Assembly (NCBI GenBank): GCA_018716505.1
Contig: DVJW01000087.1
Span: forward strand, 1-39,909
Direction of reading: 5' to 3'
From: Candidatus Faecaligallichristensenella faecipullorum
GTDB lineage: Bacteria > Bacillota > Clostridia > Christensenellales > Aristaeellaceae
Length of the DNA: 39,909 nucleotides
A program made the position numbers and the translations under genes. The notes beneath the pieces are model-generated. The model was not told the DNA's origin. It made no database searches and was given only the letters and a program-made list of their open reading frames with translations. Below, one piece after another: positions 1-39,909 of this stretch (positions within the stretch are counted from its first letter, which is position 1; each line of letters starts with the position of its first letter).

Positions 1-1
1 C

Positions 2-691
2 TATGGCGGGGGCGGTTCGGCCTTTGCCGAACTGCTGTACAGTCTGGATCAATTGGACATTCCGCGCATCCGCTTTATGACCTCCCATCCCAAGGATCTT
101 TCGGACGAGCTCATTGGCTGTTACGCCGAACTGAAGCATTTGTGCGGCCAGCTGCATCTTCCGGTTCAGGCCGGTAACGATCAGGTGCTTGAGGCCATGA
201 ACCGCAAATATACCCGGGAGCGCTATCTGAATCTGGTGGACAAGCTGCGCGCGGTGCGGCCGGATATTGGGCTCACCACCGACATCATCGTGGGCTTCCC
301 CGGGGAAACCGAGGCCCAGTTCATGGATACGGTGTCCCTGATCGAGCGGGTGCGGTACGATTCGGCCTATACCTTTATCTATTCCCCGCGTCCGGGCACC
401 CGGGCGGCCCGGATGGATGACCCGGTTCCGGCGGAGGAAAAGAGCCGGCGCATTCAGTTTTTGATCGACCGGCAGCAGAGCATCACCGGCGAAATTCTTG
501 AAGATCAGCTGGGCAAGGTGGAGCAGGTTTTGGTGGAAGATCTTTCCAGCCGCAATGAGGGCCAGGTTTGCGGCAAGACCGGGCGCGGCCATATGGTCAA
601 TTTCCCGGGCGGAGCGGAGCTGATCGGGGGCATTTATCCGGTGCGGTTGATTTCTGCCGGGCGCAATACCCTGCGCGGCGAAATGGTTTGA
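2..691 (+). CDS. miaB: tRNA-2-methylthio-N6-dimethylallyladenosine synthase (MiaB), C-terminal part, truncated by the window start
   Basis: Frame is open from base 2 (YGGGGSAFAELLYSLDQLDIPRIRFMTSHPKDLS...); radical-SAM methylthiotransferase motifs HLPVQAGNDQVLEAMNRKYTRERY and TTDIIVGFPGET, then a C-terminal TRAM-like region; next to YmcA/YlbF-family gene, mutS and mutL as in other Firmicutes. Confidence 0.95.
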   Translation, partial: YGGGGSAFAELLYSLDQLDIPRIRFMTSHPKDLSDELIGCYAELKHLCGQLHLPVQAGNDQVLEAMNRKYTRERYLNLVDKLRAVRPDIGLTTDIIVGFPGETEAQFMDTVSLIERVRYDSAYTFIYSPRPGTRAARMDDPVPAEEKSRRIQFLIDRQQSITGEILEDQLGKVEQVLVEDLSSRNEGQVCGKTGRGHMVNFPGGAELIGGIYPVRLISAGRNTLRGEMV

Positions 692-724
692 TAAGAAAAT
701 TTCAATACAAAAGGAGAAAGCGTT

Positions 725-1147
725 ATGAACATGAATGTGATTTTTGAAAAGACCCGCGAACTGGGCGAGGCCATCAAGGCCAGCGAGGAATACACCCACA
801 TGAAGGAGATCGAGGCCCGGGCCCTGAAAAATGAGGACGCCGCGCTGACCATGGGCAAATATCTGGAGGCCAAGGGCGAGCTGGAGCAGATTTTGCAGAC
901 CGAGCATCCGGACGCCGCCAGAATGGCCGAGCTCTCCAACCAGATGGAGGAAATGCAACAGCGCCTTCAGATGATCGACGATATCATTCAGCTCAACCAG
1001 GCGCGGGAGGGCTTTACCAACTTAATCAATCAGGTCAACAGCGTGCTGCGCTTTATCGTGACCGGCGAGATGGATACCGAAGAGGCGGAGGGTGGATGCA
1101 GCGGTTCCTGCGCCAGCTGCGGCGGCGGATGCAACGTTCAGCACTAA
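725..1147 (+). CDS. YlbF/YmcA (RicF/RicA) family regulator with Cys-rich C-terminal tail
   Basis: 140 aa helical protein, RBS aaggagaaag; position between miaB and mutS matches B. subtilis ymcA; tail GCSGSCASCGGGCNVQH. Confidence 0.8.
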   Translation: MNMNVIFEKTRELGEAIKASEEYTHMKEIEARALKNEDAALTMGKYLEAKGELEQILQTEHPDAARMAELSNQMEEMQQRLQMIDDIIQLNQAREGFTNLINQVNSVLRFIVTGEMDTEEAEGGCSGSCASCGGGCNVQH

Positions 1148-1204
1148 AACCCAAGGCATAGGCGGGCCCTGGGAGCGGGGCGCGTATCTTACGGAGGAAA
1201 ATTC

Positions 1205-3805
1205 ATGGCCATAACCCCCATGATGCAGCAATACCTGGCCATCAAGGAGCAGTATAAGGACGCCATACTGTTTTACAGGCTGGGCGATTTTTACGAGATG
1301 TTTTTCGACGACGCCGAGCTGGTCTCCCGGGAATTGGAGCTCACGCTGACCGGAAAGGACTGCGGGCTCAGCGAACGGGCGCCCATGTGCGGCGTGCCCT
1401 TTCATTCGGCCGATGTGTATGTGGCCCGGCTGATTGAAAAGGGCTATAAGGTGGCCATCTGCGAACAGATGGAGGATCCAGCCCTGGCCAAGGGCCTGGT
1501 GGAGCGCGCGGTCATCCGGGTGGTTACCCCGGGCACGGTCATTGAGAGCAATATGCTGGACGAGCACAAGTCCAGCTATATTCTTTCCCTGTACCTGGTC
1601 AAGGACAAAGCGGGCATCGCCTTTTCGGATGTGTCCACCGGTGAATTTTACGCCTATCAGTTTTCCGGCGCGCGAGGACGTCTGAGCGACGAGTTGAGCC
1701 GCATCGCGCCCCGGGAGATCCTCTGCAACGACCCGGCGCTGGCCATGACCTTGGCGCCCGCCATACCGGTGAAGGTGACGGCGTATGACGGGGAGGCCTT
1801 TGATTTTTCCCGGGCAGGGGATCAATTGCTTCAGCATTTTCAGGTCAAGGGCCTGGAAGAGCTGGGGCTGGGCAAGCAAAAGATGGCGGTTTCGGCTGCG
1901 GGCGCGCTGATGAGCTATCTGAACGAAACCCAGAAAAACGCCCTGATCCACATCCTGTCGGTCAGGCTGTATCAGGCTGAGCGCTATTTGACGCTGGACC
2001 GGGTGGCCGCGGCCAATCTGGAGCTCACCGAATCCCTGAGGGGCCGCAGCCGGCGCGGTTCGCTTTTGTGGACCTTGGACAACACCGTAACCAGCATGGG
2101 CAGCCGCATGCTCAGGCGTTGGATCGAACAGCCGCTGCAAATTCGCTCGGAAATCGAATCCCGCCTGGACGCGGTGGAGGCGCTCAAGGAAGACCTGATG
2201 ACCCTTCAGGAAATTCGGGAAGCGCTGGATCCGGTGTATGACATCGAGCGTTTGCTCAGCAAGATCGCCTACGACACCATCAACGCCCGGGATTGTCTGG
2301 CCCTGTTGCGCTCGCTCAAGGCGGTGCCCGCCCTGGTCAATCTGGTGATGGGGAAAAAAGAAGTCGGGCTGTTGGGCGAGATCCTGCGCCAGATGGATCC
2401 CCTCCGGGATGTGGAAACGCTGTTGGAAAGCGCCATTTCCCCGGACGCGCCCATTTCGGTGCGCGAGGGCGGGCTGATCCGGGAGGGATACAACGCCGAG
2501 TTGGACAAACTGCGCAGCGCGGCCACGGACGGCAAGACCTGGATCGCCGAATTGGAGCAAAAGGAGCGGGAGGCCACCGGCATTAAGAACCTGAAGGTGG
2601 GCTTTAACCGGGTATTCGGCTTTTATATCGAGGTCACCAAGTCCTTTTACGACCTGGTGCCCTATCGCTACACCCGGAAGCAGACCTTGGCCAACTGCGA
2701 ACGCTATATCACCGAGGAACTAAAGGAAATCGAAAAGACCGTGCTGGGCGCCGAGGAGAACGCCACCCGGTTGGAGTATGAGCTGTTCCTGGAAATTCGG
2801 GAGCAGCTCAAGGCTGCGCTCAGCCGGCTTCAGCGCACTTCTCAGGGCATCAAGACTTTGGACGCCCTGCAATCCCTGGCCCAGGTGGCCTCGGAGAACA
2901 ACTATGTAAGGCCCTCTCTCAATGAGGACGGGGTGTACGATATCCAGGGTGGACGGCATCCGGTGGTGGAAAAATCCCTGGGCAGCGGGGAATTTGTGCC
3001 CAATGACACCCTGCTCAATCAGGAAGGCCGCCTGATGATCATCACCGGCCCCAACATGGCGGGCAAGAGCACCTACATGCGCCAGGTGGCGCTGATTGTG
3101 CTCATGGCCCATATGGGCAGCTTTGTGCCCGCGGATTCGGCCAATATCTCCATTACCGACCGCATCTTCACCCGAATCGGAGCCTCGGACGACTTGTACT
3201 CCGGCCAGTCCACCTTTATGGTGGAGATGAGCGAGATGGCCACGATTCTCAAGTACGCCACCCCCAAGAGCCTGTTGATTCTGGATGAGGTGGGGCGGGG
3301 TACCAGCACCTTTGACGGGCTGTCCATCGCCTGGGCCGCGGTGGAGCATATCGCGGATTTGAAAAAGTGCGGAGCGCGCACCCTGTTCGCCACTCATTAT
3401 CACGAGCTTTCCGAGCTGGAAGGGCGGTTGGATGGGGTGGTAAACTACCGGATAACGGCCATGGAAAGGGGAAACGAGATTATCTTCCTGCGCAAGATCG
3501 TCAAGGGCGGCGAAGATCGCTCCTATGGCATCGCGGTGGCCGGGCTGGCCGGGCTGCCGGGTTCGCTACTGGCCCGGGCGCGCCAGATTATGGCCAGGTT
3601 GGAAGTGGCCGACGAGGGTAAAAACTCCATCGGTCAAAACATTCTGGACAGCAAAAAGAACGCGGGGGACCGCCAAGTGGCGCTTACCGATTTCGAGCCC
3701 ATGGAGCTGGTGGAGGAGATTCGCGCCATGGACGTGCTCAGCATGTCGCCCATCGACGCGCTGAACGCCCTGTTTCATTTGAGCGAAAAGGCCAGAAAAA
3801 TCTAA
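1205..3805 (+). CDS. mutS: DNA mismatch repair protein MutS
   Basis: N-terminal FYRLGDFYEMFFDDA; Walker A TGPNMAGKSTYMRQ; LLILDEVGRGTSTFDGLSIAWA; FATHYHEL; RBS ggaggaaaattc. Confidence 0.98.
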   Translation: MAITPMMQQYLAIKEQYKDAILFYRLGDFYEMFFDDAELVSRELELTLTGKDCGLSERAPMCGVPFHSADVYVARLIEKGYKVAICEQMEDPALAKGLVERAVIRVVTPGTVIESNMLDEHKSSYILSLYLVKDKAGIAFSDVSTGEFYAYQFSGARGRLSDELSRIAPREILCNDPALAMTLAPAIPVKVTAYDGEAFDFSRAGDQLLQHFQVKGLEELGLGKQKMAVSAAGALMSYLNETQKNALIHILSVRLYQAERYLTLDRVAAANLELTESLRGRSRRGSLLWTLDNTVTSMGSRMLRRWIEQPLQIRSEIESRLDAVEALKEDLMTLQEIREALDPVYDIERLLSKIAYDTINARDCLALLRSLKAVPALVNLVMGKKEVGLLGEILRQMDPLRDVETLLESAISPDAPISVREGGLIREGYNAELDKLRSAATDGKTWIAELEQKEREATGIKNLKVGFNRVFGFYIEVTKSFYDLVPYRYTRKQTLANCERYITEELKEIEKTVLGAEENATRLEYELFLEIREQLKAALSRLQRTSQGIKTLDALQSLAQVASENNYVRPSLNEDGVYDIQGGRHPVVEKSLGSGEFVPNDTLLNQEGRLMIITGPNMAGKSTYMRQVALIVLMAHMGSFVPADSANISITDRIFTRIGASDDLYSGQSTFMVEMSEMATILKYATPKSLLILDEVGRGTSTFDGLSIAWAAVEHIADLKKCGARTLFATHYHELSELEGRLDGVVNYRITAMERGNEIIFLRKIVKGGEDRSYGIAVAGLAGLPGSLLARARQIMARLEVADEGKNSIGQNILDSKKNAGDRQVALTDFEPMELVEEIRAMDVLSMSPIDALNALFHLSEKARKI

Positions 3806-3838
3806 AGCCGGCAACAGATATAAAAAGGAGGAAAGCCC

Positions 3839-5776
3839 ATGCCCATTCGGGTTCTGGACGCCGCGACGGTGGGACGCATCGCCGCGGGCGAGGTGGTGGA
3901 GCGCCCTTCATCGGTGGCCAAGGAGCTCATTGAAAACGCGCTGGACGCGGGCGCCACCTCCATTACCGTGGAGGTCAAGGACGGAGGGATCGGCTACCTC
4001 AGGGTAACGGACAACGGATGCGGAATCCCCGCGGATCAGGTAAAATTGGCCTTTCAAAATCATGCCACCTCAAAGATTCAGAGTGAGGAGGACTTAAACG
4101 ATATCCGCACTTTGGGCTTCCGGGGCGAGGCATTGCCCTCCATTGCCTCGGTGGCCAAGGTCACCCTGACCACCCGGGCCCGAAACGCGGAAAGCGGGGT
4201 CCGGCTCATTGTGGAGGGCGGCGAATTCAAGGATATAAAGGAACACGGCTGCCCGGAGGGCACCACCTTTATCGTGCGCGATCTCTTTTACAATACCCCG
4301 GTGCGGCGCGGTTTCCTGAAAAAACCGGCCGCCGAGTTCGGCGCGGTTTCGGATATGGTGTCGCGCATGATCCTGGGCAACCCCGGGGTTTCCATCCGCC
4401 TGATCAACAACGAGCGCACGGTGTATCACAGCTTTGGGGACGGCAATCTGCGCCACGCCGCGCTGGCCGTGTATGGCCGGGAGACTGCCAAGAAACTCAT
4501 CGAACTGGACGCGTCCTCCGGGGGGCTCAGGATTTCCGGGCTCATCGGGGTGGGCGAATGCGGCCGCTCCAATCGGGGACAGCAGTCGTTCTTTGTCAAC
4601 GGCCGGGTGGTGCGGTGCGCGCTGTTGACCCAGGCGTTGGAACAGGTATGCAAATCCCGGGTGACCATCGGGCAATTTCCCATGTGCGCGCTGCATGTAA
4701 CCTTGCCGCCCCATTCGGTGGACGTCAACGTGCATCCCAACAAGCTGGAAGTGCGCTTCCGCGACGAGATGAGCATGCGCCAGGGCGCCGAGGCGCTGAT
4801 ACAAAAGGCCTTTGAGGGCGAGCGGCTGTTGGACGTGGCGCGGGCCATGCAGGATGACACGGAGCCCATGGAAAAGGCCAGCGTGCAGCTGGCCGTGGCC
4901 CCCGAGGTGACCGAGATTTCCCGGGAAAACCCGGAAAAACCCGCGCCCGTGGTGTTGCCGGTGGAAAGCGTGCGCATGGATCCGCCGCCCGCGCCGGATT
5001 TTCCCCTCAGGGAAAGGCGCGCGCCCCAGGCCGGGCGTACAGACGCCGTTCAGCTGGCCTACGGCCGGGTTATGGAATCCGCCCGGGGCGGGCAGTCGCT
5101 CCGGGAGCCCGGAGCCCGCACGGTGCCCATGCGTGTGGCTGAGCCTGAGGCAGACAGCCGTCCCCTGGAATCGGTGGAGCCGGTGGAACCCCCAAAGGCG
5201 CCTGCGCCCAATCTGCGCATCATCGGCGTGGCGTTTCAAACCTATATTATTGTGGAATGCGGGGACAGGCTGTTTATGATCGACCAGCACGCGGCCCACG
5301 AGCGCATTCTCTATGAAAAATACCGCAAACAGCTGGAAAGCGGCACGGCCAGCCAACAGCTGCTGGCCCCCATGATCGTGGCCATGTCCCCCAGGGAGCG
5401 GGCGCTTTTGATGGACAACCGGGCGCTTTTAATGGAGGTGGGCTACGACGTGGAGCCCTTCGGCGAGCGGGATATCCAGGTGCGCAGCGTGCCCCATGTG
5501 CTGGGTCAAGCCGAGCTCAAGCCCCTGTTCGCAGGCCTGGTGGACCGGCTGGACCAGCTGAAGAGCGCCACCTTGGACCGGCGGCGGGATGAGGTCATCC
5601 AGGCCTCGTGCAAACACGCGGTCAAGGGCGGGGATGTGCTCAGCGATTTGGAAATTTCCGGATTGGTTGAGCAGATGCTTTCCACCGGTTCGCCGCCCAC
5701 CTGTCCCCATGGCCGCCCGGTGATGTGGGTCTTGAGACGGTATGATTTGGAAAAGCAATTTAAACGGATTCAGTAG
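3839..5776 (+). CDS. mutL: DNA mismatch repair protein MutL with endonuclease motif
   Basis: IAAGEVVERPSSVAKELIENALDAGA, GFRGEALPSIASV; C-terminal DQHAAHERILYEKY and PTCPHGRP; RBS aaaggagg. Confidence 0.98.
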   Translation: MPIRVLDAATVGRIAAGEVVERPSSVAKELIENALDAGATSITVEVKDGGIGYLRVTDNGCGIPADQVKLAFQNHATSKIQSEEDLNDIRTLGFRGEALPSIASVAKVTLTTRARNAESGVRLIVEGGEFKDIKEHGCPEGTTFIVRDLFYNTPVRRGFLKKPAAEFGAVSDMVSRMILGNPGVSIRLINNERTVYHSFGDGNLRHAALAVYGRETAKKLIELDASSGGLRISGLIGVGECGRSNRGQQSFFVNGRVVRCALLTQALEQVCKSRVTIGQFPMCALHVTLPPHSVDVNVHPNKLEVRFRDEMSMRQGAEALIQKAFEGERLLDVARAMQDDTEPMEKASVQLAVAPEVTEISRENPEKPAPVVLPVESVRMDPPPAPDFPLRERRAPQAGRTDAVQLAYGRVMESARGGQSLREPGARTVPMRVAEPEADSRPLESVEPVEPPKAPAPNLRIIGVAFQTYIIVECGDRLFMIDQHAAHERILYEKYRKQLESGTASQQLLAPMIVAMSPRERALLMDNRALLMEVGYDVEPFGERDIQVRSVPHVLGQAELKPLFAGLVDRLDQLKSATLDRRRDEVIQASCKHAVKGGDVLSDLEISGLVEQMLSTGSPPTCPHGRPVMWVLRRYDLEKQFKRIQ

Positions 5777-5794
5777 GAAAGAGGGGAGCGGCCC

Positions 5795-6745
5795 ATGGAT
5801 AGACCGCCTTTGATCGTTATCGGCGGGCCCACCGCCTCGGGAAAGAGCGCCTGCGCGGTGGAACTCTGCCGCATAATTCAGGGGGAAGTGGTGTCCGCCG
5901 ACTCCATGCAGCTCTATCAGGGCATGGATATCGGCACCGCCAAGCCGGATCCGGCCGAAATGGGCGGCATTCCCCATCATCTGCTGTCCATAGCCCCGCC
6001 CACCCAGCGCTTTTCCGCCGCGGCCTTTGCCCAGTTGGCCCACAAAGCCATGGGAGAGATTCGCGCGCGCGGCAAAATGCCGGTGCTGTGCGGGGGAACC
6101 GGGCTGTACATCAACGCGGTCACCCGGCCCATGGGCTTTGCGCAAAACCAGGGGGACGAGGCGCTGCGAAGTCAATTGGAAGCCCGGGCGGCGGATGAGG
6201 AAGGACGGCGGGCGCTGCATGAGGAGCTCAGAGCCATCGATCCCAAAACCGCCGGGCGCCTACATCCCAACGATATAAGAAGGGTGATTCGGGCGCTGGA
6301 GGTTTATCAGCTGACCGGCAAGACCATGAGCGAATTGGCCGAGGAGGATCAGCGGCGTCCCGACCTGTACAAAGCCGCGTTTTTTGCCCTGGATTTTCCC
6401 AGGGAGGTTCTGTATGAGCGCATCGACCGCCGGGTGGACGAGATGGTGCGGCGCGGCTTGGAGGACGAGGTGCGCACCCTCTTAAAGGGTGGGCTTTCGG
6501 AAAATTGCACGGCCATGCAGGCGCTGGGCTATAAGGAAATGGTCTGGGCCATCCGGGGGGAGATCAGCATGGAGCGCGCGGTGGAGCTCATCAAGCAGGG
6601 CTCGCGAAATTATGCCAAGCGCCAGCTCACCTGGTTTCGCAGGGACGCGCGGGTCCAGTGGATCGGGGCAAATGGACGTTCCGCCCGGGATGTGGCCGAA
6701 GAAATGGCCCGGCGCGCCCGGCAGGCCGGGGTGCTGGAAGATTAA
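5795..6745 (+). CDS. miaA: tRNA dimethylallyltransferase (MiaA)
   Basis: IGGPTASGKSACAVELC, SADSMQLYQGMDIGTAKP, GGTGLYINAV, YAKRQLTWFRRD. Confidence 0.98.
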   Translation: MDRPPLIVIGGPTASGKSACAVELCRIIQGEVVSADSMQLYQGMDIGTAKPDPAEMGGIPHHLLSIAPPTQRFSAAAFAQLAHKAMGEIRARGKMPVLCGGTGLYINAVTRPMGFAQNQGDEALRSQLEARAADEEGRRALHEELRAIDPKTAGRLHPNDIRRVIRALEVYQLTGKTMSELAEEDQRRPDLYKAAFFALDFPREVLYERIDRRVDEMVRRGLEDEVRTLLKGGLSENCTAMQALGYKEMVWAIRGEISMERAVELIKQGSRNYAKRQLTWFRRDARVQWIGANGRSARDVAEEMARRARQAGVLED

Positions 6746-6802
6746 GACCGGCCGGGCCAAACGAGTATAAGACGATTTCAATCTAAGGAGATGGAATGAA
6801 CC

Positions 6803-8080
6803 ATGGGTATTCCCATGAGAAATATTTCCCAGGAAGTGACCTGCTTGGTGGATCAGGCCGAGGCGGATTGTCAGGCGGTATTTCAGAAGATAGACCGGAT
6901 GGAACGCATCAATACCCGAAAGGTGCTTTCCGCCTTTCAAAAATACCGGGTTTCCGCCCGGCATTTCGCCGGAACCACCGGCTATGGCTATGATGACATT
7001 GGCCGGGACACTTTGTCCAACATTTTTGCCGAAGTGCTGGGCTGCGAGGCCGCTTTGGTGCGGCCCCAGATTGTGTCTGGCACCCATGCGCTGGCCCTGT
7101 GCCTGTATGGGGTGCTCAGGCCCGGAGACAATATGCTTTCGGCCGCCGGAAAGCCCTATGATACCTTGGAAGAGGTGATCGGTCTGGCCGGCACGCCGGG
7201 CGCGGGCTCTCTGAAGGACTACGGAATCGGCTACCGCCAGGTGGAGCTCACCCCGCAGGGAGAAATGGATATCGAGGCCATCCTTGCGGCCATGGACGAG
7301 CACACCCGGTTGGTGCTGATTCAGCGTTCCCGGGGCTATGACTGGCGGCCTTCGCTGTCCATTCATCAGATCGAGCAGGCGGCCGGGGCCATTCATGCGG
7401 CCTATCCCGACGCCTGCGTGATGGTGGATAACTGCTACGGGGAATTTACCGACGAAAAGGAGCCCACCCAGTTGGGCGCGGACCTGATGGCCGGATCGCT
7501 GATTAAAAATCTGGGCGGCGGACTTGCGCCCACCGGCGGCTATATCGCGGGCCGGGCGGATTTAATCGAGAAAATCAGCTACCGGCTTACCTCGCCCGGC
7601 ATTGGCGCCGAGGTGGGCAGCAACGCGGCCGGCTATCAGCCCTATTATCAGGGTCTGTTCATGGCCCCTCATGTGGTGGCCCAGGCCATCAAGACCGCGG
7701 TTCTGGCCTCGCGGGTGTTTGAAAAGCTGGGATTCCCGGTGAATCCCGCCTATGACGAGCCGAGAAACGACATCATTCAGGCCATACGCTTTGAGGATGC
7801 GGATAAACTCATCGCCTGCATTCAGGCCATCCAAATGGCCTCTCCGGTGGACAGCGAAGCCCTGCCCGAGCCCTGGGCCATGCCGGGCTATCAGGATCAG
7901 GTGATCATGGCCGCGGGCACCTTTGTGGCCGGCGCTTCCATCGAGCTCAGCGCGGACGCGCCCATCCGGCCGCCCTATGTGGCCTATTTGCAGGGGGGCC
8001 TGACCTATGCCCACGGCCGCACCGGGGTGGAATGTGCGGTGGAGCATCTGTTGGAAAAGGGATTAATCGGCGGCTTCTAA
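6803..8080 (+). CDS. Methionine gamma-lyase family protein (YnbB-like, PLP-dependent C-S lyase)
   Basis: FAGTTGYGYDDIGRDTLSNIFAEVLGCEAALVRPQIVSGTHAL; PLP-lysine region GADLMAGSLIKNLGGGLAPTGGYIAG; located after miaA. Confidence 0.9.
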   Translation: MGIPMRNISQEVTCLVDQAEADCQAVFQKIDRMERINTRKVLSAFQKYRVSARHFAGTTGYGYDDIGRDTLSNIFAEVLGCEAALVRPQIVSGTHALALCLYGVLRPGDNMLSAAGKPYDTLEEVIGLAGTPGAGSLKDYGIGYRQVELTPQGEMDIEAILAAMDEHTRLVLIQRSRGYDWRPSLSIHQIEQAAGAIHAAYPDACVMVDNCYGEFTDEKEPTQLGADLMAGSLIKNLGGGLAPTGGYIAGRADLIEKISYRLTSPGIGAEVGSNAAGYQPYYQGLFMAPHVVAQAIKTAVLASRVFEKLGFPVNPAYDEPRNDIIQAIRFEDADKLIACIQAIQMASPVDSEALPEPWAMPGYQDQVIMAAGTFVAGASIELSADAPIRPPYVAYLQGGLTYAHGRTGVECAVEHLLEKGLIGGF

Positions 8081-8123
8081 CTTGTCAACCGGCGGGCCGC
8101 CTATAAAAAAGGGGGAGTTTGGA

Positions 8124-9020
8124 ATGAAACGGTTTCGACTGAGGGCTGGGCGCGGGATATGCTGGGTGCTTGTGGTGCTGCTGGTTTTCTGTTCAATTCC
8201 CGCCCAGGCGGCCAAGTCGCCCTATATCGGGGTGATTCACATTGAGGGGACCATTGAGGACAGCACCTCCAACTATGAGTACGATCATTCAGGTACCCTG
8301 GAAGCCATTGAGAAGCTGGTGGATGACGAGGACAACAAGGCGCTCTTGCTGTATTTAAACAGCCCGGGCGGCGCGATTTACGAGAGCGACGAGCTTTACA
8401 ACGCGGTTTTGAGCTACAAACAGCGCACCGACCGGCCGGTGGTGGCCTATTTGGCCCAGACCGCCACCTCGGGCGCCTACTATGTGGCCTGTGCGGCGGA
8501 TCAGATCTATGCCCACCGGATGAGCATCACCGGCTCCATCGGCATCATCATGGAGATTGAGGATTATTCTGAGCTCATGGGGAAGTTGGGCATCAAGAGC
8601 CATTTGGTGGTCAGCGGGCCCAATAAGGCGGTGGGCGGCACTCAGCCGGTGACCGGCGAACAGTTGGCCCTGTATCAGCAGATCACTGATGAAAGCTATG
8701 AAATCTTCCTGGATGTGGTGTCCCAGGGCCGGAATAAGCCGGTGGAGGAGATTCGTCCCCTGGCCGACGGCCGGATCCTGAGCGCCAAGCAGGCGCTGAA
8801 CGCGGGTTTAATCGACAAAATTGCGGATTATCAGGCCACCCAAGACGCCATGTTGGCCATGGACGGGCTGTATATGTGCGAGTTTACCGACTGCACCCCG
8901 GGCAGCGACAGCTATTATGGCGGCGGGCTGCTGGATCAGCTCAAATGGCTGTTGGGTGTATGCAGCGAGGCCGTTGAGGCGGGCGCTTCGGGACATAACG
9001 TTCGAATTGCTTTTGAGTAA
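8124..9020 (+). CDS. Exported S49 family (SppA-like) serine peptidase
   Basis: Signal peptide MKRFRLRAGRGICWVLVVLLVFCSIPAQA; YIGVIHIEGTI, LLLYLNSPGGAIYESDELYNAV, TATSGAYYVACAADQIYAHRMSITGSIGII. Track start 8082 is probably too early; ATG 8124 follows gggggag. Confidence 0.88.
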   Translation: MKRFRLRAGRGICWVLVVLLVFCSIPAQAAKSPYIGVIHIEGTIEDSTSNYEYDHSGTLEAIEKLVDDEDNKALLLYLNSPGGAIYESDELYNAVLSYKQRTDRPVVAYLAQTATSGAYYVACAADQIYAHRMSITGSIGIIMEIEDYSELMGKLGIKSHLVVSGPNKAVGGTQPVTGEQLALYQQITDESYEIFLDVVSQGRNKPVEEIRPLADGRILSAKQALNAGLIDKIADYQATQDAMLAMDGLYMCEFTDCTPGSDSYYGGGLLDQLKWLLGVCSEAVEAGASGHNVRIAFE

Positions 9021-9032
9021 TAAGGCCAAAGT

Positions 9033-9066
9033 GCCGGGGCCGTGTTCGCGCGGCGCCGGCCGTTTC
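9033..9066 (+). terminator. Candidate terminator after the S49 peptidase gene
   Basis: gccggggccg-tgttcgcg-cggcgccggc, 10-bp arms with one mismatch, then cgtttct; weak T-tract. Confidence 0.4.
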
Positions 9067-9133
9067 TGCAATTGGGTCAATCCACCAAGATATCATAGTA
9101 ACGGGCGCATTGAGCGCGGAGGCGAGGCAATAT

Positions 9134-9868
9134 ATGGCGGAGGAAATTCTGGGGCATATTCATTCCATGGAGAGCTTTGGCGCGGTGGACGGGCCGGGCA
9201 TACGGTGCGTATTGTTTTTGCAGGGCTGCCCGCTTCGGTGCAAATTTTGCCACAACCCGGACACCTGGCCCGCCCAGGGCGGTCAGAGCATGACCCCTGA
9301 GCAGGCCATCCGGCGCGTTATCCGCTATAAGCCCTATATTCAAAAGACGGGCGGCGTGACCCTTTCCGGGGGCGAGCCGCTCTTGCAGAGCGCGTTTTGT
9401 TTGGAGTTCGCGCGATTGGCCCATCAAGAGGGCCTGCATGTGGCGGTGGATACCTCGGGCGCGCTGCCGTTGGATAAGGTTGAAGAGGCCGTGCGGGAGG
9501 CGGATCTGCTGCTGCTGGATATCAAGGCCATGGACGCGGAGGTTTGCCGTTCCCTCACCGGGCAGGATAATCAAAACGCCTTGGCGCTGTTAAACTGGTG
9601 CGAGGAAAACCATAAGCCGGTCTGGATCCGGCATGTGCTGGTGCCCGGGATCACCCTAAAGGACGAATTGTTGAGCGCCTTGGCCCGGCATATCGCGCAT
9701 TTCCAATGCGTGGAAAAGGTGGAACTCTTGCCCTTTCACAAATTGGGCGAGCAAAAATGGGCCAATTGCGCCGCGGCCTATGAGCTGTACGACACCCCTG
9801 AGCCCACGGAAGAGCAGGTTCAAAGGGCCAAACAAATCTTTCGGGACGCGGGCATAGAAATTGAGTGA
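9134..9868 (+). CDS. pflA: Pyruvate formate-lyase-activating enzyme (glycyl radical enzyme activase)
   Basis: HSMESFGAVDGPGIRCVLFLQGCPLRCKFCHNPDTW (radical-SAM CxxxCxxC), GGVTLSGGEPLLQ, LLPFHKLGEQKW. Start at ATG 9134 after ggaggcgaggc. Confidence 0.93.
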   Translation: MAEEILGHIHSMESFGAVDGPGIRCVLFLQGCPLRCKFCHNPDTWPAQGGQSMTPEQAIRRVIRYKPYIQKTGGVTLSGGEPLLQSAFCLEFARLAHQEGLHVAVDTSGALPLDKVEEAVREADLLLLDIKAMDAEVCRSLTGQDNQNALALLNWCEENHKPVWIRHVLVPGITLKDELLSALARHIAHFQCVEKVELLPFHKLGEQKWANCAAAYELYDTPEPTEEQVQRAKQIFRDAGIEIE

Positions 9869-9882
9869 TGGAGGAATAAAAA

Positions 9883-11616
9883 ATGTTGCGAAGTCAACAG
9901 GTGCGCGCCATTGCGCCGGAAATGGACCCGCTTAGGGTGGGCATGGGCTGGAAGGTGGAGGAACTTTCCAGGCCTCAGATCATGATTGAAAGCACCTTTG
10001 GAGACAGTCATCCGGGCAGCGCGCATCTGCTGCGGCTGGCGGATGAGGCGGCGGCCGGAGTATATCAGGCGGGCGGCCGGGCGGCGCGCTATTTTGCCAC
10101 CGACATTTGCGACGGCATGGCCCAGGGGCACGACGGCATCAACTATTCCCTGGCATCCCGGGATGCCATAGCCAATTTGATTGAAATTCACGAAAAGGCC
10201 ACGCCCTTCGACGCCGGGGTATTTATCTCCAGCTGCGACAAGGCGGTGCCCGCCCATTTGATGGCCATTGGCCGGCTGAATATACCGTCCATCGTCATGA
10301 CCGGCGGGGTGATGGCCGCGGGCCCCAATCTCTTGACTTTGGAGCAAATCGGCATGTACAGCGCCATGTATGAGCGGGGCGAGATCAGTTTTGAACAATT
10401 AGAGACCTATAAACATCAGGCCTGTCCCTCCTGTGGCGCCTGTTCCTTCATGGGCACGGCCTCCACCATGCAGATCATGGCCGAGGCGCTGGGCCTCATG
10501 CTGCCGGGCAGCGCGCTCATGCCCGCCACCTGCGAGGATTTGCCGGCGGCCGCCCGCCGCGCCGGTGAGCAGGCCATGGCCCTGGCCCGGAGCGGACTGT
10601 GCGCCCGGGATATTGTGACGCAGAAGTCCTTTGAAAATGCCATTATGGTGCATGCTGCGGTTTCGGGCAGCACCAACGCGCTGCTGCATCTGCCCGCCAT
10701 TGCCCACGAATTTGGCGTTGAGCTCAGCGGGGATACCTTTGACCGGCTCCATCGGGGGGCGCATTACCTGCTGGATATCCGGCCCACCGGCAAATGGCCG
10801 GCCGAATTCTTCTATTACGCGGGCGGCGTGCCGGCCATCATGCGGGAGATCCGGTCCATGCTGCATCTGGAGGTCATGACGGTCACCGGAAAGAGCTTGG
10901 GCGAAAATTTGGAAGAACTGGAGCACAACGGCTATTATGAGCGGTGCAACCAGCTGCTAAAGCCCACCGGGCTCAAGCGCACCGACATCATTCGGGAATT
11001 TGACCACCCGCTGGGCAGCGACGGGGCGATTGCGGTTCTGAAGGGCAATTTGGCCCCGGAGGGCGCGGTCGTCAAACATACCGCCGCGCCCAAGGCCATG
11101 CATCAGGCAATTCTGCGGGCGCGCCCCTTTGACAGCGAGGAGGAGGCCATTGACGCGATTTTAAAGAAGCGCATTCAGCCCGGGGACGCGGTGTTCATTC
11201 GCTATGAAGGACCTCGTGGAAGCGGCATGCCCGAAATGTTTTATACCACCGAGGCCATTTCTTCGGATCCCGAGCTGGCCGCGTCCATCGCCTTGCTCAC
11301 CGACGGACGGTTCTCCGGGGCGTCCAAGGGCCCGGCCATCGGTCATATCTCCCCGGAGGCTGCCCAGGGCGGGCCCATTGCCCTGGTGGAGGAGGGGGAT
11401 TTGGTGAAGATCGACATCCCCAACCGCAGCCTGAGCCTGATCGGGGTGGCGGGGGAAGAAAAGTCTCCTGAGGAAATGGAAAAAATTCTGGAAGTCAGGC
11501 GCGCCCATTGGAGGCCCAAGGCCTCCAAGGTGGAGCGGGGCGTGCTGGCCTCGTTTACCCGGAGCGCGGTTTCGCCCATGCGGGGCGGCTATATGGAACA
11601 GGAACCCTCGCTCTGA
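9883..11616 (+). CDS. IlvD/Edd family dehydratase, closest by motif to the YjhG/YagF sugar-acid dehydratase type
   Basis: SSCDKAVPAHLMA, CPSCGACSFMGTASTMQIMAEALGLMLPGSA, ENAIMVHAAVSGSTNALLHLPAIAH, MTVTGKSLGENLE, GNLAPEGAVVKHTA, LLTDGRFSGASKGPAIGHISPEA. Confidence 0.85.
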   Translation: MLRSQQVRAIAPEMDPLRVGMGWKVEELSRPQIMIESTFGDSHPGSAHLLRLADEAAAGVYQAGGRAARYFATDICDGMAQGHDGINYSLASRDAIANLIEIHEKATPFDAGVFISSCDKAVPAHLMAIGRLNIPSIVMTGGVMAAGPNLLTLEQIGMYSAMYERGEISFEQLETYKHQACPSCGACSFMGTASTMQIMAEALGLMLPGSALMPATCEDLPAAARRAGEQAMALARSGLCARDIVTQKSFENAIMVHAAVSGSTNALLHLPAIAHEFGVELSGDTFDRLHRGAHYLLDIRPTGKWPAEFFYYAGGVPAIMREIRSMLHLEVMTVTGKSLGENLEELEHNGYYERCNQLLKPTGLKRTDIIREFDHPLGSDGAIAVLKGNLAPEGAVVKHTAAPKAMHQAILRARPFDSEEEAIDAILKKRIQPGDAVFIRYEGPRGSGMPEMFYTTEAISSDPELAASIALLTDGRFSGASKGPAIGHISPEAAQGGPIALVEEGDLVKIDIPNRSLSLIGVAGEEKSPEEMEKILEVRRAHWRPKASKVERGVLASFTRSAVSPMRGGYMEQEPSL

Positions 11617-11646
11617 TTTGCTTTGAATGGAAAGGAGAACACAAAT

Positions 11647-12579
11647 ATGCAGCGGATTTATAAAGATGTTTCGGAGCTGGTGGGCAATACCCCACTCATG
11701 GAGTTGACCGGCTATGAGCGGCGCCATGGGCTCAAGGCCCGGCTGGCCGCAAAACTGGAATGCATGAACCCGGCGGGCAGCGCCAAGGACCGGGTGGCCC
11801 GGGCCATGATCCTGGACGCCGAGGAAAAAGGGCTTTTAAAGCCGGGCGCCACCATCATTGAACCCACCAGCGGAAACACCGGCATCGGACTGGCGGCCAT
11901 GGCCGCGGCCCGGGGATACAAGGTCATCCTGACCATGCCCGAAACCATGAGCATGGAACGGCGCAAGCTGCTTCAGGCCTATGGCGCCCAGTTGGTGCTC
12001 ACCCCGGGGGCCAAGGGCATGGCCGGGGCCATTGAAGAGGCCGAGCGGCTGCATCGGGAGACGCCGGGCTCCATCATCCCGGGACAATTTGAAAACCCGG
12101 CCAACCCCCAGGCCCATTACGAGACCACCGGCCCTGAAATTTGGCGGGATACCCAGGGCGAAGTGGCGATTTTTGTGGCCGGTATCGGCACCGGCGGCAC
12201 CATCAGCGGCACCGGGCGCTATTTAAAACAGATGAATCCCAACATCCGGATTGTGGGCGTGGAACCCGCGCGCTCGCCCCTCATCAGCCAGGGCAAGTTT
12301 GGCCCCCACGGCCTGCAGGGCATCGGTGCGAATTTCATCCCGGATAACCTGGATCGTTCGATCTATGATGAAATCATCACCGTTACCGATGAACAGGCCT
12401 ATGCCGCGGGCCGGGAAATCGCCCAGGGCGAGGGCGTATTGGTGGGCATCACTTCAGGCGCGGCGGTTTACGCGGCGAAGGTGTTGGCCCAGAGGCCGGA
12501 AAATGAGGGCAAGCTGATCGTGGCGCTGCTGCCCGATACCGGCGAGCGCTATCTTTCCACCCCCATGTTCGCGGAATAA
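11647..12579 (+). CDS. cysK: Cysteine synthase A (O-acetylserine sulfhydrylase)
   Basis: VGNTPLMEL, KLECMNPAGSAKDRVARAMI, EPTSGNTGIGLAAMAAARGYK, GIGTGGTISGTGRYLK, LLPDTGERYLST. ATG 11647 preceded by aaaggagaacacaaat. Confidence 0.96.
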   Translation: MQRIYKDVSELVGNTPLMELTGYERRHGLKARLAAKLECMNPAGSAKDRVARAMILDAEEKGLLKPGATIIEPTSGNTGIGLAAMAAARGYKVILTMPETMSMERRKLLQAYGAQLVLTPGAKGMAGAIEEAERLHRETPGSIIPGQFENPANPQAHYETTGPEIWRDTQGEVAIFVAGIGTGGTISGTGRYLKQMNPNIRIVGVEPARSPLISQGKFGPHGLQGIGANFIPDNLDRSIYDEIITVTDEQAYAAGREIAQGEGVLVGITSGAAVYAAKVLAQRPENEGKLIVALLPDTGERYLSTPMFAE

Positions 12580-12587
12580 GGCGCAGA

Positions 12588-12624
12588 ACAGACCGGAGTT
12601 TTATTTGAACTCCGGTCTGTTTTT
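12588..12624 (+). terminator. Rho-independent terminator after cysK
   Basis: acagaccggagtt-ttatttg-aactccggtctgt followed by tttt; 13-bp perfect stem. Confidence 0.92.
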
Positions 12625-12629
12625 CTGCA

Positions 12630-12660
12630 ATGTGTTAAAAATCGAAATATTTTAACACAT
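12630..12660. promoter_or_regulatory. Inverted repeat upstream of the his operon promoter (candidate operator)
   Basis: atgtgttaaaa-atcgaaata-ttttaacacat; 11-bp perfect arms, 9-nt spacer, ending 4 bp before the -35 box. Confidence 0.6.
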
Positions 12661-12663
12661 CAC

Positions 12664-12692
12664 TTGACTAAAGTGGTAAAGTGTTTTATACT
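12664..12692 (+). promoter_or_regulatory. Sigma-A-type promoter of the his operon
   Basis: TTGACT (12664-12669), 17 bp, TATACT (12687-12692). Confidence 0.75.
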
Positions 12693-12725
12693 ATTGCCAT
12701 AAGCGGAAAGGAGCGTGCCGAAAAT

Positions 12726-13850
12726 TTGGAGCAGTTTATCGATAGCCTGCGCAAGGAAGAGCGCATCACGCTGCGTCTCAGGCAGTTGTATGAGCGGTTG
12801 AATTACCGGAAATTCCGGATGCGCAAGTTTGAGGAATATCAGCTGTACGCGGATAACAAAAACTTTTTAAAGAGCGAAAATGTGATCACCTTCCACGATT
12901 TGGATGGCCGGCTGATGGCCTTAAAGCCCGACGTCACGCTGTCCATCGTTAAAAATACCAAGGCGGATCTGGAGCATTCCGAAAAGCTCTATTATATCGA
13001 AAACGTGTACCGCCTGAGCCGGCATAACCACGAATACCGGGAGATCAGTCAGATGGGCCTGGAGTACATTGGCCGGGTGGATGAATATGCGGCCCTGGAA
13101 GTGGCGCATCTGGCCATGGAGAGCCTGAAAGCCATTGATCAGCGCTTTGTGCTGGAGTTCAGCCATATGGGCTTTATTTCCGGATTGCTGGACAACATCA
13201 ATCTGGACTCCGAGACGCGGGGGCAGGTTATTGATTGCATCCGCAGCAAAAACGCCCATGAGCTCAAGCGAATCCTGGCTCAAAGCGGGGTTTCCAGCTT
13301 TTATGCCGGGCGCATAGAGCGCTTGCCCGGACTGTACGGCGGTTTTGAACCGGTGCTCAAAAGCGCCCGGGAAATCGCGGTCAACGATACCATGGCCCAA
13401 GCCTTGGACGAGCTGCAAAAGCTGTACGCCGCCCTGAGCCGGCTCGCGGACGCTTCCACGCTCAGGCTGGACTTCTCTTTGATCAATGATATCGACTATT
13501 ACAACGGCATGATCTTTCAGGGCTATGTGGAAAAGGTGCCCCAGGCGGTGCTGTCGGGCGGCCGGTACGATCTGCTGCTCCGAAAAATGGGCAAGCAGGC
13601 CCAGGCCCTGGGCTTTGCGCTGTATCTGGACGAGCTGAACCGCTGTTATCCCACCCAGCGTGATCTGGATGTGGATGTGCTGGCGCTTCGGGAAAACGGG
13701 GACGAGGCCGGGTTTGCGGCCGCGGTTTGGGCGCTCTGTCAAAGCGGCCTGAGCGTACGGGCCGAAAATGAGTTTTGCGGGGAGATTCGCTATAAAAAGC
13801 TGATGCGCTATCAGGATGGCGCGCTCAGGGAGGTGAACGAGGATGCTTAA
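12726..13850 (+). CDS. hisZ: ATP phosphoribosyltransferase regulatory subunit (HisZ)
   Basis: HisS-like fold motifs (FHDLDGRLMALKPDVTLSIVKN, RLSRHNHEYREISQMGLEYIG, GGRYDLLL), overlaps short-form hisG. Track start (GTG 12681) lies in the -10 region; TTG 12726 with upstream aaaggag is preferred. Confidence 0.88.
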   Translation: MEQFIDSLRKEERITLRLRQLYERLNYRKFRMRKFEEYQLYADNKNFLKSENVITFHDLDGRLMALKPDVTLSIVKNTKADLEHSEKLYYIENVYRLSRHNHEYREISQMGLEYIGRVDEYAALEVAHLAMESLKAIDQRFVLEFSHMGFISGLLDNINLDSETRGQVIDCIRSKNAHELKRILAQSGVSSFYAGRIERLPGLYGGFEPVLKSAREIAVNDTMAQALDELQKLYAALSRLADASTLRLDFSLINDIDYYNGMIFQGYVEKVPQAVLSGGRYDLLLRKMGKQAQALGFALYLDELNRCYPTQRDLDVDVLALRENGDEAGFAAAVWALCQSGLSVRAENEFCGEIRYKKLMRYQDGALREVNEDA

Positions 13851-14469
13851 CATCGCGCTGCCCAAGGGCAGACTGGGCGACAAGGTGTACAGGCTGTTCT
13901 CGGAGATGGGCTATGATTGCCCCTCGATAAACGAGGACAACCGCAAGCTGGTCTTCACCAACGAGCGCAACGGGGTGAGCTACCTGTTGGTCAAGCCCTC
14001 GGACGTGGCCATCTATGTGGAGCATGGCGCGGCGGACGTGGGGGTTGTGGGCAAGGATGTGCTGCTGGAAGGCGGAAACGATGTCTACGAACTGATGGAT
14101 TTGCATTTGGGCAAATGCCGCATGGCCGTGGCCGCGCCCAACGATTATGTGGACGATCCCAACGGAATCTTGCGGGTGGCCACCAAATACCCGAACATCG
14201 CCAAGAACTATTACCGCTCGCTCAACCGCGAAATCGACATCATCAAGCTCAACGGTTCCATTGAGCTGGCCCCCATATTGGGGCTCAGCGATGTGATTGT
14301 GGATATTGTGGAGACCGGAAGCACCTTGCGGGAGAACAACCTCAAGGTGGTGACCGAGTTTTTGAACATCAGCGCGCGGTTTATCGCCAACAAATCCAGC
14401 TTTAAATTTAAAAGCGAGATCATTGAACAAATGCTGAGCCGGCTGAAGGAGGCTGTTTCCCATGATTAA
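13843..14469 (+). CDS. hisG: ATP phosphoribosyltransferase catalytic subunit, short form
   Basis: MLNIALPKGRLGDKVYRLF, VEHGAADVGVVGKDVLLE, LGLSDVIVDIVETGSTLRENNL; 208 aa. Confidence 0.97.
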   Translation: MLNIALPKGRLGDKVYRLFSEMGYDCPSINEDNRKLVFTNERNGVSYLLVKPSDVAIYVEHGAADVGVVGKDVLLEGGNDVYELMDLHLGKCRMAVAAPNDYVDDPNGILRVATKYPNIAKNYYRSLNREIDIIKLNGSIELAPILGLSDVIVDIVETGSTLRENNLKVVTEFLNISARFIANKSSFKFKSEIIEQMLSRLKEAVSHD

Positions 14470-15745
14470 GATTTATCAGTATGCGGATATGAACCCGGAG
14501 GAGATCTTTAACCGCAAGGTGGAACAGAACGACGAGGTGGAGGCCATTGTGGCCGGGATCATCGACCGGGTGCGCAAAGAGGGCGACGCGGCGCTGACGG
14601 ATTACGCCTGGCAGTTCGATCATTGCCGCCTGGATGCCCTGGAAGTCAGCGACGAGGAGATTCAGGCCGCCTTTGAGCGCACGGACAAGGAATTTATCAA
14701 GACCTTGGAAATGGCCGCCCAGAATATCCGCGCCTTTCACAGCCGCCAGATCCGCAAAAATTTCATGATCAACGACCAAGAGGGCGTGGTGTTGGGCCAA
14801 AGGGTAATGCCCATTGAAAAGGTGGGCCTGTATGTGCCGGGCGGCACGGCCAGCTATCCCTCCACCGTGCTCATGGACGCCATACCGGCCCAGTTGGCCG
14901 GGGTGAAGCAGATCATCATGGTCTCCCCGCCCGACAAGGAAGGGAAAATTGCCGATCCCATACTGGCCGCGGCCAAGGTGGCCGGGGTCAACCGGATCTT
15001 CAAGGTGGGCGGCGCCCAGGCGGTGGCCGCGCTGGCCTACGGCACCCAGAGCGTGCCCAAGGTGGACAAGATCGTGGGCCCGGGCAATATTTTTGTGGCC
15101 ACGGCCAAGCGGCGGGTGTTCGGAGTGGTGGATATCGACATGATCGCCGGGCCCAGTGAAATTCTGGTGTTGGCCGACGGAAGCTGCAATCCGGCCTATG
15201 TGGCCGCGGATATGCTGTCCCAGGCCGAGCATGACAAACTGGCCTCCGCGGTGCTGGTCACCGACAGCATGGAGCTGGCCCAGGCGGTGCAGGCCCAGTT
15301 GGAAATTCAAATTCCCAAGCTGGCCCGCGCCGAAATCGCCCGCACCTCCATTGAAAACAACGGCAAGATCATCGTATCGGACAGCATGAGCCAGGCGATT
15401 TCCATCAGCAACCTCATCGCCCCCGAACATTTGGAAGTCTGTGTGGACGATCCCTTCGCCTGTTTAAACGCCATAACCAACGCGGGCTCGGTTTTCCTGG
15501 GCAAGAATGTGCCCGAGGCCCTGGGCGATTATTTCGCGGGGCCCAACCATACCTTGCCCACCAGCGGCACCGCCCGCTTTTCTTCCCCGCTTTCGGTGGA
15601 CGACTTCGTGAAAAAGTCCAGCTTTATCTATTACACCAAAGAGGCGCTGGGCAAGGTGCAGGACCGGGTGGTGGATTTCGCCATGCGCGAAGGCCTGCAG
15701 GGGCATGCCAATTCGGTGGCCATCCGCTTTCGAGAGGAGGAATGA
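14462..15745 (+). CDS. hisD: Histidinol dehydrogenase
   Basis: VGLYVPGGTASYPSTVLMDAIPAQLAGVK, KVGGAQAVAALAYGT, DMIAGPSEILVLAD, GPNHTLPTSGTARFSSPLSVDDFVKKSS. Confidence 0.98.
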   Translation: MIKIYQYADMNPEEIFNRKVEQNDEVEAIVAGIIDRVRKEGDAALTDYAWQFDHCRLDALEVSDEEIQAAFERTDKEFIKTLEMAAQNIRAFHSRQIRKNFMINDQEGVVLGQRVMPIEKVGLYVPGGTASYPSTVLMDAIPAQLAGVKQIIMVSPPDKEGKIADPILAAAKVAGVNRIFKVGGAQAVAALAYGTQSVPKVDKIVGPGNIFVATAKRRVFGVVDIDMIAGPSEILVLADGSCNPAYVAADMLSQAEHDKLASAVLVTDSMELAQAVQAQLEIQIPKLARAEIARTSIENNGKIIVSDSMSQAISISNLIAPEHLEVCVDDPFACLNAITNAGSVFLGKNVPEALGDYFAGPNHTLPTSGTARFSSPLSVDDFVKKSSFIYYTKEALGKVQDRVVDFAMREGLQGHANSVAIRFREEE

Positions 15746-15748
15746 GCC

Positions 15749-16822
15749 GTGAGCCGCTTTCTCTCTTCGCGCTTTGCGGATATTGAGCCTTATACCCCGG
15801 GCGAACAGCCCCAGGATATGCAGTATGTGAAGCTGAACACCAATGAAAATCCCTATCCGCCGGCGCCGGGCGTAATTCGGCTCATCAATGAGGCCCAAAC
15901 CAGCCGGCTCAATCTGTATTCCGATCCCACAGTGGAGCCGCTGATTCAGGAGTTGGCCCGGTTTTACAAGCTGAGGCCCGGCCAGATTTTTGCGGGCAAC
16001 GGCTCGGACGAGGTGCTGGCCTTTGCATTTCTGGCCTTCTGCGACCGGGAGCGCAAGGTGTGCTTTCCCGAGATTTCATACGGATTTTATAAGGTGTTCG
16101 CCCGGCTGTTTAACCTGGACGACGCCCGGGCCATACCGCTGAAGGCGGATTTCTCCATTGATCCCGAGGATTATGTAAACTGCGGCCGGAATGTGGTCAT
16201 TGCCAACCCCAACGCGCCCACCGGGCTCAGCCTTTCGGTTCAGCAAATCGAGCGCATCGTGAAGACCAATCCCGGCTATGTGGTGATCGTGGACGAGGCG
16301 TATGTGGACTTCGGGGGCAAGAGCTGCCTGGAGCTGATTGAAAAGTATGATAACCTTTTGATCGTCCGCACCTTTTCCAAGTCCCGCTCGTTGGCCGGGG
16401 CGCGGTTGGGCTTTGCCATGGGGGCGGAGGGCTTGATCGAGGACTTGAACCGCATGAAGTTCTCCTTTAACCCCTATAACATCAACCGGCTCACCATGCT
16501 GGCCGGGGTGGAGGCCGTAAAAGACCGGACCTACTTTGAAGATTGCCTGAAGAAAATCATCAAAACCCGGGAGGAGAGCGCGTTGCATCTTATGGAGATG
16601 GGCTTTGAGGTGTTGCCCTCCAAGGCCAATTTCCTGTTTGCCCGCCACCCGGCTCTGAAGGGCGAGGCCTATTACCGGGCGCTCAAGCAAAGGGGCGTGC
16701 TGGTGCGGCATTTCGCCCAACCGGAGAGCATCGCGAATTTTGTGCGCATCACCATCGGCACCCCGGAGCAGATGGAAATCTTGCTTCAGAAAACCCGGGA
16801 AATTCTACATCAGGAGGGATAG
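15749..16822 (+). CDS. hisC: Histidinol-phosphate aminotransferase
   Basis: KLNTNENPYPPAPGV, GNGSDEVLAFAF, NPNAPTGLSL, VDEAYVDF, RTFSKSRSLAGARLGFAMG. Confidence 0.97.
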   Translation: MSRFLSSRFADIEPYTPGEQPQDMQYVKLNTNENPYPPAPGVIRLINEAQTSRLNLYSDPTVEPLIQELARFYKLRPGQIFAGNGSDEVLAFAFLAFCDRERKVCFPEISYGFYKVFARLFNLDDARAIPLKADFSIDPEDYVNCGRNVVIANPNAPTGLSLSVQQIERIVKTNPGYVVIVDEAYVDFGGKSCLELIEKYDNLLIVRTFSKSRSLAGARLGFAMGAEGLIEDLNRMKFSFNPYNINRLTMLAGVEAVKDRTYFEDCLKKIIKTREESALHLMEMGFEVLPSKANFLFARHPALKGEAYYRALKQRGVLVRHFAQPESIANFVRITIGTPEQMEILLQKTREILHQEG

Positions 16823-16825
16823 CGC

Positions 16826-17413
16826 ATGCGCAGGGCGGAAATTGAGCGCAGCACCAACGAAACGCGCATTCAAATGGCGCTGAACCTGGATGGTTCCGGG
16901 CGCTATCAAAACGACACTGGATGCGGCTTTTTAAATCATATGCTGGACCTGTTCGCCCGGCACGGGCGCTTTGACCTGACCGTTCGCTGCCAGGGGGATA
17001 TGCAGGTGGACGCCCACCACACCGTGGAGGACGTGGGCATTGTGCTGGGTATGGCCTTTAAGCAGGCTCTGGGGGATATGCGCGGCATTACCCGGTACGG
17101 CAGCATGCTCCTGCCCATGGACGAAGCGCTGGTCCTGTGCGCGGTGGATATCAGCGGCCGGGCTCATCTTCAGTATCAGGCCCAGATTCCATCGCAAAAG
17201 GTGGGGGATTTTGATACCGAGCTGGCCAAGGAATTTTTCCTGGCCTTTTGCCGGACGCTCAACGCCACCTTGCACATCCGCCAGCTGGATGGGGAAAACA
17301 GCCATCACATCATTGAGGCCATGTTCAAGGCCTTTGGCCGGGCCATGAGCCAGGCCGTGGCCATGGATGAGCGCAGCGCCGGCGAGATACCGTCCACCAA
17401 GGGCGTTTTGTAA
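16826..17413 (+). CDS. hisB: Imidazoleglycerol-phosphate dehydratase
   Basis: GCGFLNHMLDLFARHGRFDL, VDAHHTVEDVGIVLG, ENSHHIIEAMFKAFGRA. Confidence 0.98.
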   Translation: MRRAEIERSTNETRIQMALNLDGSGRYQNDTGCGFLNHMLDLFARHGRFDLTVRCQGDMQVDAHHTVEDVGIVLGMAFKQALGDMRGITRYGSMLLPMDEALVLCAVDISGRAHLQYQAQIPSQKVGDFDTELAKEFFLAFCRTLNATLHIRQLDGENSHHIIEAMFKAFGRAMSQAVAMDERSAGEIPSTKGVL

Positions 17414-17427
17414 GGGAGGAAGGGCTT

Positions 17428-18036
17428 TTGATCGCGATTATTGATTACGGGGTGGGCAATCTGTTCTCCCTTTCCAGCTCGCTGAGTTATCTGGGCCTTG
17501 AAAACCAGGTCACCGGAAGCGCGGAGGATCTTGCCCGGGCCGACCGGCTCATTTTGCCCGGGGTAGGCGCCTTTGGGGACGCGGCGGAAAAGCTGCGCGC
17601 CGCCGGGTTGGTGGAGGCGGTGCAAAAAAAGGTCGAGCAGGGCGCGCCCATGCTGGGCATCTGTCTGGGCATGCAGCTTCTGTTCGATAAGAGCTTTGAA
17701 TATGGCGAGCACAAAGGGCTGGGGCTGATTCAGGGCGAGGTGTGCCCGCTTCAGGATGATCTGACCCCGCCCTTAAAGGTGCCCCATATCGGATGGAACA
17801 GCCTGGATATTGTACGGGATGATCCGATCTTCAAATACATCCAAAGCGGCGACTATGTCTACTATGTGCATTCGTTTTATGCCAAGCGATGCGAAGAGAG
17901 CACCTTGGCCACCTCGCGCTATGGGGTGGATGTGACCGGCGTGGTGCGCCGGGGCAAGGTGTACGGCATGCAGTTTCATCCGGAAAAAAGCGGCCAGGTG
18001 GGGTTGAATCTGCTGAAAGCGTTTTCGGAGTTGTAA
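17428..18036 (+). CDS. hisH: Imidazole glycerol phosphate synthase, glutaminase subunit
   Basis: IAIIDYGVGNLFSLSSSL, LPGVGAFGDA, LGICLGMQLLFDKS, GMQFHPEKSGQVGLNLL; TTG start. Confidence 0.97.
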   Translation: MIAIIDYGVGNLFSLSSSLSYLGLENQVTGSAEDLARADRLILPGVGAFGDAAEKLRAAGLVEAVQKKVEQGAPMLGICLGMQLLFDKSFEYGEHKGLGLIQGEVCPLQDDLTPPLKVPHIGWNSLDIVRDDPIFKYIQSGDYVYYVHSFYAKRCEESTLATSRYGVDVTGVVRRGKVYGMQFHPEKSGQVGLNLLKAFSEL

Positions 18037-18047
18037 GGAGGGGTTTC

Positions 18048-18785
18048 ATGCGGATTTTTCCCGCCATTGATTTAAGGGACGGCAAGGTGGTTCGGCTGAC
18101 CCAGGGCGACTACGACCGGATGGAGGTGTATTCCGACGATCCGGTTTCCATGGCGCGCGCCTTTAAAGCCCAGGGCGCCGGTTGCCTGCATGTGGTGGAT
18201 TTGGACGGCGCCAAGGACGGCATGTTGGTCAACGATAAAGTGATACGGGAATTGGCCCAATTGGAAGGGCTGTTTATCGAGGTGGGCGGCGGAATCCGGG
18301 ACGAGGCGCGGATCCAGGCCTATCTTCAGGCCGGGGTGAGCCGGGTGATCCTGGGCACCGTGGCCATAACCGACTATCCTTTTGTTCAGCGCATGGCGCA
18401 AAAATACGGCGTGGCCATCGCGGTGGGGGTGGACGCCCGGGATGGCATGGTGGCGGTGAACGGTTGGAAGCAGATCACCGACACCCCTTCTTTGGCCTTC
18501 TGCGAAAAGTTGGCCGGAGATGGAGTTCAGACCGTGATTTACACCGACATCTCCAAGGATGGAACGCTGGGCGGAACCAATTTGGAGGCCTACCGGGCGC
18601 TGTCCCAAATCAAAGGGCTGAACATTGTGGCCAGCGGCGGCATCTCTTATGAACACGAAATTCTTTCGCTGAAGGAGATGGGCATCGGCGCGGCCATTGT
18701 GGGCAAGGCGGTGTACGCTGGAAAGCTGGACTTGAAGCGGATTATCGAGCTGGCCCAAAGGGAAAAGGGGGAAGGACAATGCTGA
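18048..18785 (+). CDS. hisA: Phosphoribosylformimino-5-aminoimidazole carboxamide ribotide isomerase
   Basis: MRIFPAIDLRDGKVVRLTQGDY, VDLDGAKDG, EVGGGIRDEA, YTDISKDGTLGGTNLE. ATG 18048 after aaggaggggt; track start 17889 is too early. Confidence 0.97.
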   Translation: MRIFPAIDLRDGKVVRLTQGDYDRMEVYSDDPVSMARAFKAQGAGCLHVVDLDGAKDGMLVNDKVIRELAQLEGLFIEVGGGIRDEARIQAYLQAGVSRVILGTVAITDYPFVQRMAQKYGVAIAVGVDARDGMVAVNGWKQITDTPSLAFCEKLAGDGVQTVIYTDISKDGTLGGTNLEAYRALSQIKGLNIVASGGISYEHEILSLKEMGIGAAIVGKAVYAGKLDLKRIIELAQREKGEGQC

Positions 18786-19534
18786 CCAAGCGGATTATTC
18801 CCTGCCTGGATGTGCGCGACGGCCGGGTGGTCAAGGGCGTCAATTTTCAGGGCATTCAGGATGTGGACAGCCCGGTGGAGCTGGCCAAGTTTTACAACCA
18901 ATCCGGCGCGGATGAGCTGGTGTTCTATGATATCACCGCCTCGGTGGAAAACCGGCCGCTGTTTACCGATATCCTGCGCCAGGTGGCCAGTCAGATTTTC
19001 ATTCCCCTCACCGTGGGCGGAAGCATCAACACCCTGGAGGACTTTGACCGGGTGCTCAAATGCGGGGCAGACAAGGTTTCGGTGAACTCCGGGGCCATCA
19101 AAAACCCCGCTTTAATCGAACAGGCAGCCAAGCGGTATGGGGATCAGTGTGTGGTGCTGTCCATGGATATCAAGCGGGTGGACGGAAAATTCCATCTGTT
19201 TGCCAAGGGTGGCCGGGTCGATACCGGAATCGACGCTCTGGAATGGGCGGTGCGCGGGGCCGAGCATGGCGCGGGCGAAATGGTGGTCAACTCCATCGAC
19301 ACCGACGGGGTCAAGAACGGATTTGATCTGGAAATGCTGGAAAAGATCGCTTCCAGGGTGGATGTGCCCATCATCGCCTCGGGCGGAGCCGGAAAAATGG
19401 AGGATTTTTATCAGCTGTTCCAGGTGCCGGGCATGGACGCCGGGCTGGCCGCCTCGATTTTTCATTTTAAAGAGGTTGACATTCGCGAGCTGAAGCGGTA
19501 TCTTGTAAAAAAAGGAATCCCCATGCGGGTGTGA
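18779..19534 (+). CDS. hisF: Imidazole glycerol phosphate synthase, cyclase subunit
   Basis: MLTKRIIPCLDVRDGRVVKGVNFQG, DELVFYDITAS, LTVGGSINTLEDFDRVLKCGADKVSVNSGA, NSIDTDGVKNGFDLEM, ASGGAGKMEDF. Confidence 0.98.
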   Translation: MLTKRIIPCLDVRDGRVVKGVNFQGIQDVDSPVELAKFYNQSGADELVFYDITASVENRPLFTDILRQVASQIFIPLTVGGSINTLEDFDRVLKCGADKVSVNSGAIKNPALIEQAAKRYGDQCVVLSMDIKRVDGKFHLFAKGGRVDTGIDALEWAVRGAEHGAGEMVVNSIDTDGVKNGFDLEMLEKIASRVDVPIIASGGAGKMEDFYQLFQVPGMDAGLAASIFHFKEVDIRELKRYLVKKGIPMRV

Positions 19535-19544
19535 GGAGAGCAAA

Positions 19545-20183
19545 ATGAGCGAGTTAAAATTTGACGCCAATGGATTGATTCCGGCGGTGGTGCAGGATTA
19601 TTACACCAAGAAGGTGCTGACCGTGGCCTACATGAACCGGGAGAGCCTGGCCATCAGCATCGCGGAAAAGCGCACCTGCTTCTATTCCCGGAGCCGCCAG
19701 CAGCTTTGGCGCAAGGGCGAGACCTCGGGCAATGTGCAGCATATCGTCTCCATTACAACGGACTGCGACGCGGACGCGCTGGTGGTGGTGGTGAAAAAGG
19801 ACGGGCCAGCCTGCCATCTGGGCACGGACAGCTGTTTTAACGAGCCCATCTTCTTGAGCGATGAAATCAAGGAATTCTCGTTGGACGCGCTGTATGAGCT
19901 GATTCGCGGCCGCAAGACCGAGAAAAAGGAGGGCTCTTACACCACCTATCTGTTCGCAAAAGGCATGGACAAGATCCTGAAAAAGGTGGGCGAGGAATGC
20001 ACCGAGGTCATCATTGCGGGCGCCAAGAAGGACAAAGAGGAGACCATCTTTGAAATCGCCGACCTGACTTACCATCTGTTGGTGATGATGGTGGAGGCGG
20101 GCATCAGCCTTCAGCAGGTGATTGACGAGTTGGCCAAGCGCCATGTGGTGGACCACAAGGTGAAACAGGAGCGTATGCAATGA
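19545..20183 (+). CDS. hisIE: Bifunctional phosphoribosyl-AMP cyclohydrolase / phosphoribosyl-ATP pyrophosphatase
   Basis: HisI: LTVAYMNRESLAISIAEKRTCFYSRSRQQLWRKGETSGN, DCDADALVVVVKKDGPACHLG; HisE: SYTTYLFAKGMDKILKKVGEECTEVIIAGAK. Confidence 0.97.
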   Translation: MSELKFDANGLIPAVVQDYYTKKVLTVAYMNRESLAISIAEKRTCFYSRSRQQLWRKGETSGNVQHIVSITTDCDADALVVVVKKDGPACHLGTDSCFNEPIFLSDEIKEFSLDALYELIRGRKTEKKEGSYTTYLFAKGMDKILKKVGEECTEVIIAGAKKDKEETIFEIADLTYHLLVMMVEAGISLQQVIDELAKRHVVDHKVKQERMQ

Positions 20184-21043
20184 AGATTCTGTCCAATCCC
20201 CATACCCATTCGCTGTATTGCGACGGAAAATCCACCATTGCCGAGATGGCCGACAGCGCCCGAAATTTGGGCTTTGTGAGCCTGGGGTTTTCGGGCCATG
20301 GACATCAGAATTTTGACGTGCGGTTCAGCATGTCCGCTGAGAATACGGTGCGCTATCTGGCCGAGCTTCGCGCCCTAAAGGCCGAATGCGCGGGCCGGAT
20401 GCGGATCTACGCCGGGGTGGAGCGGGATTATTATGCCGAGCTGAATCCAGCGGATTATGATTACAGCATCGGTTCGGTGCACTATCTGTTCGAAAGGGAT
20501 GAGCCCGAGGCCATCCGATCGGGGGAATGTGCGGACAATCCCTTTTATGCGGTGGACGGCAACCCGGAAAGGCTTTGCGAGGGCGTAAAAAAGCTGTTTC
20601 ATGGGGATGGATTGGCCTTTGCGGCCGCCTATTATGAGCTGCTGGCCCGCCATGTGGAAGAAAACCATCCGGAAATTATCGGGCATTTTGACATCGTGCG
20701 CAAGAACAATCCGGTGTGCCATTTCTTTGACGAGCAGGACAAGGCCTATCTGCGCCTGGCCAAGGACGCGCTGGAGCGCGTGGCGCCCCGCGGCGCGCTG
20801 TTGGAGGTGAACACCGGCGGCATGGTGCGGGGCTATCTGCCCGATCCCTACCCTCAAAGGGAGCTGCTCATGCACGCCAAGGCCCTGGGCATGGAGCTCA
20901 TCGTAAGTTCGGACTGCCATATGGCCGGCAAGTTGGATTTTGCCTTTGAGGATACCGCGCGGATGCTGACCGAATTGGGCTTTGATCATGTGAACATCCT
21001 GTCCGGCACGCCCGGCGCGATGTTTGAAAAAGTGGCGCTGTAA
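20180..21043 (+). CDS. PHP-domain histidinol-phosphatase (HisJ/HisK type)
   Basis: NPHTHSLYCDGKSTIAEMADSARNLGFVSLGFSGHGH, GVERDYYAELNPADYDYSIGSVHYL, GHFDIVRKNNP, VSSDCHMAGKLDFAF; overlaps hisIE by 4 nt. Confidence 0.9.
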   Translation: MKILSNPHTHSLYCDGKSTIAEMADSARNLGFVSLGFSGHGHQNFDVRFSMSAENTVRYLAELRALKAECAGRMRIYAGVERDYYAELNPADYDYSIGSVHYLFERDEPEAIRSGECADNPFYAVDGNPERLCEGVKKLFHGDGLAFAAAYYELLARHVEENHPEIIGHFDIVRKNNPVCHFFDEQDKAYLRLAKDALERVAPRGALLEVNTGGMVRGYLPDPYPQRELLMHAKALGMELIVSSDCHMAGKLDFAFEDTARMLTELGFDHVNILSGTPGAMFEKVAL

Positions 21044-21055
21044 AAAGCAGGCAAA

Positions 21056-21090
21056 AACCCCGCCGTCTGAAATGCTCAGGCGGCGGGGTT
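21056..21090. terminator. Bidirectional terminator between the his operon and the P-type ATPase gene
   Basis: aaccccgccgtctga-aatgc-tcaggcggcggggtt; 15-bp stem with one wobble between convergent genes. Confidence 0.85.
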
Positions 21091-21101
21091 GCTTTATGCG
21101 C

Positions 21102-23738
21102 TTAGGCCTTTTTCAAGGTCTTGCGGCGGATGAACTTGACGCCTTCCACGATCGGGATCACCAGAACCGCCAGGCCCATGGCCACCGCGTATTCGGCCAA
21201 GGAGATGGTCTCGAACTCAAAGGCGCGGGCCAGGAAGGGGATATAGATGACGCCCGTGGTCAGGATAAGCGAAATCACCATGGCGCCCAACAGGAAGAAG
21301 TTGTGATGCTTCAAGGTAAAGATGGAGCCGTGCTGGGAGCGCATGTTGTAGGAGTGGAAGATTTCAGCCATGGACATGGTCAGGAAGGCCATGGTCATGC
21401 CGTCCGGACTGTTGGTGATCTCCCAAACTCCGGCCTCCATGAAGTGGCCGATGAAGTAGGCCGCCAAGGTGACCAGGGTCACCAACACGCCCTGATAGGC
21501 CACTTCAATCCCCAAGCCACCGGCAAAGATGCCATCCGTGGACGGACGGGGCGGGCGCTTCATCAGGTCGGCCTCACCCTTTTCCGTGCCCAGGGCCAAG
21601 GCGGGGAAGCAGTCGGTAATCAGGTTGATCCACAGAATGTGCACGGGCTTGAGAATGGTAAAGCCCAACAGGGTGGCGATGAAGATGGAGAGCACCTCGC
21701 TCAAATTGGAGGCCAGCAGGAATTGGATGGCCTTGCGGATGTTGTCGTAAATCCGCCGGCCTTCCTCCACTGCCGAGACGATGGTGGCAAAGTTGTCGTC
21801 GGCCAGCACCATGTCAGCCACATTCTTGGTCACGTCGGTGCCGGTGATGCCCATGCCCACGCCGATGTCCGCGCTCTTGATGGAGGGGGCATCGTTTACG
21901 CCGTCGCCGGTCATGGCGGTGATCTTGCCCTTCTTTTTCCAGGCGTTTACAATGCGCACCTTGTGCTCAGGCTGCACCCGGGCGTAAACCGAGTACTCTT
22001 CCACCTTGCGGTCGAAATCCTCATCCGAAATTTCATCCAACTGAGCGCCGGTGATGGCCTGGCTGGGGTCGGTGATGATGCCCAACTCCATGGCGATGGC
22101 CACCGCGGTGTCCTTATGGTCGCCGGTGATCATGATGGGCCGGATGCCCGCGGCGCGGCATTCCTTGATGGCGTCCACAACCTCCGGGCGCACCGGGTCG
22201 ATCATGCCGGTCAGGCCGATAAAGGTCAGATCCGCTTCCAGAGCCTCGGGGGAGGTATCCTGGGGCATTTGGTCATATTCGCGTTGAGCCGCGGCCAAAA
22301 CGCGCAGCGCCTTATCGGCCATGGCCTTGTTGGCGCTCAAAATTTCGCCACGCAAGGCTTCGGTCATTTCCACCACCTGGCCGCCCTTGAGCATGTGGGT
22401 GCAGCGCTTGAGCACCTCGTCCGGGGCGCCCTTGGTGTATTGGATAAATTTGCCTCCGGTCTTATGGACGGTGGACATCATCTTGCGCATGGAGTCAAAG
22501 GGCGCTTCGCCCACTCGGGGGAGTTGATTTTTCAAATCGCCCTTTTTGAGCCCCAGCTTGCAGGCGTACTGAACCAACGCGCATTCGGTGGGTTCACCCA
22601 CGGCCACGTCTTTTTCATCCAGTTCGGCGTCGCTGCAAAGCGCCATGGCCCGGGCCAGCAGCGCCTCGTCCTCGCCAAAATGATCCACAACGGTCATGCG
22701 GTTCTGGGTCAGGGTGCCGGTCTTATCCGAACAGATGATCTGGGCGCAGCCCAAGGTCTCCACGGCCGTGAGCTTGCGGATTACCGCATTGCGCCGGGAC
22801 ATATTGGTCACGCCCATGGAGAGCACGATGGTTACCACGGCGGCCAGGCCCTCGGGGATGGCTGCCACCGCCAGGCTGACCGCCACCATGAAGGTGTCCA
22901 GCACACTGGCGCCACTGAAGTTGCCACTCCTGATCAGGCTGAAAGCGAAGATGAAAATACAGATGCCAATGACCACAAAGCTCAGGATCTTGCTGAGCTG
23001 AGATAGTTTTTTCTGAAGCGGGGTCTGTTCGTCCCGGGCCTGGGTGAGCGCATCCGCGATCTTGCCCATTTCGGTCTGCATGCCGGTGCCGGCCACCACG
23101 GCCTGGCCGCGGCCATACACCACGGTGGAGCCCATGTATACCATGTTTTTCCGATCGCCCAGGGATACGTCGCCGTTTTCCCGGCCGGTAAGGGTATCGA
23201 TAAACTTGTTTACCGGAACCGATTCGCCGGTCAGCGCGGCCTCTTCCACCTTCATACTGGCGCTTTCAAAGATGCGCGCGTCTGCGGGCACCGCGTCGCC
23301 GGCTTCCAGCAAAATTACATCGCCCGGAACCAGCTCTTCGCTCTTCACATGGCAGAGCTTTCCATCGCGCATCACCTTGCTGGTGGCCGCGGTCATCTGC
23401 TGCAGCGCTTCAATGGCCTTTTCGGCCTTGCTCTCCTGATAGACGCCCAACACCGCGTTGATGACCACAACGATCAAAATAATAAACACGTCCGCGAAGG
23501 ACTCTCCGGCGTAGGCAGCCGTAATGCCCGAGACCAGCGCGGCGGCCAACAGGATAATGGTCATGGGGTCGGCCAATTGCTGCAAAAAGCGCCGGATCAG
23601 GCTGACCTTTTTGCCTTCGGCCAGTTTGTTGGGCCCATGCTCGGCCAAGCGTTTGGCCGCCTCCGCATTGCTCAACCCCTGCGGCGTGCTCTTCAGCGCC
23701 TCAAAAGTCTTCGTTAGGTCTTCCAAATAGAACTTCAT
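21102..23738 (-). CDS. Type IIA P-type cation-translocating ATPase (Ca2+ or Mn2+ transporter)
   Basis: ICSDKTGTLTQNRM, AAIPEGLAAVVTIVLSMG, MTGDGVNDAPSIKSADIGVGMG, NLITDCFPALALGTE; ATG 23738 preceded by gaaaggacggattcc. Confidence 0.96.
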   Translation of the reverse strand: MKFYLEDLTKTFEALKSTPQGLSNAEAAKRLAEHGPNKLAEGKKVSLIRRFLQQLADPMTIILLAAALVSGITAAYAGESFADVFIILIVVVINAVLGVYQESKAEKAIEALQQMTAATSKVMRDGKLCHVKSEELVPGDVILLEAGDAVPADARIFESASMKVEEAALTGESVPVNKFIDTLTGRENGDVSLGDRKNMVYMGSTVVYGRGQAVVAGTGMQTEMGKIADALTQARDEQTPLQKKLSQLSKILSFVVIGICIFIFAFSLIRSGNFSGASVLDTFMVAVSLAVAAIPEGLAAVVTIVLSMGVTNMSRRNAVIRKLTAVETLGCAQIICSDKTGTLTQNRMTVVDHFGEDEALLARAMALCSDAELDEKDVAVGEPTECALVQYACKLGLKKGDLKNQLPRVGEAPFDSMRKMMSTVHKTGGKFIQYTKGAPDEVLKRCTHMLKGGQVVEMTEALRGEILSANKAMADKALRVLAAAQREYDQMPQDTSPEALEADLTFIGLTGMIDPVRPEVVDAIKECRAAGIRPIMITGDHKDTAVAIAMELGIITDPSQAITGAQLDEISDEDFDRKVEEYSVYARVQPEHKVRIVNAWKKKGKITAMTGDGVNDAPSIKSADIGVGMGITGTDVTKNVADMVLADDNFATIVSAVEEGRRIYDNIRKAIQFLLASNLSEVLSIFIATLLGFTILKPVHILWINLITDCFPALALGTEKGEADLMKRPPRPSTDGIFAGGLGIEVAYQGVLVTLVTLAAYFIGHFMEAGVWEITNSPDGMTMAFLTMSMAEIFHSYNMRSQHGSIFTLKHHNFFLLGAMVISLILTTGVIYIPFLARAFEFETISLAEYAVAMGLAVLVIPIVEGVKFIRRKTLKKA

Positions 23739-23803
23739 GGAATCCGTCCTTTCCTGATGATGAGGGATTGCCGCGCCCGTTTATAGCCTTTCCATCTTTA
23801 AAT

Positions 23804-23842
23804 AAAAAAACCCATGCGTGGCGCCTCTCCCACGCATGAGTC
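23804..23842 (-). terminator. Intrinsic terminator of the riboswitch expression platform
   Basis: Minus strand: actcatgcgtgg-gagaggcg-ccacgcatgggt followed by tttttt, located between promoter and ATPase start. Confidence 0.88.
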
Positions 23843-23930
23843 TTGTCATTTAAGCCGAACCAGGCCATATTCGGCCATGTGTGTTGGTTTTGACACGCGC
23901 TAAACGCACGCCAACTACTCCCTCAAGCTG
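23836..23930 (-). ncRNA. yybP-ykoY family (Mn2+-sensing) riboswitch aptamer
   Basis: Minus strand: AGCTTGAGGGAGTAG...GTGTCAAAACCAACAC...TGACAAGACTCATGC; recalls the conserved GGGGAGUAG 5' element and GACnAGACC 3' element, followed by a terminator and a P-type ATPase. Confidence 0.8.
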
Positions 23931-23935
23931 CTTTT

Positions 23936-23964
23936 ATTATAGGCCGCCAACCAAATACTGTCAA
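23936..23964 (-). promoter_or_regulatory. Consensus sigma-A promoter for the riboswitch / P-type ATPase transcript
   Basis: Minus strand TTGACA (23964-23959), 17 bp, TATAAT (23941-23936); predicted start falls at the riboswitch 5' end. Confidence 0.9.
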
Positions 23965-24003
23965 GCCGGTCTGGGGAAAGTTTACTGAAGTGTCATAATC
24001 ATT

Positions 24004-24474
24004 TCAAACCAGCCGGTACTCCGCATGCGCCCAACCGGGGTGCCGCTCCAAAAGCAGGACCAAGTTGCGCATAAGCTCAAGATCGGCCTGGCCGAAACGC
24101 CCAATTTCTGGGCTATCCATATCCAACACGCCCACCACCCGGCCATTCCGGTGGATCGGAAGCACCAATTCGGAGGCGCTTTGGGCGTCGCAGGCGATGT
24201 GTCCGGGATATGCGTGCACATCCCGAACCAACTGGGGCGCGTCCAGATGGGCGGCTGTTCCGCACACCCCTTTTCCCAGGGGAATGCGCACGCAGGCCGG
24301 CCGGCCCTGGAAGGGCCCCAACACCAGCTCTCCGCCGTCCATGAGATAAAATCCGGCCCAATTGAGCTTGGGCAGCTGTTCATGCAAAAAAGCGCTTAAA
24401 TTGGCCAATACCGGCAGGATTCGCGATTCGTCCTCCATGAGGCTCTGGGCCTGTTTGAGAAAGAGGTCATCCAT
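24004..24474 (-). CDS. GAF-domain free methionine-(R)-sulfoxide reductase (fRMsr)-like protein
   Basis: LNWAGFYLMDGGELVLGPFQGRPACVRIPLGKGVCGTAA, VHAYPGHIACDAQSASELVLPI, GVLDMDSPEIGRFGQAD; Cys in the three expected regions. ATG 24474 after aaaggagcaaaaagaac. Confidence 0.9.
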   Translation of the reverse strand: MDDLFLKQAQSLMEDESRILPVLANLSAFLHEQLPKLNWAGFYLMDGGELVLGPFQGRPACVRIPLGKGVCGTAAHLDAPQLVRDVHAYPGHIACDAQSASELVLPIHRNGRVVGVLDMDSPEIGRFGQADLELMRNLVLLLERHPGWAHAEYRLV

Positions 24475-24506
24475 GTTCTTTTTGCTCCTTTCCTTAAAGC
24501 ACAAAT

Positions 24507-24535
24507 CCCCGCCAACTTAAGGCAAAGCGGCGGGG
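24507..24535 (-). terminator. Candidate terminator downstream of the LCP gene
   Basis: Minus strand ccccgcc-gctttgccttaagtt-ggcgggg followed by atttgtgcttt; weak T-tract. Confidence 0.4.
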
Positions 24536-24545
24536 GAAGGGGAAA

Positions 24546-25790
24546 TCAGCCCTCGGCGGGCGGCTCGGTGGCTGCCTCTGGAGTGGTTTCCGGCTCGGGC
24601 GTGGTGCGCACCCGGGTCTGACCATAGATAAATTGGCTCAGCGCGTCGGCGTTTTGCTGGTAATTGGGCACAATGCTGCGCACGCCGTTCTCATCCACAT
24701 TCGATTCATAGCTGCCGTCCACCGGAAGGGCAAGCTGGGTCACACTGCTGAGATCCAGGTTAAAGGCCTTGGTGGCCAACGCCAGCAATTCGCCCTCATC
24801 CATGTTGGTGGAAACGAGCTCCAGCATTTGGGTGACCGTGGGAATGAGCTCCAGTTCGCCCTTTTCCATGATGGTCTGCGCCACAGAAAGCAACAGGTTG
24901 CGCTGCCTTGAGGTGCGCGTCAGGTCATCGTCAATGACCCGCACCCGGGCATAGGCCAACGCCTGCTGGCCATTCAAAAGCTGAGTGCCGCTGCTCGCAA
25001 CCGGCGAAAATCCCGAGCTTTCTCCGGTTAAGGTCAGCTCCTTTTGTTGATTGGCCAAATTATGGTTGATGGCTTCCACTTCCTGATCGTTCAGGGTAAT
25101 TTCCACCCCGCCCAACTGGTCAATCAGCGTGGCAAAGTCGGCCATGTTCACCAGGATATAGTTTTGAATATCCATTTCAAAATACTGATTGACCATTTTC
25201 ATCGCCAGCTCAGGGCCACCGTAATAACAGGCAGAATTGAGCTTGCGAAGCTCTGAAGAGCCGGGAAAGGCTACCCGCATGGCGCCGGAGAGCGAGGTCA
25301 GGCGAACCTGGCTGGTTTCCTTATGAATGGAAAGAATCATCATGGCGTCGGTCTGACCATACGCCTCGCCGCTGCGGCTGTCATTGCCCAAAAGCAAAAT
25401 GTTCTGACAGGCGCTGTCCAGACTTTCGGTGATCGAAAGATCGGTGACCGATATTTTCTGGTCGTCGCTCAAAGGCTCTGAAAGGGTGGCGGGCTCATCG
25501 GACCAATCACTGGGCCTGGGCGTTGTTTCCACAATCACCGGAGTGGCAGTGGGCGCCACCGCGTTGCCTTGGGCGGGTATGCCGGCGGGCACCGAGGATT
25601 GCGGGCCCGTCTGACCCACGCCCATGTTGTTGAGCACATAAAAAATGCCGATAATTGCAATCAGCGTAACAATGACAAATATCACCAGAAAGCGCACGAT
25701 TTTTTTACGGCGTTGACGTTTTTTTCGCTGAATTGCTCTGCGCCGCCTGATATCGTCCGGATGATGATTCCGCTTTGCCTTGGAAGCCAT
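24546..25790 (-). CDS. LCP (LytR-CpsA-Psr) family cell-wall glycopolymer transferase
   Basis: Basic N-terminus plus single TM (KKIVRFLVIFVIVTLIAIIGIFYVLNN); NILLLGNDSRSGEAYGQTDAMMILSIHKETSQVRLTSLSGAMRVAFPG; LLNGQQALAYARVRVIDDDLTRTSRQRNLLLS. ATG 25790 is more likely than 25826. Confidence 0.92.
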   Translation of the reverse strand: MASKAKRNHHPDDIRRRRAIQRKKRQRRKKIVRFLVIFVIVTLIAIIGIFYVLNNMGVGQTGPQSSVPAGIPAQGNAVAPTATPVIVETTPRPSDWSDEPATLSEPLSDDQKISVTDLSITESLDSACQNILLLGNDSRSGEAYGQTDAMMILSIHKETSQVRLTSLSGAMRVAFPGSSELRKLNSACYYGGPELAMKMVNQYFEMDIQNYILVNMADFATLIDQLGGVEITLNDQEVEAINHNLANQQKELTLTGESSGFSPVASSGTQLLNGQQALAYARVRVIDDDLTRTSRQRNLLLSVAQTIMEKGELELIPTVTQMLELVSTNMDEGELLALATKAFNLDLSSVTQLALPVDGSYESNVDENGVRSIVPNYQQNADALSQFIYGQTRVRTTPEPETTPEAATEPPAEG

Positions 25791-26137
25791 ATGGTCCTGC
25801 CTTTCCTGAACTGTAACCCTGTTCATTGCTTATAATAGAGAATATTCCGCAAGAAAAGTCAGACCCGGAAAGCGCTTGCATTCCGGGCGGATGGGAAAAG
25901 GGCTTCCCCAAATCCACTACGGTAGTATAACACGATTTGGTTAATAGAGGAACCGAAATAAATTATTCGAACAAAATTTAACGCATTTTTGAAAAAAATA
26001 ATCTGCACAAAACCTTGGACACAGTATAATTGGGGATAATGCGTCGTATATATGTGGAATCATAACGGTAATTTGAAAAAAGAGTGGAGGTTATGAAGAA
26101 ATCATGAAACCTTTCTCAAATAGTGGCAGTCTAAAAA

Positions 26138-26167
26138 TTGGACAAGATTTGAATTATCCATTATAAT
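26138..26167 (+). promoter_or_regulatory. Putative promoter of the 26221 gene
   Basis: TTGGAC (26138-26143), 18 bp, TATAAT (26162-26167). Confidence 0.55.
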
Positions 26168-26176
26168 AATGGATAA
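26154..26176. promoter_or_regulatory. Perfect inverted repeat overlapping the -10 box (candidate repressor operator)
   Basis: TTATCCATTA-taa-TAATGGATAA; 10-bp perfect arms covering TATAAT. Confidence 0.55.
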
Positions 26177-26220
26177 AACATCCCGTTGATTGCACACAGC
26201 GCGAAAGGAAGCGTTATGAG

Positions 26221-28386
26221 ATGAAACCAGTTTCAGTGAAAAAGTGGATGGCTGCCATGCTGACGCTAATGGTCGTCGGCTTGCCGGCCTTATCTGAACC
26301 CACCGAAGCCGAAACCCAGGCGGCCTTGGAGGCCACGCCTGCGGCGCAGCAGACCACGGCGGCTGAATCCGCTGAACCCAAAGAAGCAGAACCCACCCAG
26401 GCAGTGGAGAAGACCGCCTCTCCTGCGCCCCAAACATCTTCTACGCCCGAGCCTGCCTCCCAGCCGTCGTCCGGATCGGAGATTGAGCCTTCGCCCAGCG
26501 AACCTGCCCAGGACGTTCCGGCTACCCAGCAGCCTACCCCGACCGCGCCGGTTGTTGAAACCCCTCGCGTATGGGTGGAAAAAACCAAAGACAGTTTTTC
26601 CGCGGGGCAAACGATGAGGTGTGTATTGCATCGGGAGGGTGGAGATCAAACGATAGAGGTCTCCTATATCTTTAACGGTCAAGCCCGGGTTCAGACTTTG
26701 AAAGACGGAGAGAACTCGGTAAAAATCGAACTGGGCGAGGCGCCTGAAAGCACGAAAGCCTTAAATTATGGGTTTGAGCTGTTGGAAAGCAACGATTATG
26801 AAATCAAGAGTGGCTCGTTGGAAATTCGGGTTGAGCCCATGGCTGTTTTCGGTTTTAAAACCTCTTACGCGGGCAGTGTGGGCACCGCCTCTGGAGACAG
26901 TTGTGCAATCGTCATACAGCGGGCGGATAACGGCGCCCAGCAGGCGGCCAAGGTGGCGGTGAACATGCCTCAGTCCGCCTATGAGGCCGGCTATCGTTTA
27001 ACCGGAGACCGTAAAAATTACCAATTGGATACTACCTATTATATCGAGTTCAGGAAAGGCGAAATGGAAAAGACCGTCTATCTGAGCAACTGGTCTGCTT
27101 CCATTGAGCAATCCACCACCATAAGCCTCACCCTTCAGCCGCAAAAGGGCGCAATGGTCGAGGCGGGCGGCGCCCAAGTGAATGTAAGTCTGACGGCCAA
27201 GGATTCAAACACCCATCGGGTGACCGGCCGGTTTGTGGACAAATCGATGTATGTGACCCCGGGGGAAACGCCAGTGGCTGAGGTGGCGCTGGAGTGGGCC
27301 AATGCCTCCGAGCCGGCTTACCTGCGGTATGAAATAACCGATGGACAAAATTACCGGCTGGAAGGGGAAATCGCGCTGCAACCAGGCCAGGAACGGGCTG
27401 AAATTCCGCTTTCCACCAATGATTTTGTGGTGGGCAATAGCTACGCCGTCAATATTCTCACTCAGGGCTCAAAGGATGTTGGCAATCCGGAAGGTTCCAG
27501 CCTGATTCTGTATGCCATTGAGGATTCCGATAACCCTACGGCCAGCCTGGACAGCAGCGAATATCTGATCATGCCAGGACAGTCCTTGAAGGTGAAAATT
27601 TCCATCGACAAGGTTCAGCCCAAGGATGTCAACTTTGTACTTTCGTTGGGAGAACAGACCTGGAACGCCTCGCTGAGCGCAGGTCAGGAAGAAGTGGATT
27701 TGGAGCTGAATTCCATTCAAGAGGGCGGAACCCTTGTCCTGAGCGCACCGGAAGGCATTGGCCTCAAAGATGCTCAGGCCGAGGTGGTGGTCTCCGCGGC
27801 GCTGTCGGATAACTTAAACTTCCTTTCCTACCGCATGGTCTATAGCAGCGGGGACGGGAACGCCAAAGTTTTTATCACAATTGGTGAGCCGTTGGATGAG
27901 AGCGCCCAATTCGCTTTGGGAATCAGCGACGATAATACGGGGAATATGGTCAATATCACCATTCCGGCCGGCCGTCAGATCTATGTGGCGGAAATTCCCG
28001 AGAATATAATGGACGACTATGAGCCAGGAACCGAGTGCCAACTGACCTTGGATATGCCCGATAAGGTTTGGCAAGGTGAAATTGCCCAGGCGCACCTAAG
28101 CGTGCTGGAGACTCCGCCCGATTTGGCTGGTTTTGAGGTGGATCAAATGTCCGGCAAGGTTGGAGAGATTGTGGAGGTGCCGCTGGATTTGCCCCAAAAT
28201 TTTGAGGGAATGGTTATCCTGAGCGGACCGGACAAAGAAGAAGTGATGTATCCGCGCTATCCGTTGGGCAGTGTGGAGGTTGAACTAAGCCAGGAAGGCA
28301 CATACTCCCTGGTGCTTTCGGATGAGAAGAACGGGTGGGTCGACGAGAACAAAAACGAGGTTGTGATCACCGCCTCCGCTCAATAA
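26221..28386 (+). CDS. Secreted protein of unknown function: signal peptide, Pro/Thr/Glu-rich linker, likely multi-domain all-beta
   Basis: MKPVSVKKWMAAMLTLMVVGLPALSEP signal; low-complexity PTEAETQAALEATPAAQQTT...PTAPVVETP; then ~590 aa of alternating beta-type sequence without a recognised catalytic motif or anchor; RBS aaaggaag. Confidence 0.8.
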   Translation: MKPVSVKKWMAAMLTLMVVGLPALSEPTEAETQAALEATPAAQQTTAAESAEPKEAEPTQAVEKTASPAPQTSSTPEPASQPSSGSEIEPSPSEPAQDVPATQQPTPTAPVVETPRVWVEKTKDSFSAGQTMRCVLHREGGDQTIEVSYIFNGQARVQTLKDGENSVKIELGEAPESTKALNYGFELLESNDYEIKSGSLEIRVEPMAVFGFKTSYAGSVGTASGDSCAIVIQRADNGAQQAAKVAVNMPQSAYEAGYRLTGDRKNYQLDTTYYIEFRKGEMEKTVYLSNWSASIEQSTTISLTLQPQKGAMVEAGGAQVNVSLTAKDSNTHRVTGRFVDKSMYVTPGETPVAEVALEWANASEPAYLRYEITDGQNYRLEGEIALQPGQERAEIPLSTNDFVVGNSYAVNILTQGSKDVGNPEGSSLILYAIEDSDNPTASLDSSEYLIMPGQSLKVKISIDKVQPKDVNFVLSLGEQTWNASLSAGQEEVDLELNSIQEGGTLVLSAPEGIGLKDAQAEVVVSAALSDNLNFLSYRMVYSSGDGNAKVFITIGEPLDESAQFALGISDDNTGNMVNITIPAGRQIYVAEIPENIMDDYEPGTECQLTLDMPDKVWQGEIAQAHLSVLETPPDLAGFEVDQMSGKVGEIVEVPLDLPQNFEGMVILSGPDKEEVMYPRYPLGSVEVELSQEGTYSLVLSDEKNGWVDENKNEVVITASAQ

Positions 28387-28433
28387 TTGTCCCACGCGAA
28401 AGGTGAATCCACAAGGGATGGAGAAAAAAAACG

Positions 28434-30071
28434 ATGAAGAGCGGTTTATTGATTGCCAACGCCCGAATCGAAACCATGGATCCCAGTCAGCCTGAAGCCC
28501 AGGCCGCGCTGATCTGTGAGGGAAAATTTGTCTATGTGGGGAGCAATGCCCGCGCGAAAAGCCTGGCTGACGGCTTGGAACGATGTGAGCAGCTGGACGC
28601 GGGCGGCAGGTTGATGATCCCCGGTTTCAATGATGCGCACATGCATTTTCTTCATCGCGCCCTGATGGATCGCACCGTGGACTTAAGCGGTGCAAATTCA
28701 CTGGGCGAGCTTTATGCGCGGCTTCAGGCGGGCCGGGATGCCTATATACAAAGGAAGCAAACGGGTTTTTTGCAGGGCGAGGGTTGGAACCAGGATCACT
28801 TTCAGGACGAAAAGCGCTTTCCCACCCGCAAAGAACTGGATGGCATTTCGCCGGATATCCCCATCATTATCTATCGAACCTGCCATCATATCGCGGTACT
28901 CAACTCGGCCGGATTAAACGCCATGGGCATTTCCCGGGAAAATGCCTCGACGTATGGAAATTTGGTGGGCAGAGATTCGGAGGGCGAGCTCAACGGCCTG
29001 GTCAAAGAATCGCTGTTGGATCGAGTTACCGCCCAAATGGAATTGCCCGACGTGGAAGAGATGGGGCGGTTGATGCAAAAAACTCAGAATCGCCTGTTGG
29101 AAAAGGGCATTACCTCTATTCAAAGCGATGATCTCTGTTCCGCGCGCCCGGAGCAGCATAGGGCATTGCTCAAGCATATTCAGGCGCTGTGCGCCTCGGG
29201 CAAGATCAGGCTGCGCTATAGCGAACAGTTATATGTGCCCGATTTGGCGCGTGAACTGGAGGCCCTTACATGGATTCCTGAACTGGGAAAGCCAGGAGAT
29301 CACTTTCACGTCTCAGCCATTAAGATCATTGGCGACGGTTCACTGGGCGCCCGTACCGCCCATCTGCGCCAAGGCTATCGGGATGATCCGGGCAATCATG
29401 GGATCGCCTTTTACGACCAGCCCACCCTCGACGAGATGGTGGCGCGCGCCCATGAGAGGGGTGTTGCGGTGGCCATCCATGCCATTGGGGATGGGGCGGT
29501 GGACAGCGCCTTGACGGCCATAGAGCGTGCGAGGCTGAAAAATCCGGCGCCTGTGCGGCATGGGTTGGTTCATTGCCAAATTACCGACCGGGCGCTGCTG
29601 TCGCGGTTTGCCCAGGCTGGCGCGTTGGCCTTTACCCAGCCGGTGTTCCTGGATTATGATTCGCATATCGTGCGCGAACGCGTGGGGAATGAGCTGGCCG
29701 AAACTTCCTATGCCTTTCATGCCTATGTAAAAATGGGGGTGTGTGAGGCGTTTGGTACCGATTGTCCGGTGGAGGATTTTGATCCCATGCCTGGACTGTA
29801 CTGCGCGGTGAGCCGCCGGGATTTAAAGGGTGAAGGGCCGTATCTGCCGGATGAAGCCATGGGTATGCAGAAGGCCGTTGCGTGCTATACTGCCTCCGGC
29901 GCATATGCCTCCGGGGAAGAGGCGTTCAAGGGGCGCATTCGCGCCGGCATGTTGGCCGATTTCGTGCTGATGGATCGGGATATATTGCGCCTTCCGGTGG
30001 AGGAATGCTTGCAGGCCCAGGTGGATGCCACCTATGTGGGCGGTGAACGATTGTATACTCGAATCCAATAA
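28434..30071 (+). CDS. Amidohydrolase family protein (YtcJ-like metal-dependent hydrolase)
   Basis: MIPGFNDAHMHFLHRALM, GEGWNQDHF, VSAIKIIGDGSLGARTAHLRQGY, VAIHAIGDGAVDSALTAIE, AFGTDCPVEDFDPMPGLYCAVSRR. Confidence 0.92.
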   Translation: MKSGLLIANARIETMDPSQPEAQAALICEGKFVYVGSNARAKSLADGLERCEQLDAGGRLMIPGFNDAHMHFLHRALMDRTVDLSGANSLGELYARLQAGRDAYIQRKQTGFLQGEGWNQDHFQDEKRFPTRKELDGISPDIPIIIYRTCHHIAVLNSAGLNAMGISRENASTYGNLVGRDSEGELNGLVKESLLDRVTAQMELPDVEEMGRLMQKTQNRLLEKGITSIQSDDLCSARPEQHRALLKHIQALCASGKIRLRYSEQLYVPDLARELEALTWIPELGKPGDHFHVSAIKIIGDGSLGARTAHLRQGYRDDPGNHGIAFYDQPTLDEMVARAHERGVAVAIHAIGDGAVDSALTAIERARLKNPAPVRHGLVHCQITDRALLSRFAQAGALAFTQPVFLDYDSHIVRERVGNELAETSYAFHAYVKMGVCEAFGTDCPVEDFDPMPGLYCAVSRRDLKGEGPYLPDEAMGMQKAVACYTASGAYASGEEAFKGRIRAGMLADFVLMDRDILRLPVEECLQAQVDATYVGGERLYTRIQ

Positions 30072-30074
30072 AAG

Positions 30075-30107
30075 AACGCTTCCATCCAGACTTTGGATGG
30101 AAGCGTT
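30075..30107. terminator. Bidirectional terminator between the amidohydrolase and hydrogenase genes
   Basis: aacgcttccatcca-gactt-tggatggaagcgtt then tct tt; 14-bp perfect stem between convergent genes. Confidence 0.88.
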
Positions 30108-30120
30108 TCTTTAATCAAAA

Positions 30121-31581
30121 TCAATCCCCGGAGCGTTGTTTGGCGCTTTGTTCAGCCATTTGAAGAATCTGAACCGCTTCGGTGATGTTCTTTTCCATGG
30201 CCAACTTACCGTACTTGTCCACTTCGATCTTTTCCTTGGGCCCGTGGGTGAGGCAGGCAGCTCCGCCGATGCAGCCCTGTTCGCAGGCCATGCCCTCGAT
30301 GAAGTTCTCGGGCAACACGCCCTTGTTGGCCTTGAGCAGCGCCATCTTGCATTCCTCAATGCCGCTGCAGGCAATGGCCTTGAGCTTAAACTGCTCCTCG
30401 GTAATGCCCTGTTCTTTGAGCGCCTGGGCCACCGCGTCGCTGAGTCCGCCGCTGCGGGCGAAGATGCGTCCATAATAGGAGGCGTTGTTCATCTCCACAT
30501 CGGGCTGACTGGCCAGATCGATACCCCGGCTGTCAATGAGGGCCTGAAGCTCCTCGAAGGTAATCACGCAGTCGATCCAATCCTTGACCGTATCCCACTT
30601 CTGTTCGGCCTTCTTGGCCACGCAAGGCCCGATAAAGATGGTCTTGGAATTGGGATGCAACGCCTTGATAAACATGGCGGCCTGTACCATGGGAGAGACA
30701 TTGTGGGAAATATTGGGCACCAGTTTGGGGAAGTTCTTCTTGATGTACATCACGAAGGCAGGGCAGCAGGAACTGGTCAGGAAGCCCTTTTCCGCCAACT
30801 CAGCGGCCTCCTTGTAGGCCACCATATCCGCGCCCAGCGCGGCTTCCACCACATCCCTGAAGCCCAACTGCTTGATGGCCGAAACCACCTGGCCCACCCG
30901 AGCGCCGAACTGTCCAGCGACAGAGGGCGCAACCACCGCGTACACCTGATACTTGGCGTTGTTGTCGGATTCGCGCAAAATGCGGATGGCGTCCAGAATA
31001 TAGGATTTATCCATAATCGCCCCGAACGGACATTGATAGACGCAGGCGCCGCAGGAGATGCACTTTTCGGCATTGATGCTGGCCTTGCGGTTTTCGTCCA
31101 TGGAAATGGCGTTCACCTTGCAGGCTCGCTCGCAGGGCCGGGTGTTCTTATTGATCGCACCATAAGGGCAGGCGCTTACGCAACGGCCACAGGCGATACA
31201 CTTGCTCTGATCAATCACCGCGTGATGATTCACCATGGTAATGGCATCCTTCGGGCAGGCATTCTGACACCGGTGAGCAATACAGCCGCGGCAGGACGGG
31301 CCCACCGTAACCTGACTGACCGGACACTCGTCGCAGGCAATATTCAAAACTTCCACCACGCCGGGTACCGAAGGATCGCCGCCCATCGCCAACTTAACGC
31401 GCTCATTGACAATGGCGCGCTCCTTATAGATACAGCACCGCATGGTCGCCTTGGGACCGGGCACAATGGTCTCGGGAATATCCAAAATCCCGGTGGAGAG
31501 GCGATCCTCATAGGCCAACGTCGCCACTTCGCGCAGCACCTTATACTTTAGCTCCTGTACATTGGTATCAAACTTTGCCAT
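30121..31581 (-). CDS. Monomeric [FeFe] hydrogenase, group-B-like, with ferredoxin-type 4Fe-4S domains
   Basis: Fe-S motifs CIACGRCVSACPYG and CISCGACVYQCPFG; H-cluster-like motifs FLTSSCCPAFVMYIKKNFP, FIGPCVAKKAE, EGMACEQGCIGGAACL. Confidence 0.85.
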   Translation of the reverse strand: MAKFDTNVQELKYKVLREVATLAYEDRLSTGILDIPETIVPGPKATMRCCIYKERAIVNERVKLAMGGDPSVPGVVEVLNIACDECPVSQVTVGPSCRGCIAHRCQNACPKDAITMVNHHAVIDQSKCIACGRCVSACPYGAINKNTRPCERACKVNAISMDENRKASINAEKCISCGACVYQCPFGAIMDKSYILDAIRILRESDNNAKYQVYAVVAPSVAGQFGARVGQVVSAIKQLGFRDVVEAALGADMVAYKEAAELAEKGFLTSSCCPAFVMYIKKNFPKLVPNISHNVSPMVQAAMFIKALHPNSKTIFIGPCVAKKAEQKWDTVKDWIDCVITFEELQALIDSRGIDLASQPDVEMNNASYYGRIFARSGGLSDAVAQALKEQGITEEQFKLKAIACSGIEECKMALLKANKGVLPENFIEGMACEQGCIGGAACLTHGPKEKIEVDKYGKLAMEKNITEAVQILQMAEQSAKQRSGD

Positions 31582-31613
31582 GACGGCCCTCCTTAATCAA
31601 ACCTGGACAAAGC

Positions 31614-31856
31614 CTAAACGTGACCTACGACCATTTCCTTGAACACATTGGCCACATTCTCTGGACTCACGCTCACGTCCTGGTCGTCAATCTTCACGCT
31701 CACGCTGCCCTCGCCGCACCGGCCAAGACAGAGCACCGGGCGCACGTTAACCTTATCCGTCAGGTCATTTTGTTCCACCAACGACTGAAAAGCCTCCAGC
31801 ACCTTGTAGGAACCGCGCAAATGGCAGGCGCTGCCCACGCAAACCTGGATATCCAT
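31614..31856 (-). CDS. Thioredoxin-like [2Fe-2S] ferredoxin (NuoE-type) subunit
   Basis: MDIQVCVGSACHLRGSYKVLEAFQSLVEQ...VRPVLCLGRCGEGSVSVKIDD; four-Cys NuoE-like pattern; ATG 31856 after gaggaggagaaaat; track start 31976 is too early. Confidence 0.88.
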   Translation of the reverse strand: MDIQVCVGSACHLRGSYKVLEAFQSLVEQNDLTDKVNVRPVLCLGRCGEGSVSVKIDDQDVSVSPENVANVFKEMVVGHV

Positions 31857-31909
31857 ATTTTCTCCTCCTCTGCCACTCCTGTTGGATGGAGCGGACAAAA
31901 CTGTAGCCT

Positions 31910-31969
31910 GCCCCCAGTGGACGGGGGAAAACAGAACTCTCTTTTCAAAATCCCTCGTCCACTGAGGGC
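31910..31969 (-). promoter_or_regulatory. Large hairpin in the 5' UTR of the hydrogenase operon
   Basis: Minus strand GCCCTCAGTGGACGAGGG ... CCCCCGTCCACTGGGGGC; 18-bp arms with one wobble and one mismatch, 24-nt loop. Confidence 0.75.
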
Positions 31970-31984
31970 ATTTCATTACAATTT

Positions 31985-32014
31985 ATTATACGATGGGCGA
32001 TATATGGCTGTCAA
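31985..32014 (-). promoter_or_regulatory. Sigma-A-type promoter of the hydrogenase operon
   Basis: Minus strand TTGACA (32014-32009), 18 bp, TATAAT (31990-31985). Confidence 0.8.
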
Positions 32015-32142
32015 TCCTGTAAGATATGCCTTTTCGAAAGGTTTGTGCAAACTTTGCATGTCGAACGCTGCCGAAAGCGTCTTGTGGCCGGTATTTCGGT
32101 TGAATATAGCGGCACTTTGCTTCATGAAGTGCCGCTGGCCGC

Positions 32143-32171
32143 TTGTTGCGCGGGCCGGAGCGTGCTATAAT
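32143..32171 (+). promoter_or_regulatory. Putative promoter of the PAS-domain gene
   Basis: TTGTTG (32143-32148), 17 bp, TATAAT (32166-32171). Confidence 0.55.
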
Positions 32172-32222
32172 AATTGGGGCGAAAAGGCCATGAACGATCA
32201 TGGAAGGGCGTTGTTTTGATAG

Positions 32223-33794
32223 ATGAATGGTTTTGAGGTAATCCCTCCGGCAATATTTGTCTCCAAAGAGGATGTTTCGCTTCAAATCTGTTATGCGAAC
32301 GAAGCGTTTTATAGACTGCTGGGTTATCGGGATCGGGAAGACTTTGATCTGACCAATCATGCCAGCGCGGTATCGGCCATCTACCGGCCGGATTTGGTCA
32401 AGGTGCTGTTGGCCTTGGGCCAGGTGAAGCAGGGAGCGGAGCACAGCTTTTCGGCCGATTTCCGTGCCGTTACCCGATCCCATAGCCAGAAATGGGTGCA
32501 TGCCGAAGGTTCCCTGATGGTAAACAATAATGAAGAGCGCAGGATCGTCTTTGCGCTATACGACCTGGAAAGATTGGAGCGCGAACAGCGGCGCTTGCAG
32601 CAGATGCGAAACGCCAATGAAATGGTGGAGCGCCTCCTGGGCGGTGGAGCCGCCCGCATAAAGTTTGATAAGCAAATGACCTTGCTGGAGGTCAGCGAGG
32701 GCTGGAGCCGGCTCATGAAGCCTCCGGGAGAGCGTGCCGGCGCCTCCATGCTGGCGTTGATTCCGGAGGCCGACCGGGAACGGGTGTATGATGCTTTTGC
32801 CTCGGCTTACAATGCCGGACGTATGTTGGAGGTATGCTTCATAAAACCTGCATTGCCAGGAGAGCAGGACCGGCTGATCCAAATTCAGGCGGGCTGCGTG
32901 GGGGATAGCGAGGGCTATCCGGTGTTCAGCGCGGTCTTTAAAGATATCACCCGGGAGACCGAGAAGGAGAAAGAATTCGAAAGCCTGGGACAACGTCTTC
33001 GGCATCTGAATAGCCTTTTGCCCTGCGGATATTCGCTGTATACCCTGGAGGACAACCTGCTTATTGAGTCCAATTCGGCCTTTCAGGCGATGACCGAATA
33101 CCAGGCCTCAGAGTTGGCCGGCGGCGCATTTTCCCGCTCGGCGTTTATGAAGGCAGAGGAGGCCGAGCGCCTGTACCGTCAGGTGAGCTCCATGAGGTTG
33201 GAGGATTCGCCGGTGACCATGGAATGCTCGCTTTTCTCAAAGTCCGGCGCGGAGCTCAAAGTGCGCGCTCAAATTTCGCGAATTGAGGATCCGCAAGGGC
33301 GCTCGCTCTATCAGATCATGGAACAGGATGTGAGCCGTGAACGCAGGGCAGAAGCGCAATGCGCTCAATTGGAGCAAAAAATGGCGCTCATGGATGAGCT
33401 GACGGATCAGCCAATGGTTAGAATGCTGTTGAATGAGCGCATGAAAATCTCTGGCACCAATCCAGCATTTGTCCGGATGAGCGGATATGCGCCGGAGGAA
33501 CTGGGCGGGATGGATGGATTTAAGTTGTTCCCGGCCGAGGAGATTACGCGGATTATGCAGGCATGCAAGCAATGTATGCAGGACGGACAGATATTTGAGA
33601 TGGAATGCAGGCTGAAAAAAGCGGACGGCATATTCCAACCGGTGTTGATGAAAGCAAAGAGCATGATCCTGAGCCAGGGATTGGAGCTTTTTGTGGCGCT
33701 CACAGCCATGGCTGAACCCGAGCAGGAACAGGAGGAGGGAAAGCCTTCGGAAGCGCCGGAACCCGAAGGAGAGCAAACTGAAATGGAATCATAG
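32223..33794 (+). CDS. Multi-PAS-domain protein without a recognisable output domain
   Basis: Several PAS-like segments (YANEAFYRLLGYRDREDF; VFSAVFKDITRETEKEKEFE; IESNSAFQAMTEYQASELAGG; SGTNPAFVRMSGYAPEELGGMDGFKLFP); no kinase, GGDEF, EAL, HTH or TM segment seen. Confidence 0.8.
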   Translation: MNGFEVIPPAIFVSKEDVSLQICYANEAFYRLLGYRDREDFDLTNHASAVSAIYRPDLVKVLLALGQVKQGAEHSFSADFRAVTRSHSQKWVHAEGSLMVNNNEERRIVFALYDLERLEREQRRLQQMRNANEMVERLLGGGAARIKFDKQMTLLEVSEGWSRLMKPPGERAGASMLALIPEADRERVYDAFASAYNAGRMLEVCFIKPALPGEQDRLIQIQAGCVGDSEGYPVFSAVFKDITRETEKEKEFESLGQRLRHLNSLLPCGYSLYTLEDNLLIESNSAFQAMTEYQASELAGGAFSRSAFMKAEEAERLYRQVSSMRLEDSPVTMECSLFSKSGAELKVRAQISRIEDPQGRSLYQIMEQDVSRERRAEAQCAQLEQKMALMDELTDQPMVRMLLNERMKISGTNPAFVRMSGYAPEELGGMDGFKLFPAEEITRIMQACKQCMQDGQIFEMECRLKKADGIFQPVLMKAKSMILSQGLELFVALTAMAEPEQEQEEGKPSEAPEPEGEQTEMES

Positions 33795-33815
33795 AATTAG
33801 ATAGGAGGCGAAAAA

Positions 33816-34037
33816 ATGAAGCAGACCTTTACGGATATATCATTGGTGGTGCTTTCGGTGCTGTATCTGTTTGAGGTGGATTACCGCGCCTTGACGGTGT
33901 TAAACTGGGTGGGTTTTGTCATTGTGTTGGTGGTATTGGTTCCGGTAATTATCCGGGCTGCGCGTTTTATTACCAACCGGGTGGATGGATTTCAGCAATG
34001 GAAGCAGAAGCGGCTTGACCGCAAAAAAGCGAAATAA
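33816..34037 (+). CDS. Small membrane protein of unknown function (73 aa)
   Basis: Two hydrophobic stretches (ISLVVLSVLYLFEV; WVGFVIVLVVLVPVIIRAARF) and basic tail QKRLDRKKAK; RBS taggaggcg. Confidence 0.75.
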   Translation: MKQTFTDISLVVLSVLYLFEVDYRALTVLNWVGFVIVLVVLVPVIIRAARFITNRVDGFQQWKQKRLDRKKAK

Positions 34038-34044
34038 ACACAGA

Positions 34045-34085
34045 AAAGACTTCGGTTTGTTTGCAAACACAAACCGAAGTCTTTT
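34045..34085. terminator. Bidirectional terminator between the small membrane protein and DUF362 genes
   Basis: aaagacttcggtttgt-ttgcaaac-acaaaccgaagtcttt followed by ttg; 16-bp perfect stem. Confidence 0.9.
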
Positions 34086-34095
34086 TGTATGCCGC

Positions 34096-35193
34096 CTATT
34101 TTACGGTAACCAACTCATACGCCTGGGTACCCAAGCCAACCTTTTCCAGACATTCCAACTGAACATAGGGGTCTTTGCCATGCAGCTGCTGGAACAGGTG
34201 TCCTTCCCCCGACAATTCCATGCCCTGGGGCACGCCCACCGGAATTAAATCCTCGATTTTGATGGCATCAATACAGGCTCGCTCAATGGCCACAATGTCG
34301 TCGCTGGCCATGATGCCGATATCCGGCACCAAAGACGGAGTGGTCATTCCCCAGCAATCACACAGCGCGGTAATGGAGATCAGCATGTTGATATAATACA
34401 CATTGCCCGGCGCAAAGGTGTCCACAACCGCCTTGGTGCACACCGCCATGCCCATCTGAAAATCGGAATAGTCATGGCTGTCCAGCGTGATGGCGTGGGT
34501 TGGACAGACCTTTAAACAATGCTGGCACATGGTGCAATGATGATAATTGACCTTATACACCCCGTCCTTGCCAGGCTCGGAAAAGCTGTTGGCATGGTGG
34601 TTACAGGCCGGAATGCACTTTCCGCAGTGAACGCATTTATCCTTGTCCCACACCAAACCGCCCTCCAGGGCATGAATCTGATGGCGGGTGCGGTCGGTCA
34701 CACATCCCATGGCGATATTTTTACAGGCTCCACCGAAGCCGCAGGAGCCATGCCCCTTCACATGGGAGAAGTCAATCATAAAATCCGCGTCATGAATCAG
34801 GCCGGCCACATCCACCACCTTAAAGGTTTTATAATCCACCGGCTTGCTGTAATAATATTTGCCCAGATGGCCGCAATCGTCCAACACCGGACAGCCCAAA
34901 TTGGCCTCGGTGTAGCCCCGGCGTTCGGGATGGCGGTTGTATACATAGTGATCGGTGATAAAGCAATCGCCGCCGTTATCCTTGACGAAATCCACCAGTT
35001 TGCGGACAAATACCGGGGGAATGGTGGAATAGGTGATGCCGTCGCCCACATGCATCTTGATGGCCACGCTCTTGCCCTTTACTTTTTCGGCCAGGCCGCT
35101 CTTTTGAAGCAGGCGGGAAAACTTTTCGGGCAGCGTTTGGGTGGCCTCATAGCGGGTGTACGCCATGGGCGCGAACAATACGGTAGACGCCAT
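34096..35193 (-). CDS. DUF362 domain-containing protein with two C-terminal 4Fe-4S motifs
   Basis: VAIKMHVGDGITYSTIPPVFVRKLVD, DFSHVKGHGSCGFGGACKNIAMGC, CVHCGKCIPACNHHANSFS, CTMCQHCLKVCPTHAI. ATG 35193 after aaggagaggatctt. Confidence 0.9.
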   Translation of the reverse strand: MASTVLFAPMAYTRYEATQTLPEKFSRLLQKSGLAEKVKGKSVAIKMHVGDGITYSTIPPVFVRKLVDFVKDNGGDCFITDHYVYNRHPERRGYTEANLGCPVLDDCGHLGKYYYSKPVDYKTFKVVDVAGLIHDADFMIDFSHVKGHGSCGFGGACKNIAMGCVTDRTRHQIHALEGGLVWDKDKCVHCGKCIPACNHHANSFSEPGKDGVYKVNYHHCTMCQHCLKVCPTHAITLDSHDYSDFQMGMAVCTKAVVDTFAPGNVYYINMLISITALCDCWGMTTPSLVPDIGIMASDDIVAIERACIDAIKIEDLIPVGVPQGMELSGEGHLFQQLHGKDPYVQLECLEKVGLGTQAYELVTVK

Positions 35194-35232
35194 AAGATCC
35201 TCTCCTTGCGTGCAGATTTTTGCGTAAAAGGG

Positions 35233-35264
35233 GCGCATATTCCTGTAAACAAAGGAATATACGC
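35233..35264 (-). promoter_or_regulatory. Hairpin at the predicted 5' end of the DUF362 mRNA
   Basis: Minus strand GCGTATATTCCT-ttgtttac-AGGAATATGCGC; 12-bp stem with one wobble. Confidence 0.65.
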
Positions 35265-35268
35265 CTTG

Positions 35269-35299
35269 ATTATAACCATTCGAGGTCACTCGAGGTCAA
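35269..35299 (-). promoter_or_regulatory. Putative DUF362 promoter with 19-bp spacer containing a direct repeat
   Basis: Minus strand TTGACC (35299-35294), 19 bp, TATAAT (35274-35269); TGACCTCGA repeated at 35298-35290 and 35288-35280. Confidence 0.55.
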
Positions 35300-35321
35300 T
35301 AGTTTTTGTTTCAAAAACTGC

Positions 35322-36680
35322 TCAATCCTCGAATTTTTCCCAGAATACCTTGGAAAGCCCATACGCATTGGGCTCCTCGGCCTCGCGGCAGATCCAATTG
35401 CCGTCGGTAAAGTCCGGTATGGCCACCGGCGCGCCGCCCATGGCCACCGATTGCTCGCTTAAACAGGTGATGACCAGCCAGCTGGCAGCGTCATATACGT
35501 CGATAGGCGGCTCGGTCTGGTTTTGCACGCTCTCCACAAAGGCGCGCAGCACCAGATAATCCATGCCACCATGGCCGCCCCTCAAGCCAAACTCCTGATA
35601 GACCTTCCATAGCGGATGCTCATATTCCTTGAGATAGCCATCGAATTTTTCCCATTCATGCAGCCAATCGGGCGCGCTGTTGCGAAGCCGCTCAATGACC
35701 TCGTCCATGTTCTCGCCCTTATGGTTCTTTTCCAGCTCGGCACGGTTCTTTTCCAACCATTCATCGAACTTGGGCTGCGTTTTGCCTTCCAGGAAGATGG
35801 ACTGATTGTCCTCCATGTAAATCCCCTTGGTGCCCTGAACGCGCAGACCGCGGGAATAGGGACGGGGCAAGGTGCAGTCATGGGTCAACACAATGGTTTC
35901 ACCATGGGCGCATTTGATGACCGTGGTTACGATATCGCCCTGGGTGACATGGGCTTTGCTGAGTTCGCTGTCCCCACGCCGCTCTTTGAGCCAGGCGCTT
36001 AAGCCCCTGGCCTTGGAGGCGGTGGAGGTCAATGTAAGCATGCGGTTTCCCCGGTTGATGTTCAACATTTTGGCAATGGGTCCCAATTCGTGGGTGGGGT
36101 AGAGGTCTCCGTTGCGGTTGAGGAAATTGTCCTGCCGGTAGTGGCGGGCCAGATCCCCATTGCCAATTTCCTCGCGCAAGTCGTGCTGATAGCCACCCGC
36201 GCAATGCACCAACTCGCCGAACAGCCCCTGTTTCACCATATTCAAAAGCGCCATTTCCTCGCGGTTGTAACAGCAGTTTTCCAACAGCATCACCGGAATG
36301 CCGGTCTCCTCACTGGTGCGCACCAGCTGCCAGCATTCGTCCACCGAAGCCGCGCCGCCCACTTCCATGGCCACCCGCTTGCCCGCGCGCAGCGCCTCGG
36401 TGGCAATGTGCAAATGGGTGGTCCAAGAGGTCATGACCACCACTGCGTCCACATCATCCCGGGTAAGCACCTCGCGATAGCGCTTGGTGCCCACCGGCTC
36501 GTTTCCTTTCATCTCCCGGCAAATGTCAATGCCCGCCTGCACCCGATCCTCATACAGGTCGCAGACACAGGTGACCTGGACATCGGGCATGGACAGAAGG
36601 GTTTTCATCTGGCCCCGGCCACGGCCGCCCAGGCCAATAATACCCAACCGAACCTCTTTTCCGGCAACGCCCATTTTCAC
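35322..36680 (-). CDS. Gfo/Idh/MocA family protein, GH109-type (NAD-dependent alpha-N-acetylgalactosaminidase-like)
   Basis: RLGIIGLGGRGRGQMKTLLSMPDVQVTCVCDLYEDR (Rossmann); VAMEVGGAASVDECWQLV; LLENCCYNREEMALLNMVKQGLFGELVHCAGGYQHDLR; GDLYPTHELGPIAKMLNINRGNR; RPYSRGLRVQGTKGIYMED; GHGGMDYLVLRAFVESVQN. Confidence 0.85.
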   Translation of the reverse strand: MKMGVAGKEVRLGIIGLGGRGRGQMKTLLSMPDVQVTCVCDLYEDRVQAGIDICREMKGNEPVGTKRYREVLTRDDVDAVVVMTSWTTHLHIATEALRAGKRVAMEVGGAASVDECWQLVRTSEETGIPVMLLENCCYNREEMALLNMVKQGLFGELVHCAGGYQHDLREEIGNGDLARHYRQDNFLNRNGDLYPTHELGPIAKMLNINRGNRMLTLTSTASKARGLSAWLKERRGDSELSKAHVTQGDIVTTVIKCAHGETIVLTHDCTLPRPYSRGLRVQGTKGIYMEDNQSIFLEGKTQPKFDEWLEKNRAELEKNHKGENMDEVIERLRNSAPDWLHEWEKFDGYLKEYEHPLWKVYQEFGLRGGHGGMDYLVLRAFVESVQNQTEPPIDVYDAASWLVITCLSEQSVAMGGAPVAIPDFTDGNWICREAEEPNAYGLSKVFWEKFED

Positions 36681-36708
36681 ATAAATCCCTCCTCATCAGG
36701 TTTTATTT

Positions 36709-38025
36709 TTACGCCTGAACGCGGCAAAGCGTCTGGCGATATCGCGAATTGACCACAGTCAACGTCTTCCCGTCGAATTGATATTCGTTCAGGTTTTCCG
36801 TGGTGATAAAACGCTGCGCATCCACCGGATACAGCGGAATGGCCGCGCCATGTCCGAAACTTAAGCAAATACCCGCGCCATGGGTGCGCACCTTGGCGCC
36901 CTCCTCATAGTCGCCCACATATTGCGACACCTGTTCGGGCGTGACGCTACGGTTGACTTCATCCCGGGTGGTGATAAAGTCCGGGCGCGGCGCGCCGGTC
37001 AAAATGGCCAGCGCACGATTGAGCAGACTCATCAGGGCACGGCGGTCTTTCTGAACATTGGTCAACATAATCAACATTCGGTCGCTGTCCAGGTAGCGGT
37101 AAAAATAATTGATATATCCCGGCCATCCTCCGCTGTGATGTACCAGATTTCCGCCGTTTTTTACAAACCAGCCATAACCATACCGCTCTCCATTGCCGCA
37201 GTCCGCCGGGTTTTCCCGCATCTCGCGCTGGGTTTCCAAAGGCAGCACGGTACCGGCCCGCAGCGCCCGGTCCCATTTATTCATATCTCCAATGGTGGTG
37301 TAAATCAGCCCCGCGCCGTTGACGCCCTCCAGGGGAACAATGGTTTTCGCGCTCAGAGAGCACTCAGGCTTCACCATTTCTCCATTTTCCATGAGATAGC
37401 TGGTGGTCATACCCCTGGGATCCTGAAGATCCATAAAGCGGTGATGCACCCGGGAGTGGCTCATGCCCGCCTTGTCCAACAGCTCGCTCTGAATAAACGC
37501 CTCAAAACCGCGTCCCGATACCAGCTCAATGATATTGGCCAACAACTCATAGGCGATATTGGAATAGAACCATCCTTCACCCGGGCGGAACAGGGGAGCC
37601 GGCGGTTGGCTCATGATGACATCCAGTAATTTTTGATTATCGATGGGGCGCGTTTTGTCCTCGAGAAAGGGGATAACCCATTCCTCATCCGGAAGGCCTG
37701 AGGTATGATTCATCAGCATGCGCACCGTGATGCCTTTATAAGGAAATCCCGGAAAAAACTTTTCCATCCCGTCATCCAAGGACAACCGGCCGCCATCCCG
37801 CAGCAACATGATGGCGGCGGTGGTGAACTGTTTGGTAATGGAAGCCAAATCAAAACAGCTGTCAGGGGTCAGAGGTTGGTTTTCCCCGAAATCCGACAGG
37901 CCGAACCCAGCTTCCAACAACGGCTCACCGTGTTCGTAAACGCCTATGCAGCCGTTAAAAACATCCTTTTCCCGGGCTAAACGAAACAGTTCCAATAGCT
38001 CATCGCTCCGGCCTTCTTGCGTCAC
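36709..38025 (-). CDS. Serine hydrolase, class C beta-lactamase / penicillin-binding protein family
   Basis: CFDLASITKQFTTAAIMLL (SxxK), YSNIAYELLANIIE (YxN), MLMNHTSGLPD, VHHSGGWPGYINYFYRY. GTG 38025 with upstream aaaggaagg is the likely start, not 38340. Confidence 0.88.
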   Translation of the reverse strand: MTQEGRSDELLELFRLAREKDVFNGCIGVYEHGEPLLEAGFGLSDFGENQPLTPDSCFDLASITKQFTTAAIMLLRDGGRLSLDDGMEKFFPGFPYKGITVRMLMNHTSGLPDEEWVIPFLEDKTRPIDNQKLLDVIMSQPPAPLFRPGEGWFYSNIAYELLANIIELVSGRGFEAFIQSELLDKAGMSHSRVHHRFMDLQDPRGMTTSYLMENGEMVKPECSLSAKTIVPLEGVNGAGLIYTTIGDMNKWDRALRAGTVLPLETQREMRENPADCGNGERYGYGWFVKNGGNLVHHSGGWPGYINYFYRYLDSDRMLIMLTNVQKDRRALMSLLNRALAILTGAPRPDFITTRDEVNRSVTPEQVSQYVGDYEEGAKVRTHGAGICLSFGHGAAIPLYPVDAQRFITTENLNEYQFDGKTLTVVNSRYRQTLCRVQA

Positions 38026-38092
38026 AGATCGATCCTTCCTTTCATCAAATCCCGAAAACCTATCCAGGAAAAACATTTCCCAATCCGTATTC

Positions 38093-38121
38093 ATTTTACC
38101 ATGCCCGCGATGAATAGGCAA
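38093..38121 (-). promoter_or_regulatory. Candidate promoter of the serine hydrolase gene
   Basis: Minus strand TTGCCT (38121-38116), 17 bp, TAAAAT (38098-38093). Confidence 0.45.
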
Positions 38122-38307
38122 TCCGAAAAGCGCTTTATATGGAATTTTTATGAGTGCCAGGGATAATGGGTCGACTGGAGGACAATTTGAAGATATCCTT
38201 TTATTTGCAGGAGGGCACGGGGCGTTCCTTGCATGAGGAATTCGCCACGTCTTCCATCGCCGTTTTGCGAATATGCGTTTTAATGCATAATAATTAACTA
38301 AAACACA

Positions 38308-38336
38308 ATGACAAGAGCCCATAACTGTAATATAAT
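38308..38336 (+). promoter_or_regulatory. Promoter of the substrate-binding protein gene
   Basis: ATGACA (38308-38313), 17 bp, TATAAT (38331-38336). Confidence 0.7.
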
Positions 38337-38368
38337 ACAACCATATTTATTCGGAGGGAGAGATCCGC

Positions 38369-39909
38369 ATGCGCAAATTGTTGTCCTTGATGCTGGCGAT
38401 CATGTTGCTTATGACCAGCGCGGCGGCGTTCGCCGAGGAAAGTACCGGCGAGCCTGCCGATACGGAACTGACGTTCGTTGTCTCGGAGGAAATCCAGGGC
38501 ACTGATGTCCAGATGATTTCCTGGGAAAATCTGGTGCATACCCTGCTGTACGCGCCCATGGTCATCATGGATGAAAACAATACCAATCCGGTTCCCAATA
38601 TGGTGAGTGAGATCGCCATTGAAAATGACGGCAAAGATCTGATCTTCACCATTCCCGAGGATATCTGCTTCAGCAATGGCAACCCTGTGACCGCCGAGTC
38701 GGTGGTGGCCAACTTTGAGCGCTATCGGGAAACTTCCGTGTATGCTTCGGATCTGGATCCGGTGACCAGCATTGAGGCCGACGGCAATAAGGTGATCTTC
38801 CACTGCGACAAGGCCGCGCCCTTCCTGTGGGCGGTGCTGGCCAGTGGATACAGCGGCCTGGTGGACGTCTCGGCCATCCCGGAGGGTGGAGACGATGCCT
38901 TTAACCAGAAAGCCGTAACCTATGGCCCTTATATGGTCGAAGAATGGCAGCAGGGCCAACAGATTGTGCTGGTGCGCAATGAAAATTATAAGGGCAACAG
39001 CCCCTATATCACCAATAAAGGCGCCGCTTACCCCAGCAAAATTACCATCCGCTTTATCAGCGACGATTACACCCGTGTAAACGAACTGTTGAGCGGCAGC
39101 GTGGATTATATTTGCGCGGTGCCTGCGGCCAATCTGGGCGAACTTCAGGCCAACCCGGACATCGTTGTGGCCGAAACTTATCAGGCCGGATGTGACTATC
39201 TGCTTTTGAACACCAAGGATGAGATGCTCAGCGATTACAATGTGCGCCTGGCCATCAGCAAGGCCATCAATCGTGAGGAGCTGTGCGCCGCTCAGAACGA
39301 CACCATTATTCCGGCCGGCGGCTATCTGTCTCCCTCTCAGGTGGGTTATAGCGAAGAATCCGCGGCCAAGTTGAAGGAACTGTACGGCTTTGATCTGGAA
39401 GGCGCGAAGCAGCTGCTCGCCGACGCCGGTTGGGCCGACAGCGACGGGGATGGCATCGTGGAGAAGGATGGCAAAAAACTCTCCTTTGAGGTATTGATTC
39501 CCAACGACTATACCGCCATGAAAAACGCGGCCCCGGTGCTTCAGTATCAACTGAAAAACGCGGGCATTGAGATGACCATCAGCGAGCTGCAAGGTGCGGC
39601 CATCAAGGCACAGGCGTTGGATGGCAACTATCAGATCGCGGGCCGCAAATATGCCTGGGCCGACGCGGATATGCTGTATAACCTGTTCGGAAGCGAAGCT
39701 GGCTACTATTCCGATGAGACCATCGACAATCTGCTGCTGGAAGCGCGCTATATTGTGGACGGAACCGAGCGCGCCGCCAAGTATGCCGAGGCTCAGGAGG
39801 AACTGTTCAACCAGATGCCTGGTATCCCGTTGTTCTACGAGATTGAGTACAACGCCTACCGCAATGGTCTGGAGGGTGTGAGTTATACCAGCACCGGCAT
39901 GTTCGTGGT
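38369..39909 (+). CDS. ABC transporter substrate-binding protein, family 5 (peptide/nickel type), truncated by the window end
   Basis: Frame open from ATG 38369 to the window end; signal MRKLLSLMLAIMLLMTSAAAFAEE; SBP_bac_5 features ISWENLVHTLLYAPMVIMDENN, TYGPYMVEEWQQGQQIVLVRNENYKG, YNVRLAISKAINREEL; RBS ggagggaga. Not in the ORF track because no stop lies in the window. Confidence 0.92.
   Translation, partial: MRKLLSLMLAIMLLMTSAAAFAEESTGEPADTELTFVVSEEIQGTDVQMISWENLVHTLLYAPMVIMDENNTNPVPNMVSEIAIENDGKDLIFTIPEDICFSNGNPVTAESVVANFERYRETSVYASDLDPVTSIEADGNKVIFHCDKAAPFLWAVLASGYSGLVDVSAIPEGGDDAFNQKAVTYGPYMVEEWQQGQQIVLVRNENYKGNSPYITNKGAAYPSKITIRFISDDYTRVNELLSGSVDYICAVPAANLGELQANPDIVVAETYQAGCDYLLLNTKDEMLSDYNVRLAISKAINREELCAAQNDTIIPAGGYLSPSQVGYSEESAAKLKELYGFDLEGAKQLLADAGWADSDGDGIVEKDGKKLSFEVLIPNDYTAMKNAAPVLQYQLKNAGIEMTISELQGAAIKAQALDGNYQIAGRKYAWADADMLYNLFGSEAGYYSDETIDNLLLEARYIVDGTERAAKYAEAQEELFNQMPGIPLFYEIEYNAYRNGLEGVSYTSTGMFV

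Follow-up and report, generated by a model that had tools for sequence, protein, structure and literature searches.

A probable P4-less yybP-ykoY (Mn2+) riboswitch before a Ca2+-type P-type ATPase in Clostridia, and a sensitivity gap in Rfam model RF00080

Introduction

The leader of a P-type ATPase gene in Candidatus Faecaligallichristensenella faecipullorum, a member of the Clostridia, is very probably a riboswitch of the yybP-ykoY (Mn2+) family that belongs to a clostridial subtype without helix P4 and acts as a transcriptional ON switch. It lies on the minus strand of the 39,909-nucleotide stretch of contig DVJW01000087.1 that was analyzed as a whole, hereafter the window. The original prediction, made from the sequence, had proposed both a yybP-ykoY assignment and an antitermination layout; the former is supported by the recurrence of the leader at orthologous loci, by covariation, by a model built without the window, and by an mntP leader of the same genome, and the latter by a strand that tracks both of its competing partners across 64 leaders. 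ATPases with a Mn2+ riboswitch are already known, namely CD2503 of C. difficile and yoaB of Lactococcus lactis, and what is added here is a gap in the sensitivity of the Rfam model RF00080.

Promoter, Leader, and Terminator

The promoter, the aptamer motifs, and the terminator with its T tract that had been named ahead of the ATPase reading frame are all present on the minus strand. The sigma-70 promoter (23964–23936) matches the consensus at 12 of 12 positions, with the −35 element TTGACA at 23964–23959, a 17-nt spacer, and the −10 element TATAAT at 23941–23936; 0.7 promoter-like sites of any quality are expected in a 2-kb stretch. The RNA is predicted to start downstream of TATAAT at about 23929, from where its 5′ end reads GAGGGAGUAG (AGCTTGAGGGAGTAG; AGCUUGAGGGAGUAG), and the 3′ conserved element TGACAAGACTCATGC (UGACAAGACUCAUGC) begins at 23848. 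The intrinsic terminator occupies 23844–23807 and consists of a 15-bp stem and an 8-nt loop followed by a T tract that extends to 23804 (−24.1 kcal/mol, z = −6.9). The AAGACT element (23844–23839), which is the last conserved element of the aptamer, falls inside the 5′ arm of the terminator (23844–23830), just as the original prediction had it. The ATPase reading frame starts at 23738 and is preceded by the ribosome-binding site AGGAAAGGA. Immediately upstream of the leader, on the same strand, lies a gene for a GAF-domain protein (24004–24504; Pfam reports GAF only), which by our own reading resembles the free methionine-(R)-sulfoxide reductases.

Aptamer Architecture

The aptamer as delimited by covariance models spans 23832–23932 on the minus strand, scoring 75.9 bits with model R1, the alignment set of which took in the window, and 69.0 bits (E = 2e-14) with the leave-one-out model R2, built without it. 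The switch helix P1.1 is formed by the 5′ arm GCUUGAG (23922–23928) and the 3′ arm CUCAUGC (23834–23840), with a U-U mismatch at 23926/23836; among the aligned leaders 96% of its cells are paired and four of its five pairs show two-sided changes. Adjoining P1.1 is L1, which reads GGGAGUAG (23922–23915) and agrees with the family consensus GGGGAGUA(G/A), its GGGAGTA being invariant in all 37 aligned leaders. Helix P1.2 (23915–23912 with 23848–23845) is paired in 97% of cells, with two-sided changes in three of four pairs, and is followed by the P2 hairpin (23896–23910; alignment columns 23–27/37–41) and by the P3 hairpin (23854–23894), which bears the metal loop L3 and the 3′ CUGG, and the helix of which is 96% paired. 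A single mismatch, A23891/C23857, interrupts P3.1 of the window.

The L3 motif CAACA (23886–23882) is invariant, as is the UGG (23862–23860) that lies opposite to it, which reproduces the family arrangement of CA facing UGG; A23885 is the counterpart of A41 in L. lactis. A different placement of L3, at GUCAAAAC (23894–23887), was dropped when the alignment of leaders moved L3 to CCAACACACAUGG.

Conservation and Covariation

To gauge conservation, we used 80 orthologous loci chosen by similarity of the ATPase protein alone, with no selection for RNA. In most of them the motif GGGAGTA(A/G) occurs upstream, within 600 nt, and R1 finds a match at 65 of the 80, of which 36 had served to build the model. 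These amount to 66 matches, all upstream and on the coding strand, with one locus, L068, carrying two aptamers (3083–3183 and 3810–3915) ahead of a single ATPase gene. The 37 aligned leaders share the invariant blocks GGGAGUA, CAACA, UGG, and AGAC, and a structure made up of P1.1, P1.2, P2, and P3 has 91.9% of its cells paired. Two-sided changes affect 19 of 27 pairs, and the covariation score is 0.473, against 0.221 in shuffled and at most 0.126 in slid controls. These four helices are thus present and covary. The occurrence of the same leader at 65 of 80 orthologues together with strong covariation confirms that it is real and conserved beyond chance.

Link to Recognized Members and Their Target Genes

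The genome from which the window derives contains exactly two R1 matches, namely the window and a second leader on contig C115 (L001, 734–867, minus strand), on which RF00080 (33.6 bits) and R1 (65.8 bits) find the same nucleotides, and which precedes a gene for an MntP protein (Pfam PF02659). This mntP leader provides a bridge of homology between the window and recognized yybP-ykoY members, and matches of the two models coincide likewise in five related genomes (G045, G014, G024, G039, and G001) and at locus L044. The genes downstream of R1 matches in relatives mostly encode MntP, but also P-type ATPases, Na_Ca_ex exchangers, and one CitMHS/ArsB-like transporter, the families having been assigned mostly by BLAST to two seed proteins and, for two exchangers, by sequence likeness only; the RNA is in this way linked to genes of Mn2+ export and cation transport.

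Several of these loci deserve mention in their own right. At G004:C289 (L118) and G043:C36 (L123) one aptamer is followed by mntP and then by a P-type ATPase gene on the same strand, in an apparent operon. Four aptamers (L115, L133, L134, and L140) precede Na_Ca_ex-like exchangers, Pfam-confirmed for L115 and L140, which makes such exchangers candidates for Mn2+ export in Clostridia, and another (L141, G016:C35) precedes the CitMHS/ArsB-like transporter, an unusual target for a Mn2+ RNA. In one relative, a single strand of G036:C1 carries two aptamers (486157–486256 and 488706–488806) separated by 2.5 kb. The plus strand of L001 contains a TPP riboswitch at 1622–1719, which scores 64.8 bits and so exceeds its cut-off, some 750 nt away from the leader of mntP.

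Sensitivity of RF00080

The original prediction had named a search with RF00080 as its check and the want of a significant match as grounds for refutation. RF00080 gives no match in the window at its gathering score of 45 bits, which is a database criterion and not a biological one, and none at E ≤ 10 in a 251-nt stretch; the result is nevertheless no valid refutation, since the leader of the established E. coli alx Mn2+ riboswitch (GGGGAGUAAC...GUCAUUACG) likewise has no RF00080 match at E ≤ 0.001. Sister leaders reach only 16–33 bits with this model, including L033, a clear sister with all helices, at 16.4 bits, and the cut-off is attained in none of 60 related genomes, whereas R1 finds matches at E ≤ 0.001 in 31 of them. 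With alx also missed and the sister leaders far below the cut-off, the missing match carries little weight and is a gap in the model. The low sensitivity is probably due to the P1 arms, which are unpaired in the model as printed, and to the long variable helix at its end. The matches that other Rfam models (miRNA, bglG, TEG147) gave in the window at E ≤ 10 lie far below their cut-offs, mostly on the terminator hairpin, and were set aside as chance. R2, for its part, does not match the E. coli alx leader, which marks R1 and R2 as clade-specific models.

Helix P4 and the Subtype

In 35 of the 37 aligned leaders the linker from P3 to P1.2 measures 5 nt and takes the place of P4, which leaves a three-way junction, whereas published yybP-ykoY structures arrange P1–P4 around a four-way junction (PMC6754395, PMC9190785). 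The window accordingly has no counterpart of the four-way junction of the crystal structures. Elsewhere, in other genomes, the same gene has leaders that do fold with P4, L033 among them, and the mntP leader of L001, which RF00080 does match, has by eye the same short linker, so that P4 does not decide membership. The absence of P4 from the clade of the window is a minor variation, and we do not claim the P4-less form as new. A leader of Terrisporobacter (L099), a genus we regard as closely related to C. difficile, has this form too.

Relation to Known Systems

The yoaB gene of L. lactis is the textbook case of yybP-ykoY control of a P-type ATPase and a solved transcriptional ON switch. It shares with the window the L1 motif GGGAGUAG, an L3 with CA, the arrangement of P1.1, P1.2, P2, and P3, the AAGAC element, the competition between P1.1 and the terminator, and the P-type ATPase downstream; the window differs from yoaB and the RF00080 family in that it lacks P4, has a three-way junction closed by the 5-nt linker, and lies below RF00080 detection. 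The same arrangement is found within the same bacterial class in C. difficile, where a Mn2+ riboswitch is predicted before the cation P-type ATPase gene CD2503 (PMC11477304), a likeness drawn from description and not base by base. In S. pneumoniae, a member of the Bacilli and thus of another class than the window, a yybP-ykoY element is described as activating the Mn2+/Ca2+ P-type ATPase gene mgtA (Martin et al. 2019, as cited in PMC11434433 and PMC9331361), and the ATPase under its control is reported in the same sources to export Mn2+ and to have a tie to Ca2+; here, too, the likeness is one of description and not of sequence.

Probable Switch Mechanism

The strand CUCAUGC (23840–23834) can pair either with GCUUGAG at the 5′ end of the RNA, forming P1.1, or, as part of the terminator 5′ arm, with the terminator 3′ arm, and the two pairings are mutually exclusive. 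Across 64 leaders this shared strand varies (CUC, CUU, CCU) and both of its partners track the changes: 4.81 of five positions are paired with the P1.1 5′ arm, compared with 3.95 after swapping leaders with different strands, and 4.69 of five with the terminator, in the best-pairing register of each leader, compared with 3.89 after the swap, a control that may still contain an effect of relatedness. The minimum-free-energy (MFE) fold of the isolated aptamer contains P1.1, whereas that of the full leader contains the terminator, with GUUGG/CCAAC pairs, in place of the aptamer.

In L. lactis, Mn2+ held between L1 and L3 via N7 of A41 stabilizes P1.1 and prevents termination (PMC6754395, PMC11087558, PMC9190785), and it is by analogy with such homologues that we infer the metal response of the leader in the window. 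At high concentrations Mn2+ would bridge L1 and L3, dock the two legs of the RNA, and stabilize P1.1, which would block the terminator and allow the ATPase gene to be transcribed, whereas at low Mn2+ the terminator would form and transcription would stop. With less certainty, the ATPase would then clear the excess Mn2+, and probably Ca2+ together with it.

The Pump

The gene downstream (23738–21102, minus strand) encodes a type IIA cation-transporting P-type ATPase of 878 amino acids that is SERCA/LMCA1-like and contains the Pfam domains E1-E2_ATPase, Cation_ATPase_N, and Cation_ATPase_C; TIGR01116 scores 664.6 bits, under its cut-off of 703.4, and the best PDB match, over the full length, is LMCA1 (lmo0841), the Ca2+-ATPase of Listeria. 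Beyond these family domains it retains counterparts of all seven Ca2+ ligands of SERCA, namely E296, N678, E681, N705, T708, D709, and E792, which in SERCA numbering correspond to E309, N768, E771, N796, T799, D800, and E908; the match of E296 with E309 rests on the PEGL motif and one comparison, and the other six on another. At the positions of the SERCA-like Glu681 and Glu792 of the pump in the window, LMCA1 carries Ala and Arg. Of the 113 sequences examined, 96, among them the copy in the window, have the same seven ligand letters, and paralogues of about 50% identity have Gln at the last ligand site. Among ATPases of related genomes (L148, L149, L019–L032), the Mn2+ RNA is found more often with proteins that retain Glu at the counterpart of SERCA E908 (about 7 of 16) than with those that have Gln there (about 2 of 22), in a tally counted by hand in which kinship and contig breaks are ignored.

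Judged by its sequence, the pump is a candidate Ca2+ pump with a full site I, and its regulator and the companion genes point to Mn2+. Export of Mn2+ by the pump, which had originally been suggested as its possible main activity, is plausible from these features, and mixed Mn2+/Ca2+ export is our best guess, held at slightly better than an even chance.

Alternative Explanations

The ligands of the pump also bear on what the RNA senses. A divergent aptamer with the same fold could have Ca2+ as its main ligand, or respond to Ca2+ and Mn2+ jointly, and control a true Ca2+ pump, as the retention of all seven SERCA ligand counterparts and the description of the pneumococcal element, in the sources cited above, as Mn/Ca2+-sensing would allow; we consider this improbable, given that CAACA, the context of the adenosine that discriminates Mn2+, is invariant, and that both this genome and its relatives have mntP, of a Mn2+ exporter family, under the same RNA subtype.

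Two further readings are less likely still. That the leader is a mere terminator or attenuator that senses no ligand would suit the terminator, which exceeds every other element in stability and prevails in the whole-leader fold, but the covariation sits in aptamer helices for which a terminator has no need, and the P1.1 and terminator arms co-vary across leaders, so that we give this explanation very little credence. It is equally hard to sustain that the RNA belongs to some other, undescribed class resembling yybP-ykoY in short motifs only: the absence of P4 and of any Rfam match in the window would fit, yet two models built independently, RF00080 and R1, converge on the same loci, every conserved block of the family is found in its proper order and pairing context, and the bona fide alx aptamer escapes RF00080 at E ≤ 0.001 as well. 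The yybP-ykoY riboswitch therefore stands as the preferred reading.

Implications

At its cut-off, Rfam overlooks a set of clostridial Mn2+ riboswitches, and routine annotation with RF00080 leaves the present locus blank. A group of pumps labeled as Ca2+-ATPases is also marked as candidates for the export of Mn2+, or of Mn2+ and Ca2+. We would also like to put forward, tentatively and as a proposal rather less likely to hold than to fail, that a P4-less Mn2+ riboswitch docking as a three-way junction is widespread in Clostridia, mostly goes unseen at the Rfam cut-off, and controls pumps in which the two-site set of Ca2+ ligands is complete; if this were true, export of Mn2+ and of Ca2+ alike would be governed by Mn2+.
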